Assembly (NCBI GenBank): GCA_001281695.1 | Contig: LJIE01000001.1 | Span: 3,619,521 to 3,683,520 of the forward strand | DNA: 64,000 nucleotides | Direction of reading: 5' to 3' | Source of the DNA: a bacterium 336/3 | GTDB lineage: Bacteria; Bacteroidota; Bacteroidia; Cytophagales; Thermonemataceae | Shown: positions 1 through 64,000 of the stretch, piece after piece | Layout: each line of letters opens with the position of its first letter | Numbering within the stretch: position 1 is the stretch's first letter | Notes under the pieces: model-generated | Told to the model about the DNA's origin: nothing | The model's input: only the letters and a program-made list of their open reading frames with translations | Databases searched by the model: none | Program-made: the position numbers and the translations under genes

Positions 1-1
1 C

Positions 2-643
2 ACTTGTGGCGAAGGTGGAGCTATTATTACCAATGATAAAAATTTATATCATTTAGCTGAACAGTTTTCTGATCACGGACATGACCATATTGGCGATAAC
101 AGAGGTATGGAACAACACCCTATCATTGGCTTCAATTATAGAATTGGTGAAATTAATGCTGCTATTGGACTTGCTCAGATTCGTAAAATAGATCAAATCC
201 TTGAACACCAACGCAAAAATAAGAAAGCCATGCATGACACATTGGCTAAGTTTTCGCAAGTGAGTTTCAGACATATTCCTGATGCTCAAGGCGATGCAGC
301 TACTTTTATGGATTTCTTCTTACCTGATGAAGCTACTGCAAGAGCAGTTGTACAAGCTCTTAAAAATGAAGGTGTTGGAGAGTTTACAGGTATTCAGTAT
401 TGGTGGGATAACCAGTATCATTATATCAGAAATTGGGAGCATATTCGTTCTCTCAAAACACCTATGAAATTGGTAGCTCATTTGCTTGGAACACCACAAG
501 ATTACGAAAATCTTGAAATTCCTAAATCTAATGATTTAATCAGTCGTTTGATTTCTTTGGTTGTGAAAATCAATTGGAACGATGAGCAATTGGCAACCCT
601 TACAGGTCGTATTGAAAAAGCCCTTAAAAGCGTTTTAGGATAG
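2..643 (+). CDS. DegT/DnrJ/EryC1-type sugar aminotransferase, C-terminal part
   Basis: The frame is open from base 2, so the gene starts before the window and about the last 213 residues are present. The first residues (TCGEGGAIITND) match the stretch just after the PLP-binding lysine of DegT/DnrJ/EryC1/StrS aminotransferases, so the lysine itself lies outside. The following GFNYRIGEINAAIGLAQ block is the usual 'R-x-x-E-hydrophobic-x-A-A' core of the family. These PLP enzymes transfer an amino group from glutamate to a keto-sugar. The DHGHDH segment and general look resemble the KdnA-type enzymes that make 8-amino-Kdo for lipid A cores, but this substrate assignment is only an inference. A perfect palindromic terminator follows the stop codon. 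Confidence 0.85.
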   Translation, partial: TCGEGGAIITNDKNLYHLAEQFSDHGHDHIGDNRGMEQHPIIGFNYRIGEINAAIGLAQIRKIDQILEHQRKNKKAMHDTLAKFSQVSFRHIPDAQGDAATFMDFFLPDEATARAVVQALKNEGVGEFTGIQYWWDNQYHYIRNWEHIRSLKTPMKLVAHLLGTPQDYENLEIPKSNDLISRLISLVVKINWNDEQLATLTGRIEKALKSVLG

Positions 644-671
644 TTATTTTGAAGAAACAAGATTTATAAAT

Positions 672-703
672 AAACCTATAAGGTTTTAAAACCTTATAGG
701 TTT
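672..703 (+). terminator. Perfect 32-base palindrome, probable terminator
   Basis: Bases 672-687 are the exact reverse complement of 688-703 (core CCTATAAGG / CCTTATAGG), lying 28 bases after the aminotransferase stop and followed by TTTTG. It can fold into a 12-14 bp stem with a TTTAAA-type turn, a good intrinsic terminator for the upstream gene. Such symmetrical elements are also often dispersed in Bacteroidota genomes, but no second copy was noticed in this window. Confidence 0.65.
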
Positions 704-728
704 TGATTAATTTATTTCCATTAAAATC

Positions 729-1229
729 ATGCCTACACTAATACTTTCTCAGACTCAGACACACCAAAAAATACGCCGATTAGCTTATCAGGTGTACGAG
801 CATCATTTTGAAGAAACAGAATTATATTTGGTTGGTGTAGAAAGTATGGGCTTACACTTAGCTCGTTTATTACAAAAATATTTGCAAGAGATTTCTCCTC
901 TGAAAGTATATTTAGAAAGTGTAAAAATAGATAAAGTAAATCCCTTGGAAGCTCCTATCATACTTTCTAAACCCATTGAAATATTTAAAAATCAGAATAT
1001 TATTTTAATTGATGATGTTTTGAATAGTGGTAAAACTATGTTTTACGCTTTGAAGCCATTTTTTGAAATTCCTATTAAAAAACTTCAAACATTGGTGCTT
1101 GTAAACAGAAATTATAAAAATTTCCCTATCAATCCTGATTATATTGGTTATTCGCTTGCGACTACACTCCAGAGCCATGTTTCTGTGGTATTAGATAGTG
1201 AAGCAGAACTTGGCGTGTATTTGAGCTAA
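729..1229 (+). CDS. Phosphoribosyltransferase-domain protein (PyrR-like fold)
   Basis: A 166-residue soluble protein with a type I phosphoribosyltransferase fold. The PRPP-binding motif is plain at residues 91-104 (IILIDDVLNSGKTM): two acidic residues followed by a small-residue loop. An upstream GVESMG stretch (36-41) corresponds to the pyrophosphate loop. Length and layout resemble PyrR or hypoxanthine phosphoribosyltransferase-like proteins, but the acceptor base cannot be decided from sequence alone, and a regulatory role without catalysis is possible. Its stop codon is only two bases from the stop of the convergent RDD gene, so there is no room for an intergenic terminator. Confidence 0.8.
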   Translation: MPTLILSQTQTHQKIRRLAYQVYEHHFEETELYLVGVESMGLHLARLLQKYLQEISPLKVYLESVKIDKVNPLEAPIILSKPIEIFKNQNIILIDDVLNSGKTMFYALKPFFEIPIKKLQTLVLVNRNYKNFPINPDYIGYSLATTLQSHVSVVLDSEAELGVYLS

Positions 1230-1231
1230 AT

Positions 1232-1744
1232 TTATGATTCAGTATTTTCTTCTTCAATTACTCCTAAATTGATAACTACTGAACTTGCTATTAAATCGTG
1301 GATGGAACGTCTTTTCTCATTAAAAAACATAGTTATCAGTTCTAAAATCAGCCATATATAAATAAAATATGAGCTGATATACCAAATAATAGTATTATCA
1401 TTCCATTCAAAAATAATTGCTATAATATCAAAAACTACAAATCCAACTCCTATCATATCTCTTATTACAGCCTCTTTAAGATTAAGAAGCCTATTTTCGT
1501 CTTTACATGACACCACTTTAATATTAGCATAGGCTTTTCCAATAGTCTGTCCATACTTTGTATGGGCATAAATGAAATATCCATAATAAAAAGCTTGTAG
1601 CATCACTATTATTACAATAAACAGCTGGATATCAATAAAGTTATTCTTAAAAACTAAAAAGTACAAAATTGCTTGAATCAAGAGAAATATGATGAAATCT
1701 ACAATAGTAGCTATCAAGCGAGGCAAGAAAGTATTGTATTTCAT
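1232..1744 (-). CDS. RDD family membrane protein
   Basis: About 170 residues with four hydrophobic segments. The start of the RDD domain is recognisable as FLPRLIATIVDFIIFLL: an Arg, then an Asp inside the first membrane helix, which gives the family its name. The YGQTIGKAYANIKVV segment in the middle is the other conserved RDD block, and a Glu/Arg-Asp pair opens the third helix. RDD proteins are integral inner-membrane proteins, some linked to ion or proton exchange; the role here is unknown. An upstream in-frame ATG at 1789 lies inside the peptidase gene; the ATG at 1744, four bases after that gene's stop, gives a normal RDD N-terminus and is chosen. Probably co-transcribed with the peptidase. 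Confidence 0.8.
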   Translation of the reverse strand: MKYNTFLPRLIATIVDFIIFLLIQAILYFLVFKNNFIDIQLFIVIIVMLQAFYYGYFIYAHTKYGQTIGKAYANIKVVSCKDENRLLNLKEAVIRDMIGVGFVVFDIIAIIFEWNDNTIIWYISSYFIYIWLILELITMFFNEKRRSIHDLIASSVVINLGVIEEENTES

Positions 1745-1748
1745 AGTT

Positions 1749-2981
1749 TTATTCAGGCAAATAAGTAAGTGTTGAGAATTGAGATTCATCTAACATTTCA
1801 TTGGCTACTTCCAAAATAGCTTCTGATGTAACTGTTTCTACCTGAGCAAAAACTTCTTTCAGAGATTCTATTTTTCCCATATCCAAAAGACTTTTTCCCA
1901 TCATGAGCATAAAACTCATGTTATTTTCCTCAGCCATAGCCATTTGACCTAAAACTTGCTGTTTGGTATTGTAGAGTTGTGTACTGCTCAGTTTTTGGTT
2001 TTTAAGCTTTTTTATTTCTTTGTAAACCAAACTATTAGCTTTATCTAAGTTTTTGTGTTCTGTTGCAAAATAAACTCCCCACTCACCTGTATCTGTATAA
2101 GGTGTATAAGACGATTCTACTCCATACACCAAGCCATTTTTTTCTCTGAGAGCTAAATTGAGGCGTGAATTCATAGCTGGACCACCCAAAAGATTATTCA
2201 AAATAAAAAATGGTACTCTTTTGAGATTGTGTAACGAATATGCTGTTCTGCCAATAGCCTGATGAGCTTGGGATATTGGTTTTGAAATTGTTTGTTGTGT
2301 TGTTGTGTATTTTTTGAAAGCAACTTTCTTGTTAGATGCCTTCAAAACAGGTAAATCTGTAAGATATTTTTGAGCAATTTTAAGAGCCTTTGAAAATGGC
2401 AGGTTACTCACAGATGAAAATATAACTCTTTTAGTATCAACATTTTCTTTAAAAAAAACCTCAAAATCTTTCTTTTTAAAAGTTGAAACTGTTTCAGGTA
2501 CACCCAAGATATTATTACCCAAAGGGTGCTTTCCAAAAATGATGGTATCAAAGTCATCTTGTAAAGATTCGTCTGGAGAATCTTTATACATGGATATTTC
2601 TTCTAAAATAACTCCTCTTTCCAATTCGATTTGTTTTTCTGGAAAAGTAGAATGGAAAGTTATATCTGTTAACAGACTTATTGTTTTTTCGTAATGTTTA
2701 TCTAAAGAAGATGCATAAAAGCATATTTTTTCTTTGGTAGTATAAGCATTTAATTCCCCTCCTACATTTTCTAAAGAGCTCAAAATTTGGTAGGCCGAAC
2801 GTTTGTGAGTTCCTTTGAAAGCCATGTGTTCCCAAAAATGAGCCAGTCCGATTTGGTGGTCTTGTTCGTTACGGCTACCTACATCCAAGATAAAACCTGC
2901 ATGAGCTATTTTTGTATAAGGAACATATTTATGAACAAAACGTATTCCGTTGGGAAATTCAAAGATTTCGTAGTTTTCCAT
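1749..2981 (-). CDS. M16 family zinc metallopeptidase (insulinase/processing-peptidase type)
   Basis: A 410-residue protein with the inverted zinc-binding motif HxxEH at residues 48-52 (HFWEH). The distal glutamate pair is at about 127-128 in the ERGVILEEISMY segment. These residues define an active M16 clan ME half. The second half (about 180-400) is the usual inactive M16_C partner domain with the conserved GxxxSRLxxxLREKxGLxYGVxS-like region. Size fits the single-chain bacterial M16B peptidases (PqqL/YmxG-like). There is no obvious signal peptide, so a cytoplasmic location is likely. It is the first protein gene after the tRNA on this strand, and the RDD gene follows four bases later. Confidence 0.92.
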   Translation of the reverse strand: MENYEIFEFPNGIRFVHKYVPYTKIAHAGFILDVGSRNEQDHQIGLAHFWEHMAFKGTHKRSAYQILSSLENVGGELNAYTTKEKICFYASSLDKHYEKTISLLTDITFHSTFPEKQIELERGVILEEISMYKDSPDESLQDDFDTIIFGKHPLGNNILGVPETVSTFKKKDFEVFFKENVDTKRVIFSSVSNLPFSKALKIAQKYLTDLPVLKASNKKVAFKKYTTTQQTISKPISQAHQAIGRTAYSLHNLKRVPFFILNNLLGGPAMNSRLNLALREKNGLVYGVESSYTPYTDTGEWGVYFATEHKNLDKANSLVYKEIKKLKNQKLSSTQLYNTKQQVLGQMAMAEENNMSFMLMMGKSLLDMGKIESLKEVFAQVETVTSEAILEVANEMLDESQFSTLTYLPE

Positions 2982-3006
2982 GAAAAAGATTTGCTTTGAA
3001 ACAAAA

Positions 3007-3029
3007 ATAACTCACCTGAGGTGAGTTAT
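3007..3029 (-). terminator. Hairpin terminator after the tRNA
   Basis: On the minus strand a 10 bp perfect stem (ATAACTCACC / GGTGAGTTAT) with a three-base loop lies 13 bases after the tRNA 3' end and is followed by TTTTGTTT. It fits an intrinsic terminator for the tRNA transcript, 26 bases before the peptidase start codon. Confidence 0.75.
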
Positions 3030-3042
3030 GATGCAAAAATAG

Positions 3043-3116
3043 TAGCGAAGACGGGAGTTGAACCCGTGACCTTCGGGTTATGAATCCGACGCTCTAACCA
3101 ACTGAGCTACCTCGCC
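3043..3116 (-). tRNA. tRNA with anticodon CAT (probably elongator tRNA-Met)
   Basis: The minus strand folds into a full 74-base cloverleaf: acceptor stem starting GGCGAGG, D arm GCTC...GAGC, anticodon loop TTCATAA (anticodon CAT), a five-base variable region and T arm ACGGG-TTCAACT-CCCGT. CCA is not encoded. The D stem has C11-G24 rather than the A11-U24 of initiators, and the acceptor end pairs G1-U72, so it is not a typical initiator. The anticodon stem has an A31-C39 mismatch. CAT may also be a tRNA-Ile read after lysidine modification; elongator Met is favoured but not proven. A strong promoter lies directly upstream. Confidence 0.93.
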
Positions 3117-3126
3117 ATTTAGGGTG

Positions 3127-3155
3127 CAAATATATATAAACTTTTTATACTCAAA
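3127..3155 (-). promoter_or_regulatory. Bacteroidota-type promoter for the tRNA
   Basis: On the minus strand TTTG (3152-3155) and TATATTTG (3127-3134) are separated by 17 bases, a full match to the Bacteroidota sigma-A consensus TTTG/TAnnTTTG. The -7 box ends about ten bases before the tRNA 5' end. Confidence 0.8.
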
Positions 3156-3204
3156 AAATATTTTGACATTTTTTTTATGTTTCGATAAAAAAAAAGGTTT
3201 CTGA

Positions 3205-3234
3205 TTTGTGGGGCAACTAAAATGTTTATATTTG
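3205..3234 (+). promoter_or_regulatory. Bacteroidota-type promoter for the START-like/permease genes
   Basis: TTTG at 3205-3208 and TATATTTG at 3227-3234 with an 18-base spacer match the Bacteroidota -33/-7 consensus exactly. The -7 box ends 24 bases before the ATG at 3259, giving a short leader. Confidence 0.8.
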
Positions 3235-3258
3235 CTTTCTTAGCATACAGGTATTCTT

Positions 3259-3654
3259 ATGGGAAAATATAAATTTGTAAAAGAATATGAAATCAAAGCG
3301 TCTGTCAAGATGCTATACCCTTATTTTTCAACAGCTTCGGGACTTACGGATTGGTTTGCAGAAAAAGTAAAATCTATTGACTCTCAAACATTTGAATTTC
3401 ATTGGGATAATGAAGACCATGTTGGCAAGATTGTTGCCCATAGAGCTGGTAAGTCTATTAAGTTTGAGTTTGTTCCTGAAAAACCCGAAGATATACGAGA
3501 TGCTCCATATATTGAATTTAAGCTGGATTTCAACGAAATGACTAGTACTACTTTTGTAAAAATTACAGATTACTCTTGGGAAACAGATATTGAAGAGCTG
3601 AATAAACTTTGGGATGGTTTGATTCATGCACTCCGAGAAACTGTAGGTGGCTAA
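3259..3654 (+). CDS. START-like (AHSA1/SRPBCC) domain protein
   Basis: A 131-residue protein with the START-like/AHSA1 fold: an N-terminal strand (KFVKEYEIKASVKMLYPYFS), the STASGLTDWFAEKV block typical of the family, and a C-terminal long helix ending in a WDGLIHALRETVGG segment. Such single-domain proteins are very common in Bacteroidota, where they are often annotated START-like; they form a hydrophobic ligand-binding cavity, but the ligand is not known. The N-terminal SRPBCC features and length are complete. It sits directly upstream of the LptF/G-type permease gene and shares its promoter; a lipid-related role is only suggested by this neighbourhood. Confidence 0.8.
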   Translation: MGKYKFVKEYEIKASVKMLYPYFSTASGLTDWFAEKVKSIDSQTFEFHWDNEDHVGKIVAHRAGKSIKFEFVPEKPEDIRDAPYIEFKLDFNEMTSTTFVKITDYSWETDIEELNKLWDGLIHALRETVGG

Positions 3655-3687
3655 TTTGACTATGAAAAATAAGTGATATTTAAGCAA

Positions 3688-5175
3688 ATGCGTTTTTTCA
3701 AAAAAATTGATTTATTAATTTTAAAAGCTTTTCTTCCTTCTTTTTTACTCACCTATTTTGTAGTAGTTTTTTTATTGTTACTACAAATGATGATGGGTTA
3801 TGTAGAGGAATTTGTAGGGAAAGATGTGGGTATGTGGACATTTATGAAAATGCTCTATTATTTTGCCCTTCATCTTACACCTTTAGCCCTACCACTTGCT
3901 ATTCTGCTCTCCAGCCTGATGGCTTATGGTAATTTAGGAGAACATTTTGAGCTTACAGCCATCAAAAGTGCTGGTATTTCGTTGGTACGTACACTTGTAC
4001 CTATTGGCTTGTTTGCATTACTGATTAGTGCTGTTTCTTTTTGGTTTAGCAATACAGTTGTTCCTTATTCTAACATCAAGGCATTCAGTACTTTATACAA
4101 TATTAAACAAACAAAGGCAACTTTAGATCTTAAAGAAGGTGTTTTTTACGATGGAATTCCCAATTATAGTATCAAGGTTGGAAAAAAATATCCTGATGGA
4201 AAAAGTTTAAAAACCATCATGATTTACACTCATCAAGATTTAAAAGGTAACAAAGAAGTGATTCTTGCAGATTCAGGAAAAATGTACACTATGTTGAATG
4301 GTGATTATTTAGTGATGGAGCTTTTTAATGGAAATTCTTATACGGAATATAGTGATGGGGCAAGTACCACAACTACCAAATTTGTACGTAATCAATATAA
4401 AAAAAGCAAACTCGTTTTCAGTCTTTCAGCTTTTAAAAATAGTGATATTCCTGACTCTCTTTTCAAGCACCATCGTTACATGAAAAATGTAGTGCAATTA
4501 CAAAAAGAGGTAGATTCATTTCGCCGAGAAATCAAAAACAACTATGACAAAGCTCCCAAAGATGTTGCTACTTACTATATTCAATATTCTAAAGAACTCA
4601 CTTGGGATAGTCTAACAAAAGCCACTTTTAACTATAAAATTGCTTATACTCCTCAATTTGCTGATTCTCTATACAATTATCGTTTTGATAGTACCAATAC
4701 TCGTTCTATTTTGCAACGAGCTCTGAATCAGGCTCGTTCAGTGAAAGGTTTTATAGAGTATCGTAAAGCACAGCAATTAGGTCATTTGGTTAATATTCGA
4801 GAACATGCCATTGAATTTCATAAGAAATTTACTTTTGCATTGGGCTGTTTCATCATGTTTCTAATTGGAGCTCCATTAGGCTCCATTATCAAGAAAGGTG
4901 GATTGGGGGTACCTATTTTGGTTTCTGTATTATTCTTTATTTTGTATTACACTACCAACATGTTTTTTGAAAAATGGGCTAAAGAGGGCTTAATAGATGT
5001 AGCTATTTCCATGTGGATTCCCAATACTATTTTTGTAATTTTTGGTGTTTTCTTCTTAATACAAGCTCGTAACGATTCAAGAGTTTTTGAAGTAGATAAT
5101 TATATTTTACTCTTCAAGAGAATTGGTAGAAGTCTTAAAATCATAAAAAAAGAGACTGAAACACAAAAGGCTTGA
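3688..5175 (+). CDS. LptF/LptG family permease (YjgP/YjgQ)
   Basis: About 495 residues with the LptF/LptG layout: three membrane segments near the N-terminus, a large periplasmic domain (roughly 120-380) and three more membrane segments at the C-terminus. The conserved LTPLALPLAILLSSLMAYGNL region and the LGxxFEL(T)AIKSAGIS coupling-helix motif are plain. LptF and LptG form the inner-membrane part of the ABC exporter that extracts lipopolysaccharide and hands it to the periplasmic bridge. Whether this is the F or the G paralogue cannot be decided. A GTG at 3673 is in frame, but the ATG at 3688 gives the usual MRFFKKIDLLIL start. Its TGA stop lies inside the terminator stem. Confidence 0.9.
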   Translation: MRFFKKIDLLILKAFLPSFLLTYFVVVFLLLLQMMMGYVEEFVGKDVGMWTFMKMLYYFALHLTPLALPLAILLSSLMAYGNLGEHFELTAIKSAGISLVRTLVPIGLFALLISAVSFWFSNTVVPYSNIKAFSTLYNIKQTKATLDLKEGVFYDGIPNYSIKVGKKYPDGKSLKTIMIYTHQDLKGNKEVILADSGKMYTMLNGDYLVMELFNGNSYTEYSDGASTTTTKFVRNQYKKSKLVFSLSAFKNSDIPDSLFKHHRYMKNVVQLQKEVDSFRREIKNNYDKAPKDVATYYIQYSKELTWDSLTKATFNYKIAYTPQFADSLYNYRFDSTNTRSILQRALNQARSVKGFIEYRKAQQLGHLVNIREHAIEFHKKFTFALGCFIMFLIGAPLGSIIKKGGLGVPILVSVLFFILYYTTNMFFEKWAKEGLIDVAISMWIPNTIFVIFGVFFLIQARNDSRVFEVDNYILLFKRIGRSLKIIKKETETQKA

Positions 5176-5194
5176 TAAATCAAGCCTTTTGTGT
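5161..5194. terminator. Bidirectional terminator between permease and amtB
   Basis: A 15 bp perfect stem (ACACAAAAGGCTTGA / TCAAGCCTTTTGTGT) with a TAAA loop fills the space between two convergent genes. The left arm is the last codons and stop of the permease gene; the right arm ends one base before the amtB stop codon. Both strands carry T-rich 3' arms, so it can serve both genes. Confidence 0.85.
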
Positions 5195-6553
5195 TTATAA
5201 ACTTTCTCCATGTTGACTCATATCCAATCCCATCAATTCATCTTCTGTTTTCACACGCATTGTTAATAATTGATTTGTAATGTGATATAAAATAAACGAA
5301 ACCGTTATTGAAAAACCTATCGTTATTAAAAGAGCAATGATATGATTGATAAAAAGTTGTGTTCCTCCATATAAAAGTCCATTTGATCCAGCCGAATTGA
5401 CGATGGTTGTTGCAAAAATACTGGTTAATAGCATTCCAACAGCTCCACCAACACCATGACAAGGAAATACATCTAAAGTATCGTCTAATGTTGATTTGTT
5501 TTTATAATGAACTACCAAATTACTAACAATACTTGCAAAAGTTCCTATAAAAATGCTTGTTCCAATACTTACAAAACCTGCCGCAGGTGTAATGGCTACC
5601 AAACCTACTACTGCTCCTATGCAAGCTCCCATGGCTGAGGGTTTTCTGCCTCTAATAGCATCAAAAAATATCCAACTCAACGCTGCGGAAGCCGAAGCTG
5701 TGTTGGTTGTTGCAAAAGCCAATACAGCCAAACCTGATGCAGAAAGTGCAGAACCAGCATTGAATCCAAACCAGCCAAACCATAACATTCCTGTGCCAAG
5801 CAATACAAATGGAATATTGGCTGGACTGTGTGTTTCCTTGGCCAAATGGCTTTGCCTGCGTTTTAAAAACCATGCTCCCACAAGAGCTGCACAACCTGCT
5901 GATAAGTGAACCACTGTTCCTCCTGCAAAATCCAGTACACCCATTTTTCGTAAAAAACCTTCTGGGTGCCAAGTCCAATGAGCTAATGGACAGTATACAA
6001 AAAGACAAAATAATACCATGAATAATAAATAAGAAGAAAAACGTACCCTTTCTGCAAAAGAGCCTGTAATAAGAGCTGGTGTAATAATGGCAAATTTGAG
6101 TTGAAACATGGCAAAAAGCAGTAACGGAACAGTTGGCGAGAGTTGTTCATGAGTTTGTGTTCCAACTCCTTTAAACATCATAAAAGTAAATGGATTACCA
6201 ATAAAGCCTCCCACAGAATCGCCAAAAGCCAAACTAAACCCAACAAAAACCCAAACAAGACTAATCACCCCCATAGCTATAAAACTTTGTAGCATAGTGG
6301 ATATGACACTTTTCTTACCTACCATACCACCATAGAAAAAAGCTAACCCTGGTGTCATCAGTAATACCAAACCTGTGGCTGTAAGCATCCAAGCTACATC
6401 AGCCACTACTATTTTATTATCATTTGCAAACCACGATGCATTTATAGGCTGCAATACTCCTACAATACTTATCAAGCAAAGTAGCATGAAAGGGATAAGC
6501 CACATTTTTTGTTTTTTAGCAACACTATTGCTAAAAGTGATTGAACTTTCCAT
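5195..6553 (-). CDS. amtB: Ammonium transporter, Amt family
   Basis: A 452-residue membrane protein with about eleven transmembrane helices. The Amt signature DFAGGTVVHLSAG is at residues 208-220; Asp208 and the pore histidines His216 and His366 correspond to the conserved Asp and twin-His residues of Escherichia coli AmtB. The ADVAWMLTATGLVLLMTPGLAFFYGGMV helix and the phenylalanine-rich gate are also present. An extra hydrophobic stretch at 17-36 is probably a signal peptide. It moves ammonium across the inner membrane. It lies 39 bases after gltB on the same strand, consistent with one nitrogen-assimilation transcript. No glnK-like PII gene follows it; a bidirectional terminator does. Confidence 0.96.
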   Translation of the reverse strand: MESSITFSNSVAKKQKMWLIPFMLLCLISIVGVLQPINASWFANDNKIVVADVAWMLTATGLVLLMTPGLAFFYGGMVGKKSVISTMLQSFIAMGVISLVWVFVGFSLAFGDSVGGFIGNPFTFMMFKGVGTQTHEQLSPTVPLLLFAMFQLKFAIITPALITGSFAERVRFSSYLLFMVLFCLFVYCPLAHWTWHPEGFLRKMGVLDFAGGTVVHLSAGCAALVGAWFLKRRQSHLAKETHSPANIPFVLLGTGMLWFGWFGFNAGSALSASGLAVLAFATTNTASASAALSWIFFDAIRGRKPSAMGACIGAVVGLVAITPAAGFVSIGTSIFIGTFASIVSNLVVHYKNKSTLDDTLDVFPCHGVGGAVGMLLTSIFATTIVNSAGSNGLLYGGTQLFINHIIALLITIGFSITVSFILYHITNQLLTMRVKTEDELMGLDMSQHGESL

Positions 6554-6592
6554 AATTTTGACTTTTTTAATTTTGAAGAATTTTAGCTGGAT

Positions 6593-9500
6593 TTATACTT
6601 TAATAGTTGTTGTTAAAATAGTTTCAGGGTTCTGAAGTGTTTTGCACATTGATAGAGGTAAATACTTTTTCATTTTGTATTTTTCTATGTCCCAATTTGC
6701 CATAATTTCTTTTGCTAAAACGCTTTGAGTATCTTGTTCATAATCCTGTAAAAGCTCATATAATTGCCACCAATCTTCATCAGAAATAGAAGCTTCTTGA
6801 ATATACTCTTGATTGATATATTTCTCATTACTATTAAGAATCCAAAGTTCCCCACCTGTCATACCTGAGCCTACATTATAGCCTGTTTCACCCAGTATCA
6901 CCACTTTTCCTCGTGTCATGTATTCGCAAGCATGCCAGCCTGTTCCTTCTACGATAGCTACTGCACCACTATTACGAACAGCAAATCTATCTCCTGCTTT
7001 CCCTGCTACATAGAGTGTTCCTCCAATTGCTCCATACAAAGCACAATTACCAATAATCACATTGTATTGTGGTTCTAAAACATTGCTTTCAAAAGGCACA
7101 ATGACCATTTTTCCCCCAGAAATAGATTTAGCAACCGAGTCGTTGGCTTCTCCTTCTAATTTTACATTCAATCCATCTGTCATAAATACACCAAAACCTT
7201 GCCCAGCACTTCCTCTAAAATTCAAAGTAATTGTATTATTAAACACTTTATTTTCTGTATTTGGATTGATGATTTTTTGATGTAACTTCCATGCTATTTT
7301 GCCTGCTAACGTTGCCAAAACTGCTCTATCTGTATTTTGAATAGCATAAGAAAGAGTAATATTTTCATTTTGGGCTAAGGCTTCACGAGTATCATTGAGA
7401 ATAGTTTTATTGAGTGTTCCCACCTTTTCATAAAAAAGGTTTCTTTGTCTAATCAACAATGATTTTGTTACAATGGAGGAATAGTTTTTTTGTGAGAAAG
7501 TTTGATATTTTTCATCAAATTGCCCAAGAAAATTTAACTGAATATTGCGTTCCTGAATAAATTCAAGGTATTTATCTTCTATATCCAGTAAATCTATTCT
7601 TCCAATCAGTTTTTTGAGATTCTCTACTCCTAAAAATGCTAATTGTTTACGAACATTTTGAGCTAAATAAGTAAGCATTTGAACGATATGCTCAGGCGAG
7701 CCTTTATACTTGGCTTTAAATTTCTCATCATGTGTGGCAATACCTGTCGGACAAGTATTTTTTTCGCATATTCGAGCCATGATACAACCTTGAGCAATCA
7801 AGAGTAATTTACCAAATTCAAACTCTTCTGCCCCTAAAATAGCCGCAATAATAATATCTTTACCTGTTTGCAAACCTCCATCTACTCTTAAAATCACATT
7901 TTCTCGTAGCTGATTTTCTACAAGAGCTTTGTGTACTTCCCAAAGGCTTAATTCCCAAGGTATTCCAGCGTGTTTCATAGACGAAAGTGAAGCAGCTCCA
8001 GTTCCTCCATCTCCTCCAGAAATATGAATAATATCTGCTCCTGCCTTTGCCACTCCAACTGCAATCGTTTCAATTCCTGCTCCTGAAACCAGTTTTACAT
8101 TCACTTTTGCATAAGGATTAATCTGTTTGAGTTGATATATGAGTTCCTTTAAGTCTTCGATACTATAAATATCATGTAAAGGAGGTGGTGAAATTAGATC
8201 TACTTGTGTGTTGGAATGACGAGCTTTCGCAATACTTGTTGTAACTTTTATGCCCATCAGTTGCCCACCTTCCCCTGGTTTTGCCCCTTGAGCTATTTTA
8301 ATTTGATACTCATTTGCAGAAATCAGATATGAGGCATCCACACCAAAACGTCCTGAAGCTATTTGTTTGATAGCAGGAAAAATTGCATCTGAATAATAAT
8401 AGGGGTTTTCGCCTCCTTCACCTGAATTGCTACGTCCACCTATTTGCTTCATAGCCAAAAATATATCTCTTTGAGCTTCCGCAGAAATAGCTCCAAAAGA
8501 CATCGCACCAGCTCCAAAAGTTTTTAAGATTTCTTCTGATAATTGAACATTATCTATATCAATTGGAGCATTGTCAGGAGTCCATTTCCATAGGTGTCGA
8601 ATGTGAACAGGAATATTTACATCTGATTCTTCTAAAAACTTTTCGTAAAGACTTATATCATCCAAAGAAATATTATTTTTTCGGGCTAATTGGTGTATAT
8701 TCTTTGATATTTGGGCTGTAAAGTCATGGCGTTCACCTAAAAGTCCTCTTGGGTGCTCTTTATAGAAGTAGCTGTTATAAATCTGATTTTCTTCTGTATT
8801 TTGGGCAATTTTCTGATGCTTTTGAATAATTATATCTACTATTTGATTTATACTTATTCCACTCAAATAAGCTGTTGTTCTTGGAAAATATTTATGAACT
8901 AGGTCAAAATCCAATCCAACAACTGTGAGTAATTGAGAGTTTTCGTAGCTTCTGACCACCGAAATACCCATTTTAGACATAATTTTAAGCAAACCTTGTT
9001 CTAAGGCTTTGATGAGATTTTTTTCTTTTTGAAAAGATGATAATTGCTCATTTTTATCTTGAAAATTCTGAGCAATTTCTAAAGCAATTCGAGGGCAAAC
9101 AGCAGAAGCCCCCAAAGCGATACAAGTAGCTACATGATGTGTAGCCCTAATTTCTCCAGAATCTACTACCAAACTGACTGCCAAGCTCAAACCTGCTTGA
9201 TGCAAAACTTCTTTACAGACCCTCAAAGCCAGTACACAAGGAATAGGCAAGTAGTTTTCAGAAGCGTTTTTATCTGTGAGTATAACAATTGAATAATTCT
9301 TTTTTGTACAAGTTAATAACTCATTTTCAATTCTTTGAATCGTTTCTTTGAAGCCTTCTACACCTTTGTTTATATCAAAACAGAAATCTATTTCCAAGGC
9401 TAATATTCTACTTTTTTCGTGTTTAATTTGAGAGAAATTTTGTAGATATTCCAATTGTCCTAAGCTAAGAATTGGACTTTTGAGTTCAAATGCCACAGGC

Positions 9501-11050
9501 AAAGGAGCGAATTCTTTTTTAGCAAAAATACTTGGCTTTTTGCCTAGATAAACTGATAAGTCTGTTACTATTTTTTCTCGAAGATAATCGAGTGGCGGAT
9601 TGGTTACTTGAGCAAAATTATGATAAAAGAAATCAAAAAAACTACGTGGTTCTTTAGAAAATATGGCTAATGTTGCTGTATTACCCATAGAACCAATGCC
9701 TTCTTTACCTTCTGTAATCATGGGAGCCAATACTTTGTGAATATCTTCATGGGTATAATGAAATACTCGAATAGCTTCATCATACTTAAAATTTGTAGCC
9801 TGACTTTTTTCTTTTTCATCTAAAAGAATAAGACGAGCATCAAAGTGAGCATCAAAATTTTCTAACGAGAGGCTGGGATCTTCAAAACTGGTTTCTCCTG
9901 TTTCTAAAGCAACTGTAACACTACTACCTGCCTGCAATATTCCTTTTCTTTTAATTAGTTTTTCATCTATTCCAAATACACCAGCTTCTGATGCTAAACA
10001 GAATAAATCATCTGTTTTCATCCATCGACAAGGTCTAAATCCATTTCTATCCAATCTTGCACCTACATTCAAACCATCTGAAAAAACCATCAAGGCTGGA
10101 CCATCCCAAGGCTCCATCCCTCTACCCCAAAATTTATAAAAATTGTTTTTTAAATGGGCTGGAGGCATCATAATTGCCAATGTTTCTGCAATGGTTGGAA
10201 TGCTACTTCTATATCTGAGAGCCTCTACAATTTCATTTACTGTTCCCGAATCACTGATTCCTTCGTGAGTTAATAACTCTTCTTGTGGTAAACCTAGCAT
10301 TTTTTCACGAGCCAAAGCCCAACTTCTGTTACCTGAAATGGTGTTGATTTCTCCATTATGCCCTACAAGCCTAAAAGGTTGAGCTTTATCCCAAGTAGTA
10401 GATGTATTGGTACTAAAACGTCTGTGAAACACTGCAAAATTTGTTTTGAATAAAGGGTTTCTTAAATCATCATAAAATTCTGCAAGAGCTTCTGAGCGTG
10501 TAAGAGCTTTATAAACAATGGTATGAGCAGAAAGAGAAGGTAGAAAAAAATTATAGATTCCTTTTTTGCGGAGTTGGGTGAGTGTACTTTGTTTCGCTTG
10601 ATAAAGCAGTTTTTCAAAAGATTCGTCTGTTCGGCAAAAGTCTGGTCTTTTAATAATTACCTGTAAAATTGTGGGTAAGGTTTTGAGTGCATCAGTACCC
10701 AAAATATGCTCATTGATAGGCACCTCTCTTGTTTTTATAATCTCTAAATTCCAAAAATCAAGTGTTTGATAAAAAGTTAAAAAAGATATTTCTTTTTCAA
10801 GAGGCTCTTTAGAAAAAAATAATGTTGCTACAGCTATTGTTCCCTTTTCATATCCTAATAGTTCAAAAGGTATTTCTGTCATCAATCCAGAGCCATCTCC
10901 TGTGTGCATATCGGCACTGTATGCTCCTCGATGTTCCATTGCACACAATGCTCTCAGGGCAGTTTTTAAGATTTGATGGCTCGATTCTTGGTGTAAATTG
11001 GCTATAAAACCTACACCACAAGCTGATTTTTCTGTAATTTGCTTTATCAT
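6593..11050 (-). CDS. gltB: Glutamate synthase large subunit
   Basis: A 1485-residue protein with all four glutamate synthase domains. The glutamine amidotransferase type 2 domain begins at Cys11 (ACGVGF), which becomes the N-terminal nucleophile after removal of ten residues. A central domain follows (about 470-750), then the FMN-binding synthase domain (about 820-1190) with GGRSNSGEGGENP, ISGGDGGTGAA and the 3Fe-4S cysteines in CIMARICEKNTCPTG. A C-terminal GXGXG beta-helix domain spans about 1260-1450. It makes two glutamates from glutamine and 2-oxoglutarate. No small subunit gltD gene is adjacent, so whether it takes electrons from NAD(P)H through a distant GltD or from ferredoxin is undecided. 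The next gene is amtB. Confidence 0.97.
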   Translation of the reverse strand: MIKQITEKSACGVGFIANLHQESSHQILKTALRALCAMEHRGAYSADMHTGDGSGLMTEIPFELLGYEKGTIAVATLFFSKEPLEKEISFLTFYQTLDFWNLEIIKTREVPINEHILGTDALKTLPTILQVIIKRPDFCRTDESFEKLLYQAKQSTLTQLRKKGIYNFFLPSLSAHTIVYKALTRSEALAEFYDDLRNPLFKTNFAVFHRRFSTNTSTTWDKAQPFRLVGHNGEINTISGNRSWALAREKMLGLPQEELLTHEGISDSGTVNEIVEALRYRSSIPTIAETLAIMMPPAHLKNNFYKFWGRGMEPWDGPALMVFSDGLNVGARLDRNGFRPCRWMKTDDLFCLASEAGVFGIDEKLIKRKGILQAGSSVTVALETGETSFEDPSLSLENFDAHFDARLILLDEKEKSQATNFKYDEAIRVFHYTHEDIHKVLAPMITEGKEGIGSMGNTATLAIFSKEPRSFFDFFYHNFAQVTNPPLDYLREKIVTDLSVYLGKKPSIFAKKEFAPLPVAFELKSPILSLGQLEYLQNFSQIKHEKSRILALEIDFCFDINKGVEGFKETIQRIENELLTCTKKNYSIVILTDKNASENYLPIPCVLALRVCKEVLHQAGLSLAVSLVVDSGEIRATHHVATCIALGASAVCPRIALEIAQNFQDKNEQLSSFQKEKNLIKALEQGLLKIMSKMGISVVRSYENSQLLTVVGLDFDLVHKYFPRTTAYLSGISINQIVDIIIQKHQKIAQNTEENQIYNSYFYKEHPRGLLGERHDFTAQISKNIHQLARKNNISLDDISLYEKFLEESDVNIPVHIRHLWKWTPDNAPIDIDNVQLSEEILKTFGAGAMSFGAISAEAQRDIFLAMKQIGGRSNSGEGGENPYYYSDAIFPAIKQIASGRFGVDASYLISANEYQIKIAQGAKPGEGGQLMGIKVTTSIAKARHSNTQVDLISPPPLHDIYSIEDLKELIYQLKQINPYAKVNVKLVSGAGIETIAVGVAKAGADIIHISGGDGGTGAASLSSMKHAGIPWELSLWEVHKALVENQLRENVILRVDGGLQTGKDIIIAAILGAEEFEFGKLLLIAQGCIMARICEKNTCPTGIATHDEKFKAKYKGSPEHIVQMLTYLAQNVRKQLAFLGVENLKKLIGRIDLLDIEDKYLEFIQERNIQLNFLGQFDEKYQTFSQKNYSSIVTKSLLIRQRNLFYEKVGTLNKTILNDTREALAQNENITLSYAIQNTDRAVLATLAGKIAWKLHQKIINPNTENKVFNNTITLNFRGSAGQGFGVFMTDGLNVKLEGEANDSVAKSISGGKMVIVPFESNVLEPQYNVIIGNCALYGAIGGTLYVAGKAGDRFAVRNSGAVAIVEGTGWHACEYMTRGKVVILGETGYNVGSGMTGGELWILNSNEKYINQEYIQEASISDEDWWQLYELLQDYEQDTQSVLAKEIMANWDIEKYKMKKYLPLSMCKTLQNPETILTTTIKV

Positions 11051-11205
11051 AGCTGAACTATTTTGTCATCTAAGAACAAATTACCGACTTTGACGATTTA
11101 TTGAAAACTTAATTCTATATTTTTAATAAAAAACAAAATTAAATTTTACTTATTTTAAATATACCAAGATTATGTTTGCACTATATTTAGATTTTTAAAA
11201 TATTT

Positions 11206-11213
11206 TATATTTG
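11206..11213 (+). promoter_or_regulatory. Probable -7 element upstream of the PBP4-type gene
   Basis: TATATTTG matches the Bacteroidota -7 consensus and ends 23 bases before the ATG at 11237. The -33 region is weaker, with TTTA rather than TTTG 16 bases upstream. The 186-base divergent gap from gltB otherwise holds only AT-rich sequence. Confidence 0.45.
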
Positions 11214-11236
11214 CAATATTATTTTCAATTTCAACC

Positions 11237-12706
11237 ATGCCTATATTCTACTTTATATCTCTCAGGAAATTTATTTTCAGTATTTGTTTGTTTTTTTATT
11301 GCCTTTCGACTCTATCTCAAAAGATACAACCCTATCAAAAACTACAGAAAGCATTAGAAGACTTAGAGAAGGACTCTATTTTGAATAATGGATATGTAGG
11401 TTTTTGTTTAAAAAATATATCTACTAGACAAGTAGTTTTTGAAAAAAATAGTAAAAAAACAATGCTCATTGCTTCTTGTATGAAGCTTTTTAGTACAGCC
11501 ACAGCATTAGAGATATTAGGTAAAGATTATACTTTCAAAACTCAATTAGCTTATACAGGAAAAATAGAAAGTGGTGTTCTTCAAGGAGATTTATATATAA
11601 TAGGTGGTGGAGATCCCACACTTGGAAGCCCAGATTTCCCGAATAAACCAAATGCAAATCAGGTATTTGAAACCTGGGCAAATAATTTGAAAAGGTTAGG
11701 AATAAAAGAAATTCAAGGAAAAATTATAGGAAATGGCTCATACTTTGATCAAAATGCTATATCTAAAGGCTGGATTTGGGAAGATATGGGTAATTATTAT
11801 GGTTCTGCTGTCTATGGTCTAAATATTCATGACAACGAATATAAACTACTTTTAAAACCCTCTACTACTCTTGGTGAAGAGGTGAAAATCTTGGGTACAG
11901 AGCCAGTCTTACCATTTCTCAACTTTAAAGGAAGCATCAAAACGGCTGCCAAAGGTACAGGTGACAATGCATATATTGATGGTTATGTAATGCATAACGA
12001 CCGTTTTTTGAGTGGAACTATTCCACAAAAAGATTCTTTTTTCATCAAAGGGGCATTGCCCAATCCTGCTTATACTACAGCTTATCTTCTGTCTCAATAT
12101 CTTAACAAAAAAAGTATTAAAATAGCTCAAGAACCAAGTTTTTCTTACGATTCTGTACCTAATGAGGCAATCAATATATTGGAAATAAAATCACCTACAC
12201 TTGCCGAAATCGTAAGAGAAATTAATTTATTTAGTATCAACTTGTATGCTGAAGGTATTTTCAAACAAATAGGAAAGTCTAAAAATACTGAAAAAGAAGC
12301 AGGTAAAATAATTCAGGATTATTGGAAAGGAAAAGGAATGGATATTTCAGGCTTAGAAATTGGTGATGGAAGTGGTTTATCTATGAAAAATGGTGTTTCA
12401 GCATATCATCTGGCTGAATTGCTTTCTCTAATGTCTAAAAGTTCTTCTTATGATGTTTTTAATCAATCTTTACCCATTGCAGGTATTTCGGGAACAATGA
12501 CCAACTGGCTTAAAAGTACCACACTACAAGGCAACCTGAGAGCTAAAACAGGCAGTATGAAGGGCGTTATAGCCATTGCTGGTTATTTCACGAATGCACA
12601 AGGAGAAAAAATGAGTTTTTCTATTATTGCCAATCGTTATCAAGGCACTTACAGCCAAATGCGTAAAAAATTTGAAAAAGTGTTTTTAGCTATGCAAATG
12701 CCTTAG
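11237..12706 (+). CDS. dacB: D-alanyl-D-alanine carboxypeptidase/endopeptidase, PBP4 (peptidase S13) family
   Basis: A 489-residue exported enzyme. An N-terminal hydrophobic segment (about 11-27) acts as signal peptide. The penicillin-binding motifs are all present: SxxK as Ser80-Cys-Met-Lys83, SxN as Ser333-Ile-Asn335 and KTG at 437-439 (RAKTGSMKGV). The long insert between the first two motifs with IIGGGDPTLGS is the hallmark of the S13 (DacB/PBP4) family. It trims or opens cross-linked peptides of peptidoglycan in the periplasm. The gene stands alone on the plus strand, divergent from gltB, and ends at a shared bidirectional terminator. Confidence 0.95.
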   Translation: MPIFYFISLRKFIFSICLFFYCLSTLSQKIQPYQKLQKALEDLEKDSILNNGYVGFCLKNISTRQVVFEKNSKKTMLIASCMKLFSTATALEILGKDYTFKTQLAYTGKIESGVLQGDLYIIGGGDPTLGSPDFPNKPNANQVFETWANNLKRLGIKEIQGKIIGNGSYFDQNAISKGWIWEDMGNYYGSAVYGLNIHDNEYKLLLKPSTTLGEEVKILGTEPVLPFLNFKGSIKTAAKGTGDNAYIDGYVMHNDRFLSGTIPQKDSFFIKGALPNPAYTTAYLLSQYLNKKSIKIAQEPSFSYDSVPNEAINILEIKSPTLAEIVREINLFSINLYAEGIFKQIGKSKNTEKEAGKIIQDYWKGKGMDISGLEIGDGSGLSMKNGVSAYHLAELLSLMSKSSSYDVFNQSLPIAGISGTMTNWLKSTTLQGNLRAKTGSMKGVIAIAGYFTNAQGEKMSFSIIANRYQGTYSQMRKKFEKVFLAMQMP

Positions 12707-12710
12707 AATT

Positions 12711-12746
12711 GTAAAAAAGCCTATCAGAAAAGATAGGCTTTTTTAC
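12711..12746. terminator. Bidirectional terminator between dacB and yicC
   Basis: A 15 bp perfect stem with core AAGCCTATC / GATAGGCTT, A- and T-tracts on both sides and a six-base AGAAAA loop lies between convergent genes. The TAA stop of the yicC-like gene is in the right arm. Confidence 0.88.
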
Positions 12747-13618
12747 AGAATATTTAAAGACTGTTCTTTAATTTTCTCAAGTTCTTCCTTCATGCCTACT
12801 ACATAGCGTTGTATGGTGGCATCATTGGCTTTTGAGCCAATTGTATTGATTTCTCTACCTATTTCTTGAGATATAAAGTTTATTTTTTTACCATTAGAAG
12901 CTGAAGACTTTAATACTTCTACCAAATAATCTAAATGTTTTTTTAGACGTACCTTCTCTTCAGAAATGTCTAATTTTTCTACATAATAAATCAATTCTTG
13001 CTCAAAACGATTTTTATCAAAACTTTCATCTTGTTTCAATTCCTTCACTCTATTATGCAAACGTTCTCTGATATTTTCCAAGCGTTTAGGGTCTTGTGCT
13101 TCTACATCTTTCAAAAAGTTCTCAATATTTTTAGAATATTCTAAAAACTTATCTTTCAACACATTACCTTCTTGCTCTCTGAATTGCTTACATTGTTCAA
13201 AAGTTTTGACAAGTGTTTCTCTTACCAAATTCCATTCTTCTTCTGAAAGAGATTCTATACTGTTTTTTTGGTTGTTTTCAGCCATTTGTACAGCCAAACG
13301 AAACAAATCTTGGGTATCAGCTTTTAATTTTTGACTTATTTGTAAAAGTTGCTCATAATATTGCACTAAACTTTCTTCATCCAAACCCAAACGAACTGCA
13401 TTTACTTTTCTTTGAAAATCTATGGTTAAATTCACTTTTCCTCTTTCCAAATACTCCTGAGCTAAATTTCTAATTTCTAGCTCTTTTTCATTCAATTCTC
13501 TAGGAATACGAAGATTTAAGTCCAAAAATTTAGAATTCAAGGCTTTCACCTCTATTTCTGCACTACAATTTTCATTATCTTTTTGGGCTTTCCCGTAACC
13601 CGTCATGGATTGTAACAT
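12743..13618 (-). CDS. yicC: YicC family endoribonuclease
   Basis: A 291-residue protein starting MLQSMTGYGKA, the conserved opening of the YicC/YloC family. The C-terminal block IGREINTIGSKANDATIQRYVVGMKEELEKIKEQ is the matching DUF1732 domain, with the EIxREINTIGSK-type core. Family members in E. coli and Bacillus have been shown to cut RNA, and E. coli YicC acts on the small RNA RyhB; the target here is unknown. The middle region is long and helical. It follows purK on the same strand after about 60 bases. Confidence 0.93.
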   Translation of the reverse strand: MLQSMTGYGKAQKDNENCSAEIEVKALNSKFLDLNLRIPRELNEKELEIRNLAQEYLERGKVNLTIDFQRKVNAVRLGLDEESLVQYYEQLLQISQKLKADTQDLFRLAVQMAENNQKNSIESLSEEEWNLVRETLVKTFEQCKQFREQEGNVLKDKFLEYSKNIENFLKDVEAQDPKRLENIRERLHNRVKELKQDESFDKNRFEQELIYYVEKLDISEEKVRLKKHLDYLVEVLKSSASNGKKINFISQEIGREINTIGSKANDATIQRYVVGMKEELEKIKEQSLNIL

Positions 13619-13680
13619 ACTGTTTGAATTATGAGTTATAAATGATTAATATTTAAGTGTGTGTGAATAAAAATAATTTA

Positions 13681-14805
13681 TTACTCATAACTTATCACTT
13701 TTAATATTTTTTTAAGGTATTGTATTTTCTGCTCTATTTCTTCGTAATTATCACCCAGTACAGTAAAATGCCCCATTTTACGCCCTGGTTTAGTAATATA
13801 TTTATTGTATAAATGTAAGTAAACTTTCTCTACTTTCAATGCGTCTTCTAAACCTTCGTAATGAGCTTTACCTGTATATCCTTCTTCGCCTAAAATATTA
13901 AGCATACCAGCCTTAGAATGTAACAAAGGATTTCCTAAAGGTAAATCTGTTACAGAACGCAAATGTTGGTCAAACTGTGAACAGAAGGCAGCCTCTATTG
14001 TATGATGTCCACTATTATGAGGGCGAGGAGCTAACTCATTAAGCAGTATATTTCCTTGCTTGTCTAAAAACATTTCTACTGCTAATATTCCAACCATCTC
14101 AAGTTTTTCAACAACTGTTTTGGCTAAATTTTGAGCTGTCTGGCTTTGCTCTTCAGTAAGTCTTGCAGGAGCAATCAAATAATCCACCAAATTCAGTTTT
14201 TCATCAAAAACCATTTCGCAAGGCTCATAAGCCACCATGCCTGTATGGTTTCTGGCTACAATTACGGCTATTTCTTTCTCAATTTCTACTTTTTTCTCAA
14301 GCAAACTGCTTTCAGAAAAAGCTTTATCAAAATCATTGATGGTTTTGAGTTGCTGAACACCCTTTCCATCATACCCTCCTTGTGCAAGTTTCTGAAAAGC
14401 AGGTAAAAAATCCGCATTTTTTTCCAAGTCTGCGAAAGAATCTATTAATACAAAATCAGCTGTTGGTAAATTATTATCTTTAAAGAATTGTTTTTGAAGC
14501 CTTTTGTTGGCTATTAGTTCTATAATTTCGGGTTGTGGATATACTTTTTTACCTTCTGATACCAATTTTTTAAGAGCCTCAGTATTGACAGCCTCTATTT
14601 CGATAGTAACAATATCCATTTTCTTTCCAAACTCATAGACTTGTTCAAAGTTTATGAGCGAACCTTGTGTAAAGTTGGGAGTTATTTTTGAACAAGAAGA
14701 TTGGCTATCTGGGTCTAAGATATACACCTCGAAAGGGTATGAATAGGCATTTTGTAAGAACATTTGTCCCAATTGCCCACCTCCTAAAATACCTATTTTC
14801 AACAT
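13681..14805 (-). CDS. purK: 5-(carboxyamino)imidazole ribonucleotide synthase
   Basis: About 374 residues with an N-terminal Rossmann-like preATP-grasp domain starting MLKIGILGGGQLGQMF, an ATP-grasp core with the AQGGYDGKGVQ loop and the FLDKQGNILLNELAPRPHNSGHHTIEA metal/ATP site, and the C-terminal PurK domain. It uses ATP and bicarbonate to carboxylate aminoimidazole ribonucleotide in purine synthesis. The open frame extends to an upstream ATG at 14838, but the ATG at 14805 places the glycine-rich loop at the normal position and is preferred. purE is not next to it in this window. Confidence 0.96.
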   Translation of the reverse strand: MLKIGILGGGQLGQMFLQNAYSYPFEVYILDPDSQSSCSKITPNFTQGSLINFEQVYEFGKKMDIVTIEIEAVNTEALKKLVSEGKKVYPQPEIIELIANKRLQKQFFKDNNLPTADFVLIDSFADLEKNADFLPAFQKLAQGGYDGKGVQQLKTINDFDKAFSESSLLEKKVEIEKEIAVIVARNHTGMVAYEPCEMVFDEKLNLVDYLIAPARLTEEQSQTAQNLAKTVVEKLEMVGILAVEMFLDKQGNILLNELAPRPHNSGHHTIEAAFCSQFDQHLRSVTDLPLGNPLLHSKAGMLNILGEEGYTGKAHYEGLEDALKVEKVYLHLYNKYITKPGRKMGHFTVLGDNYEEIEQKIQYLKKILKVISYE

Positions 14806-14910
14806 AGATTTTTTTAACAATATGTATTTTTTTGACAAATTTTTCTATTTTTGAGGAAAATAACAAATTTTTCATGTTTCTTAGGGAAATAATTTTCGTT
14901 TGATAGTAAG

Positions 14911-17499
14911 ATGGCTAAAAGTGGTTTATTTTCTTTCCTGACTCATCCTTCTTTTGCAATACGTAGGCGTATTTTTTGGGGCTTAACTACCATTGGACTT
15001 GTTCTTTTTTTGGTAGTGGTTGGATTTATTGTACGTATTGGGCAATTATCTGAAAGAGAACAATATTTATTACAAGTTGCTTATCCAAGTCAACAACAGT
15101 TAGAGGCTCTCAAAGCTCATTTAACACAAACAAACTCCGCTTTACAAAACCAACTCATTTATAGAGATCCTCTTTTTGCAGCTGATAGAGAAAATATTTG
15201 GAAAAACTTTATTAAAAGCTCAACAGATTCATTAAATATTTATGAGAAAAAATGGCAAATCCTTGAAGATAGAACAGAATATGCTGCTCTGCTCACTGAA
15301 TTCCAAAAACTTAGACGATACCAACGAAGTATTGCCAGCAATGTGGAAATACAAGAAAACAGCAATAACAATGCCTCAGAAGTAAAAAAAGATACTACTA
15401 AAGAAGATGTAGTAGTCATTTTAGAAGAACAAGAAAAGGCTATTTTTGATTTAAAATCAGCTTTTCCTACTACCGATTTAGAAGCTACTATTGAAGGTTT
15501 GGAGACTGTTCAAGGAAAAGGCACTACAGTTGAGGATAATTCAGGGAGCAAGATTGACGCTGATGAAACCATCATATCCGATAATGCTAAACAACAATTT
15601 CAGAAACAAATTATTGAACTAACTAATAAGATATATATTGATATTGATAGACTTATTAAAAACAGGAGAGAACAAATTCGATTAGAAAAATCTGATTTGA
15701 GTTTTCAGTGGAGTTTATTGCAACAACTTAGTATTTTCGGGTTCATTATCATAGCCATTCTGATTTATCTGATTATGCAAGGTATTAACAGAAAATTAAT
15801 GCTGAGGCTCACCAAACTCGAATATTACTTAGATGATTTGAGTCAGGGAGATACTCCTAATATTCCACAAGATAAAGAAAAAGATGAAGTTACTGTTTCT
15901 ATCAAAAAAGTAGAAAAAATTAGCTCAGAACTTCAAAATGCAACAAAAATAGCCAATTTAGTGAGCGAAGGCAAACTTGATAACCATATCAATATTTTTG
16001 ATAATCAAGGTATTTTGGGAAAAGCCTTCAACAATATGCAAGTTAGTTTGCAAACGGTAGCTGAACAAGATGAAATTCGAAGCTGGCAAAACGAAGGTTT
16101 GAGTTTATTTGCAGAACTTTTACGTGATATAGAAAATCCTCAAAAACTCTATGATGCTCTTGCTCGAAATATTGTAAAATATGTAAAAGCCAATTATGGA
16201 GGTATTTATATTGCCAACACAGATGGAGATATTGTACCACATTTGGAGCTTAAATCTTGCTATGCTTATGACAAGAAAAAATATATTCAACAAGAAATTT
16301 ACTTGGGACAAGGTTTGGTTGGACAGTGCTGGCAAGAGGGTTTAAGTATTTACTTGTTAAAAGTTCCACAAGATTATCTTCATATTGCTTCGGGTTTGGG
16401 CGAAGAAAATCCCAGTTCGGTACTGATTGTGCCTATCAAAGTTGGTTCGGATGTATATGGTGTAATTGAAGTGGCTTCACTAAAGGTTTTTACAGAAAAC
16501 GAAAAAATATTCTTAGAAACCATTGCTGAAGATATTGCTTCGACTATTTCATCCATTAAATCCAACGAAAAAACACGTTTACTCCTTGCTGAGTCTCGTA
16601 GTCTTACAGAACTCATGACCACCCAAGAAGAGAACATGAAACAAAGCATGGCTCAATTGGTTGCTACTCAAGAAGAATTAGAGAAGAAAAACTCTGACAT
16701 GACAGCACTTGTAGAAGCTATCAACAAGGCAAGTATTGTTGTAGAACTGGATAGACATGGTTATTTCTTGAGAGTTAATGAGCGATTCTTAGAAGTATCT
16801 GGTTACCAATATGCTGATGTAATTGGGCAACACAGAAGCTTCTATGCCCCCAAAGACTCCGACCCTGCCGAATTCAATTTATTGTGGGCACAACTGGCAC
16901 AAGGAGTATATGTAGAGAAAAATATTCGCCGTTTGCGTAAAAATGGTACAGAGTTTTGGATGCGTGCATCTTTTTTCCCTGTTATGGATGAACAAGGTAT
17001 TTTATACAAAGTAACTTCCATTTGTTCGGATATCACAGACAAAATGCTCAAAGAAAACAAAGATCTTGAAGCTCAGAAAACTGTTGGCTTTAAAAATGCA
17101 GCTCTTGAACATTCTTTCTTGGTATTTGAAACCAACGAGAAATTTAAGCTTAAAAGTATTAATAGTTATGCTCTTAAAGACCTTCAAATCCATAAAGAAG
17201 ACTATTTAGGGCATCACATTGATGAATTGGTTCTGGGTAGATTGGATTATAAACAAATGATTGCTCAACTTGAAACCAGAGAAATAGATGAGGGTATTAT
17301 TGCTTTAAAAGCTGCAGATTTTAGTTATCGTTATGTAAGTTTTGTATTGGCTGCTGTTAAAGATAAAAAAGGAGAATTAGAAACTGTTTTCTTCATTGGT
17401 ACAGATATCACTGATTACAAGAAGCGGGAGATTCTACTTGAAGATGAAGTAAAAATGCTTGAAAGCAAAATTCAGAAACTTGAAGCTCAGCAAGTTTAA
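14911..17499 (+). CDS. Membrane-bound GAF/PAS sensor protein without recognisable output domain
   Basis: An 862-residue protein with membrane segments at about 23-44 and 273-291. Between them lies a helical, probably periplasmic sensor region with a low-complexity acidic insert around 145-225. After the second membrane segment comes a helical linker (292-385), then a GAF domain (about 395-550), a coiled coil, a typical PAS domain (about 600-712, with NERFLEVSGYQYADVIGQ) with its PAC strand, and a second degenerate PAS (about 725-835). It ends in a coiled coil. No histidine kinase, methyl-accepting, GGDEF or phosphatase domain follows. The next gene starts three bases after its stop. The signal and partner are unknown. 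Confidence 0.85.
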   Translation: MAKSGLFSFLTHPSFAIRRRIFWGLTTIGLVLFLVVVGFIVRIGQLSEREQYLLQVAYPSQQQLEALKAHLTQTNSALQNQLIYRDPLFAADRENIWKNFIKSSTDSLNIYEKKWQILEDRTEYAALLTEFQKLRRYQRSIASNVEIQENSNNNASEVKKDTTKEDVVVILEEQEKAIFDLKSAFPTTDLEATIEGLETVQGKGTTVEDNSGSKIDADETIISDNAKQQFQKQIIELTNKIYIDIDRLIKNRREQIRLEKSDLSFQWSLLQQLSIFGFIIIAILIYLIMQGINRKLMLRLTKLEYYLDDLSQGDTPNIPQDKEKDEVTVSIKKVEKISSELQNATKIANLVSEGKLDNHINIFDNQGILGKAFNNMQVSLQTVAEQDEIRSWQNEGLSLFAELLRDIENPQKLYDALARNIVKYVKANYGGIYIANTDGDIVPHLELKSCYAYDKKKYIQQEIYLGQGLVGQCWQEGLSIYLLKVPQDYLHIASGLGEENPSSVLIVPIKVGSDVYGVIEVASLKVFTENEKIFLETIAEDIASTISSIKSNEKTRLLLAESRSLTELMTTQEENMKQSMAQLVATQEELEKKNSDMTALVEAINKASIVVELDRHGYFLRVNERFLEVSGYQYADVIGQHRSFYAPKDSDPAEFNLLWAQLAQGVYVEKNIRRLRKNGTEFWMRASFFPVMDEQGILYKVTSICSDITDKMLKENKDLEAQKTVGFKNAALEHSFLVFETNEKFKLKSINSYALKDLQIHKEDYLGHHIDELVLGRLDYKQMIAQLETREIDEGIIALKAADFSYRYVSFVLAAVKDKKGELETVFFIGTDITDYKKREILLEDEVKMLESKIQKLEAQQV

Positions 17500-17502
17500 T
17501 AC

Positions 17503-18642
17503 ATGAAAATACTTTATTTACACCAATATTTTAAAACTCCCAGTCAAGCTGGCTCACATAGATCTTGGTATATTGCAAAAACTCTTGTAGAAGCTGGTTA
17601 TCAAGTAGAAATTATTACAAGCACTCAAGAAAAAAAAACTTTTTTTCTTGAATTAAATCATATAAAAGTCCATTATTTACCTGTAGCTTATGAACAATCC
17701 ATGAGTTTTTGGCAAAGATTATGGGCTTTTCTTGTTTTCTTCGCCAAAGCCTACAAAAAAGCTTCTCAAATACAGAATATTCATTTAATTTATGCAACCT
17801 CCACTCCTTTGAGCATTGGAATTCTTGCGTTTTTTCTAAAAAAATTCAGAAAAACACCCTATATTTTTGAAGTACGAGATTTATGGCCCCTTGTGCCTAT
17901 CGAAATGGGCTTCATTAAAAACTCTCTTCTGATAAATTTTTTATATAAATTAGAGAAAATTATTTACCAAAATGCTCAAAAAATAATAGCCTTATCTCCA
18001 AGTATGCAGAGTTATATACAAACTCTTGTACCTCAAAAAGAGATAATTTGTGTACCCAACATGGCTGATAATGATTTTTTTTCTCAAGTTTCTACTCCTT
18101 TACAAAATAATAAGCCTTTTACCATTTCTTATTTTGGTAGTATTGGTAAAGCCAATGGCTTAGAAAGATTGATAGAAATCGCCAAAAACATTCCTGATAT
18201 TCATTTTTGGATTATTGGTAAAGGCTCTGAACTAAGCTCTATTCAAACTCTTTCTAAAAGTTTTCCTAATATTTCCTTTTTTGAAGAGCAAACTAAAGAA
18301 CAACTTCGAGAAACACTCCAACAAACTGATGCCTTTTTTATCAGTTTTGCCGATTTTAAAAGTTTAGAAACATGTAGCCCTAACAAATTCTTTGACGGTT
18401 TGGCAACGGGCAAGTTATGTATAACCAATACAAAAGGTTGGATAAAAGATATTATTGAACAAGAACAATGTGGTTTTTATGTAGAGAATGCTCAAGATTT
18501 TGCTATAAAAATTCAAGATTTTATCAACAACCCTTCTTTGCTCAAAACTTATCAAGAAAATGCTCGAAAAACAGCAGAAAAATACTTTGATAAAAACATT
18601 CTTTGCTCAAAAATTGTATCTTTGGTAAAGACTTTTGAATAA
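17503..18642 (+). CDS. Glycosyltransferase family 4 (WbuB-like)
   Basis: A 379-residue GT-B fold enzyme. The N-terminal half starts MKILYLHQYFKTPSQAGSHR, the usual opening of WbuB/WcaL-type group 4 enzymes. The ISYFGSIGKANGLERLIE segment begins the C-terminal nucleotide-sugar domain. The CSPNKFFDGLATGKLCITN segment matches the conserved donor-binding loop, in which the lysine of 'SPNKxFDxLA' is typical of this subgroup. It probably adds a sugar to an envelope glycan such as O-antigen or exopolysaccharide. It is almost joined to the preceding PAS gene (three-base gap) and followed closely by two more genes, so all may be one transcript. Confidence 0.9.
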   Translation: MKILYLHQYFKTPSQAGSHRSWYIAKTLVEAGYQVEIITSTQEKKTFFLELNHIKVHYLPVAYEQSMSFWQRLWAFLVFFAKAYKKASQIQNIHLIYATSTPLSIGILAFFLKKFRKTPYIFEVRDLWPLVPIEMGFIKNSLLINFLYKLEKIIYQNAQKIIALSPSMQSYIQTLVPQKEIICVPNMADNDFFSQVSTPLQNNKPFTISYFGSIGKANGLERLIEIAKNIPDIHFWIIGKGSELSSIQTLSKSFPNISFFEEQTKEQLRETLQQTDAFFISFADFKSLETCSPNKFFDGLATGKLCITNTKGWIKDIIEQEQCGFYVENAQDFAIKIQDFINNPSLLKTYQENARKTAEKYFDKNILCSKIVSLVKTFE

Positions 18643-18648
18643 TACTAT

Positions 18649-18975
18649 ATGTGGAAAATTGTTGTACATGCCCCTTTTTTGGGAAATATCGCAGGAATTA
18701 CTTTATATCCTTTTATTCTTCTTAAACACAAAGCCTATAAAAAGGATAAATTTTTGATGAACCATGAGGAAATCCATCTTCAACAACAGAAAGAGCTTTT
18801 AGTATTGCCTTTTTATTTGTTATATGTAGGAAATTATTGTTATAATCTCATCAAATATAAAGACCGCCACCAAGCTTATCTCAATATTTGTTTTGAACGA
18901 GAAGCTTACCAAAATGACTATGAGTTAGATTATCTCAAAAAACGCAAGCTTTTTGCATTTTGGAAATATTGGTAA
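18649..18975 (+). CDS. Small membrane protein with HExxH motif
   Basis: A 108-residue protein with a hydrophobic N-terminal stretch (about 8-25) and a second around 50-66. An HExxH zinc-binding motif is clear at His39-Glu40-Glu41-Ile42-His43 (NHEEIHLQQQKELL), with candidate third ligands Glu83 or Glu85 in CFEREAY. The arrangement resembles a minimal gluzincin or M56-like metalloprotease, but the protein is much shorter than known peptidases, so enzymatic activity is only a possibility. It starts six bases after the glycosyltransferase and its end overlaps nothing important; the next start is 13 bases later. Confidence 0.7.
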   Translation: MWKIVVHAPFLGNIAGITLYPFILLKHKAYKKDKFLMNHEEIHLQQQKELLVLPFYLLYVGNYCYNLIKYKDRHQAYLNICFEREAYQNDYELDYLKKRKLFAFWKYW

Positions 18976-18988
18976 AATAAAATATTTT

Positions 18989-19798
18989 ATGGAAAAGTTT
19001 ACTCTTCAAGTATTTTTAACACTTACTGGATTCTCTGCGGCTTCAGGGTTGGTGTACTATAAACAAAATTTGTTTGTGATTGCTGACAATTCTGGTTTTT
19101 TGTATCAATATGAAATGAAAACCAAAAAAATAACGCATCATGCTTTGACTGAAAATCCTCAACATTTTACACCAAAACAAGATAAATTAGATTTTGAAGC
19201 TATTACCAAAAAAGGAAATGAGTTGCATATTTTTGGTTCTGGTTCTAAAAGAAACAGATGTCAAAAATTTGTTTTTGATCTAAATTCTAATGAAACTCAA
19301 AATTTTGACCTCACCACTCTTTATGACAAAATCACCAAAGACACTAAAATTTCAGAAGAAGAGCTTAATATAGAAGGAGCTTTGTATTACAAAAAAAATC
19401 TTTTCCTTTTTCAACGAGGTAATGGCAAAGAAGCCAAAAATGGAATTATAAAAGTTACATCCTCTCAAAAAATCAGTTTTAAGCAGATAGATTTACCCAA
19501 AATAAATAATGTTTCTGCTTCTTTTACTGATGCAATTTTAGTGAAAGATAAGATTTACTTTTTAGCTTCTGCAGAAGATAGCCAGTCCACCTATTTAGAT
19601 GGCAAAGTTTTAGGAAGTATTTTTGGTGTTTTGAATACAGAAACCTTTGAAATAGAGAAAACTATCCAAATAACTACTCACCAAAAATTTGAAGGACTCA
19701 CCTTTTATAAAAAAGAAAAAGATAAAATGCAATTTTTGCTTTGTGAAGATAATGATACAGAACAGTTAGAAACTACTATTTATAAGCTGGAAATTTAG
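18989..19798 (+). CDS. Uncharacterised beta-propeller-like protein (resembles DUF6929)
   Basis: About 269 residues rich in short strands with repeating 'YKQNLFVIADNSGFLYQYE' and 'LYYKKNLFLFQRGN' patterns, as in a beta-propeller or a phytase-like fold. The DFEAITKKGNELHIFGSGSKRNR and NIEGALYYKKNLFLFQRG segments resemble the Bacteroidota family I recall as DUF6929, an assignment that needs a profile search. There is no signal peptide, so it is probably cytoplasmic. An ATG at 18953 is in frame but lies within the end of the previous gene; the ATG at 18989 is chosen. Confidence 0.65.
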   Translation: MEKFTLQVFLTLTGFSAASGLVYYKQNLFVIADNSGFLYQYEMKTKKITHHALTENPQHFTPKQDKLDFEAITKKGNELHIFGSGSKRNRCQKFVFDLNSNETQNFDLTTLYDKITKDTKISEEELNIEGALYYKKNLFLFQRGNGKEAKNGIIKVTSSQKISFKQIDLPKINNVSASFTDAILVKDKIYFLASAEDSQSTYLDGKVLGSIFGVLNTETFEIEKTIQITTHQKFEGLTFYKKEKDKMQFLLCEDNDTEQLETTIYKLEI

Positions 19799-19863
19799 AG
19801 GTTTATAGACTCCATTATTCTATTTGAAAAAAATATGAGCTGAACGATTCAGATTTTAATTAT

Positions 19864-20745
19864 ATGCACCCTGAAACCCTTATAGGAAACATAGGAGAGG
19901 AATACATTCTTGATAGAATGTTCTTTAAATCTATTCAGGATGCTAACACTTTTTTAGAACCTTACAAATGCTCGATTTTAGAGTATTCTAAAAACAATTA
20001 TGATATAGATTGGCACAAACAAGGTGTTTTTTATAAAAGTCATCTTGATATTTTTTATCTGCCAGACCAAACACTCCAACAAATTAATTTTACACAGCAG
20101 AAGTCTTTCTGGTTACTTTTTTATACAAACAAAAAGCATAAAGATGGTTTCTCGAGTCTTAATGCAAGTATTTTGTTATTAGACGTTTCTTTAGAGTTTT
20201 TAGAGGTATTTTTAGATGATTTATGCTTTCTTGCTGATAAGAACTGGCAACCTTTAATTATTTTAGAAAAAAGCTTTTTATATTTTTTCTCGATTGCCAA
20301 TTTTGGTGATACTTACAGCAATGTTGCTTTATCTAGCACTTCCAAAAAAATAGAGTTGTCACCTCTATATGCTCAGGTATATTCCTTAAAAAACGAAAAT
20401 TTTAAGCAAGTAATCAGAGATTGTCAAGATTTTAATCCTCACTTTTTCAAGAATCCTGAAGTAAATGATATTAAGTTTTTTCTACATCATTATACCATTG
20501 CTTGCCACGAAAACAACGACCATGAAGAATTAAAAAAGCTTTATGCTCTTGCTGATGTATGGGATATGGTTGATGACCAAAGTGCTTTTGACTGGTTTTA
20601 TGAGAACCTATCCATGAATTATGCTTTTGAACCTACCAAAAATAATGCTTCTATTTTGGATTATTTTAATGGTAAACCCTTACACACCGTTTATAACTCT
20701 CACACAGAACTCTTAGCTATCCGAAAAAAGAATTTTAAAGGTTAG
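19864..20745 (+). CDS. Hypothetical protein
   Basis: A 293-residue soluble protein I do not recognise. It has no signal peptide or membrane helix. It is rich in Phe, Tyr and Asn, with a predicted alpha/beta N-terminal half and a helical C-terminal half (for example the FLHHYTIACHENNDHEELKKLYALADVWDM region). It begins 65 bases after the preceding gene and ends in a convergent region with the small exported protein on the other strand. Codon use looks like its neighbours, so it is probably a real gene of narrow distribution. Confidence 0.6.
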   Translation: MHPETLIGNIGEEYILDRMFFKSIQDANTFLEPYKCSILEYSKNNYDIDWHKQGVFYKSHLDIFYLPDQTLQQINFTQQKSFWLLFYTNKKHKDGFSSLNASILLLDVSLEFLEVFLDDLCFLADKNWQPLIILEKSFLYFFSIANFGDTYSNVALSSTSKKIELSPLYAQVYSLKNENFKQVIRDCQDFNPHFFKNPEVNDIKFFLHHYTIACHENNDHEELKKLYALADVWDMVDDQSAFDWFYENLSMNYAFEPTKNNASILDYFNGKPLHTVYNSHTELLAIRKKNFKG

Positions 20746-20788
20746 GTTAAATATCTAAACCATATAATAAGACATTATCTTGTTTGAA

Positions 20789-21283
20789 TTATGGAGTAAT
20801 AGTAATCTTTATATCTTTAGTATCATAATCTATATGCAGATATAACCTAAATACTTCTAAATACTCTTTTGGTTTCCCATCCTTATCAATATAAGGTGTA
20901 AGAGTAAAAGGTGCTAGACTTTGGATATAACTTTTCACTAATCCAATAATCTTTTCATTATTTTCTTTTTGTTCATTCATTTTATCACTTGAAATAACCA
21001 TTCGTCTTATACTACCATCTTTATTAATTAACATGATAAAACTGTAATAAAAGCTTGTTGGTTTATTCAAATCGATATTATTTTCTTTAAAAATTCTCTT
21101 TACATCTTCTACAATTTTTTCATTGGGAACACTAATAAGTTTTTCAAGAGCAATATCAGTAGTACCTATTGAGGGTATATGTATTATACATTTACAATCA
21201 TCTGATTGGGCTTTCAAATGAGTATAATTCATCATAAATAATGTTATCCTCAAAATAGAATAGATTTTTGTGCTATAATTCAT
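20789..21283 (-). CDS. Small exported protein with TonB-C-like domain
   Basis: A 164-residue protein. Residues 8-25 look like a signal peptide ending near KAQ. The later part reads as a strand-helix-strand module: FIMLINKDGSIRRMVISS, a helix with GLVKSYIQSLAPFTLTP, and a final strand pair (YLEVFRLYLHID). This has the pattern of the TonB C-terminal/energy-transducer-like domain found in many Bacteroidota secreted proteins, although the similarity is weak. The CDCKCIIHIP-type cysteines after the signal peptide are notable. It lies 17 bases after the DUF2891 gene and may end that operon. Confidence 0.55.
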   Translation of the reverse strand: MNYSTKIYSILRITLFMMNYTHLKAQSDDCKCIIHIPSIGTTDIALEKLISVPNEKIVEDVKRIFKENNIDLNKPTSFYYSFIMLINKDGSIRRMVISSDKMNEQKENNEKIIGLVKSYIQSLAPFTLTPYIDKDGKPKEYLEVFRLYLHIDYDTKDIKITITP

Positions 21284-21300
21284 AATACATCTTTTATATA

Positions 21301-22356
21301 CTACTTCTTAAACATAAAAGCTCTCAGGGCAAAAGATGCAAGCCAATGTTCTCCTTCATAATTACCATCTGTAATGGCTGATAATGAGAATTTCAAGTGT
21401 ATGTCAGCTATTTTTTTCAAATGAGCAAGCTCTTTATAATTGGTAGCCAACTCATAAAAATTCCAAGCTCTGCTAAAATTCAATCCATCCAGATGTACCA
21501 AATGCCCATCTTGTCTATCAGAAACTTTGGCAACTTCCCAAGCAAAATCTTTCTTAAATAAATTAGGTGCAAACTTTTTCGCCCAAGGTAAAAACTGTTC
21601 TTTAGGTAATACCCTGCTCATCAAAGCCAATTCCTCCAAGCAAGGCGAAAGAAAATCTGTACCACTTGGTTCCCAAGTAAAAGGGCAATTTTGGTCTTGC
21701 AAAAACATTCGTTGAGCTTCTTTTTTGAGTAATTCTTGAAACTTTGTATTTTTAGAACTGACTGCATAATCCCATGCCAAATTCATCCCAAACGCTGTAT
21801 TGGTATGTGTACCCACACGAATCGGGTACAATAGTTTTGGTAAAAACTCATGATAACGAGCTACCAACAAATCTGTAAGAGGCTGTAAATTTTTAGCCAA
21901 ATTTTTCACAGAAGCATCTGGATGGCTATCAAGTTCTTGTTGCAATTGTAAAAGCCAAGCCCAACCATAAAGTCTCTCAAAAGACCATTCATGTTTTTTA
22001 TTAAAATATTCAATTTCCTTTGCTATATTTTGCGAACTCATGTTGGCTACGAGTTTTTCTATAATTTGCTGTTTGTTAGCAATATCAGGAAATCTTTTCA
22101 ACAGATACACCAACGACCAATGTCCATGTACAGAAGAATGCCAGTCAAAACAGCCATAAAAAGCTGGATGCAATTCTTTTGGGCTTTTGAGTTCTGTACC
22201 ATCTTGTAAAAGCTGATTTAATTTATTAGGGTATTCTTGCTGGAGACATTTGAGAGGTAATCCAGCTAGTTTTTCAGCTTGATTTTTCGTTAAATCTTGG
22301 GCTTGTGTGGTAAATGCCATACCCATTAAAATGATTGATATATATTTAATATGCAT
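21301..22356 (-). CDS. DUF2891 family exported protein
   Basis: A 351-residue protein with a short signal peptide (about 1-19, ending TQAQ). The segment HPAFYGCFDWHSSVHGHWSL is the defining motif of DUF2891, and the later LPLLSPCLEELALMSRV-type and DGHLVHLDGLNFSRAW blocks also fit. The fold is an alpha/alpha toroid like those of glycoside hydrolases or lyases, and the many His, Asp and Glu residues suggest an enzyme, but no activity is established. It follows the dipeptide epimerase after 32 bases on the same strand. Its link with a peptidoglycan-fragment epimerase hints at an envelope-derived substrate (inference). Confidence 0.88.
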   Translation of the reverse strand: MHIKYISIILMGMAFTTQAQDLTKNQAEKLAGLPLKCLQQEYPNKLNQLLQDGTELKSPKELHPAFYGCFDWHSSVHGHWSLVYLLKRFPDIANKQQIIEKLVANMSSQNIAKEIEYFNKKHEWSFERLYGWAWLLQLQQELDSHPDASVKNLAKNLQPLTDLLVARYHEFLPKLLYPIRVGTHTNTAFGMNLAWDYAVSSKNTKFQELLKKEAQRMFLQDQNCPFTWEPSGTDFLSPCLEELALMSRVLPKEQFLPWAKKFAPNLFKKDFAWEVAKVSDRQDGHLVHLDGLNFSRAWNFYELATNYKELAHLKKIADIHLKFSLSAITDGNYEGEHWLASFALRAFMFKK

Positions 22357-22388
22357 ACTTTTATTTTTTCTACCAAAAATAATATTTT

Positions 22389-23417
22389 TTAATCAAATTG
22401 ATGAATGAGTTGGACTCCTAATCCCCACTTATCAGAAAAAATAGCTTCTCCATACTCTAAATACACTCCTTTGGCAGGATCATTAGCAATCAGCAACGCT
22501 CCATCCATATCTACATAATCTAAAAGTGGCAATAAGTGAGCCATTGCTGAGATTCCAATACTACTTTCAGTCATACATCCCATCATTACTTTTAAGTTCA
22601 ACTCTTTTGCTTTTTTTATCATTCTGAGAGCTGGTGTAATGCCTCCACACTTTGCCAATTTGATATTGACTCCATCAAAGTAATTTGCACACTTTTCTAT
22701 ATCTGTTTCCATAATACAATTTTCATCTGCAATGATGGGAATTTTTGTGTGTTTTCTCACTTCTGTCATGTTTTCAATATCTTGAGCTTTTAAGGGTTGT
22801 TCTATAAATTCTACCCCAAATTTCTTAAATGAAGAAGCATATCTGATAGTTTGCTGGGCACTCCAAGCACAATTGGCATCTATTCTAAAAATAGCATCTG
22901 TATATTTTCTCAGTTCTTTTACAATCTCAACATCCTGATTCGTTCCAAGTTTTATTTTATAGATAGGATAATCAATAGCCTTCATTTTAGCTACCATATT
23001 TTCTATGGAGTCAAGACCTATGGTATAATTCGATATTGGTATTTTATCATGCAATTCTAAACCCAAATATCTGTATAAAGACTTTTGAGCTTTTTGAGCC
23101 AAGTAATCATAAACAGCAATATCTAAGGCACATTGAGCAGAAGGAATATGTTTTAAATAAGGATTTAGATATTCCCAAAAAATTTCTGGTGTTGTTATTT
23201 CATAATTTTCTATAATATTTCGATGGCGTTCCAATTCATCTTTTACTTGAATAGCACTGTAACCATAATAAGGGACAGGGACAGCCTCTCCTATGCCTTT
23301 TATGCCTTCTGAATCTGTAAGTTCGACGATTATCGTTTCAATACTATTACGACTACCATGAGCCGTTTTAAACGTTTCTTTTGTCTGGAGAGTATATATA
23401 AAGCAACGAAACTGCAT
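22389..23417 (-). CDS. Dipeptide epimerase (enolase superfamily, L-Ala-D/L-Glu epimerase type)
   Basis: A 342-residue enolase-superfamily enzyme of the muconate-lactonizing subgroup. The KxK motif (Lys154-Ile-Lys156) carries one catalytic lysine. The metal ligands are Asp180 (RIDANCAW), Glu206 (EFIEQPL) and Asp231 (IIADENC), and the second catalytic lysine is Lys253 in NIKLAKCGG. The C-terminal MDGALLI segment matches the DxD specificity motif of dipeptide epimerases. It likely interconverts L-Ala-D-Glu and L-Ala-L-Glu during reuse of murein peptides; other dipeptide substrates occur in the family. The start codon is one base after the stop of the upstream TPR gene, so they are surely co-transcribed. 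Confidence 0.9.
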   Translation of the reverse strand: MQFRCFIYTLQTKETFKTAHGSRNSIETIIVELTDSEGIKGIGEAVPVPYYGYSAIQVKDELERHRNIIENYEITTPEIFWEYLNPYLKHIPSAQCALDIAVYDYLAQKAQKSLYRYLGLELHDKIPISNYTIGLDSIENMVAKMKAIDYPIYKIKLGTNQDVEIVKELRKYTDAIFRIDANCAWSAQQTIRYASSFKKFGVEFIEQPLKAQDIENMTEVRKHTKIPIIADENCIMETDIEKCANYFDGVNIKLAKCGGITPALRMIKKAKELNLKVMMGCMTESSIGISAMAHLLPLLDYVDMDGALLIANDPAKGVYLEYGEAIFSDKWGLGVQLIHQFD

Positions 23418-23418
23418 A

Positions 23419-25110
23419 TTAGTAAGTTTCTATAAAGCTTTTCAAAGCCAGCTTTTCTGTATCTGACAACCCTTTTCTCAATCTATAACGACTTTTCTTC
23501 ACAGATTCAGGATTTACCCCCAATATATCACCAGCTTCAGAGTCTTTGATTCCGAGTTTTTCAATAGCACAAATTTTCACCTCCACAGGAGATAGCAAAG
23601 GAAACTGCTTTTGTAAATTCATAAAAAAATCAGGATATAACACCTCAAAACGCTGTTTGAAACGCACCCAATCATTTTCTGTTGAGAGTTTTGCATTTAA
23701 TAGTTGCTCTACATTTTCTATTTTACTTTTATCTATTTCGTGTTGTATTTGGCTTAACTCTTGCTGAATTTCATCAATAAAATTATCTTTTTCTATTAGG
23801 TTTTGTGTAAAAGAGATTAGTTCTTTTGCCTGCAAATCCAGTTTCATTTGTTTACCTTTAATTTGATTGTGTTTGAGCTTGACTATAAAAATGCTGATAA
23901 TCAGCAACAACAAAAATGCTGTAATAAGAAGGTATAGCCACAATCTTTTTTGTTTATTTTCAGATTGTAAGAGTTTGTTTTCTTGCTCTTTTTTTTCAGT
24001 CTCATATTTAGTTCTAAGCTCTGCAATTTGTTTGGTTTTTTGTTCTGAGAAAACAGAATCTTTTACGTTTACAAATCTCTGATGTGTAGCAAAGGCTTTA
24101 TCATATTGATTCATAGCTGCATATAATTCTGCCAAATCTTTCAATACTTTCTGAGTATCATTTTTTACGCTTAGTTTTTCTGTAATTCTTAGAGCTTCTA
24201 ACAGATTTTTAAGAGCCTCATCATATTTTTTCATTTCTTTTTCTATGGAAGCTACATTCATCAAACTCAAAGCTATTCCATGTTCGTTATTCATTTCTCT
24301 ATCAAAACTCAAAGCTAATTTATAATTCTCTAAAGATTTATCAAAAAAACCTTGCTCCCAATGCATATAACCAATATTGGTATAATTATTTGCCAAAAGT
24401 TTCAGATTCTTTCCAGCATTACCAATTTTGGTTGCTTCATCATAATATTCCCAAGCCTTTTTATAATCTTGTTTAATGGCATACAAATTCCCTAAATTAG
24501 AATAAGATACTCCCATTGCTTGTACATCTTTAAGTTCTTTTTTGAGCTCTAAAGCTTTTCTTGTATATTCTATTGCTTTATCATAGTCCTGACTTTGTTC
24601 ATAAATAGCTCCTATATTATTGTAGGCTTTAGCTATTGATTTCTTATCATCTATACTCTCATAAATCCGAAGAGCTTCTATATTTTTTTCTAAACCTTTT
24701 GCAAAATTCCCTTGCTGAATATCTATAGAACCAATATTGGTAAGGATAGTAGCTTCTAGCTTTTTATTTTTACTTTTTTTAGCAATTTCTAATCCTTTCT
24801 CATAACTCTCTAAGGATTTTCCATAATTGCCTATGATAGATAAAGAAATGCCTAAACTATTATAAGCTTCTAATTGTAAGTGTAATAAATCTAAATCTTT
24901 ACTTAAATCAAGAGCTTTTTGGTCATATTCTATTGCTTTTTGTGGGTTACTATTTTTCAATGATCCACTCAGTTTTAAATAATTTTTGATACAGTTAGAA
25001 TCTTGTTTACAATTATTCAGCTCCTGTCGTAAACTATCCACAATTTGAGCCTGACACGCCAAAAATGGAAGTATTGAGATGAGTAAAATAAGTTTATGGT
25101 GTAATTTCAT
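23419..25110 (-). CDS. TPR membrane protein with C-terminal LuxR-like HTH
   Basis: A 563-residue protein with a signal peptide ending near ACQAQ, about seven or eight tetratricopeptide repeats (roughly 40-370, with repeated NNIGAIYEQSQDYDKAIEY and similar units), one membrane helix (about 390-412) and a coiled coil. A C-terminal helix-turn-helix follows (LSPVEVKICAIEKLGIKDSEAGDILGVNPESVKKSR). This one-component layout, a periplasmic TPR array joined through the membrane to a LuxR-type DNA-binding end, is common in Bacteroidota. It should sense a periplasmic or protein signal and control transcription. It heads the operon with the dipeptide epimerase, DUF2891 and a small exported protein. Confidence 0.88.
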   Translation of the reverse strand: MKLHHKLILLISILPFLACQAQIVDSLRQELNNCKQDSNCIKNYLKLSGSLKNSNPQKAIEYDQKALDLSKDLDLLHLQLEAYNSLGISLSIIGNYGKSLESYEKGLEIAKKSKNKKLEATILTNIGSIDIQQGNFAKGLEKNIEALRIYESIDDKKSIAKAYNNIGAIYEQSQDYDKAIEYTRKALELKKELKDVQAMGVSYSNLGNLYAIKQDYKKAWEYYDEATKIGNAGKNLKLLANNYTNIGYMHWEQGFFDKSLENYKLALSFDREMNNEHGIALSLMNVASIEKEMKKYDEALKNLLEALRITEKLSVKNDTQKVLKDLAELYAAMNQYDKAFATHQRFVNVKDSVFSEQKTKQIAELRTKYETEKKEQENKLLQSENKQKRLWLYLLITAFLLLLIISIFIVKLKHNQIKGKQMKLDLQAKELISFTQNLIEKDNFIDEIQQELSQIQHEIDKSKIENVEQLLNAKLSTENDWVRFKQRFEVLYPDFFMNLQKQFPLLSPVEVKICAIEKLGIKDSEAGDILGVNPESVKKSRYRLRKGLSDTEKLALKSFIETY

Positions 25111-25174
25111 TGAAATAAGCTTTTCAACAAAAATACAAAATCAGAGAGAGGGAAAAAGTGATAAGAAGTTTTTT

Positions 25175-25387
25175 TTAGAAAATAATATCTAATTGTTGTG
25201 TTTCAGGCTTTACAGCCCCTAAATACTGAATATTTTGTTGGCTACTAACCACATATATATTTTCGCCTTCTGTTACTTTAATTTTAAGTTGATATTTTGC
25301 CAAAAGATAATACACGTCGATAGCTCCAACATACACCCAACAATCCATTAAGCTCTTATTTTTAAGCATTACAGAAATATATTGCAT
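25175..25387 (-). CDS. Small hypothetical protein
   Basis: A 70-residue open frame between the TPR gene and a lipoprotein gene, on the same strand. The product shows a plausible compact alternation of strands (LKIKVTEGENIYVVSS) rather than low-complexity sequence. No known family or motif is seen, and there is no signal peptide. The start could be the ATG at 25387 or 25369. A strong hairpin separates it from the upstream lipoprotein. It may be real, but short length makes this uncertain. Confidence 0.4.
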   Translation of the reverse strand: MQYISVMLKNKSLMDCWVYVGAIDVYYLLAKYQLKIKVTEGENIYVVSSQQNIQYLGAVKPETQQLDIIF

Positions 25388-25400
25388 CGTTTTATTTTTA

Positions 25401-25432
25401 TATCAAGAGGATGTTAAAGCATCCTCTTGATA
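25401..25432. terminator. Hairpin downstream of lipoprotein gene
   Basis: A 13 bp perfect stem with core CAAGAGGATG / CATCCTCTTG and a six-base loop lies 6 bases past the lipoprotein stop (read on the minus strand). T-richness is stronger on the plus side (TAATTTTTTT) than on the minus side, so as a minus-strand terminator it relies mainly on the stem. Confidence 0.6.
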
Positions 25433-25438
25433 ATTTTT

Positions 25439-26098
25439 TTATTGTTTTACAGTATTTGCTGTTACAAATTCTCCTACTATTTGGTATTTACCATCTTCTG
25501 TTTTATACTCAAAAGTTCCACAGATTTTGGTAGTACTAATTGCTTTCAAAAATGCTTTTCCATTCAACAGGACTGCTTTTTGAGAGAGATACAAAGTAGT
25601 GTTTGTACTAAAACCTTCATTAGCATCTTTACCATACTGCCCTAATTCAGCAGCAACGATTTTATTATTACCTTTCTCGTCCTTTTTGAAGCGATTAAAG
25701 CTAAAATCAAAGCGTATTTGATCAGTTGGCATTTTTTTTACATCACAATTAAAGGCAAAATATTTGGCTTTATCCAATTCAAAATTAGTAATAGTTACAT
25801 ATTGTACAGCCCCCCAATTCTGAGCAAAAATTTGATTCATTTTATCTAATTTTGCATCTTTACCATCTATTACAAGTTTTGTAATTTTTGTTTCTGTAGC
25901 TTCACATTTCAGTTCAGCATCAGGAATAGCCAAAAGTTCCATTCGGTCTGGAGTTGGTTCATTTTTCTTTTCCTCTGTTTTTGCTTCTATTTTTGTAGTG
26001 TCTGTTTTGCCTTCAGCTTGTTTTTTATCCTCTTTTTTTCCACAAGCGAATGCTCCTATAAGTAATGCCAAAACAATAGATATTTGAGTTATTTTCAT
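25439..26098 (-). CDS. Putative lipoprotein, paralogue of next gene
   Basis: A 219-residue exported protein with a lipoprotein signal: the hydrophobic N-terminus ends in IGAFAC with Cys19 as the lipidation site. A Lys/Glu/Thr-rich linker (about 20-52) follows, then a globular domain rich in strands. It ends in a CGTFEYKTEDGKYQIVGEF motif that matches CGTIDVISKDGKTTVKGSF in the neighbouring lipoprotein, so the two are diverged copies of one ancestor. The family is not recognised. It is likely anchored in the inner or outer membrane and facing the periplasm or surface. Confidence 0.75.
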   Translation of the reverse strand: MKITQISIVLALLIGAFACGKKEDKKQAEGKTDTTKIEAKTEEKKNEPTPDRMELLAIPDAELKCEATETKITKLVIDGKDAKLDKMNQIFAQNWGAVQYVTITNFELDKAKYFAFNCDVKKMPTDQIRFDFSFNRFKKDEKGNNKIVAAELGQYGKDANEGFSTNTTLYLSQKAVLLNGKAFLKAISTTKICGTFEYKTEDGKYQIVGEFVTANTVKQ

Positions 26099-26168
26099 TT
26101 TAGTAATATTTAGATTTAATAAATTGTTAGAAACTTTATATATTTTAGTACAAAAACAGTTTTTGTTA

Positions 26169-26783
26169 TTATTTCAAAGCTACAGAAAAAGAGCCTTTTA
26201 CAGTTGTTTTACCATCTTTGCTTATTACATCTATCGTCCCACAAACTTTTTCTTCACTTAAATAAGTGATTTCAGCTTTGCCAGTAGGTAAATTGAGAGC
26301 ATACCTTTTGTCTTTGGTACTGTAACTAGCTATCAAAGCATCTGATTTCCCGAAACCTTCCGATGAAATATCATAGCTTTGAGCTGCAATCGTAGAACCA
26401 CCTTTTCCACTAAAATTGATAATCAAACTCACTTCACCTTCTTTTTTGGGTTCACCAACATAGCTTCCTTCTTTGGGATAATTGGATAAAGTGAGTATCA
26501 AAGCTGGATATTTTACTTTATCAGACTCCATCATGTTTTTATAGATTTGGATACCTTTTACTTCAAAATTATCCATTTTGAAATCACCTTCGCCTGTAAG
26601 AGTAATTTTGGTTTCGGCACAAGATTCGGCTTTGCCAGATTCATTGTTTTTTGAAGCCTCTTCTTTTGTTGTAGTGTTGTTATCTAATCTATTTTCGGTA
26701 TTTTCTTTTTTTTCACCACCTCCACAAGCAGAGAAACCCAAAAGCACACTAAACATCAAAACATTTAAAATATTTTTTTTCAT
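26169..26783 (-). CDS. Putative lipoprotein, paralogue of previous gene
   Basis: A 204-residue protein with lipoprotein signal peptide (LLGFSAC, Cys20) and a charged Asn/Thr/Glu-rich linker (about 21-55). The remaining domain of around 150 residues has alternating strands and the shared cysteine-centred ending seen in the neighbouring lipoprotein. A conserved cysteine also follows the linker (SCAETKITLTG), in a place similar to KCEATETKITKL in the paralogue, so the pair Cys-Cys may form a disulfide in both (inference). The function is unknown. Confidence 0.75.
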   Translation of the reverse strand: MKKNILNVLMFSVLLGFSACGGGEKKENTENRLDNNTTTKEEASKNNESGKAESCAETKITLTGEGDFKMDNFEVKGIQIYKNMMESDKVKYPALILTLSNYPKEGSYVGEPKKEGEVSLIINFSGKGGSTIAAQSYDISSEGFGKSDALIASYSTKDKRYALNLPTGKAEITYLSEEKVCGTIDVISKDGKTTVKGSFSVALK

Positions 26784-26833
26784 TGTTTTAAAATTTTAAG
26801 ATTAAAAATTATAGAAGTTGATAATGAATAATT

Positions 26834-28123
26834 TTAATACCACCAGTAAATGGGTATATTCTGATTTCCCTGTACAGAAGCAATCAATACACGCCCATTG
26901 ATGCTTACTTTAGCTCCCACAGGTATATTATGTGTTACTGTTCTGGTTGTATTGGGGCGTAGACGAACGGTATGGCTTCCTGCTTCTTTTCCAGCTCCTC
27001 CATCAGACCAAATGACATCAATAGAAGCAGGCTTATTTCTTGATGCATCCATAGAAAACGTTATACTTGCCTTAGCTCCTTTATAAGCAGCCATATAGCC
27101 ATCAGGGGAGCGTTTCGCTGTCTGATAACGTTCTCTGTCTCTTGGCGACATATTTTTAAGCATCTCAGCTTCTTTAGCTTCGCTAATAGTTTGTCCTGCA
27201 ATACTTTCATATCCCCAATATTCATTCGATAATTTATATTCAGACATTAAATTATAAGCATTCTGATAACGTTCACGAGTTTCATCATCCATTGTAAAGG
27301 CATAAAGGCCTTTCATATTACTGATTTTAGCAAAATCACTACCTTTGAGTTTTGCTGTAATAGCAATCAAAATTTCCACTTTATGTTGTCCATTTTCAGC
27401 TTTTTGTAGCATCTCTACAATTTCCCAAGGCATATTATAAGCCAATGCTGTCTGATAAGCTTTTTGCTCTTCCATAGGGTTCGGAAATTTTTCGTTTTTA
27501 CGATATTTATCTAAAATATTTTCGTAAAACGCTTTATCAGGTACTATTGGAAAGAGTATTTCATCTTTATCATAAGCCATTTTAAATTGTGTCATTTTAG
27601 AAAGTTTCAAATCACTTTCTGTTTCAGCACCATCATCTAATTTTGCATATATTTTCACTCTATAATACTGTAATCCACTATAATCCGCCTGTGGTAAATA
27701 TTCTGTGATTTTCTTTGCTAATTTGAGGCGTGCATATATAAAATCTTTTCCTCCAAATTCTATTTTATCTTCCACAGGTTTTTCAAAATCGTTAGTAAAT
27801 GTCAGATAATTGGGTATTTCTTGTGGATTAATAGACTTTCCATCTTCATACTTATCAATCTTCACTTTATTTTCTTTTTCTAAACCTGCTCTTTGTTTTT
27901 TTACTTCGTCCAAAACACTTGTTTTTACTTCTAATTTCTGATTATCAGATACTTTAGTAGTATTTGCTTTTTCAGTAGATTTTGTTTCTACCTTTTTAGG
28001 TTCTTCTTTTTTCTTTCCTAAACCAATTTTGTCTTTCGCTTTTCCTAAATTGATTTGAGCTACTGTTTTGTTTGCTCCACATAACAAAACTAAAAGCAAC
28101 AGTAATTTAAAGTTTGATTTCAT
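26834..28123 (-). CDS. Exported hypothetical protein with charged linker
   Basis: A 429-residue protein starting MKSNFKLLLLLVLLCGANKTVAQ, a good signal peptide. The frame runs on upstream to 28225, but the ATG at 28123 gives this clean signal sequence and lies just downstream of a good promoter. A Lys/Glu-rich linker (about 25-80) follows. The main domain has no family I can name; it ends in a strand-rich region with RPNTTRTVTHNIPVGAKVSINGRV. Repeated 'RERYQxAxxxxx' units (around 280-345) suggest a helical segment. It probably acts in the periplasm or outer envelope. Confidence 0.7.
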   Translation of the reverse strand: MKSNFKLLLLLVLLCGANKTVAQINLGKAKDKIGLGKKKEEPKKVETKSTEKANTTKVSDNQKLEVKTSVLDEVKKQRAGLEKENKVKIDKYEDGKSINPQEIPNYLTFTNDFEKPVEDKIEFGGKDFIYARLKLAKKITEYLPQADYSGLQYYRVKIYAKLDDGAETESDLKLSKMTQFKMAYDKDEILFPIVPDKAFYENILDKYRKNEKFPNPMEEQKAYQTALAYNMPWEIVEMLQKAENGQHKVEILIAITAKLKGSDFAKISNMKGLYAFTMDDETRERYQNAYNLMSEYKLSNEYWGYESIAGQTISEAKEAEMLKNMSPRDRERYQTAKRSPDGYMAAYKGAKASITFSMDASRNKPASIDVIWSDGGAGKEAGSHTVRLRPNTTRTVTHNIPVGAKVSINGRVLIASVQGNQNIPIYWWY

Positions 28124-28150
28124 ATCTTTTCGATTTTTTGATTGATGAAA

Positions 28151-28181
28151 CAAACATAGATGCCTTGAAAAAAATATCAAA
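28151..28181 (-). promoter_or_regulatory. Bacteroidota-type promoter for exported protein gene
   Basis: On the minus strand TTTG (28178-28181) and TATGTTTG (28151-28158) are 19 bases apart, a full consensus match. The -7 box ends 27 bases before the ATG at 28123, which supports that start. Confidence 0.7.
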
Positions 28182-28357
28182 AAAATGAGGGTGGACAAGC
28201 GGGGGACAAATTGTAAAATACTCACTTACAACACTTTATTTCATTGTTTTTAGAATAATAATCCTTAAAAAAATTCAATGTGTTAAGTTTTTTAGTATCT
28301 TCGAATTATTTTTATAACATCTTTCGATAGCTACTCGTAAAACCTTTTAAAAACTCA

Positions 28358-29299
28358 ATGCATTTCCGTTTCATTATTCTTTTATCTTGGATTTTTTCTA
28401 TACAAAATAGTTTTGCTCAAATCCGTTTTGCTCAAATTCCAGCAGATACAGTCTATGATTATAAAATTGAGAATAATGATACAACCAAACGTATCCCTAT
28501 TACTCGTAACCTGTATATTTATGATAAAATTGGACACATCAGAGAAATTTTAACTGAAAAAAAACAAGATAATACATGGAAATATACCACCAGAATCCTA
28601 TTTAGTTACAACGCTATCAATCGTTTACAAAGCTACAAGAAAGAAATTTGGGATAGTGTTGGTAGGGATTGGTTGAAATACAGTCGTAGAACTTTCGCTT
28701 ATAATGTTAGATACCTGCCTATCAATTATATAGATGAAATTTGGGATAATCAAAATAATAGTTATCAAAAAATTACCAAAGTCAATTTTGATTATATTTT
28801 AGACAATAGAGTTTTTGAAGCCAATTATAAAATATACAAAAACAATGTATGGATTGATTCTTTACGTCAAAATATAGCTTATGATACTTTAAAAAGGATT
28901 GTAGGTTTTGAGCAGAAAAAAGCAATTAAAGATGGCTGGAAAATAGATTATGTCTTGGAATATAAATTTCAGCAAAATAAATTTTTTGAAACAATCATTA
29001 AAAGTCAAAAAGCCATGAGAAGTTTTGAAATCTTAGGAAAGATTTCTTACTTATATAATAATAAAGGCGAGTATATTGGAGAGAAAAAATATAAATATGA
29101 CCTTTACAAGCAAAAATATAATGAACAAGAAGGTATTAAACTAAATTATAATACCAAAAAGAAGTATTGGTCATATACTCCTTATCAATTAGAACAGGGA
29201 AAAACTATTATCAAAAATCAGAAAATTATTTATCCAACTTCCGTAAAGACTCAAAACCCTCTTCAAGATTTTCATTTTGAACTCATTGACATAAAATAA
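28358..29299 (+). CDS. Exported hypothetical protein rich in Tyr/Asn/Trp
   Basis: A 313-residue protein with a signal peptide (about 1-20, ending NSFAQ). The mature part has regularly spaced strand units such as YTTRILFSYNAINRLQSYKKEIWDSVG and YSRRTFAYNVRYLPINYIDEIWDN, about 40 residues apart. This is a repeated beta pattern similar to bacterial YD/RHS-like or Bacteroidota secreted 'DUF' proteins; no known family can be assigned with confidence. It stands alone, divergent from the preceding gene, and ends in a strong bidirectional-type terminator overlapping its stop codon. Confidence 0.65.
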   Translation: MHFRFIILLSWIFSIQNSFAQIRFAQIPADTVYDYKIENNDTTKRIPITRNLYIYDKIGHIREILTEKKQDNTWKYTTRILFSYNAINRLQSYKKEIWDSVGRDWLKYSRRTFAYNVRYLPINYIDEIWDNQNNSYQKITKVNFDYILDNRVFEANYKIYKNNVWIDSLRQNIAYDTLKRIVGFEQKKAIKDGWKIDYVLEYKFQQNKFFETIIKSQKAMRSFEILGKISYLYNNKGEYIGEKKYKYDLYKQKYNEQEGIKLNYNTKKKYWSYTPYQLEQGKTIIKNQKIIYPTSVKTQNPLQDFHFELIDIK

Positions 29300-29327
29300 A
29301 AAAGAGGCTTTTGCCTCTTTTTTATTT
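29294..29327 (+). terminator. Terminator after exported protein gene
   Basis: A 15 bp stem with core AAAGAGGC / GCCTCTTT and a TTTT loop, flanked by A- and T-tracts. The TAA stop of the plus-strand gene (29297-29299) is within the left arm. Confidence 0.88.
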
Positions 29328-29390
29328 ATCAGAAAAGTATTTGTACTGTTCTATGTGCACAAAAATTAAAAGTTATGAATGTTGTGGTTG

Positions 29391-30446
29391 CTATTCATTA
29401 ATTTTTCTTTTACAGAACTGAGTCCAAGTTTCGTTACTTGGGTGAGAATAAATTAATGGATTTTTACCATAGTAAGTAACATTCTTAACTCCTACTGCAT
29501 CAGCTCTTTTTTTCAACTCTCTTGCATGAAAAGCATGGTGAGAAGGTATATCTGGATTGTAAGGATTATAAGGGTTCACAACATCTCTAAGAGTATTATT
29601 TATCCAAATTTCAGGATCATCAGCACTCATTAAAGATAACATATCAACATCAGCTCTATAAGCATCAATAGCAGCTGATTCGTATTGAGCTGTTGAGGAT
29701 ACTCCATATATCTTTTGAATATTGCCTGTTTCGTTAGCCAATATTGATGACCAAGTTAAGCTATAATCAATAAAAACATTATTTACCCAACGGTCTTCAA
29801 TATTGTAACTTGATTGAGTTTCTCTTGCTACTACACCTTTTACTCTGCTCGATTCTCTTAAAACTGGGTCGCTATTTTGGGAATCTGCAAAGTCATTATT
29901 AAATGCTATCCAAAGAGAAGTGCCAGCACCTGCTGAATTACCTGCTAAAATTATTTTATTTTTGTCAATGTTAAAATCACTTGCTCGATTTCTGATATAT
30001 TGCAAAGCCCTCCTTACATCAGCCATAGGTTTTTTAACGCCTTCTGTTTCTCCTGTATTGTTTAGATACGTATAACGAATAGTAGCAAAAGCAATGTTAT
30101 TTTGTAGAAAGTACCTAATGTCTGTTGGAAAATCCCAAGCCCCGCCTGACTGAACAGTATATACAAAATCTTTGTCGCCACTCGTAAATCCACCACCATG
30201 CACATATATTACCAAGCCTGTGGGTGTGTTAGAGTTAGGCAACCAAATATCAAATTGTGTCCTTTCTTTGCTGTCATAAGCAATGTCTTTTGCAAACTTT
30301 GCATTAATCCCTTGCAAGTCAACTGGCGAATCTGAAAAAGTGATGTTTGAATTTGAGGGTACTAGGTTATTATCGTTTTTTTTACAGCTAAATATAGCCA
30401 AAATTAAAACTAAAAAAGTAATGGGTATTTCTTGGAATTTTTGCAT
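29391..30446 (-). CDS. Alpha/beta-hydrolase lipoprotein (esterase/lipase)
   Basis: A 351-residue exported lipoprotein (lipobox LAIFSC, Cys21) with an alpha/beta-hydrolase fold of the hormone-sensitive-lipase type. The oxyanion-hole HGGG motif is at 83-86 and the nucleophile elbow GNSAGAG has Ser171. A histidine candidate for the triad is in the C-terminal part (DIPSHHAFHA around 300, or the SHPSN near 336). It likely hydrolyses an ester bond of an exported or surface substrate. It lies downstream of the Asn/Trp-rich lipoprotein gene, separated from it by a hairpin, so it probably has its own promoter. Confidence 0.9.
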   Translation of the reverse strand: MQKFQEIPITFLVLILAIFSCKKNDNNLVPSNSNITFSDSPVDLQGINAKFAKDIAYDSKERTQFDIWLPNSNTPTGLVIYVHGGGFTSGDKDFVYTVQSGGAWDFPTDIRYFLQNNIAFATIRYTYLNNTGETEGVKKPMADVRRALQYIRNRASDFNIDKNKIILAGNSAGAGTSLWIAFNNDFADSQNSDPVLRESSRVKGVVARETQSSYNIEDRWVNNVFIDYSLTWSSILANETGNIQKIYGVSSTAQYESAAIDAYRADVDMLSLMSADDPEIWINNTLRDVVNPYNPYNPDIPSHHAFHARELKKRADAVGVKNVTYYGKNPLIYSHPSNETWTQFCKRKINE

Positions 30447-30472
30447 ATTATCTTATGTTTCTATATCAAAAA

Positions 30473-30498
30473 TTAGGTCTGACAGTAGTCAGACCTAA
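30473..30498 (-). terminator. Terminator after repeat-rich lipoprotein gene
   Basis: An 11 bp perfect stem (TTAGGTCTGAC / GTCAGACCTAA) with an AGTA loop, followed on the minus strand by TTTTTG. It lies about 38 bases after the stop of the repeat-rich lipoprotein gene. Confidence 0.82.
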
Positions 30499-30535
30499 AG
30501 AAAATGCTAGATAAGTTCTATTTTATTTTTCATAA

Positions 30536-31663
30536 TTATCTTGGACTTCTACCTCCACTTCTACCACCAGAAGAGCCTGAAGAAGAACCTGATGAAGAGC
30601 TTCTGCCAGAACTTGATGAACTTGAGCTTCTTCCTGAATTTGAAGAACCAGAACTCCAACTACTATTTGAGTTATTTCTTCCTGAACCTACACTACTATT
30701 GTTGTTATTATTAGAGTTGTTTCTATCAGTAGTAACTCTTGTATTACGTTCTCCTCTTCCTGAATTATTAGAGTTATAAGAGTCTGTACTTGTACTATTT
30801 TTTGTTCTACCTACATGAACTTCATTGCTTTGTGTAGCATTGTAAGAGTTAGTTGTGGCATTTCGTGTTCTACCACCTGTTGTATTGACTGTTCTGCCAC
30901 CATTATTAGGATCAGGGTTTGTATTGCCATTTTGTAATCTTGGATTTGGGGTATTTCTCACCAAAGAGCTTCCTCTTCCTGCTGATGTTCTAGGACCAAC
31001 TTGAATTTTAGTAGGTCTAGTGTTATCAGGATTCCATGAGTTACCCCAGCCATTATTCCAATTATTTCCCCAACCATTATTCCAACTATTTCCCCAACCA
31101 TTATTCCAACTATTTCCCCAACCATTATTCCAACTATTTCCCCACATACCTCCTACAACCCAACCATTATTCCAGCTATTACCCCAACCGTTATTCCATG
31201 AGTTACCCCAGCCATTATTCCAACTGTTTCCCCAACCATTATTCCAGCCACCTCCCCAAGAATTACAGTTCCAACAATTATTCCAATTGTTATTATTATT
31301 CCATCCATTATTTCCCCAACCATTATTCCAAGAATTATAGTTATTCCAATTGGCATTTTGGTTGTTTAAAGGATAATAGTTGGAAGGTGTAGTAGAGTTA
31401 TTATTTCCTACAGGATAATCTACTGCATCAGGATTTGCATAATTGTTAATAGGCTTTTGGTCATACTCGCTGCTATAAGCATCTGTAGTAAGGCCATTAC
31501 TCTCTAAAATAGCTTGTTCCTTTTTTATTTCTATTTGTTTTCTGCTCACAGTTGATGTAAAATATACATCATCATTATCATTGTTTTGAGCCAATTGTCT
31601 GCCTGATGTACAAGCTCCTAGACCTGCAACAAGCAATAATAAATATATTCGGTTCGATTTCAT
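30536..31663 (-). CDS. Asn/Trp/Gly tandem-repeat lipoprotein
   Basis: A 375-residue protein with a lipoprotein signal peptide (LGAC, Cys18). After a short N-terminal part it has a striking block (about 105-215) of near-exact 8-residue repeats of the form GNSWNNGW, roughly eight copies, broken once by VVGGMW. The last 150 residues are Ser/Gly/Asn-rich (SSSSGRSSS-like). There is no globular domain I can recognise. Such low-complexity surface lipoproteins occur in some Cytophagales, often unnamed; a surface coat, adhesive or spacer role is plausible. The repeat region at DNA level is a 24-base tandem repeat and a likely site of length variation. It is preceded by the cox operon terminator. Confidence 0.8.
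   Translation of the reverse strand: MKSNRIYLLLLVAGLGACTSGRQLAQNNDNDDVYFTSTVSRKQIEIKKEQAILESNGLTTDAYSSEYDQKPINNYANPDAVDYPVGNNNSTTPSNYYPLNNQNANWNNYNSWNNGWGNNGWNNNNNWNNCWNCNSWGGGWNNGWGNSWNNGWGNSWNNGWGNSWNNGWVVGGMWGNSWNNGWGNSWNNGWGNSWNNGWGNNWNNGWGNSWNPDNTRPTKIQVGPRTSAGRGSSLVRNTPNPRLQNGNTNPDPNNGGRTVNTTGGRTRNATTNSYNATQSNEVHVGRTKNSTSTDSYNSNNSGRGERNTRVTTDRNNSNNNNNSSVGSGRNNSNSSWSSGSSNSGRSSSSSSSGRSSSSGSSSGSSGGRSGGRSPR
31030..31340 (-). repeat. 24-base tandem repeat within lipoprotein gene
   Basis: On the plus strand the unit is close to CCATTATTCCAACTATTTCC plus CCAA, repeated about eight times with small changes (for example PyCATGAGTTACCCC variants) and one interruption around 31145-31165. It encodes GNSWNNGW units. 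The exact copies in the first half (31060-31135) point to recent expansion or slippage. Confidence 0.85.
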
Positions 31664-31757
31664 ATACTTTCTATTTTAGAGCCATTGTTATAATGATAAA
31701 CAAATATTGAACCAAATATGTTCTTGATACTGTTTATTTTATAGTTTAATATACAAG

Positions 31758-31796
31758 AATAGTCCCTATAAATCTACAAAATTTATAGGGACTATT
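31758..31796 (-). terminator. Terminator-like hairpin after coxA
   Basis: A 16 bp perfect stem with core ATAGTCCCTATAAAT / ATTTATAGGGACTAT and a seven-base loop lies about 20 bases after the coxA stop. The T-tract is short on the minus strand, but the stem is strong. It marks the end of the act-cox operon. Confidence 0.75.
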
Positions 31797-31815
31797 TTAT
31801 TTTAAATTCTTATTG

Positions 31816-33735
31816 TTATTTTTTAGCCAACACAGAGAGTGTATCAAGTGTTTTATCGTGTGGTAACATTTCCTCTTTTTCCAATGCTATCATTTCATTC
31901 TCATGTGGTAAGTTTGAATGAGGAGTCATTGAATAAGGAACATTTTGAGGGATAAAATCTGTAAATCCATCTTTCTCACAATTAGGTTTACTATAGTCGT
32001 AAGTCCAGCGATAAACAAAAGGAATTTGTCCTTCCCAGTTACCATGACCAGCGTTTATAGGTGCTGTCCACTCTAATGCAGTAGAATTCCAAGGATTTTG
32101 GGTTGCCTTTCTACCTCTAAAAATAGAATAAAAGAAGTTAAATCCAAAGATTAACTGAGCTCCAAAAGTTACTGCTGCTGCAATACTAATGAAAGAGTTT
32201 AAGTTCAAATATACTTCATCACGGAATGCTGCATAAGCAGAAAATTCATAATATCTTCTTGGGAAACCTGCTATACCAATAAAGTGCATAGGGAAGAATA
32301 CCAAATAAACACCCATAAAAGTCATCCAAAAGTGAATATAACCTAATTTTTCATCCATCATTCTACCAAACATCTTAGGGAACCAATGATAAATACCAGC
32401 AACCATACCAAAGAATGATGCAGAACCCATTACCAAGTGGAAGTGAGCTACTACATAATAGGTATCGTGTAAATAGATATCTAAAGCATTGTTTCCTAGA
32501 ATAATACCTGTTACACCACCAGAAATAAATAATGATACAAGACCAATAGAGAAAAGCATCGCAGGTGTGTATCGGATATTACCACGCCATAATGTAGTAA
32601 TATAGTTAAATGCTTTTACTGCTGAAGGAACTGCAATGATCAAAGTTAAGAACATGAAAATACTTCCCAAAAATGGATCCATACCTGTTACAAACATATG
32701 GTGAGCCCAAACTATAAAAGAAAGAATTGCAATCCCTAAAATTGAACCAATCATAGCTTTATAACCAAAAATAGGTTTACGAGCATTGGTAGCAATAATT
32801 TCAGATGTAATACCTAAAGCTGGTAAAAGTACAATATATACTTCAGGGTGTCCTAAGAACCAGAATAAATGTTGGAATAGAATGGCACTACCACCTGTAT
32901 GGTCAAGAGCTTGTCCACCAATAAAGATATCAGAAAGGTAAAAACTTGTACCCAAACTTCTATCAAACACTAGCAATAATGCTGCTGAGAACAATACAGG
33001 GAAAGATAATAAACCTATAACTGCTGTAATAAAGAAAGCCCAAATAGTTAGTGGCAGACGAGAAAATGTCATACCTTTTGTTCTTAAATTAATTACAGTC
33101 GTGATATAATTGATACCTCCTAAAAGTGATGATACAATAAATAGTGTCATTGCTACGAGCCAGTACGTCATACCCGAACCTGAACCCTTAAGAGCTTGTG
33201 GTAAGGCACTTAATGGTGGATATACAACCCAACCACCTGCTGCAGGTCCTCCATCGAGGAAGAATGAAGCAAGCATAATCATACTTGATGCAAAGAAGAA
33301 CCAATAAGAAAGCATATTCATAAATCCTGATGCCATATCTCTTGCTCCAATTTGCAAAGGTATTAAAAAGTTAGAAAATGTTCCACTCAAGCCTGCTGTC
33401 AATACAAAGAATACCATAATTGTTCCATGCATGGTTACCATAGCTAGGTAAAACTCAGGATCTAACTGCCCTGTACCATTATCTTGTATAGCTACCCATT
33501 TACCTAAAAGAGGTTTTAGCCAAGAATAATCCATATCAGGGAAACCTAATTTCAAACGAAACAGAATGGAAAGCAACCCACCAACAAATGCCCACAGAAT
33601 ACCTGTAATAAGGAACTGCTTGGCGATCATTTTGTGGTCAGTAGAAAAAATGTACTTGGTAATGAAGGTGTCATGGTGTTCATGATGTTCTTCATGAGCG
33701 TGTACATCGTGTGCATGAGCAACGTCTGATGCCAT
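31816..33735 (-). CDS. coxA: Cytochrome c oxidase subunit I
   Basis: A 639-residue membrane protein of the haem-copper oxidase superfamily with about twelve transmembrane helices. The catalytic HPEVYIVLLPALG segment has the His and Tyr that form the cross-linked pair near CuB, HH in FIVWAHHMFVTGMD gives the other CuB ligands, and YVVAHFHLVMGSASF holds the haem ligands. An N-terminal His-rich tail precedes the first helix, and a C-terminal tail of about 50 residues follows the last. It reduces oxygen to water while pumping protons. It is the last gene of the act-cox operon; subunits III and IV are not found next to it. Confidence 0.97.
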   Translation of the reverse strand: MASDVAHAHDVHAHEEHHEHHDTFITKYIFSTDHKMIAKQFLITGILWAFVGGLLSILFRLKLGFPDMDYSWLKPLLGKWVAIQDNGTGQLDPEFYLAMVTMHGTIMVFFVLTAGLSGTFSNFLIPLQIGARDMASGFMNMLSYWFFFASSMIMLASFFLDGGPAAGGWVVYPPLSALPQALKGSGSGMTYWLVAMTLFIVSSLLGGINYITTVINLRTKGMTFSRLPLTIWAFFITAVIGLLSFPVLFSAALLLVFDRSLGTSFYLSDIFIGGQALDHTGGSAILFQHLFWFLGHPEVYIVLLPALGITSEIIATNARKPIFGYKAMIGSILGIAILSFIVWAHHMFVTGMDPFLGSIFMFLTLIIAVPSAVKAFNYITTLWRGNIRYTPAMLFSIGLVSLFISGGVTGIILGNNALDIYLHDTYYVVAHFHLVMGSASFFGMVAGIYHWFPKMFGRMMDEKLGYIHFWMTFMGVYLVFFPMHFIGIAGFPRRYYEFSAYAAFRDEVYLNLNSFISIAAAVTFGAQLIFGFNFFYSIFRGRKATQNPWNSTALEWTAPINAGHGNWEGQIPFVYRWTYDYSKPNCEKDGFTDFIPQNVPYSMTPHSNLPHENEMIALEKEEMLPHDKTLDTLSVLAKK

Positions 33736-33812
33736 ATTGATAGTTTTTATAAATTTAAAACTGAAAAATAAAACCTTGATTTACTCTCAACTCTTGAATA
33801 GTTGGAGTAAAA

Positions 33813-34949
33813 TTAATTTACTTTGTTTACTTTTTTACCATCTTCCATAGAAACCTTACCAACTTTATCTTTAGTGATAGATTCTATTTTCTTGGCAACA
33901 TATTCTTTGTTTGTTTCAACAAATGGTTTCTGAGCAGCAAGCCATTTCTTATAGTCGTCTTCATCGTGTACAATTACACGCATACGCATACTGAAATGCC
34001 CACGACCACATATTTCTTGACAAACTAACTCATAATCAAAAGTTTCCCAACGAGCCTTTACATCTTCAGGTTTACCTTTGGTTGTACTTGGATCTGGTTT
34101 TAAATACTCAGGATTTCTACGTAATTCTTCACGCATTTCCTCTGTTGTTTTTGTAGGAGTAAACCACATTCTAGTGGGTTGTCCTGGAACAGCATCCATT
34201 TTTTGACGAAAATGAGGAAACGAAACACTGTGTAAAACATCTCTTGCTCTAATTTGTATACGAACAGGTTTTCCTTTCACTAAATGTAATTCTGTAGCTT
34301 GAAAGTCATCATTTACATTTTTGTCTAAGAAGTTCAAACCCATTTCGTTTACATCATCTGTATAACGAAAGTTAAAGCCTCCTAATTTATTATCGCCACC
34401 AGGATAACGAGCAATCCAGTTAAATTGTTTACCCATTAACTCTACTAACATTGCATTAGAAGGTGCTTCTTTGGTTACATCTCTCCAAAGCTTCCAACCT
34501 GCAAATACCAATACAGTCAAGATAATTGCAGGAACAATTGTCCAAACAATTTCTAACTTCAAGTTATCAGGATAGAATGTAGCTTTATTACCTTTTTTAT
34601 GACGATATTTGAATGTAAAATAAAATAAAGCAGCATTAGTAATTAAGAACATTAATATAACAACAATGTGGGCAATTTTAGAAAGCGAATCGTAAGCCGC
34701 TCCATGACTTGCAGCATCTGGTTGTCCCCATAATGTTGCATGTTTGCCAGCATACCAAAATGCAGCTATTGTACCTATCAATGGGATAAGTAGAAATAAA
34801 TATGCATTAATGTTATTGGCAGTTGTATCTATTTCTTCTTTGTCTTTGCTTTTGCTTCTCAAGATACCTGCAAGATTACTAATTCTAAAAATGATTAGAA
34901 AAACTGCCAGTACAAGAACAACTATCAAAGTTATAATAAGACTATTCAT
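33813..34949 (-). CDS. coxB: Cytochrome c oxidase subunit II
   Basis: A 378-residue subunit with an N-terminal membrane helix (about 5-25), a second hydrophobic region and two further helices before the periplasmic CuA domain. The CuA site is intact: a His in DVLHSVSFPHF and the CQEICGRGHFSM block with two Cys, Glu, His and Met ligands. There is no haem c motif here, unlike the caa3-type subunit II that carries a fused cytochrome c. Electrons would therefore come from the ActE or ActA haem domains, or a separate carrier. The gene sits between actF and coxA. Confidence 0.96.
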   Translation of the reverse strand: MNSLIITLIVVLVLAVFLIIFRISNLAGILRSKSKDKEEIDTTANNINAYLFLLIPLIGTIAAFWYAGKHATLWGQPDAASHGAAYDSLSKIAHIVVILMFLITNAALFYFTFKYRHKKGNKATFYPDNLKLEIVWTIVPAIILTVLVFAGWKLWRDVTKEAPSNAMLVELMGKQFNWIARYPGGDNKLGGFNFRYTDDVNEMGLNFLDKNVNDDFQATELHLVKGKPVRIQIRARDVLHSVSFPHFRQKMDAVPGQPTRMWFTPTKTTEEMREELRRNPEYLKPDPSTTKGKPEDVKARWETFDYELVCQEICGRGHFSMRMRVIVHDEDDYKKWLAAQKPFVETNKEYVAKKIESITKDKVGKVSMEDGKKVNKVN

Positions 34950-35013
34950 ATTTTTTTGAGTTTATGTATTATCAATTATCTGCTCAAGCAGATTGTTTGA
35001 AAAACTTATATTT

Positions 35014-36360
35014 TTATATATTGTGATGCAAACTTTCTTCCATCATAGGGTGATTTTTTGCAATAAGATTTGTTTTAGCCAATGTGGTTGCAAAAACATA
35101 CACAAAGCTACAAGCAAATAACAATATTGTTCCCATCTCTAAGATAAAAAATCCGCCATGTTCTTTGGTAGTACCAGGCATAATCATCATATAGAAATCT
35201 AAATAATGTCCCATCAAAATACCAAAAGCTGTAACTTTTAAGAAAATAGATTTACGTTTAGCATCTCTTGTCATTAAGAACAAGAAAGGAAAAATAAAGT
35301 TTACAGCCACATTGAATATAACTAGAGGAGTATAAACGCCTCCTAACTTCTCCATTCTTTCATCCCAATATACAATTTCTTCAGGGATATTTGAGTAATT
35401 CTGTAATAAAAATTGAGAGAACCAGATGTAAGTCCAGAACACACTAAAACCAAACATAAATTTACCTAAATCATGTAAATGGTTTTCATTTACCATTTTC
35501 AGATATCCTTGATCTTTTAAGAATACCACAGCAAGTGTAAGAATTGCCAAAGCAGATACCCAAGAACTCGCAAAAACATACCAACCAAACATAGTGCTGT
35601 ACCAGTGAGCATCAATACTCATAATCCAATCCCATGCAGAAGTAGATTCTGTATAACCAAAAATAACAATGAATATAGCACTGAAGGTGATATTCTTTTT
35701 ATGATAAGTAAAATCACCTTTTTGAGTAATATAATCCTCTTTTATAGAGTTATTTCTGATTACAGTGTATAATGTGTACCAAATACCAAAATATGCTATA
35801 AGTCTAATAAACCAAAATAACGGAAAACTTCCAGCTTCTAAAGGTGCAAAGAAATATGCTGATTTGTTATACAAGATACTATCAAAAGTTTTTTTACCTT
35901 TTTCGTATAAATCGTGGTGTGTCCAGTGAAATAAGTCATGACCACCCAGAAAAAATACTATCAACAATACAGCCCCTGTAAAAGGTAAAAATGCTCCAAA
36001 AGATTCTGAAACTCTACGAATACTTGCAGACCAACCAGCATAAGCTACATATTGAATAGCTACAAATAATACTCCCATTGCTGAGATATAAGTAAAGAAT
36101 GTTGCATTGAGCCATAAATTTGCCCAAATTCGAGTAAGAGGGTTATAATGGTGTTCTCCCCCTCCTGCTGCATGTGCTCCTTTTGTACCTTCATGAGCAG
36201 CTCCGTGAGCTTCATGTGAGCCTATACCCAAATATACCAATATAGCTCCTATTACAAAAAGTACAGCTCCTATTCCAATCCCCATCAACAGTTTTTTCTT
36301 CTGTTCTGGCGTGAAAACATAGCGTTCTTCTAAGTTATAATGTACATGAGCCTCTGCCAT
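35014..36360 (-). CDS. actF: Alternative complex III subunit ActF
   Basis: A 448-residue integral membrane protein with about ten predicted helices, related to ActC/NrfD but without its N-terminal extension. It is the F subunit of alternative complex III, a quinol:cytochrome c/oxidase oxidoreductase unrelated to the bc1 complex. The position between actE and coxB matches the usual gene order of the Act operon. The N-terminal MAEAHVHYNLEERYVFTPEQKKKLLMG precedes the first helix, and a His-rich periplasmic or cytoplasmic loop (AHEGTKGAHAAGGGEHHYN) follows it. ActF together with ActC forms the membrane part of the complex; quinone is bound mainly by ActC. Confidence 0.92.
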   Translation of the reverse strand: MAEAHVHYNLEERYVFTPEQKKKLLMGIGIGAVLFVIGAILVYLGIGSHEAHGAAHEGTKGAHAAGGGEHHYNPLTRIWANLWLNATFFTYISAMGVLFVAIQYVAYAGWSASIRRVSESFGAFLPFTGAVLLIVFFLGGHDLFHWTHHDLYEKGKKTFDSILYNKSAYFFAPLEAGSFPLFWFIRLIAYFGIWYTLYTVIRNNSIKEDYITQKGDFTYHKKNITFSAIFIVIFGYTESTSAWDWIMSIDAHWYSTMFGWYVFASSWVSALAILTLAVVFLKDQGYLKMVNENHLHDLGKFMFGFSVFWTYIWFSQFLLQNYSNIPEEIVYWDERMEKLGGVYTPLVIFNVAVNFIFPFLFLMTRDAKRKSIFLKVTAFGILMGHYLDFYMMIMPGTTKEHGGFFILEMGTILLFACSFVYVFATTLAKTNLIAKNHPMMEESLHHNI

Positions 36361-36440
36361 AATGTTTTATAATTAAAAATGAATATAATCGTTTGTTTAA
36401 TGTGTATTTGTTAAGAGTCTTAGAAATACTCTCAAATTCA

Positions 36441-37145
36441 CTACTTAGTCTTTTTTTCTTCAGGTTTAGTTGTAGCAGTAGCTGTTGTATCTTTTGCAAC
36501 AGTGACAGCTACAGGCTTGCCTTCAGGTGTAATTTGTCCTTGTAAAACATGCACATAAGCTACAATTTTCCAACGCTCTAGAGAGTTGATTTGTGAAGCA
36601 TGAGCCCACATTCTGTTTTTACCATGTGTAATTACATGATAAATATGACCACCATTGACTTTGGCAATAGCACCACCTGAAAGATTAGCTACCCCTGTAT
36701 ATTTTTGTCCTACTAAACCATCCCCTTTACCTTCTTCACCATGACAGTGTGTACAATAATATCCATACAATTCTTTTCCTTCAGCAAGAATTTCTTTTGT
36801 GAAAGGAAGAGGATTTTTTAAGTTTTTAGCAGCAGCATCTAAACTATCTTTATGTGTGTTATAAACCATCAAACCTAAATCGTAGTTTACACCAGCAGAA
36901 TCAGTATAGTTGGTCTTATAGTTACGGCGAGAAACTGTTCCTTTAGCAGGTTCACGCATATTGATTCCGTAAGGATTGATTTTGTTAGCACTATCTGCTA
37001 CTTGACTAAAAGGGTCATAAGCAACGGAAGTGTACATATTAGGAGCAAACTCTGTTCCTTGATCATTAGGATCTCTTTCACAAGAACTTAAACCCAACAG
37101 AGCAGTACCTAAAAAAGCTGACAATATATATTTTTGGATTTTCAT
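36441..37145 (-). CDS. actE: Alternative complex III subunit ActE, mono-haem cytochrome c
   Basis: A 234-residue lipoprotein (LGLSSC, Cys22) with a single CXXCH haem-binding motif at 131-135 (CTHCH) and a probable distal Met at 179 (GKNRMWAH). The N-terminal 100 residues resemble the ActE-type region before the cytochrome domain. After the haem domain there is a short Thr/Lys-rich tail (TTATATTKPEEKKTK). ActE carries electrons from the Act core toward the oxidase or a soluble carrier. It lies between actD and actF. Confidence 0.93.
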   Translation of the reverse strand: MKIQKYILSAFLGTALLGLSSCERDPNDQGTEFAPNMYTSVAYDPFSQVADSANKINPYGINMREPAKGTVSRRNYKTNYTDSAGVNYDLGLMVYNTHKDSLDAAAKNLKNPLPFTKEILAEGKELYGYYCTHCHGEEGKGDGLVGQKYTGVANLSGGAIAKVNGGHIYHVITHGKNRMWAHASQINSLERWKIVAYVHVLQGQITPEGKPVAVTVAKDTTATATTKPEEKKTK

Positions 37146-37182
37146 CTCTTTATATTTCTTTAATTTTGGATGATAGCGTTTT

Positions 37183-37722
37183 TTATCTTTCTACAACTTT
37201 GGGCTTTTCGCAAGCTCCATGTTTCTCTAAGATAGATTCAATTTCTTCAATACTTTTTGTATTTTTATCTAAATCAACTACCAAAGCATATTTATCGTCA
37301 GTTGTACGACGATCAAACATGAATTCAGTCTTGCCAGGTCCCATTGTATTAGAAACTAAAAAGGTAGCTACCATACCCAAGGCAGCGATTAGAACTGTAG
37401 CTTCAAAACTTACAGGAACCATTGTAGGAGGATAAAATGTATTTTTACCACCTATAATCATAGGCCAGTCAATTTTCATCATGAAAGTAATCATGGTGAT
37501 GGCAAGTATAGTACCTGTTGCTCCAAACATAAAGGCTGCAATAGGTATTTTTGTCCTTGGATGCCCTATATATACATCAATATGGTGAATAGGATGTGGA
37601 GAATATACTTCATCCACTTTTACACCATCATTTTGTACTTTTTTCACAGCACTCACGATTGTTTCTTCGTGATCGTAAATGCCTACTAAATATTTCTTTG
37701 TATCTGAAGTATGTGTTGCCAT
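37183..37722 (-). CDS. actD: Alternative complex III subunit ActD (DUF3341)
   Basis: A 179-residue protein with a cytoplasmic-type N-terminal domain (KYLVGIYDHEETIVSAVKKVQNDGV), the PHPIHHIDVYIGHPRTKIP segment typical of DUF3341, and two membrane helices in the centre and C-terminal half (about 65-85 and 105-128). ActD is a small membrane-bound subunit of alternative complex III of unclear role. The gene is 14 bases after actC and 37 bases before actE. Confidence 0.94.
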   Translation of the reverse strand: MATHTSDTKKYLVGIYDHEETIVSAVKKVQNDGVKVDEVYSPHPIHHIDVYIGHPRTKIPIAAFMFGATGTILAITMITFMMKIDWPMIIGGKNTFYPPTMVPVSFEATVLIAALGMVATFLVSNTMGPGKTEFMFDRRTTDDKYALVVDLDKNTKSIEEIESILEKHGACEKPKVVER

Positions 37723-37736
37723 AATTTAAAGTTTTA

Positions 37737-39215
37737 TCAAGATTGTAAAACATCTTGTTTTTTTAGTTTTTCTTCTGCTACTTTTTTAGCATACTCATCT
37801 GATGAATTTAGTACTGTTTTTACTTCTGCCATATTAATTACAGGTAAGTATTTAGCAAACAAGAAGAAGCAAACAAAGAATAAACCAAAGCTAAATACAT
37901 AATCTCCGACATCATAAATAGTAGGACGGAAATATACCCAACTTGATGGGATATAATCTCTATGTAATGAGGTTACAATAATTACAAAACGCTCGAACCA
38001 CATACCAATATTAACAACAATAGAGAGAACAAATGTCCAAATTAGGTTTCTACGAATGCTCTTAAACCAGAATAACTGAGGTGAAATTACGTTACAAGTC
38101 ATCATTGCCCAATAAGCCCACCAATAAGGTCCAAACATACGGTTTAAGAAAGCATAACTTTCTGCTTCAACACCAGAATACCAAGCAATGAAGAACTCTG
38201 TGATATATGCAACCCCTACAATAGAACCCGTTAGCATGACAATTTTATTCATCAAATCTATATGTTCCATTGTAATGTAATCTTCTAATTTATACACAAC
38301 TCTTGTTACAAGCATGAGTGTAAGTACCATTGCAAAACCAGAGAAAATAGCTCCAGCAACGAAGTAAGGAGGGAAAATAGTTGTATGCCAACCAGGTATT
38401 ACTGATGTAGCAAAGTCCATACTTACAATAGTGTGTACAGAAAGTACAAGTGGTGTAGAAAGACCCGCTAAAATAAGAGCTACATATTCGTATCTTGCCC
38501 AAACTTTAGAGCCGCCTTCCCAGCCAAAGGCTAATATTCCATAAATAAATGCAGAAATAGCTCTTCTATTCTTCTTTTTCTCTGCTCTTTCAGCAGGAGT
38601 ATCTGTTGCTAATAAAGGATATTGTTCTAAAGTTAATTTTGCTCTATCACGAATAGTTGCTAAGTCAGGAATCAAACCTACATACCAGAAAACTGTTGAT
38701 ACCGTAAGATATGTTGAAATCGCAAATACGTCCCATACAAGTGGTGAGTGGAAATTTACCCACAAAGAACCATAAGTATTAGGAAGAGGAAGAGCCCAAT
38801 GAGCCAACCAAGTACGCCCCATGTGCATCAAAATGAATGAACCAGCACAAAGTACGGCAAAGATAGTCATAGCTTCAGCTGCTCTGTTAATTGATGTTCT
38901 CCATTTTTGGCGGAACAATAAAAGAATTGCTGAGATAAGTGTACCAGCGTGACCAATACCTACCCACCACACGAAGTTGGTAATGTCCCAAGCCCAACCT
39001 ACAGTCTTATTCAATCCCCAAACACCTATTCCGTACCACCAAGTTGAAGCGAGAGATAGACATCCTATTATAAAAAGTATCACAGAAAAGCCAAAAGCAA
39101 TGAGCCAACTCATACTTGGTTTTTCCTCCACTCGTTTACAGATGTCTTCAGTGATGTCATGCATCGTTTTGCCACCTGTTACAAGAGGTTCTCTTATGGC
39201 TGATGTTACCTGCAT
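37737..39215 (-). CDS. actC: Alternative complex III subunit ActC (NrfD-like)
   Basis: A 492-residue membrane protein of the NrfD/PsrC family with about ten transmembrane helices. The N-terminal VTGGKTMHDITEDICKRVEEKPSMSW region is typical of ActC, as are the GIGHAGTLISAILLLFRQKWRTSI and MHMGRTWLAHWALPLPN segments. The quinol-binding site of alternative complex III lies in this subunit near its interface with ActB. Length and order match other Bacteroidota. It is between actB and actD. Confidence 0.96.
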   Translation of the reverse strand: MQVTSAIREPLVTGGKTMHDITEDICKRVEEKPSMSWLIAFGFSVILFIIGCLSLASTWWYGIGVWGLNKTVGWAWDITNFVWWVGIGHAGTLISAILLLFRQKWRTSINRAAEAMTIFAVLCAGSFILMHMGRTWLAHWALPLPNTYGSLWVNFHSPLVWDVFAISTYLTVSTVFWYVGLIPDLATIRDRAKLTLEQYPLLATDTPAERAEKKKNRRAISAFIYGILAFGWEGGSKVWARYEYVALILAGLSTPLVLSVHTIVSMDFATSVIPGWHTTIFPPYFVAGAIFSGFAMVLTLMLVTRVVYKLEDYITMEHIDLMNKIVMLTGSIVGVAYITEFFIAWYSGVEAESYAFLNRMFGPYWWAYWAMMTCNVISPQLFWFKSIRRNLIWTFVLSIVVNIGMWFERFVIIVTSLHRDYIPSSWVYFRPTIYDVGDYVFSFGLFFVCFFLFAKYLPVINMAEVKTVLNSSDEYAKKVAEEKLKKQDVLQS

Positions 39216-39253
39216 AAATATATTTCTGTTAGAATTAGATAAAATGTTAAAAA

Positions 39254-42200
39254 TTAAGCCTTGTTTCTGATTTTTGCTAAATAAGTTACATTAGCCTTCA
39301 CGTTAATTTCTTCTAATAAGTGATATGCTCTATCATCTTCCAAAACAATATCTTTTTGCTCGTTTTTAGTGATGCCAATTGTTTTAGCGATTCTGCTTTC
39401 AGGGTCGTTCATATCTCCAAAAATAATTGCATCAGCAGGGCAAGATTGTTGGCATGCTGTTACTACATCACCATCTTTCACTTTGCGTTTTTCTTTTTTA
39501 GCTTCTAACTTACCAGCTTGGATACGTTGCACACAAAGAGAACATTTTTCCATCACCCCACGAGAACGAACTGTTACATCAGGATTTAGAACCATTTTAC
39601 CCAAATCAGATTGACTCATAAAGTTTACATTTGTAAACTTCTCATCGTTTGTATAGTTGAACCAGTTGAAGCGACGTACTTTGAATGGACAGTTGTTTGC
39701 ACAATAACGAGTACCAATACAACGGTTATAAGTCATTTGGTTTAAGCCTTCTGAACTGTGTGTTGTAGCAACTACAGGGCATACTGTTTCACAAGGTGCA
39801 TTGTTACAATGCTGACACATAACAGGCAAGAACACTACTTCTGGGCTTTCTGCTGGGTCTTCCATTTTTTTATACCCACTCACACTCTTGTCTTCAAGAC
39901 TTGCATCCGTACTATAATAACGGTCAATACGAATCCAATGCATTTCACGGGCATTGATAATTTCAGCTCTACCAACTACAGGAACATTGTTTTCTGTTTG
40001 ACAAGCTATCACACAAGCTCCACAACCAGTACAAGAGTTTAGGTCGATGGTTAAACCCCACCAATGATTTTTGTTATATGCTTCTTCGTGTCCTTTCCAC
40101 ATGGTTAATTGTGTAGGTTTTTTAGGACCTTCTGATGTATTGATAAAAATATCATACTTTTCACGAATAAGCTTTGGATTTTTGTTATATTCTGTAAGAT
40201 TAGCCTCTCTCACATGCCCACGACCCATAAGAGTTTGGTGAGTCTGTGTCAATGCCATTTCTACTTTGCCTTCTGCTGGTGTAATAGCTACTTCATAAGC
40301 AGCATATAAAATGCTACCATTTTGGAAAGAAGCCATAGGATAAACATTTTGTCCTACACCATTGCCACATTTACCTGTGCTGGTACGTCCATATCCTAAT
40401 GCAACAGAAATTGTATTTTTTTGCTGACCAGGTTGAACAATTACAGGCAATGTAATAGAGCTACCACCTACCGTAATTTTTACCATGCTACCAGTTTCTA
40501 CACCTAGTTGAGTAGCATAAGATTTTGAGATTTGTGCGTAGTTATCCCAAGTTGCTTTTGTAATAGGGTCGGGAAACTCTTGTAACCAAGGGTTATTAGC
40601 CATTGCACCACTTCCTATACCTATTTTTTGATAAATTGCTAACTCAGTTTTTGCATTATCAGCTTTGTAGGCACTACTTACAGCAGAAAGAGCTCCAGTA
40701 GTATCACCTTTAAATGCTACATTTGTAGTAGGCGTAGGTTTTACTTCCTGAGTAGGTTTTGTTTCTTTCTGAGTTGAATCTTTAGGCGTTACAACAGCTG
40801 TTACAACTTTTGCATCAGTTTCATAAACACCATCATGTAGTGCTTTCGTCCATGCTTCATTGAAAGCTTGACCTTTTAAAATATTTGCTTTCCAAAAACC
40901 TTTTAAAACGTCATAATAGTTATTTTTGCTACCAGCCCAAACTAAGAATGAATCTTGAGCTTGGCGAGTTCCCTCTGGGTAAATTGGAGAAATAGCAGGT
41001 TGTGTTAAACTATAATGTCCATTTGTAGGGAACGCATCATTCCATGATTCCAAGTAATTTGTATCAGGAGTGATGAATTTACATAATTTAGAAGTTTCAT
41101 CTATTCTATCAGAGAAAGAAATACTTACAGCTACATTCTTAAGGGCATCTGCTATTTCTTTACCTTTAGGATAATCATAAACAGGATTTGTTCCATAGAA
41201 AATTACTGCACCTACACTACCACCTTTCAAATCTTCTACAAATTTAGCCATCTCTTCATCATTGCCTTGCTTTGTATAGTTTGCTTGACCAACATTAAGT
41301 GTTGAACCATAGTTAGTTAAGGCATCATTGATAGCATTGACAAGTATTTGTACATTTACATCATTAGAACCACAAACAACCAAAGAGCGTCCTTTTTGAG
41401 CTTTTAAGTCATCCGCAGCTTTCTTGATCTTCTCTGCAATATTTTTATCTGTGATAGAGCTTGTTCCGCCTCCTACAATTTCGTTATAAAGTTGAGCAAC
41501 TACCAATCCTTCTTGAGAAGGGCGAATAACTACACGGTGGTCTGCATTAGCTCCTGTTAAAGATAAACCTGTTTCAAACTGATAATGTCTTGACATGGTT
41601 TTCTTTTCTTTGCTAAGCTTTCTTCCTTGTGTATATTGACGGCTATATTCGATAGAAGCCAACCAAGTACCTAAGAAATCAGCGTTGATACTTACAATTG
41701 TTTCAGCTTTGCTGAAATCGTAAGTAGGTAATGCGTATGTTCCAAAAGATTTTTCATTTGCTTTTAAGATACCATAAGCAGAAACTGCATCGTAGCTTAC
41801 ATGCTTAGTAGAAGGATACTTTTTAGCAAATTCAGCAATTACAGACTTCGTAGAAGGGCTAATAATTGTGTTGCTGACAATATAAATTGTTCCATTTGTA
41901 CCTTGAAGAGCTGATAAAATTTTTGAATCTATAGATTCTTTACTTGCTTTTTTACCACCTTCCATGAAAGAATTTAATCTTTCTAAATCGTAAAGATTTA
42001 ATACTGAAGATTGTACTCTTGCAGATGTACCACCTTTTGTAACCTTAGAAAGTGTATTTCCTTCAATTTTGATAGGACGACCTTCACGAGTTTTTACTAA
42101 AATGCTACAATACTCACCATCTTGGAAGTATGTACTTGCATAATAGTTAGGGATACTTGGGTCAATATCTTCTGGTTTATTGAGATAAGGGATAGCTTTT

Positions 42201-42406
42201 TTCACAGGAGCCTCGCAAGCAGCTAAAGAAACTGCTGCCATTCCAAAGCCCATAAGCTTTAAGAAATCGCGACGAGACGTATTATTATCTTCATCTTTTT
42301 CGGCGATAGGTAAAAAGTCAGGAAATTCTTTTTCTGCTTTTTTTACGAACTCCAAATCATTTGTAAGTTCTTCAAAACCTTTCCAGTATATCTTTTTGTT
42401 TTCCAT
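39254..42406 (-). CDS. actB: Alternative complex III subunit ActB, Fe-S protein
   Basis: A 1050-residue protein with a twin-arginine export motif (SRRDFLK, 44-50) followed by a hydrophobic stretch and Cys64 in SLAACEAP, a possible lipoprotein site. Residues about 70-770 form a molybdopterin-oxidoreductase-like domain that has no cofactor in known Act complexes. The C-terminal part (about 785-1000) binds iron-sulfur clusters with four cysteine sets: CTGCGACVIAC, CQHCNNAPCETVC, CIGTRYCANNC and CSLCVQRI...CQQSC. It receives electrons from quinol at ActC and passes them to ActA. It is the largest gene of the operon. Confidence 0.97.
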   Translation of the reverse strand: MENKKIYWKGFEELTNDLEFVKKAEKEFPDFLPIAEKDEDNNTSRRDFLKLMGFGMAAVSLAACEAPVKKAIPYLNKPEDIDPSIPNYYASTYFQDGEYCSILVKTREGRPIKIEGNTLSKVTKGGTSARVQSSVLNLYDLERLNSFMEGGKKASKESIDSKILSALQGTNGTIYIVSNTIISPSTKSVIAEFAKKYPSTKHVSYDAVSAYGILKANEKSFGTYALPTYDFSKAETIVSINADFLGTWLASIEYSRQYTQGRKLSKEKKTMSRHYQFETGLSLTGANADHRVVIRPSQEGLVVAQLYNEIVGGGTSSITDKNIAEKIKKAADDLKAQKGRSLVVCGSNDVNVQILVNAINDALTNYGSTLNVGQANYTKQGNDEEMAKFVEDLKGGSVGAVIFYGTNPVYDYPKGKEIADALKNVAVSISFSDRIDETSKLCKFITPDTNYLESWNDAFPTNGHYSLTQPAISPIYPEGTRQAQDSFLVWAGSKNNYYDVLKGFWKANILKGQAFNEAWTKALHDGVYETDAKVVTAVVTPKDSTQKETKPTQEVKPTPTTNVAFKGDTTGALSAVSSAYKADNAKTELAIYQKIGIGSGAMANNPWLQEFPDPITKATWDNYAQISKSYATQLGVETGSMVKITVGGSSITLPVIVQPGQQKNTISVALGYGRTSTGKCGNGVGQNVYPMASFQNGSILYAAYEVAITPAEGKVEMALTQTHQTLMGRGHVREANLTEYNKNPKLIREKYDIFINTSEGPKKPTQLTMWKGHEEAYNKNHWWGLTIDLNSCTGCGACVIACQTENNVPVVGRAEIINAREMHWIRIDRYYSTDASLEDKSVSGYKKMEDPAESPEVVFLPVMCQHCNNAPCETVCPVVATTHSSEGLNQMTYNRCIGTRYCANNCPFKVRRFNWFNYTNDEKFTNVNFMSQSDLGKMVLNPDVTVRSRGVMEKCSLCVQRIQAGKLEAKKEKRKVKDGDVVTACQQSCPADAIIFGDMNDPESRIAKTIGITKNEQKDIVLEDDRAYHLLEEINVKANVTYLAKIRNKA

Positions 42407-42475
42407 ATTGCTATGATTGAACCTTCGTTTAATTGAGAAAAGGGACTTAGTATTTCACTAAGTTCCCGAAGTTTT

Positions 42476-43723
42476 TTAATAATGACATTTAGAACATTCC
42501 AAACCACCTATATCTTCAACCTTGAATTGTGTTTTTCCTTTAGATTTGTGGAAAGCCAACAATTTCTCATAGTAAGGGTTTAAAGCATCTTTGCCATTAG
42601 CATCTTTTGCTGTGTAACTAACAAGTGTCTGGCGGTGACAATCAATACACCATCCCATTGTAAGCGGAGAGCGTTGTTGAACAATTTCCATTTCTTCAAT
42701 TTTACCATGACACTGCTCACAAGCTACTTTTCCAGCTACTGTATGTTGAGAGTGATTAAAATATACCAAGTCAGGAAGGTTATGAACACGTATCCATTGT
42801 ACTGGTTGGTTTTTCTCAATAGCTGTATAAATCTTCTGAATTTCTGGAGAGCCATTTTTGATAGCATTATGGCAATTCATACAGATATTAGAAGAAGGGA
42901 TGCTTGCAGATTTACCTTTCATTACGGTAGTATGACAATACTGACAAGCAATTTTATATTTACCAATGTGTAATTTGTGTGAGAATGGAATAGGCTGAGA
43001 AGGTGCATAACCTTGTTGCATACCAATATCCATTGTTTTATCAATACCTATTTTTGCAACAGCTAAGAAAATAACAGCTGTAAGTACTCCTAAAAATGCT
43101 TTGCTACCCAAAACTTTACCTAAATCGAATTTAGATTCTACCTGCTCTTTGTCAGCTTCATCTAAATCATCTCTTTGCTTGAGCAAACGAGTAAGTAATG
43201 AGGTAAGTACTAATAATACAATAAGAATTACCAATAACACCACTACCAAAGCACCTAAGATAATGTTGGTTGAGCCTGATTCTGCTGTTGTTCCATCAAC
43301 TTTCTTACCTCCAGTCTCAGTTGGTTCTACAGGTTTAGGTACAGACTCCACATAAACCAAAAGATCTTTGATGTCACCATCCGTAAGATCAGGGAAGGAG
43401 TTCATGGCTGTCTGATTCCAATCATTGTAGAGTTTCACAGCATAAGCATCTCCACTTTTGATAACAGATTGAGAGTTACGAATCCATTTTTGTAGCCAAG
43501 CTTCATTACGACGAGCAGTAATCCCTGCTAGGGCTGGACCCGTTGAAGGTTGGTGAATTTTGTGGCAACTTGCACAATTGTTTGCAAACAAGTCTTTGCC
43601 TTTTGCAACATCACCTTTTCCCGCAGTTGGGTTTTGGGCAAATGCTACTTGCATACCAAGAACGAAAATAGCCAGTATTACTGTCAATTTTCTGATATCC
43701 TGAATGACCGAAGAGTATCGCAT
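42476..43723 (-). CDS. actA: Alternative complex III subunit ActA, multihaem cytochrome c with extra N-terminal haem domain
   Basis: A 415-residue protein with a signal peptide (about 1-29) and six CXXCH motifs at 50-54, 260-264, 281-285, 335-339, 359-363 and 410-414. The first is in a class I cytochrome c-type domain (about 32-128, distal Met possibly 107). A membrane helix (about 153-178) follows, then a second (about 209-226), and finally the penta-haem domain ending at the sixth motif. Penta-haem ActA is the described core form; the extra domain is a fusion. It is the first gene of the act-cox operon, with a consensus promoter upstream. Confidence 0.95.
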   Translation of the reverse strand: MRYSSVIQDIRKLTVILAIFVLGMQVAFAQNPTAGKGDVAKGKDLFANNCASCHKIHQPSTGPALAGITARRNEAWLQKWIRNSQSVIKSGDAYAVKLYNDWNQTAMNSFPDLTDGDIKDLLVYVESVPKPVEPTETGGKKVDGTTAESGSTNIILGALVVVLLVILIVLLVLTSLLTRLLKQRDDLDEADKEQVESKFDLGKVLGSKAFLGVLTAVIFLAVAKIGIDKTMDIGMQQGYAPSQPIPFSHKLHIGKYKIACQYCHTTVMKGKSASIPSSNICMNCHNAIKNGSPEIQKIYTAIEKNQPVQWIRVHNLPDLVYFNHSQHTVAGKVACEQCHGKIEEMEIVQQRSPLTMGWCIDCHRQTLVSYTAKDANGKDALNPYYEKLLAFHKSKGKTQFKVEDIGGLECSKCHY

Positions 43724-43763
43724 AGGTATATAAGGTTGTTAAATCTACGTTTTTTTAGCCTTA

Positions 43764-43794
43764 CAAAAATAATAGGCGTTTTTTTATTCGCAAA
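43764..43794 (-). promoter_or_regulatory. Bacteroidota-type promoter of the act-cox operon
   Basis: On the minus strand TTTG (43791-43794) and TATTTTTG (43764-43771) are separated by 19 bases, fitting the Bacteroidota consensus. The -7 box ends about 40 bases before the actA ATG at 43723. The rest of the 203-base gap upstream is AT-rich and shows no clear gene. Confidence 0.72.
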
Positions 43795-43926
43795 CTCCAT
43801 TTCAAACAAATTCGGCTTTTTAGTTCCATTTTTGCTATACTTTTTTACAAAAAACTGATTTACAATTTTTTACTAAAAAACAAATGAGTAATTTAGAATA
43901 ATTCTAAACAAATTTCAGCTTGTTTT

Positions 43927-44595
43927 CTAAATTAAATTGGCAATTAGTAAGCATATCAAACCTAAGCCCAACAAAGAAAATCCAATAATATTGAATACTA
44001 CAGCAGCCTGCCACACTAATGCCAAATAACTAAATATTGCTAAAAACATCACAATAAATGCTGGTATAACTACAAGTATTCCCCATGCAATGATATATCC
44101 TATTCCACTCCATTGAGATGTATCTTGATTGGCTATCAGCCACATAATAAGACTTCCTAAAACTAAATAACCAAATCCAATTACTAAAAGCCATAAAGTT
44201 TGCAAATTCAATCTTACCAAAAAGAAAAATGCTAAACCCAAAGAAAACCAAGCTATTTTAGTAAAAGTGTCTATGGTATCTGCTCTTTTTTGAGATTTTA
44301 GAGGCGTTTGTTCTATTCTATTTGTTTTGAGATGTTTTTTAATTCTTGTAGCCTCTTTGATACTTTGTATTTTCTGTAACAATTGTAGTTTTTTAGGAGC
44401 TTTTTCTTGAGTTGCCTTTAAGGTTACTGTTTTATTTACTTTATCAACTTTTTTTATTTCGTTTATCGTATCCTTAATTACTACCTCTATGTTTTGAGTC
44501 TCACCAGTTCTGCTTTGAGACTCAAATAGATTTTGAGCATACATAGTATTTTGTAAACAAAACCAAATAATGAGTGTCCAAAAAGTGTTTTTCAT
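43927..44595 (-). CDS. Hypothetical membrane protein
   Basis: A 222-residue protein with a signal peptide (about 1-20), a Thr/Lys/Glu-rich soluble part (20-105) and four hydrophobic helices packed in the C-terminal half (about 108-222). The helices are close together like a small DUF-type membrane bundle. I do not recognise a family. It begins 17 bases after ispD on the same strand, so it is likely co-transcribed with that essential isoprenoid gene. A role in the envelope is likely only in a general sense. Confidence 0.65.
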   Translation of the reverse strand: MKNTFWTLIIWFCLQNTMYAQNLFESQSRTGETQNIEVVIKDTINEIKKVDKVNKTVTLKATQEKAPKKLQLLQKIQSIKEATRIKKHLKTNRIEQTPLKSQKRADTIDTFTKIAWFSLGLAFFFLVRLNLQTLWLLVIGFGYLVLGSLIMWLIANQDTSQWSGIGYIIAWGILVVIPAFIVMFLAIFSYLALVWQAAVVFNIIGFSLLGLGLICLLIANLI

Positions 44596-44612
44596 AGTTT
44601 TTGAGTTTAGGT

Positions 44613-45287
44613 TTATGATAAAAAAGCTTGTGCAACTTTTAAATCCTCAGGAGTTGTAATTTTGATGTTTTCGTAATTTCCTTCAATGAGTGTTACCTCA
44701 AAACCTGCTTTTTCATAAACAGATGCATCATCTGTGATTTCTGGGCTATCCGAAACACGCTCAAAAGATTGCCAAATTTCAGAAAACCTGAATGTTTGAG
44801 GAGTTTGAATGAGCCTGTAGGCTGTTCGAGGTACACTCTGACTTCTATCTTCAAAAACTTCTCGGATAGAATCTTTTAAAGTTACAGAAGCTATTGCAGA
44901 ACCTTTTTCACTTGCAATTTCAAAGCTATTTAAAATAACAGAATCAGAAACCAATGGACGAACTCCATCATGAATCGCCACCAAAGCTTCTTGCGTTTGA
45001 GTAGCCACCCAAGTTAGTCCATTTTTAACTGATTGATAACGAGTTGCCCCTCCTACAATGGTTTGAATGGGTATTAAAAAATTATACTTTTGACAAATTT
45101 TTTCCCAATAATCCATATCTTTTTGTGGTAAAACTACTACAATATGGGTATTTATCTGATAAAATTTTTCTATGGTATGAAATAAAATAGGTTTTCCATT
45201 AAGCAATAAAAACTGCTTTGGTATTTCTGATTGCATCCGAGAGCCACTGCCTCCAGCTACTAAAATGGTATATTTAGGTAATTCCAA
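44613..45287 (-). CDS. ispD: 2-C-methyl-D-erythritol 4-phosphate cytidylyltransferase
   Basis: A 224-residue nucleotidyltransferase of the MEP isoprenoid pathway; it joins CTP and methylerythritol phosphate. The N-terminal LVAGGSGSRMQSEIPKQFL loop (CTP-binding, with the Arg and Lys of the family), VAIHDGVRPLVS, the KDSIREV loop and the C-terminal IKITTPEDL block all match IspD. The start codon appears to be TTG at 45287 (MELPKYTILVAGG); no ATG at a suitable place is seen, and there is no ribosome-binding site. It lies downstream of hldD but behind a terminator. Confidence 0.95.
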   Translation of the reverse strand: MELPKYTILVAGGSGSRMQSEIPKQFLLLNGKPILFHTIEKFYQINTHIVVVLPQKDMDYWEKICQKYNFLIPIQTIVGGATRYQSVKNGLTWVATQTQEALVAIHDGVRPLVSDSVILNSFEIASEKGSAIASVTLKDSIREVFEDRSQSVPRTAYRLIQTPQTFRFSEIWQSFERVSDSPEITDDASVYEKAGFEVTLIEGNYENIKITTPEDLKVAQAFLS

Positions 45288-45317
45288 AAGTGTTCTTATT
45301 ATTTTGAGTGTTAAAAT

Positions 45318-45359
45318 AAAAAATGATGAGCAAACATGATAGTATACTCACCATTTTTT
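45318..45359 (-). terminator. Terminator after hldD
   Basis: On the minus strand a 13 bp stem (AAAAAATGGTGAG / CTCATCATTTTTT, one G-U pair) encloses a 16-base loop and ends in a T-run. It lies 24 bases after the hldD stop and before ispD. Confidence 0.75.
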
Positions 45360-45383
45360 TAATATTTTTTGTAAAATTCATGT

Positions 45384-46352
45384 TTACATGATTTTTCTGT
45401 CTTGTATCAAATAGCTTTGAACGTAATCTTTAATTCCTTCTTCCAGTGTATGGAATGGTTTAGCATAGCCTATTGCTTTGAGTTTTTTCATGTTGGCTTC
45501 TGTGAAATACTGGTATTTATCACGTATATCAGCAGGTGTATCAACAAAGCTAATTTTAGGTTCTATGTCCATAGCTTTGAAGGTATTTTTGGCTAAGTCT
45601 AAGAATGTACGAGCTTTTCCACTTCCTAAATTATAAATTCCAGAATCTTTGCGGTGGTGCATCAGAAACATACAAACTTCCACAACATCTTTTACATACA
45701 CAAAATCACGTTTTTGTCCACCATCTAAATAATCTGGATGGTGAGAACGGAATAGTTTCATGCTTTGTGTATCTTTAATTTGATTGAATGCATGAAATAT
45801 TACTGAAGCCATTCTGTTTTTGTGGTATTCGTTAGGACCATAGACATTGAAGAACTTCAATCCTGCCCAAAAAAATGGCTTTTGACTTTGAGCAAGAGCC
45901 CATACATCAAAGTCTTGTTTGGATTGTCCGTAAGGATTGAGAGGTTTTAGTTTTGAAATTTTTTGTTCATCATCATCATAGCCTAACTCCCCCAAACCAT
46001 AAGTAGCAGCAGATGAAGCATATACTAAAGGGATTTGGTACTCTATACAAGCTTGCCACATTTTTTTTGTGTACTCTAAATTCAGATGATTGAATATGTT
46101 TACATCAAATTCTGTAGTATCAGTTCTTGCTCCTAAATGAAAAATAAACTCAACTTCTTTGTGATTTTCTTTGAGCCAATCAAAAAATTGTTCTCTTTCG
46201 ACTCTTTCCTTAATTGTTTTCCCTTCTAAATTAGGGTTCTTCTCTGTCTTTGAAAAGTCATCTACAGCAATAATGGCATTGAAATTATCTTGGTTGAGCC
46301 TTGCCACCAAACAACTTCCTATAAAACCTGCTGCACCTGTTACTACAATCAT
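45384..46352 (-). CDS. hldD: ADP-L-glycero-D-manno-heptose 6-epimerase
   Basis: A 322-residue short-chain dehydrogenase-type epimerase. The nucleotide-binding GxxGxxG motif is at 6-12 (TGAAGFIGS) and the catalytic YxxxK at Tyr141-Lys145 (YGQSKQDFD). The substrate-binding FNVYGPNEYHKNRMAS block (about 168-182) with AS VIFHAFNQI is characteristic of HldD/RfaD. It turns ADP-D-glycero-heptose into the L,D form for lipopolysaccharide core synthesis. The gene stands between the PadR/membrane-protein pair and ispD, with 70 bases of AT-rich sequence upstream. Confidence 0.93.
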   Translation of the reverse strand: MIVVTGAAGFIGSCLVARLNQDNFNAIIAVDDFSKTEKNPNLEGKTIKERVEREQFFDWLKENHKEVEFIFHLGARTDTTEFDVNIFNHLNLEYTKKMWQACIEYQIPLVYASSAATYGLGELGYDDDEQKISKLKPLNPYGQSKQDFDVWALAQSQKPFFWAGLKFFNVYGPNEYHKNRMASVIFHAFNQIKDTQSMKLFRSHHPDYLDGGQKRDFVYVKDVVEVCMFLMHHRKDSGIYNLGSGKARTFLDLAKNTFKAMDIEPKISFVDTPADIRDKYQYFTEANMKKLKAIGYAKPFHTLEEGIKDYVQSYLIQDRKIM

Positions 46353-46422
46353 ATTTTTTCAATCTATTTGCCAAATGACTGCAAGTTAATTGGCACAAGT
46401 AGATTATCAAAATTATTTTCTT

Positions 46423-47079
46423 TTAAACCTTCTTTAAATATTTTTTTTTCTCATTTTTCAATTGCTGAATACTTACATAAAATACCCAAACAGCTATTCC
46501 ATATACTGCAAAATCGAGTTTGACAGGTGTTATTTTCAAGATATTATGGAATAGGTTAAAATAAATATTAAAAACCTGAAAAGCTATTAAGTGTGAAAAA
46601 ACTATCAACCCTACTTTAGTTCCAACTTTTTCGTTAGAGTATTTAAAAACATTATTTTGATAAAGTTGAAAAATATAGATTATCAATAATGCAACAATAG
46701 GTAAAAGTAAAGTAACTGGAGTGTATTTCCAAGTTATTATTTCTTCATAAAAATAACACCCCAAACCCATCAGGAAAGTCCAAAAAACACCTATTGGAGA
46801 GGTAAATAAAGATTTAAAACTCATCCATGATAAATCTTTTATAATCATTTTTTGGTATCTCTTAAGATAATGATTTTGCATTTTTACTAAGCCATCCACT
46901 CCTCCAAAATTATTTTTAGTTATTGTAAAAGCTTTTTCAAAAGATATGGCTTCATTTTGCATCTGATGTTCTATATCCAATACAAAATGATCTGTTATTT
47001 CTTCTATGAACTCTTTATTGGATAAAGGAATCGCTAATTTCCTACGAATATCTTCTATCTCATTTTCTGTTAGTTTCAT
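46423..47079 (-). CDS. Membrane protein partner of PadR regulator
   Basis: A 218-residue protein with a cytoplasmic N-terminal helical domain (about 1-75) resembling the HAAS/DUF1700-type regions found beside PadR regulators, including FIEEITDHFVLDIEHQM and a NNFGG turn. About four membrane helices follow. Its ATG overlaps the TGA/TAA region of padR by four bases (47076-47079), a classic sign of translational coupling. PadR-linked HAAS-type proteins are thought to take part in envelope stress or sensing; the job here is inferred from context only. Confidence 0.75.
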   Translation of the reverse strand: MKLTENEIEDIRRKLAIPLSNKEFIEEITDHFVLDIEHQMQNEAISFEKAFTITKNNFGGVDGLVKMQNHYLKRYQKMIIKDLSWMSFKSLFTSPIGVFWTFLMGLGCYFYEEIITWKYTPVTLLLPIVALLIIYIFQLYQNNVFKYSNEKVGTKVGLIVFSHLIAFQVFNIYFNLFHNILKITPVKLDFAVYGIAVWVFYVSIQQLKNEKKKYLKKV

Positions 47080-47423
47080 ATTGTTTTCAATTTGGATTGC
47101 AATGATAAAATGCTTTCTACGCTTTTAAGAGTATCTAGAAATTCTTGTACTCTTGTTTTAACTATATTACTACCTTCAAGTGTAAGTGTATAGTATTTTC
47201 TGGTCCTTCCTTCTATAGTTTCTGTATAAGAGCTAATGGTTCCCTCAGCTTCTAATTTATGTAAAGCAGGATACAAAGCTCCTTCTGTAATTTGCAATGT
47301 ATTATCTGTAATTTCTTTTACTTGTTGGCAAATCTCATAACCATACATTGCTCCTTTCTCTTCTAATAGTTTAAGGATAATGAGTGTTAAGCTTCCTTTT
47401 AGTATAGGGTTATTTTGTTTCAT
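47076..47423 (-). CDS. PadR family transcriptional regulator
   Basis: A 115-residue winged helix-turn-helix protein. The opening NNPILKGSLTLIILKLLEEKGAMYGYEICQQV and the EGALYPALHKLEAEGTI wing/recognition block match PadR regulators of the short (subfamily 2) type, with a C-terminal dimerisation helix. It should repress the operon it heads, made of itself and the membrane protein gene, and respond to a small ligand or phenolic compound as in other PadR proteins. The promoter overlaps a terminator palindrome just upstream, a likely operator (inference). Confidence 0.93.
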   Translation of the reverse strand: MKQNNPILKGSLTLIILKLLEEKGAMYGYEICQQVKEITDNTLQITEGALYPALHKLEAEGTISSYTETIEGRTRKYYTLTLEGSNIVKTRVQEFLDTLKSVESILSLQSKLKTI

Positions 47424-47427
47424 AAAA

Positions 47428-47458
47428 CAAAAATATAAAAAAAATGATACCTAACAAA
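47428..47458 (-). promoter_or_regulatory. Promoter of padR operon, overlapping a terminator
   Basis: On the minus strand TTTG (47455-47458) and TATTTTTG (47428-47435) are 19 bases apart. The -7 box is only four bases before the ATG at 47423, so the transcript is likely to be leaderless or almost so. The -33 element lies in the loop of the upstream hairpin. Confidence 0.6.
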
Positions 47459-47478
47459 ATTAGGTATCATTTTTTTTA
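47436..47478 (-). terminator. Palindromic terminator/possible PadR operator
   Basis: A stem of 18-19 bp with core ATGATACCTAA / TTAGGTATCAT and a CAAAA loop lies 16 bases after the stop of the 388-residue gene and is followed by a T-tract on the minus strand. It doubles as a candidate PadR binding site because it covers the padR promoter. Confidence 0.8.
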
Positions 47479-47493
47479 TTCATTAATTCTATT

Positions 47494-48660
47494 TTATTTC
47501 TTTAATGGATAATATAATCGATATTTATTGTCTTCTTTGTAACAAATGTTTTTCTTAATTTTTTCAGCTTTTTGATATAGTTGTTTAGCTTTTTCATCAT
47601 AGTTATTTCCTCTAACAAGTAAATTAAAAGCATAATTTTGATACAGACTTATTGAATGTGGTAACATCTCTAAAACTCTAGTATATACTATATCAACTAC
47701 TTCTATTGGAATTTGATAATAAAAATCAAGTTCAATTCCTGCAAGTAAATCGCTGTAATGGTCTGATAATAAAGCAACTTTCATTAATTCATAAGCATAA
47801 CTTTTCTGACAATTTGAAGAAATAAAGTCTAACACCATATTTTCAAATAGTCGTTTACCTTTAATTATATTGTAACTAGGATAATAATCAGGATAAACAC
47901 ATTTTAAAAAAATTTCCTCTTGTGATGTATATTGTAATGCTTCTTCTCTTGTAATTGTATCAATAGGAGAGTAATTAAGTAAATCTTTATAATAGTATTC
48001 AGGAGGGGTAGTAATCATTAAAAAATCATGCAATTCTTTTTGAAATTCCTTAATATCTTTTATTTCAATATCAGCTCGAAGTATTTCACTCATATCTAAT
48101 ATTCCTTTTATAAGTATAAAAGCTCGTTGTTTTTTTAAATCAGCCTCAATATACTTATTAGTAAAATTAGTCTGATATTTTTCATCATACATGCTTAATG
48201 CTGCAAATGCTAAGTGAGATGCTGAACGATAACCATCAGGTGAAGGTTTTTTATCTTTTTCTATTATATCAATAAAAATTTCATTTACCTCTTTTTTATC
48301 ATACAACAATAAAGTTGCATAATATACACAATCAAAAAAATTATTGGTGTTTTGCTTAGGTATATTATTAACTACATTTGTATAGTTATATTCATCTTGT
48401 AATAAACCAGCTAGCCAAACAGCTGGATATTCAATAGAATAAATGAAATATTCTTCAGTAAATATTTCTTTCCACCAAAACATATCTCTTATATGTTTTG
48501 GTGTTATTTGTGTTAGTAAATAACGGGCTTGCACAACCCAATCTTGTAATCCAAGAGGATATAAAAAACCTTTAGCCCCTCCTATAATACGTTTTCGAAA
48601 AAAACAAAGCCCAAAAGTTTTATAAAGTTGACCATATGAATGTACTTTTTCATCATTCAT
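47494..48660 (-). CDS. Hypothetical protein
   Basis: A 388-residue soluble protein I do not recognise. It is rich in Tyr, Leu, Ile and Asp/Glu and mostly helical. The C-terminal region (about 320-388) with LPHSISLYQNYAFNLLVRGNNYDEKAKQLYQKAEK resembles a TPR-like helical pair. The N-terminal half shows a FYYATLLLYDKKEV-like repeat feel but no defined repeat. There is no signal peptide. It starts six bases after the phospholipase C-like gene, so the two are co-transcribed. Confidence 0.6.
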   Translation of the reverse strand: MNDEKVHSYGQLYKTFGLCFFRKRIIGGAKGFLYPLGLQDWVVQARYLLTQITPKHIRDMFWWKEIFTEEYFIYSIEYPAVWLAGLLQDEYNYTNVVNNIPKQNTNNFFDCVYYATLLLYDKKEVNEIFIDIIEKDKKPSPDGYRSASHLAFAALSMYDEKYQTNFTNKYIEADLKKQRAFILIKGILDMSEILRADIEIKDIKEFQKELHDFLMITTPPEYYYKDLLNYSPIDTITREEALQYTSQEEIFLKCVYPDYYPSYNIIKGKRLFENMVLDFISSNCQKSYAYELMKVALLSDHYSDLLAGIELDFYYQIPIEVVDIVYTRVLEMLPHSISLYQNYAFNLLVRGNNYDEKAKQLYQKAEKIKKNICYKEDNKYRLYYPLKK

Positions 48661-48666
48661 AAAATC

Positions 48667-49761
48667 TTACTTTGAATGACCTTTCAGTTTCCTTTGACCG
48701 AATTTTGGTGTTTTCTGATGAGCTACATGACAACAAGTGTTATTTTCTAAGTATCCTTCATACTGAAGAGCAGCATTGTCATGAGGGCGAGGTGTATATT
48801 TATTTTGTTTCCATTGCTCTTTTTCCAATTCAAGTTCTTTTTGTAACTCTTCATTGGAAAGTGCATCAATGAGTTTATCCAAATCGGGTTGCCCTGCATC
48901 TACCCAAGCTGTATACCAAAAGTCCGCTACACCTTTCACAGATGCCTTAAAGCGTTTCTCCACTTGTCCGTTGAGGCGTTGATGATAGGCTCTTGAGAAC
49001 TCTCTTGAATAAGTACGAATAGTTATTCGATTTCTGTCTTCAAATACAAATTTCTTATCTTCAGGAAATTGATTTGTTAGTTCTTTTTCAAATCTCAAAA
49101 CAGAATCTAAAGCAGTATGTGCATTGATTACATAACTCCAAGCTTTCAGTTGAGTATTCTTGATGTATTCGGCTCTTCCAACAAGCAAGTCGTAATCATC
49201 AGAAAAAAGTTCTGGTAAACGAGCTTCCCAAAAGCCATGAATTCCTACTTGTCCCGTTTTTTGTCCATTATAATTTTCTGTGGTATGGAGTGGTACATTG
49301 CTATCAGCAATATAATGCCCCATATCAGCACTAATACGTAAAATTCTTCTTGTATCTTTTTGTTTGAAGGCATTTGTCAAATCTCGTTTCATTTTTTCGA
49401 TATGCCAAGGTACTATTCCATAGGCTCTTAGCGTATCTTCTGTAAAGCGTTCTACAGCCTGATTCCAATAACGAGGTAGTTTGTAAACTGCACTGTCATT
49501 ATAAAACTTATCATAGATGTCTACATCAATATAATGTCTTTCTGCCTCACCTTCTACTGCATTTCTACGAGCATCAGGATTAATAGCTTCTTCTGTGAGA
49601 ATTGTGATATAATATTTATAGAAACGTATCATTTCGGGTGGTAAACTATACACCGCCAGTCGATTGATTCGTTTATGTGCAAAAAAACCCCATTTAGAAG
49701 GCTTTTTACTGGAACTTGAAACCAAAAGGATAAGCACACTTAAACACAATAATAATCGCAT
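48667..49761 (-). CDS. Zinc-dependent phospholipase C-like exported protein
   Basis: A 364-residue protein with an N-terminal hydrophobic signal (about 1-17). The fold is the all-helical zinc-dependent phospholipase C / S1-P1 nuclease type: the mature N-terminus begins WGFFAHKRINRLAV, whose Trp and His act as zinc ligands in the family after processing, and the core ADMGHYIADSNVPLHTTENYNGQ...GIHGFWE supplies further His and Asp ligands. Bacteroidota carry many members of unknown substrate. It may degrade phospholipids or nucleic acids outside the cell. It is transcribed before the 388-residue gene. Confidence 0.85.
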   Translation of the reverse strand: MRLLLCLSVLILLVSSSSKKPSKWGFFAHKRINRLAVYSLPPEMIRFYKYYITILTEEAINPDARRNAVEGEAERHYIDVDIYDKFYNDSAVYKLPRYWNQAVERFTEDTLRAYGIVPWHIEKMKRDLTNAFKQKDTRRILRISADMGHYIADSNVPLHTTENYNGQKTGQVGIHGFWEARLPELFSDDYDLLVGRAEYIKNTQLKAWSYVINAHTALDSVLRFEKELTNQFPEDKKFVFEDRNRITIRTYSREFSRAYHQRLNGQVEKRFKASVKGVADFWYTAWVDAGQPDLDKLIDALSNEELQKELELEKEQWKQNKYTPRPHDNAALQYEGYLENNTCCHVAHQKTPKFGQRKLKGHSK

Positions 49762-49830
49762 ATATTTTGTTTTTTTCTAAAAATAATGAAAAAACATTTC
49801 TCTAATATTATGCCTCTATGAAATTTTGAG

Positions 49831-50601
49831 CTAGTTTTTAAAGCAATGATAGATAATTTCATCAGCAGGCAAAGCATATCTTTTTACTTTTTCAGGAGGA
49901 AGTTGTTTTACATATTCATCTTCTACCACTCTGAAACCAGCCAAAGAAAGTCTCTGGGCATAGTCACGTCCGTACATGCGTACATGGTCGTTTTGTCCAA
50001 ATGCCTTTTCTCTTTCTTGGGGAGAAGTAATCGTTTTGTCTTCATAGGTAGTTGCCAAGCTCAAATCCATAGGTGATTGAATAATAGCCCAACCCGTAGG
50101 TTTCAATACTCTTCTGATTTCACGCATAGCTTGCAAATCGTCCTCTACATGCTCCATAACATGATTGCAAAATACCACATCAAAATGATTATCCTCAAAA
50201 GGCATTTTATGAATATCCATTTTCACTTTGGCAAGTGGCGATTCTAAATCGGCAGTGATATACTCTTGTAAATTTTTGAGGTTCTCAAATCTATGAATAA
50301 AACAAACTTCTGGAGCAATATGTAATACTTTGAGTGGAGCCTGAAAAAAATCTGTTTTCTCTTTTAAAAACAACCACATCAAACGATGACGTTCTAAAGA
50401 CTGAGAATCGGGACAGAGAGCATTTTCTCTTGGGTGTATTCTGCCATAGGGCAAAAATTTTCGATAGGTTTTGCCAGAAATAGGGCATTCTACATTATTA
50501 CCTCTGTAAAATAAGCCTAAAAACTTTAAACCTATACCACTAACCAATTGTAAATATTTACGAGGAACAAATCTTATTAAAAAACTAATAATATATTTCA
50601 T
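49831..50601 (-). CDS. Class I SAM-dependent methyltransferase
   Basis: A 256-residue enzyme. The SAM-binding pattern is seen in LKVLHIAPEVCF (motif I), ITADLES, and FDVVFCNHVMEHVEDD (post-motif), followed by AMREIRRVLKPTGWAIIQSPM, the usual class I order. Two Cys upstream (VECPISG and ALCPDS) may form a small zinc-finger-like part in the first 70 residues, seen in some methyltransferases that act on sugars or lipids. The substrate is unknown. A clear promoter precedes the gene. Confidence 0.87.
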   Translation of the reverse strand: MKYIISFLIRFVPRKYLQLVSGIGLKFLGLFYRGNNVECPISGKTYRKFLPYGRIHPRENALCPDSQSLERHRLMWLFLKEKTDFFQAPLKVLHIAPEVCFIHRFENLKNLQEYITADLESPLAKVKMDIHKMPFEDNHFDVVFCNHVMEHVEDDLQAMREIRRVLKPTGWAIIQSPMDLSLATTYEDKTITSPQEREKAFGQNDHVRMYGRDYAQRLSLAGFRVVEDEYVKQLPPEKVKRYALPADEIIYHCFKN

Positions 50602-50621
50602 TTGACTTTGATTTCAGTCTG

Positions 50622-50650
50622 CAAATATAATGTTTCTTTTGTTTATCAAA
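50622..50650 (-). promoter_or_regulatory. Bacteroidota-type promoter for the methyltransferase
   Basis: On the minus strand TTTG (50647-50650) and TATATTTG (50622-50629) are 17 bases apart, an exact consensus. The -7 box ends 20 bases before the ATG at 50601. Confidence 0.8.
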
Positions 50651-50702
50651 GAGAAAAATGCTTATATTGATTTAAAGTCTCTTATGATAAATCTTGTTCA
50701 AA

Positions 50703-51413
50703 ATGTTCAAAAAAACAACTTTTCTTATTATGTTTTGTTTGTGTAACCATTTAGCTTTTACACAAAATAAGTATAAAGAATATATTTACCATTCTTACAA
50801 TGGTGATTTGTATGAGTTTTCATACAAATTATTACTATTTGAAAATAAAATATTTATGTATTTAATACAAAATATTTTTCATATCACTTATACTTATGAA
50901 TACTATGAGGGAACATTCAATACAAAAAATGATAAAATTTTATTTAGAAGAAATCCCATCAAAGTTTCTGATACTATACAACTATTACCACACATTACAA
51001 AAGTGGAAAAGAAAACAAATAATGTATTAAAAGCAAAAAAACAAAAATCTTTTAAATTTTATACCAATGAAGAAGAAATAGACACTATGAAATTAGCTTT
51101 ATATGCCAGTGTAATTAAAAATTTTGATGAAGATGGGGATGGTATAACAATTACAGATGAAAAACCTGTTATATTCAATAATTTAAAGGGAACAGACTTT
51201 ATAAAAATATTTGGACTGGGAGAGTATAGCTTTCAACCCATCAAAGTCATTCAAGATTTTGATAAATATGAAGAGTTTATAGTTTATATTTATATATACT
51301 CACCTCCTCATAACCCAGCAAATTATAAACAAATGCCATTTAGTGAAGCTAAAATAGAAGAAAATGAAAAGTATATTATTTTAAATGGCAGAAAGTTTGA
51401 AAGAGTCAAATAA
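50703..51413 (+). CDS. Exported hypothetical protein
   Basis: About 236 residues with a signal peptide (MFKKTTFLIMFCLCNHLAFTQ). The mature domain is rich in Lys, Ile and Tyr, probably all-beta, with no family I recognise. A TTG at 50694 is in frame, but the ATG at 50703 gives the better start. It is divergent from the methyltransferase. Its stop codon is followed in the same frame, without an intervening base, by the remnant of an oxygenase gene. Confidence 0.6.
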   Translation: MFKKTTFLIMFCLCNHLAFTQNKYKEYIYHSYNGDLYEFSYKLLLFENKIFMYLIQNIFHITYTYEYYEGTFNTKNDKILFRRNPIKVSDTIQLLPHITKVEKKTNNVLKAKKQKSFKFYTNEEEIDTMKLALYASVIKNFDEDGDGITITDEKPVIFNNLKGTDFIKIFGLGEYSFQPIKVIQDFDKYEEFIVYIYIYSPPHNPANYKQMPFSEAKIEENEKYIILNGRKFERVK

Positions 51414-51572
51414 TTACATCCTGAAACAAACAAATATTTAAGAGTGTTAAAATTTAAACCCATCACAGGAATGGCGTTATGTTTTATACATGAACAGAGG
51501 CATGAAGGTAGTCCCGTATTACTTGGCACAAAATATGCTTTGCGTTCGGATGTCATGTATAAAAATCTATAA
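51414..51572 (+). pseudogene. C-terminal remnant of a 2-oxoglutarate/Fe(II) oxygenase (prolyl 4-hydroxylase-like)
   Basis: Reading in the frame of the preceding gene, the 52 codons after its stop encode a segment ending in TAA that includes FKPITGMALCFIHEQRHEGS, VLLGTKYALRSDVMY. This matches the last part of the double-stranded beta-helix of 2OG-Fe(II) oxygenases: Pro-x-x-Gly-x-Ala-Leu-x-Phe, the metal-binding His of HEG, and the Lys of the GxKYxLRxDVMY block that binds 2-oxoglutarate. The N-terminal two-thirds, with the HxD half of the metal site, are missing. There is no start codon or promoter of its own, so it is most likely a deletion remnant. Confidence 0.75.
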
Positions 51573-51582
51573 CTCAAACTTT

Positions 51583-52887
51583 ATGATGCAAGAATCATTT
51601 TTGCATTTTTTGTGGCAATATCAATATTTTGAGCCTCATCGCCTCAAAACCACAGAAAATGAAACCGTAGAAATTTTGAACAGAGGTATCCATAATACCA
51701 ACGCAGGAGCAGATTTTGAACACGCTCATGTAAAAATTGATCAAATAGAGTGGCAAGGAGATGTTGAAATTCACATCAAAGCTTCAGATTGGCAAAAACA
51801 CCAACATCAAAATAATGAACGCTATAATCGGGTAGTTTTGCATGTAGTTTGGGAAAACGACATACCCATCAAAAGAGCTGATGGTTCATTGATACCTACC
51901 TTAGAACTTAAAAATCATGTAAAAAGTAATATTTTTCATCAGTACAAGTATCTTTCTGAAAATCAAAAAGATATACCTTGTGAAGCTCTCATTTTTGAAG
52001 GAGAACCTCTGTACTGGTTTATGATGATGGATAAAGCCCTGATTCAGAGACTTGAGAAAAAAGCAGACTTGGCAAGAAACATTTGGCTCTCTTGTGAAAA
52101 AGATTGGGAAGAAACTACATATCGTTTACTTGCTCAAAATTTTGGTTTTAAAATCAATAGCCATGCTTTTTTGAGATTGGCAGAACAAACACCACTCAAA
52201 TACATTTTGAAACACAGAGATAATCTAATACAAATTGAAGCTCTTTTATTTGGACAGGCAGGTTTTCTAGAAGGAGATACACAAGATGCTTATTTTGAAA
52301 CACTTCAGAAAGAATATAAATTTTTAAAAGCTAAATATCAGCTTGATTCTATCGAAAAAAGTGAATGGAATTTTTTGCGTTTAAGACCAGCCAATTTTCC
52401 AACCATTCGTTTGGCTCAGTTTGCTCAATTATTACATAAAAATGCAAACTTATTTTCTGTTTTATTGTATGCAGAGCAATTTAAAACGCTCAAGAGAATT
52501 TTAGACGCTGATGTTTCTGAGTACTGGCAAAGTCATTACCAATTTGGAAATATAACCCAAGAAAAAGCTCCTTCTAAATTGGGAAAAGGCAGTATTGAAA
52601 ATATCGTAATTAATACAATTGTTCCTTTGATGGTCTTGTATTCCCAAGAAAGTAAAAGGCAAGATTTGATGGATAAAGCCATTGATTTTTTAGAAAAAAT
52701 ACCCGCTGAAATCAATCATATCATAGAAAAATGGCAGAAATTAGGTGCTAATATTAAGAATTCTGCTGATTCACAAGCCTTGATAGAACAATATAATACT
52801 TCTTGTTCTCATAAAAAATGTTTGGAATGTACGATAGGAGTCAATATATTAGGCGTAAAAAACAAACAAGCAATACTCAAAGAGTAA
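51583..52887 (+). CDS. DUF2851 family protein
   Basis: About 434 residues starting MMQESFLHFLWQYQYF, the characteristic DUF2851 beginning (short FLH-xx-W motif). The frame is open upstream to 51490, but that extension overlaps the oxygenase remnant and is not conserved in type, so the ATG at 51583 (or 51586) is taken. The core has IEWQGDVEIHIKASDW and NRVVLHVVWENDIPI, the defining signature; a cysteine-rich C-terminus (SCSHKKCLECTIG) also fits. The family is common in Bacteroidota and of unknown function, with possible restriction-endonuclease-like fold (inference). Confidence 0.88.
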   Translation: MMQESFLHFLWQYQYFEPHRLKTTENETVEILNRGIHNTNAGADFEHAHVKIDQIEWQGDVEIHIKASDWQKHQHQNNERYNRVVLHVVWENDIPIKRADGSLIPTLELKNHVKSNIFHQYKYLSENQKDIPCEALIFEGEPLYWFMMMDKALIQRLEKKADLARNIWLSCEKDWEETTYRLLAQNFGFKINSHAFLRLAEQTPLKYILKHRDNLIQIEALLFGQAGFLEGDTQDAYFETLQKEYKFLKAKYQLDSIEKSEWNFLRLRPANFPTIRLAQFAQLLHKNANLFSVLLYAEQFKTLKRILDADVSEYWQSHYQFGNITQEKAPSKLGKGSIENIVINTIVPLMVLYSQESKRQDLMDKAIDFLEKIPAEINHIIEKWQKLGANIKNSADSQALIEQYNTSCSHKKCLECTIGVNILGVKNKQAILKE

Positions 52888-52894
52888 TGCTTGT
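52866..52894 (+). terminator. Terminator after DUF2851 gene
   Basis: A 13-position stem with one mismatch (ACAAGCAATACTC / GAGTAATGCTTGT) and an AAA loop, followed by CTTTTT. The TAA stop of the gene is in the right arm. Confidence 0.78.
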
Positions 52895-52916
52895 CTTTTT
52901 ACTACAAAACTATTTT

Positions 52917-52932
52917 ATTGTTTGCAAACAAT
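52917..52932. promoter_or_regulatory. Perfect 16-base palindrome upstream of apt
   Basis: ATTGTTTGCAAACAAT is its own reverse complement and lies about 100 bases before the apt start codon. It has the form of an operator for a dimeric regulator. No gene for such a regulator is adjacent. Confidence 0.4.
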
Positions 52933-52982
52933 GTTCAATTTGCATCTAACTCTCAATTTTAATATATAAACATGCATTATAC

Positions 52983-53002
52983 AATACGTCATTTGACGTA
53001 TT
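52983..53002 (+). promoter_or_regulatory. Inverted repeat followed by T-run in apt leader
   Basis: AATACGTCA-TT-TGACGTATT is a perfect 9-2-9 inverted repeat followed by TTTTT, 29 bases before the apt ATG. A two-base loop is too tight for a full stem, but a stem of seven or eight pairs with a six-base loop is possible. It could be an attenuator-like terminator in the leader, or a protein-binding site. Confidence 0.4.
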
Positions 53003-53031
53003 TTTTACTAAAACTTCAATTCATAAAAGTT

Positions 53032-53553
53032 ATGAACTTACAAGATTTCATACGAGATGTTAGAGATTTTCCAAAATCTGGTATTGTATTCAAAGATATT
53101 ACCACCTTACTCAAAGATCCAGAAGCCTTTAAAACTGCTGGAGATATGCTTTATAATTTTTCTAAGAACTTAGGAATTCAAAAAGTAGCTGCTATTGAGT
53201 CAAGAGGTTTTATGTTTGGTTCGTTGCTTGCTCAGCGTTTAGGAGTTGGTTTTGTACCTATTCGTAAACCAAAGAAACTGCCTGCTCAAGTTTTTTCACA
53301 ATCTTACACATTAGAATATGGTGAAGATACCTTAGAAATGCATCAAGATGCTATTTCTAAAGGTGAAAAAGTATTATTACATGACGACTTATTGGCTACA
53401 GGTGGAACAGCCGAAGCAGCTTGTAAACTGATTAAGCAAGCGGGAGGTATTATAATGCAAGTTTCTTTTTTGGTGGAGTTGGCTTTCTTGAATGGTAGAG
53501 ATAAATTAGAAAGCTATGATATAGTTTCTGTACTCAGATATGATAAAGAATAA
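53032..53553 (+). CDS. apt: Adenine phosphoribosyltransferase
   Basis: A 173-residue purine salvage enzyme that makes AMP from adenine and PRPP. The PKSGIVFKDITTLLKDP N-terminal hood, the IESRGFMFG loop, the RKPKKLPA segment and the PRPP motif VLLHDDLLATGGTA (about 114-127) are all diagnostic. The frame is open to an ATG at 52972, but the ATG at 53032 gives the normal Apt N-terminus; the longer start would extend across the inverted repeat. The next gene begins six bases after its stop. Confidence 0.96.
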   Translation: MNLQDFIRDVRDFPKSGIVFKDITTLLKDPEAFKTAGDMLYNFSKNLGIQKVAAIESRGFMFGSLLAQRLGVGFVPIRKPKKLPAQVFSQSYTLEYGEDTLEMHQDAISKGEKVLLHDDLLATGGTAEAACKLIKQAGGIIMQVSFLVELAFLNGRDKLESYDIVSVLRYDKE

Positions 53554-53559
53554 AACTCT

Positions 53560-54501
53560 GTGGATTTTAAAGTAGAAAGTCTATCATTTTTTTTACAACA
53601 AGTAAACTTTTCTTACAGTTTTGAGCCTTTTTTGTTCAATACACCAAAACATTTAAGTCTCCAAAATTGTAAGGATTCTTATGTGCTCTGGGGTGAAAAA
53701 GATGGAAAAATTTACCTTTTATTTAACCTTTTTATTGAAAGAAAATATGGTTTGAGTCCATATCAAATGGCATTTGGAGGTATTGAAGGTGTAGAAAGTT
53801 TACATTATGAGGAGATTTTAAGTTTTATTGAGTTTATTATCTCTTTTTGTAATAATCAGAGCTTAGAAAAACTCAAGATTACTCATTATCCCTTTAGTTA
53901 CAACACCAAAATAAGCCATATTACCACTCAAATACTGCTTTCAAAAGGTTTTCAAATTTATAAGTCAGAGCTTACACACTTTATAGCCATTGATCATATA
54001 GCATTTGGAGAAAAAATTCATCTCTCAGAAAAAAGAAAACTCAAAAAGTGTCTTCAATCAGGATTTATTTTTGAAAGGCTTGATGATTTTGATGTAGATA
54101 CAATTTATCAATTTATAGCGGATTGTAGAAAAAGACGAAACTATCCTATTTCAATGTCTTTAGAAGCATTTAAAACTACTATTTCTTTATTCAAAGATCA
54201 ATATCATGTTTTTGTAATAAAGAGTCATGATACAATCATAGCTCTAACAGTGGCTATTGCTATTAATAAGGATATTTTATATAATTTCTATCCTGCTGAC
54301 CATCCTGACTATTTAGCTTATAGCCCCATCGTGATGCTCACCAAAGGCTTACATCAGTTTTGTCAAAAAAATCAGTTTAAATTATTGGATTTAGGGATTT
54401 CTACTGATAATAATTACCCAAATTTAGGGCTGATTCGTTTCAAAGAAAATTTAGGTTCACAAAGTTGTTTAAAACTAAGTTTTTATAAAGATTTCAAATA
54501 A
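53560..54501 (+). CDS. GNAT-like acyltransferase-fold protein
   Basis: A 313-residue protein with no signal peptide. The C-terminal half (about 165-305) has a GNAT/FemAB-like arrangement: a strand with VFVIKSHDTIIALTVAIAI, then LAYSPIVMLTKGLHQFCQKNQFKLLDLGIS, and NLGLIRFKENLGS, which resembles the acyl-CoA binding end of GNAT-type folds. The N-terminal part may be a second, degenerate copy. The substrate is unknown. The start must be GTG at 53560, the first possible codon six bases after apt, because no nearby ATG exists. Confidence 0.6.
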   Translation: MDFKVESLSFFLQQVNFSYSFEPFLFNTPKHLSLQNCKDSYVLWGEKDGKIYLLFNLFIERKYGLSPYQMAFGGIEGVESLHYEEILSFIEFIISFCNNQSLEKLKITHYPFSYNTKISHITTQILLSKGFQIYKSELTHFIAIDHIAFGEKIHLSEKRKLKKCLQSGFIFERLDDFDVDTIYQFIADCRKRRNYPISMSLEAFKTTISLFKDQYHVFVIKSHDTIIALTVAIAINKDILYNFYPADHPDYLAYSPIVMLTKGLHQFCQKNQFKLLDLGISTDNNYPNLGLIRFKENLGSQSCLKLSFYKDFK

Positions 54502-54534
54502 AAAAGGAACTGCAAATACAGTTCCTTTTTTATT
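54497..54534. terminator. Bidirectional terminator
   Basis: A 16 bp stem with core AAAAGGAACTG / CAGTTCCTTTT and a six-base loop separates two convergent genes. The TAA of the GNAT-like gene is in the left arm and the FKBP stop begins one base after the right arm. Confidence 0.88.
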
Positions 54535-55446
54535 CTATTCATTGCTGACATTCAATATCTCTACTTCAAAATACAAGGGCGTATAAGGAAATATATTTCC
54601 CGTTCCTGTTGAGCCATAAGCTAATTTAGAGGGCATGAGTAAATATCCTTTTTCTCCTACTTTCTTCATGAGAGGAATTCCTTTTTTCCAACCAGTAATA
54701 ACACCTGTATATGGTTGAAAAGTAAAGCTTTGCCCACTATCAAAGATATTATTTTCTATTATCCTACGTCCAATATATTTTACAGTAACTTTAGAAGAAT
54801 CTTTCACTACATCCTGCCCTGAGCCAATTTGTGAACGAGCGTAGATTACACCATCTACATTTTGGGTTGCTGTAAGTCCCAAATTTTGTAGTCTTTCACT
54901 GATGTATTGTTCTTCTGTCTTTACATCTACTACTTCTAAGTCAATGCGTAGAGCAGAATATGGAGGTAAAAATGGCGTTGATGCTGTTCCAAAACCTTGG
55001 GTATGATTGAGTAATAAAGTAGCTTTTTGTCCTTTAAAAATCACTTGCTTACCCAACTGCATAAAAACATCTATTCCTCGAGGGCTTATGATAGCATTAC
55101 GACCTGTGGCAGGGTTGGTAATAGGAGCTATCAGTTTTTTTGTACCACTCAGTTTATAGTTAGTATCAACAGGCGTATCATTGGGAATCAAACGAATTTC
55201 ATACTTCAGCTCTACATATCTAAATGTAGTATCAGGTGATTCTCCAGCACGTGTACCTGAAATTTTATAGTAAATACCATTTTCGTCTTTTTGCATATCC
55301 AGTCCTTTTGTAGCTATGTAACTCAAAATTTCCTGTTCATTGCGTGCAGTTTGATCATCTACAAAGTTTTGTTCTTCATTTTCACGTTTACACGAAAAAA
55401 AAGAAACGATAGTTATAGTTAAAAGAAAAATAAAAGATGTTTTCAC
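54535..55446 (-). CDS. FKBP-type peptidyl-prolyl isomerase lipoprotein (two FKBP domains)
   Basis: A 303-residue lipoprotein (SFFSC, Cys19) with two FKBP-like halves. The first (about 60-175) is degenerate. The second (about 195-300) has VTVKYIGRRIIENNIFDSG, ITGWKKGIPLMKKVGEKGYLLMPSKLAYGS and a final PLYFEVEIL strand, the standard FKBP pattern. It helps exported proteins fold by isomerising proline bonds in the periplasm. The start codon is GTG at 55446. It follows another FKBP lipoprotein by eight bases. Related Bacteroidota proteins include GldI of gliding bacteria; whether this is GldI is not clear. Confidence 0.87.
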   Translation of the reverse strand: MKTSFIFLLTITIVSFFSCKRENEEQNFVDDQTARNEQEILSYIATKGLDMQKDENGIYYKISGTRAGESPDTTFRYVELKYEIRLIPNDTPVDTNYKLSGTKKLIAPITNPATGRNAIISPRGIDVFMQLGKQVIFKGQKATLLLNHTQGFGTASTPFLPPYSALRIDLEVVDVKTEEQYISERLQNLGLTATQNVDGVIYARSQIGSGQDVVKDSSKVTVKYIGRRIIENNIFDSGQSFTFQPYTGVITGWKKGIPLMKKVGEKGYLLMPSKLAYGSTGTGNIFPYTPLYFEVEILNVSNE

Positions 55447-55454
55447 GTTAATTA

Positions 55455-56369
55455 TTATTTTTTGGCTGATTTAATATCTATAAGTTCAACTTCAAACACA
55501 AGTGGGCTAAATGGAGGAATGACACCATTCCCTGCACCCGTTGCTCCATAACCTAACGTAGAAGGTATTAGTAAGGTTGCTTTTTCACCCTTTTTAAGTA
55601 AAGCAATACCCTCATCCCAGCCTTTTATTACAGAATTTGTACCTAAAACAAATTGGAATGGCTCATTTCTATTAAGAGAACTATCAAATACCTTGCCATC
55701 TAAAAATTTACCTGTATAATGTACAGTTACAGAATCGCCTGCTTTTGCTTGAACGCCATCTTTTTTCTGTGTAATGATGTATCTAAGTCCTGTGGCAGTT
55801 GGTGTAAAAGTAATGCCTGAAGTTTTCACATATTCTTCCATTTTTCCATTTTCTTCTGCTTCTGCCTTTTTCGCTTTGACTGCCATTTCTTCTTGAGCTT
55901 TCTTTTCTTGCTCCATCATTTCTTTTTGGAAAGCTTCTTTGCTTTTGATGCTATATATTTTTAAAAAATATTTTACATACTCTGTATTAGGCTTGTCTTT
56001 ATATTTAGTCAATCGGGGATCATTCATTCTTCTCATTAAAGTATCTCTATTTACAGAAATCATGACACTATCACCTATTTGTAGTGAAGGCAAAACTTCA
56101 GAAGGCATTCCTTTTACGGGTATTACATTTAGCATTTGAGGCTTACCATTTGCTACTTTATAGCTATTTTCTAGTGTATCATTTCCTACTAAACCTAAAA
56201 AATGTACCTCAATGTAGTCTCCCTCTTTAATTTTTTGCCCTTTATCATCTCTTTTTACAATTTTGTATTTAATACCTGAAGGGAGTGTAGTTTCTCCATT
56301 CATTTGACGAGGAGCTTCGCAAGCAGTAAAAGTTAATGCCAAAAGGCATACGTAAACAAAGAATTTCAT
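55455..56369 (-). CDS. FKBP-type peptidyl-prolyl isomerase lipoprotein
   Basis: A 304-residue lipoprotein (TFTAC, Cys17). The N-terminal half (about 25-140) is an FKBP-like domain with a Glu/Lys-rich coiled segment (about 145-180) that links it to a canonical C-terminal FKBP domain. The latter has DSVTVHYTGKFLDGKVFDSS, VIKGWDEGIALLKKGEKATLLIP and YGATGAG, with conserved active-site aromatic residues. It acts on exported proteins. It sits four bases after nrnA, an arrangement known for the gldI-nrnA neighbourhood in Flavobacteria. Confidence 0.9.
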   Translation of the reverse strand: MKFFVYVCLLALTFTACEAPRQMNGETTLPSGIKYKIVKRDDKGQKIKEGDYIEVHFLGLVGNDTLENSYKVANGKPQMLNVIPVKGMPSEVLPSLQIGDSVMISVNRDTLMRRMNDPRLTKYKDKPNTEYVKYFLKIYSIKSKEAFQKEMMEQEKKAQEEMAVKAKKAEAEENGKMEEYVKTSGITFTPTATGLRYIITQKKDGVQAKAGDSVTVHYTGKFLDGKVFDSSLNRNEPFQFVLGTNSVIKGWDEGIALLKKGEKATLLIPSTLGYGATGAGNGVIPPFSPLVFEVELIDIKSAKK

Positions 56370-56373
56370 TTTT

Positions 56374-57393
56374 TTAGTTTTTGGTTTGAAGTAATTGTTC
56401 TTGATGTTTTTGTATAAGTTCTAAAAATTTAGCTTCTGTTTGTGATAGAGAAAGTGATGATGCTCCACCAGCAGCATTTTTATGTCCACCACCATTGAAA
56501 TATTTACCTGCAAAATCATTAACAGAAAAATCTCCAACTGAGCGAAAAGATAATTTTACACTGTCATTGCGTTCTATCATAATTGCTGACATGACCATTC
56601 CTTCAATAGATAGTGCATAATTTACAACACCTTCTGTATCTCCTGTTTGTGAATTAAATTTCTTTAATTCTTCCGCAGAAACTGTAAAATAAGCTACTCT
56701 GTATTCAGGTAAAACTTTGAGTTTATTACTTAGCATATAGCCCAAAAAACGCAAACGTTCTTCAGAGTTATTATCATAAATTCTATTATGTACTTTGGAG
56801 GTATTGACTCCTATATCAATCAATTCTCCTGCTATTTGATGTACTTTCTTGGTTGTAGATGGATGTTTGAATGAGCCTGTATCTGTCAGGATTCCTGCAT
56901 ACAAGGCTTCTCCAATAGTTATATCAACCTTATCTTTATCACCCAACTCTACTATAAGTTCATATATAAGTTGAGCAGTAGCAGCTGCTGTTACATCATG
57001 ATAATTGTATGTAGGCTTAATAGTAGGGTTGATGTGGTGGTCAATGAGTAAAACTGGTTTATTAGCATTTTCGAAGATACTACCCATTTGCTCTAATCGA
57101 GGATAACACCCAAAATCTAGACAGCAAATTAGGTCTGCACTTGCTACAATCTCTTTGATTTCATTTATATTATTTTTACCAAAACAAACTACAGATTCGT
57201 TATCAGGTAACCAAAATAAAAACCTTGGATAATCACTTGGGCTTATTACTTTTACAGTATGTCCTAATTTTTTCAAATACCCCGACAAACCCAATGCAGA
57301 CCCTAAAGCGTCTGCATCAGGTTTGTGGTGTGTAGTGATAACTATATTTTTAGGTTTAAATAAAAATTCTTTTAATTGTTTCAAATTATCCAT
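56374..57393 (-). CDS. nrnA: Bifunctional oligoribonuclease/PAP phosphatase (DHH family)
   Basis: A 339-residue DHH/DHHA1 phosphoesterase. The N-terminal KPDADALGSALGLSGYL motif, CLDFG, LIDHHINP (the DHH motif) and the DHHA1 glycine-rich loop GGGHKNAAGG at the C-terminus match NrnA, which degrades nano-RNA and can hydrolyse 3'-phosphoadenosine 5'-phosphate. GTG at 57396 is the first possible codon but the next codon, ATG at 57393, is the likely start. It heads the operon with the two FKBP lipoproteins. Confidence 0.93.
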   Translation of the reverse strand: MDNLKQLKEFLFKPKNIVITTHHKPDADALGSALGLSGYLKKLGHTVKVISPSDYPRFLFWLPDNESVVCFGKNNINEIKEIVASADLICCLDFGCYPRLEQMGSIFENANKPVLLIDHHINPTIKPTYNYHDVTAAATAQLIYELIVELGDKDKVDITIGEALYAGILTDTGSFKHPSTTKKVHQIAGELIDIGVNTSKVHNRIYDNNSEERLRFLGYMLSNKLKVLPEYRVAYFTVSAEELKKFNSQTGDTEGVVNYALSIEGMVMSAIMIERNDSVKLSFRSVGDFSVNDFAGKYFNGGGHKNAAGGASSLSLSQTEAKFLELIQKHQEQLLQTKN

Positions 57394-57461
57394 CACTCCA
57401 AAATTGAGGGCGTAAAATTGAAAATTTTTATTCTCAAAACCAAAGATTTTCAGGTTATTAT

Positions 57462-58979
57462 TTAGATTCTAATTCCCACCACTGTTATATCATCGATTTG
57501 AGATTCAATGTGCCCATTCATCCAACCCGTGATTTCCTGATGTAAGATATTATATTGTTCTTCCATAGGCAGAAGATGATTTTGATATAATAATTGATAA
57601 AGCTTTTTAGATGAATACTTTCTATTTTTCTCACCGCCAAATTGGTCTTGAAAACCATCAGAGAACATATAAAAAGTAGTTGTCATGCTTAAATCAATTT
57701 CATGATTTTCAAAAACTTTACTATCTTCAAAATTGCCACCTATGCCATGTATAGACCCTTTAATAATATGAATGGTTTCTTCTTGAATATATACTAAAGA
57801 GTTATGAGCAGATGCCATTTGCATTTTTCGATTCTTTAAATCAATGTGACACAGAGTAATATCCATACCATCTTGAGAACCACTAGTATCTTGTTTAAGC
57901 ATATACAAAACCTCCCTATCCAACTCCTGCAAAATTTCACTAGGTTTTGTTATATTTTTAGCTAAAACAATGTTATTGAGCATATTACTCCCCAACATAG
58001 TCATAAAAGCCCCTGGAACTCCATGTCCTGTACAATCTGCCACAGCAAATATCACATAGTCTTCTTCTCGAATTACCCAAACGAAATCACCACTAACTAT
58101 ATCTCTAGGTTGATACAAAACAAAATGATCTTTAAAAATTTCTTTTAAATCAGTTTTAGTTGGTAATACAGCTTCTTGTATTCTTTTAGCATAATTGATA
58201 CTGCTGATGATATTTCTATTTTTTCGTTCTATTTCATTTTTTTGCAGTTCAATTTCATCTCTTTGAGTTAAAATTTCTTCTTTTTGATGTTTTAGTTGCT
58301 CATTTTGAATGGTAATCTCTTCATTCTTATTTTGTAATTCATCTTGGGCATCCAACAATTGTGTATGTTTAAAGGTAAGTTCATTCATTGCTTGTCTCAA
58401 AGCAAAACGTTGCTGGAAATTATTTTTTAAGATTCTATATCTAAAAATAGCCATTGCAAATGAAGCCATACCAGAAACAATAAATAAGGCTGAGTCTCTT
58501 TGTGTCCAAAAACTGTAAAAACTTTTTTGACAAAAAATCATGTAAAAAGTGACATTCAGTATCACAACCCCTATAAAATTAATAATATAATAATATGGTT
58601 TCAGGACTGTCAGCACAGCTGATGTCATAAATAAAATGATATAATTAATCAAATGGGCTATCCAATCCTCACAATTTGCTCGATAAGAACCTGCCGTAAA
58701 AATTGCCAAAGCTATAACTTCAAATACAATTTCATGTTTAAACTTGAGCGTTCTATAAAGAATTAGAGTTATACCCACCACTACAGAGGGCATCGCTCGA
58801 AACATGTACCATAATGTTTCATTATTTTTAGCAAGTTTGAGCTCAGGAAAAATGGCTGTTGGATAAAAAATAATCACCATTACTGCTCCCCAAAAAGCAT
58901 ACATTTCTCCTAACCTTTTATATTCTTTCTCCCATTCCTGCTCCAAATTGATGTTTAATACACCTTTAATATCCTCCAT
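57462..58979 (-). CDS. SpoIIE-type PP2C serine phosphatase with membrane sensor domain
   Basis: A 505-residue protein with about six membrane helices in its N-terminal 185 residues. A long coiled coil follows (about 195-265, with Glu/Gln/Lys heptads), ending in the SINYAKRIQEAVLPT segment. The C-terminal PP2C/SpoIIE phosphatase domain (about 280-505) has metal-binding Asp residues in SGDFVW and VADCTGHGVPGAFMTMLG, and the later MFSDGFQDQFGGEKNRKY and DDITVVGIRI. This layout is typical of Cytophagales RsbU-like proteins that dephosphorylate anti-sigma-antagonist switches. It follows the carotenoid oxygenase gene by 32 bases on the same strand. Confidence 0.93.
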   Translation of the reverse strand: MEDIKGVLNINLEQEWEKEYKRLGEMYAFWGAVMVIIFYPTAIFPELKLAKNNETLWYMFRAMPSVVVGITLILYRTLKFKHEIVFEVIALAIFTAGSYRANCEDWIAHLINYIILFMTSAVLTVLKPYYYIINFIGVVILNVTFYMIFCQKSFYSFWTQRDSALFIVSGMASFAMAIFRYRILKNNFQQRFALRQAMNELTFKHTQLLDAQDELQNKNEEITIQNEQLKHQKEEILTQRDEIELQKNEIERKNRNIISSINYAKRIQEAVLPTKTDLKEIFKDHFVLYQPRDIVSGDFVWVIREEDYVIFAVADCTGHGVPGAFMTMLGSNMLNNIVLAKNITKPSEILQELDREVLYMLKQDTSGSQDGMDITLCHIDLKNRKMQMASAHNSLVYIQEETIHIIKGSIHGIGGNFEDSKVFENHEIDLSMTTTFYMFSDGFQDQFGGEKNRKYSSKKLYQLLYQNHLLPMEEQYNILHQEITGWMNGHIESQIDDITVVGIRI

Positions 58980-59011
58980 AGTGACGTTTTTGCTGGTTAT
59001 TTTTTGTTTTA

Positions 59012-61198
59012 TTAATTATTAAAATTTGGATATACATACTCATCAAAAAGTTGTTGAGCTTCAGTTCTATATTTTTTACCCATCTTCTGAATCATTGCGT
59101 TATAATCATCTCTAATGTTAAGTACATAGGAGGGCTGAGAAACACTTTTTGCGTCAGGTACCCAAACAGAATGAATTGTAAATGCAAATGTAAGTTCTGG
59201 ATGTTCCAATTTACAAACTGCCCCCTGCTTTAAATTGTTTGCATCAAAAAACCAGATTTCCGAATTATATTCTTTATTACCTTGTTCATTAACAATTGTG
59301 GTAACTACTGTACACAAGATATAACCATCTTTTTGTTCAGGAATATTAGTATTACGTACACCACGAGGCACAAACTGCAAAGACCACATAAAATAATCTT
59401 TAGGGAAAAGATAGTAGTCTGTAGCTTCCATTACATTGGTATCAACACATTCGAGTACAAAAGGAGCTTCTTGCTTCGTAAACTCCAACATTTCTTCTGC
59501 TGAAAACGTTCTATGACGTTTGGGGCTTTTGTATAAATTGTAGATAAACTCTGTAAGCATTTGTTTGGACAATCCATAGCTTTGCCAATAAACGTATTCT
59601 ATTTTATCTATATTGCGTTCTGGAGAGAGCATTTCTCTGTAAGTATAAAGTCCTACAGCCCATGTATGAGGTCCTGTATCAGGTTTTTGTAAATCTCCTG
59701 TCAAATAAAGGAATTTTGTTTGATCATCAATCAATTCACCTTTATTTACATCTATCACACATTTACCTATTTTACCTATATCCATTTCTCCCACAGATAT
59801 TAACCCAAGTCTTTCTTTATCCACTCGTTCGCCTGTAGCTTTTAATACATCATAATTACGAATCCACTCAGCAGGGCAGGCAGAACAATTATGGGCTGTA
59901 TGAACCGTAACTACACCATTTGGGTTTGCATAATTAGCAGAAAAGTGGACAGTTTCAACTGGTAACACGACTCTTTTGACTTTGACATTTTTCTTTTTTA
60001 CGTCTAAATCTTTTCTATTGACAATGTATAAGGTAGAATAATCTTCCATTACTCCACTAATGAGTCTTCTCAAGAAAGCGTCTATCCTTGGATTTTGTGG
60101 GAATGGATTATTTATCATAATATCGAAAGAAAACTTAAAATTGGTATCTGCCAATAATACATAGTCTTTAGAAAACCCTATTTGGTGCATATTATGATTA
60201 ATTTGAATACCCTGCCCCTCTGGGTCTAGTATTCTCCAACTTTTTAGGTCTTTTTCTCCTTGCCAACGAATCAAGAATACATTGTTTTTATGAGTAAAAT
60301 AATGCCCAATATATTTATAAAATACGTCCCCAACCCAGTCAAAAAACTTTCCAACCCAAGATCTATCTATTTTTTTATAAAAATCTTTAAAAAAATGTTC
60401 TACTTCCAAATATAAATCCTGATTTGTTTCTCTTTGCTCCCATTGCTCTACTTTCCCCAATAAATCTAACTCTGCTTTTTCTATATCATCTGGCAATAGT
60501 CTATCAAAAATAGTAGTTGCCTCCATGAGGGCTTTGGTTGTTTTCGTAAAATTGACTGTAAATACTTCTTTTGTTTCTGGATCATAAACAGGATGAGCTG
60601 TTGTGAGTACCATGGCAATAGGTTGCTTCATGAATGGAGGCATTCCCGATTGCCAAAAAGTATTTTTTCCAATTGGAGTAATAAGCTTGATTTGAGCAGG
60701 GTCGAACTCGAAGGGTCTGCCAGCATCAAAAGTGGCTAAAATCCTTGATTGGTTATCGTTGGGTAATTTAAATGGCGTAAAAGCAGTATTGATTTGGTCT
60801 CTTGTTCCCAATTGTGTAGAAATACGAGCCAATCCAAAATTTTTGAAAGCCATGTTCCAAAAACGATTGTCTTTTGTATTTACAATAGGGCTTGTACCAA
60901 CATCAGCATAATAACAAGGTGTTTTAAGTACATCTGTTTTTAATTTAACTTTTCCTTTTTCTGTTAAATCAAACCTGAATACATATCCATCACCATTGAT
61001 AACAGGTGATCCATATTCAGGATTTGGAGAACCATCCGAGAGCTTTTCAGGGAAGGGTAAGCCATTGGAATTAATGCTCCCTGCACCAGAATTGATGAAA
61101 ACAAAACCATTCATATCTTCAGGGACATTACCTTCTTTAATAGATAAGGTAATATCTAGGGGCTTACGAGTGGCTGTAAGCAGATTGGGGTGAGCCAT
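59012..61198 (-). CDS. Carotenoid oxygenase family protein
   Basis: A 728-residue protein, much longer than the 450-500 residues common in the family. The four His ligands of the iron of the seven-bladed propeller can be placed: His202 (TAHPVYDPETKEVF), His338 (NMHQIGF), His418 (ETVHFSANYANPNG) and His676 (FTIHSVWVPD). The long insertion around 220-310 is rich in aromatic residues (FFDWVGDVFYKYIGHYF) and may sit on a membrane. Members cleave or otherwise oxidise polyenes such as carotenoids or stilbenes; the substrate here is not known. No signal peptide is evident. It precedes the SpoIIE-type gene. Confidence 0.82.
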   Translation of the reverse strand: MAHPNLLTATRKPLDITLSIKEGNVPEDMNGFVFINSGAGSINSNGLPFPEKLSDGSPNPEYGSPVINGDGYVFRFDLTEKGKVKLKTDVLKTPCYYADVGTSPIVNTKDNRFWNMAFKNFGLARISTQLGTRDQINTAFTPFKLPNDNQSRILATFDAGRPFEFDPAQIKLITPIGKNTFWQSGMPPFMKQPIAMVLTTAHPVYDPETKEVFTVNFTKTTKALMEATTIFDRLLPDDIEKAELDLLGKVEQWEQRETNQDLYLEVEHFFKDFYKKIDRSWVGKFFDWVGDVFYKYIGHYFTHKNNVFLIRWQGEKDLKSWRILDPEGQGIQINHNMHQIGFSKDYVLLADTNFKFSFDIMINNPFPQNPRIDAFLRRLISGVMEDYSTLYIVNRKDLDVKKKNVKVKRVVLPVETVHFSANYANPNGVVTVHTAHNCSACPAEWIRNYDVLKATGERVDKERLGLISVGEMDIGKIGKCVIDVNKGELIDDQTKFLYLTGDLQKPDTGPHTWAVGLYTYREMLSPERNIDKIEYVYWQSYGLSKQMLTEFIYNLYKSPKRHRTFSAEEMLEFTKQEAPFVLECVDTNVMEATDYYLFPKDYFMWSLQFVPRGVRNTNIPEQKDGYILCTVVTTIVNEQGNKEYNSEIWFFDANNLKQGAVCKLEHPELTFAFTIHSVWVPDAKSVSQPSYVLNIRDDYNAMIQKMGKKYRTEAQQLFDEYVYPNFNN

Positions 61199-61224
61199 AG
61201 AGAATAAATTTGTGGTGTATCTAA

Positions 61225-61265
61225 ACTAAAAAGGTTCAGAACCAAAGTTCAAGAACCTTTTTAGT
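61225..61265 (-). terminator. Terminator downstream of the TonB receptor/50-residue gene pair
   Basis: A 13 bp stem (core CTAAAAAGGTTC / GAACCTTTTTAG) with a 15-base loop that holds a smaller GAAC/GTTC hairpin lies about 80 bases past the small gene's stop. The T-tract is weak on the minus strand. Confidence 0.6.
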
Positions 61266-61346
61266 AAAGAAATGAAATTTTTATAGAAAACAAAAATCCT
61301 TTCTAAAAAATATTACACTTTATTCTTTCTGATGTTCAAATGAATC

Positions 61347-61499
61347 TTAATGAACTACTTTATACAACCATTGACCAAATAAATATCCATATTTAGCAAT
61401 TTGAATACATGCCAATACAAAAACAAAAGCCATCAATACTTTTCCAAAAGGGCTTTTTAAAAGCTCATAAAAACCCTGTGATTCTACATTTTGAGTCAT
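61347..61499 (-). CDS. 50-residue single-helix membrane protein
   Basis: A short open frame on the minus strand, 29 bases after the TonB receptor, encodes MTQNVESQGFYELLKSPFG, then a hydrophobic helix of about 19 residues (VLMAFVFVLACIQIAKYGY) and a short C-terminal tail (LFGQWLYKVVH). The signal is a clean soluble-helix-tail layout, so I think it is real. It has no known family. It may be an accessory membrane subunit for the neighbouring receptor or a stand-alone small protein; this is inference. Confidence 0.6.
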   Translation of the reverse strand: MTQNVESQGFYELLKSPFGKVLMAFVFVLACIQIAKYGYLFGQWLYKVVH

Positions 61500-61528
61500 A
61501 ACATTTTAATTTTTTAGTAAAAAATATA

Positions 61529-63976
61529 TTATCCTGCTTTGATACGATTTCTTTCTTCATCTGAAGCCCCACTTTTTCTGGCTTTGAGTAATTTCCCTTT
61601 TCTAAAATTATAAGAAAATGAAAGTATAAAAGTTCGGCTATCCAATTGACTTTTGAAATTGGCTGTTGCCTGACTGAGAGCTTTTATGTCACCACCTGGT
61701 TGAAATGTGTAAAATATATCTGTAAAGTTTAATTTCAAACTGCCTTTACTTTTTAAGATTTTTCTTTGAATAGCAGCACCCACACGCCCCACAGGTATAG
61801 TTACAAACTGAGCACTAAATACTGAAGATTGGTATACTCCATTGAGTTCAGCTGCCCAACTACCCTTACCCCCAAGTGTAAACTGATTTACTAAGTTTCC
61901 ACTATAAAACACACCACTATTTTCTAATGTTTGTCCATATAATATAGATGAAAAATTATTGTAAGTTCCTTCTCCATAAATCTGAGCTATCCACCATTTA
62001 GCAGGTTTCAATGCTCCACTTACAGAAAGAGAAACTGATTGTTGTTTACCAATATTACCAGGTCTTGAAAAGAAAAATGCACCCTCAAACTGAATAGTTT
62101 CATTAATTACATCTTTTATATAACTATATGACAATGTAGTAGTTATATTATTTTTATAGGTATGTGATAACTCAACAATATTTGAGAAAGTTGGTACTAA
62201 AAATGGATTTCCTGCATAAATGGTAAATCTATCTAATGGATAACTAAAAGGGTTTAAATCCTGATAATTAGGCCTATCAATTCTTTTACCATAAGAAAGC
62301 CCTATCTGATGAATTTCTAAACTATCAAGTTTGTAATTGAAGTAAACAGTAGGAAATAGATTGGTATAATTGCGAGTAAAAGTAGAATCTTGCTGTATGG
62401 GATTTCCATATTGAAAGCCCTCTATATTGGTATTTTCTACCCTTAACCCTGATTGAAATGAAAATTTTCCAAACTCTTTATTAAAATTGATGTAAGCAGC
62501 ATTGATATTTTCTTTATAATTAAAATAATTGGTCAGTTGATTATTTGGAATAACTGCTCCATCACTCAATCTATTAAAAAACTCAGCCGTATTATTAGCT
62601 TTTACGAAGCTTGTTTTTGCACCTATTTCCAAATTACTTCCTTTTGCAAGTGGATTGGTATAGTCTATTTTGGCAGTACGAACATTGATTGTTGCAGGCA
62701 AGTTACCCAATAATTCATCTTGTGATTTGAGACTGCCATCAGAAGCAAATACATCATTTCTAAGATTTTGACTAATATCTGCTCTATAATTTATATAATC
62801 CAGATTAGTAGTAAGTTCTTTTCCTTTTTCATCTATTTTATAAGAATAATTTACATTGACACCCCCATTTAACCATTTAGGCTTACTCAAACTTACACCT
62901 CTATTAATAGAATCTACTTGTCCACTTGCACTCAAAACAGATGCATTGTTGGTTGTTGTTACTATGTCATCGTTGATAAAACCACTTAAAACAAAACCCA
63001 AAGTTGATTTTTTGCTTGCATAATAATCCATTCCCAAGCGTAAATTTTTATTATTGATTTGAGTTTTGATAAATGAATTTTGCTTGAATTGGGCTGCTAA
63101 ACTATTGTCTGTATTCAAATAATTTCGTTCAATATCTAAATCTTGGTATTGATTATTGATATTGTAACTGGCATTGGTGAAGAAATTAAATTTATTGATT
63201 CTATAATTGAAATTGACACTATTATTTGTTCGAGCATAGAAGCCTTGTCTATAAGAGAGATTTACCCCCCCATTAAACCCTTTCTGTGTATTTTTTTTGA
63301 GTTTGATATTAATGATACCAGCATTGCCTGCAGCATCATATTTGGCTGGTGGGTTGGGCATAAGTTCTATGGTTTCAATAGCACTTGATGGCAAACCTTT
63401 CAAATAGTTGTTGAGGGCATCTGTTGTCATATAAGTAGGTTTATCATCTATAAAAACCATCACACCTGACTTACCTTTAAACCTGATATTACCATTCTCA
63501 TCTACTTGTACACCTGGGGCTTTTTCAAGTACTTCCAAAGCACTTACACCTGCATTACTGATAAGCACATCAGGATTAATGACTGTTCTATCTATTTTCT
63601 TTTCTATAAACGATTTTTGAGCTACAACAGTTACTCCAGCTATTGCTCCTTCATCTTCCAACTCCACAATGGGTATTTCTAAGGTTTGATTTACTTCTAA
63701 GGTAATTTGCCCTGTTTTATGTGGTTTATAACCAGCAAAACTTATTTTTAAATAATATGTATTAGCAAGCATATTTTCAAACTCATACAACCCTAAAGTA
63801 TCTGTTACAACAGCTTTTACAAGAGAGGAATCATTGGCTTTGTATAAAAGTATATTGGCAAAAGCTATAGGCTTTTTTTCTTTATCTTGAAGTTTGCCCC
63901 TTAAGAAGTTATTTTGAGCCATTGTAAAACCAAAGCTCAAAATAAATATGTAAGTTAAGTAAAATTTAATTTTCAT
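61529..63976 (-). CDS. TonB-dependent receptor / outer-membrane beta-barrel protein
   Basis: An 815-residue exported protein with a signal peptide (about 1-20). An N-terminal carboxypeptidase-regulatory-like domain (about 23-110: FLRGKLQDKEKKPIAFANILLYK, LGLYEFENM) is followed by a plug domain (about 120-235, with VMVFIDDKPTYM, AIETIELMPNPPAKYDAAGNAGIINI) and a large barrel of the OMP_b-brl_3 type, ending in an aromatic-containing strand (TFILSFSYNFRKGK). It probably imports a large or bound substrate using TonB energy; no adjacent SusD-like gene is seen in the window. The start codon is 25 bases from the window end, so the promoter lies outside or at the edge. Confidence 0.93.
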   Translation of the reverse strand: MKIKFYLTYIFILSFGFTMAQNNFLRGKLQDKEKKPIAFANILLYKANDSSLVKAVVTDTLGLYEFENMLANTYYLKISFAGYKPHKTGQITLEVNQTLEIPIVELEDEGAIAGVTVVAQKSFIEKKIDRTVINPDVLISNAGVSALEVLEKAPGVQVDENGNIRFKGKSGVMVFIDDKPTYMTTDALNNYLKGLPSSAIETIELMPNPPAKYDAAGNAGIINIKLKKNTQKGFNGGVNLSYRQGFYARTNNSVNFNYRINKFNFFTNASYNINNQYQDLDIERNYLNTDNSLAAQFKQNSFIKTQINNKNLRLGMDYYASKKSTLGFVLSGFINDDIVTTTNNASVLSASGQVDSINRGVSLSKPKWLNGGVNVNYSYKIDEKGKELTTNLDYINYRADISQNLRNDVFASDGSLKSQDELLGNLPATINVRTAKIDYTNPLAKGSNLEIGAKTSFVKANNTAEFFNRLSDGAVIPNNQLTNYFNYKENINAAYINFNKEFGKFSFQSGLRVENTNIEGFQYGNPIQQDSTFTRNYTNLFPTVYFNYKLDSLEIHQIGLSYGKRIDRPNYQDLNPFSYPLDRFTIYAGNPFLVPTFSNIVELSHTYKNNITTTLSYSYIKDVINETIQFEGAFFFSRPGNIGKQQSVSLSVSGALKPAKWWIAQIYGEGTYNNFSSILYGQTLENSGVFYSGNLVNQFTLGGKGSWAAELNGVYQSSVFSAQFVTIPVGRVGAAIQRKILKSKGSLKLNFTDIFYTFQPGGDIKALSQATANFKSQLDSRTFILSFSYNFRKGKLLKARKSGASDEERNRIKAG

Positions 63977-64000
63977 AAGAAAGTGCTGATTAATGAATTG

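What the first reader, a model, noticed from the sequence alone, without database searches (positions are those of the whole stretch)
51414..51572. Remnant of a 2-oxoglutarate/Fe(II) oxygenase directly after another gene's stop codon
52 codons immediately after the stop at 51413, in the same frame, encode the conserved end of a prolyl 4-hydroxylase-like oxygenase (Gly-x-Ala-Leu-x-Phe, HEG, GTKYALRSDVMY). The His, Lys and Arg of the active site are intact, but the front of the enzyme is missing. The remnant sits between a plus-strand exported protein and DUF2851, which suggests that an insertion or deletion replaced the first part of an oxygenase by the unrelated exported protein gene.
Basis: partly seen in the sequence, partly recalled or inferred. 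Interest (0 to 1): 0.55.

Follow-up and report, generated by a model that had tools for sequence, protein, structure and literature searches.

The report
Leftover tail of a lost oxygenase
About 42 codons between two bacterial genes look like the leftover tail end of a common iron-dependent oxygenase gene whose front has been lost: an ordinary gene remnant that very probably makes no working enzyme.

Summary
The stretch 51414-51569 is open. Its last ~42 codons (from about 51441) match the C-terminal end of PF13640-type, prolyl-4-hydroxylase-like 2OG-Fe(II) oxygenases. The profile score is 56.9 bits, against at most 12.0 in 20 shuffled windows. It is 46-72% identical to the 36 intact-length relatives aligned and keeps all 15 of their near-invariant positions there.

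The front, with the HxD iron ligands, was found neither in the window nor elsewhere in the 4.7-Mb genome. A full-length query finds only an intact oxygenase of another branch and this fragment; PF13640 adds one more distant gene. None of 39 homologous loci examined has the same short form. So it is best read as a pseudogene remnant.

Two refinements. The first ~27-33 bases after the stop have no counterpart in most relatives and are as AT-rich as the upstream gene (22% GC against 36%), so the break lies near 51441-51447 and the shared frame is probably coincidence. Whether the AT-rich gene replaced the enzyme's front or a deletion joined them cannot be told: none of 35 DUF2851 loci compared, mostly with ~1.5-kb flanks, has an oxygenase beside DUF2851. 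Interest is low.

The parts
51441..51572 (+). Oxygenase remnant proper: C-terminal ~42 codons of a PF13640-type 2OG-Fe(II) oxygenase plus its stop codon
   Evidence: Profile match 56.9 bits to residues 10-51 of the 52-aa stretch; 15 of 15 near-invariant positions kept; GC 36.4%
51414..51440 (+). Open but non-homologous 27 bases between the upstream stop codon and the remnant; probably 3' flank of the upstream gene
   Evidence: No counterpart in most relatives; GC 22.2%, like the upstream gene
50703..51413 (+). AT-rich gene for an exported-looking protein (signal-peptide-like start judged by eye), nearly without relatives; abuts the remnant (TTG 50694 is an alternative start)
   Evidence: GC 24.0%, lowest of 49 ORFs of 150 aa or more; only marginal matches elsewhere, none in phages; no curated family over its cut-off
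51583..52887 (+). DUF2851 gene (PF11013) downstream; first ATG 10 bases after the remnant's stop codon (alternative ATG at 51586)
   Evidence: PF11013 E 7.4e-143; start fits that of a relative

Best explanation
The stretch is the 3' end of a second 2OG-Fe(II) oxygenase gene of the prolyl-4-hydroxylase-like kind, which once lay just upstream of DUF2851 (the tail is shown; the former gene is inferred). A rearrangement removed its first ~140 codons, with the HxD iron ligands, and an unrelated AT-rich exported-protein gene now stands in front (absence of the front shown; the event inferred). The rest makes no enzyme and serves at most as leader RNA of DUF2851 (inferred).
For: Strong profile match confined to the C-terminal end (decoys). 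The front is absent from the window and was not found in the genome: a full-length query of a close relative found only the intact oxygenase L002 and this fragment, and PF13640 reported two long frames elsewhere and not this place. Of 39 homologous loci examined 36 are frames over 150 aa and none has the same short form. On the tree the fragment sits among the CFIHE-type enzymes and L002 in another branch, so it is probably not a duplicated tail of L002. Base composition steps from 22-24% to 36% GC at about 51441, where the homology begins.
Against: The 42 codons carry no stop or frameshift and keep 15 of 15 near-invariant positions, so decay is not visible inside the fragment; the loss may be recent, and 42 codons are too few for me to test selection. 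Its terminal branch is long (0.55, against 0.24 for its neighbour L084), but the alignment behind that number includes the non-homologous first residues. No relative with the intact gene at this place was found. FastTree support around the fragment is only 0.8-0.9 and rests on few columns.
Confidence: 0.9

Rival explanations
1. One replacement event: a foreign AT-rich segment with the exported-protein gene (about 50602-51440) was inserted and took the place of the oxygenase's front. This and the next row are two versions of how the remnant arose.
For: The block 50602-51440 is 22-24% GC against 33-36% in the methyltransferase gene, the remnant and DUF2851. The exported gene has almost no relatives: 1 other of 395 genomes of the phylum, at E 9.9e-4 (own genome counted in the 395), best other match among 59 related genomes E 0.001, no phage match.
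Against: No convincing end repeats: a 12-of-13 match between 50552-50564 and 51432-51444 was reached by 13 of 200 shuffles. Other window ORFs are nearly as AT-rich (25.6%, 26.3%, 26.9%), and orphan genes are often AT-rich without being recent insertions (general knowledge).
Confidence: 0.45
2. Plain deletion: exported gene, oxygenase and DUF2851 once stood in a row, and one deletion removed everything from just after the exported gene's stop to about codon 140 of the oxygenase.
For: One event suffices; the exported gene ends in its own stop codon and some AT-rich flank (51414-51440) remains before the homology starts.
Against: No relative with that order was found: 0 of 35 DUF2851 loci have an oxygenase in their flanks, most of which are only about 1.5 kb.
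Confidence: 0.45
3. A functional mini-protein or leader peptide, for example from GTG 51444 or ATG 51471, kept for translational coupling to DUF2851 ten bases downstream.
For: The frame is open with 15 of 15 near-invariant positions kept; the stop lies 10 bases before an ATG of DUF2851.
Against: The iron ligands HxD are missing; none of 39 loci examined shows the same form; RNA folding of 51414-51600 is no better than shuffles (z -0.35, 71 of 200 fold as well).
Confidence: 0.04
4. Readthrough or fusion makes one protein out of the exported protein and the oxygenase tail.
For: Same frame, directly after the stop codon.
Against: A third of random joins share frame; the first ~9-11 codons after the stop are not oxygenase in most alignments and have the composition of the flank; the exported part supplies no oxygenase front; no such fusion was seen in the 39 loci.
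Confidence: 0.01

Closest known systems
PF13640 2OG-FeII_Oxy_3 enzymes of the same order (L003, L004, L084-L087, L089), prolyl-4-hydroxylase-like
   Same: C-terminal 39 columns 69-72% identical, with the HEG, Lys and LRSDVMY segments
   Different: They are full-length frames of 183-189 aa stop to stop, with HxD (seen in the alignment for L003 and L004); the remnant lacks the first ~140 codons
Bacterial prolyl 4-hydroxylase structures 3itq / 5hv0
   Same: Intact relative L003 matches them at E 1.1e-11 and 1.2e-11
   Different: The fragment alone has no PDB sequence match; the substrate of this family is not known from my calls
The genome's own intact oxygenase at G000:C1:3415841-3416347 (L002)
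   Same: Over the PF13640 cut-off; 53% identical over 38 residues
   Different: Full length (185 aa) and on another branch of the tree
Pseudogene remnants, e.g. the broken relative in L011
   Same: L011 has an oxygenase start (20.0 bits) and end (51.0 bits) in two different frames with the middle missing
   Different: There both ends survive side by side; here only the tail

Membership tests
PF13640 2OG-Fe(II) oxygenase (functional member) | HxD iron-binding motif ahead of the C-terminal His | tested here: not met
   The region that holds it in relatives is absent; no match to it in the window or, with a full-length query, in the genome apart from the intact L002
PF13640 2OG-Fe(II) oxygenase (functional member) | C-terminal His with downstream Lys/Arg for 2-oxoglutarate | tested here: met
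   His30, Lys40 and Arg44 of the fragment are invariant in 36 of 36 relatives aligned; roles recalled, not tested
PF13640 2OG-Fe(II) oxygenase (functional member) | Score over the Pfam cut-off of 27 bits | tested here: not met
   No Pfam family for the 52 aa, and PF13640 did not report this place in the genome; three intact relatives tested pass (L002; L003, L084)
Curated NCBIfam oxygenase families (FlmC, PRK05467) | Score over the curated cut-off | tested here: not met
   Fragment: no family. Intact L002 and L003: only weak matches, at most 26.4 bits against cut-offs of 143-240
Pseudogene remnant | Significant homology to part of a family of longer intact genes, with an essential part missing | tested here: met
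Pseudogene remnant | Not conserved as a short form in relatives | tested here: met
   0 of 39 loci with the same form; no match in the three same-genus genomes. Further short frames in the table (G140, 55 aa; G064, 122 aa) were not examined
Pseudogene remnant | No functional product | not testable with these tools
   No expression data

The most novel reading that the evidence does not exclude
The remnant has been kept as a short translated leader (from GTG 51444 or ATG 51471) whose stop, 10 bases before DUF2851, couples translation to that gene: an oxygenase tail turned into a regulatory leader.
Probability: 0.03. Interest if true: 0.3.

Novelty: new member of a known kind. Interest (0 to 1): 0.08.

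Why it matters
It matters little beyond annotation: it explains an odd open frame between two genes, suggests the loss of one of two oxygenase branches in this lineage, and warns against calling a 42- or 52-aa 'oxygenase' here. Deletion remnants of dispensable enzyme genes are common in bacteria (general knowledge).

Tried and rejected
Curated-family and PDB searches with the 52 aa alone gave nothing; homologous loci were needed. I looked for the missing front in the window in six frames and in the genome: not found.

I looked for the ancestral gene order around DUF2851. First, nine loci were compared with the window's proteins; seven of them are DUF2851 loci. These loci mostly reach about 1.5 kb to each side (up to 6 kb for L078-L083, less at contig ends), and L031/L078 and L032/L079 are apparently the same genomes, so a gene further off would be missed. 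One search listed matches in 23 further genomes without loci, which I did not look at. In the 39 oxygenase loci the only window protein matched at E 1e-6 was the fragment. In G011 an oxygenase and DUF2851 lie about 18 kb apart on one contig; not followed up.

Recombination repeats: the 13-base pair at 50552 and 51432 is within chance (13 of 200 shuffles). The 27-base pair 51220-51246 / 51442-51468 (20 of 27) was reached by 0 of 200 simple shuffles. But it was picked after seeing it, both copies are still present, and a deletion between repeats would leave one, so I draw nothing from it. RNA structure of the leader: not better than shuffles. No match to a recalled Bacteroidota-type promoter pattern falls between the exported gene and DUF2851; weak sigma-70-like matches there (e.g. 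51385-51414) are within chance numbers, 13 found in 50500-51800 against 9.3 +- 2.8. Papers: search listings with starts of abstracts only. 'Raineya orbicola' gave 6 papers, a three-term search on bacterial prolyl 4-hydroxylase gave none; no paper was opened.

Errors of mine: nine minus-strand loci were translated in the wrong direction, so that alignment was discarded and redone. In one search the codon-position GC of DUF2851 is one base out of frame and is not used.

Full report
What is there. The + strand gene 50694/50703-51413 (an exported-looking protein of 236-239 aa) ends with TAA; 51414-51572 continues in the same frame for 52 codons to the next stop. DUF2851 (PF11013, E 7.4e-143) follows, with ATGs at 51583 and 51586, i.e. 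10 or 13 bases after that stop; the start of a relative fits these (L079 begins MREDFLHFIWQ, here MQESFLHFLWQ).

Homology. The 52 residues alone matched nothing in Pfam, NCBIfam or the PDB. Searched against translated genomes they matched an intact 185-aa gene of the same genome (53% over 38 residues, E 2.1e-7). They also matched in 18 of 59 related genomes at E 1 or better (several of these near chance) and in 48 of 390 genomes of the order at E 1e-4 or better; the own genome is among those counted. A profile from 17 intact relatives, without the fragment, scores it 56.9 bits (E 2.9e-16) over residues 10-51; the next place in the window scores 4.4 bits, and the best of 20 codon-shuffled windows 12.0 bits. 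Three intact relatives pass the PF13640 cut-off, and one, L003, matches bacterial prolyl 4-hydroxylase structures (3itq, 5hv0; E about 1e-11). NCBIfam gives the two tested (L002, L003) only weak matches far below cut-offs.

What is missing. In relatives the segment is preceded by about 140 residues that include the HxD motif (HIDG, HQDG and the like). That part is not in the window. In the genome (13 contigs, 99.33% complete) a full-length relative finds only the intact L002 and the fragment. PF13640 finds L002 and one more distant gene (open frame 310 aa), not the fragment. Without the HxD ligands the fragment should not be a working enzyme (inference from recalled chemistry of the family).

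What is kept. All 15 positions that are the same in at least 34 of the 36 aligned relatives are kept in residues 10-52, among them His30, Lys40 and Arg44. There is no stop or frameshift. This is evidence of a recent loss or of a kept function; the stretch is too short to tell.

Where the break is. Residues 1-9 have no counterpart in most relatives. BLAST alignments begin at residues 10-19 in nearly all loci, and at 4 or 7 only in L006, L090 and L009, which carry an extra loop there. Composition agrees: 51414-51440 is 22.2% GC, like the exported gene (24.0%) and its upstream spacer (23.9%), while 51441-51569 is 36.4%. The junction is therefore near 51441-51447, and the shared frame with the upstream gene is probably a one-in-three coincidence.

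Which oxygenase it was. Over 39 aligned columns the fragment is 69-72% identical to L003, L004, L084-L087 and L089 and 49% to the genome's own L002. On a FastTree it sits with the CFIHE-type enzymes (next to L084, local support 0.81), while L002 sits in another branch. The lineage therefore probably once had both types and kept one; the placement rests on few columns, and the fragment's own branch is long (0.55).

Is the short form conserved? Of the 39 homologous loci I examined (18, counting the own paralogue L002, and 21), 36 lie in open frames of more than 150 aa. The other three are L011 (start and end in different frames, middle missing), L097 (a stop splits an otherwise full gene) and L102 (front and end in two overlapping frames). 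None has the same form. Two more short frames in the table (G140, 55 aa; G064, 122 aa) were not examined. The three same-genus genomes have no match at E 1 or better.

How it arose. The genus is probably Raineya: same-genus genome G003 gives the same DUF2851 locus as the named Raineya sp. SKYG86 (L078), and G002 the same as R. orbicola (L079) (inference). In 35 DUF2851 loci compared, mostly with about 1.5 kb to each side, there is no oxygenase and no other window protein, so there is no ancestral arrangement to compare. The exported gene is the lowest in GC of 49 window ORFs of 150 aa or more, the next being 25.6% and 26.3%. It is nearly without relatives: a marginal match in a same-genus genome, E 0.001, one other of 395 phylum genomes at E 9.9e-4, none in phages, and a below-cut-off DUF6515 match, E 0.0085. 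This fits a foreign or orphan gene and hence a replacement, but a deletion that joined a resident orphan gene to the oxygenase tail fits as well. I give the two equal weight.

Verdict. An ordinary remnant of a lost second oxygenase, correctly spotted; its in-frame position after the stop codon is probably not meaningful. Function, if any, is as leader sequence of DUF2851; no RNA structure supports more (z -0.35).

Noticed in passing
L011, about 1310-1630 (genome G021): A relative of the same oxygenase is also broken: start and end lie in two different frames close together, with the middle missing, which suggests an independent loss.
   Followed up: partly
L097 (genome G077) and L102 (genome G089): Two more relatives are split, one by an in-frame TAG and one by a frame change; real decay or sequencing error was not decided.
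   Followed up: no
window 50602-51440: A sharply AT-rich block (22-24% GC against 33-36% in the adjoining genes) that holds one exported-protein gene nearly without relatives, the lowest in GC of 49 window ORFs of 150 aa or more.
   Followed up: partly
window 51220-51246 and 51442-51468: A 27-base direct repeat (20 of 27 matches), one copy in the exported gene and the other starting at the inferred breakpoint; picked after the fact and unexplained.
   Followed up: partly
whole window: The recalled Bacteroidota-type promoter pattern TTTG-N17-24-TANNTTTG occurs 17 times against 7.8 expected (0 of 100 shuffles reach it); one site, 50622-50650 on the minus strand, lies just upstream of the methyltransferase gene.
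   Followed up: no
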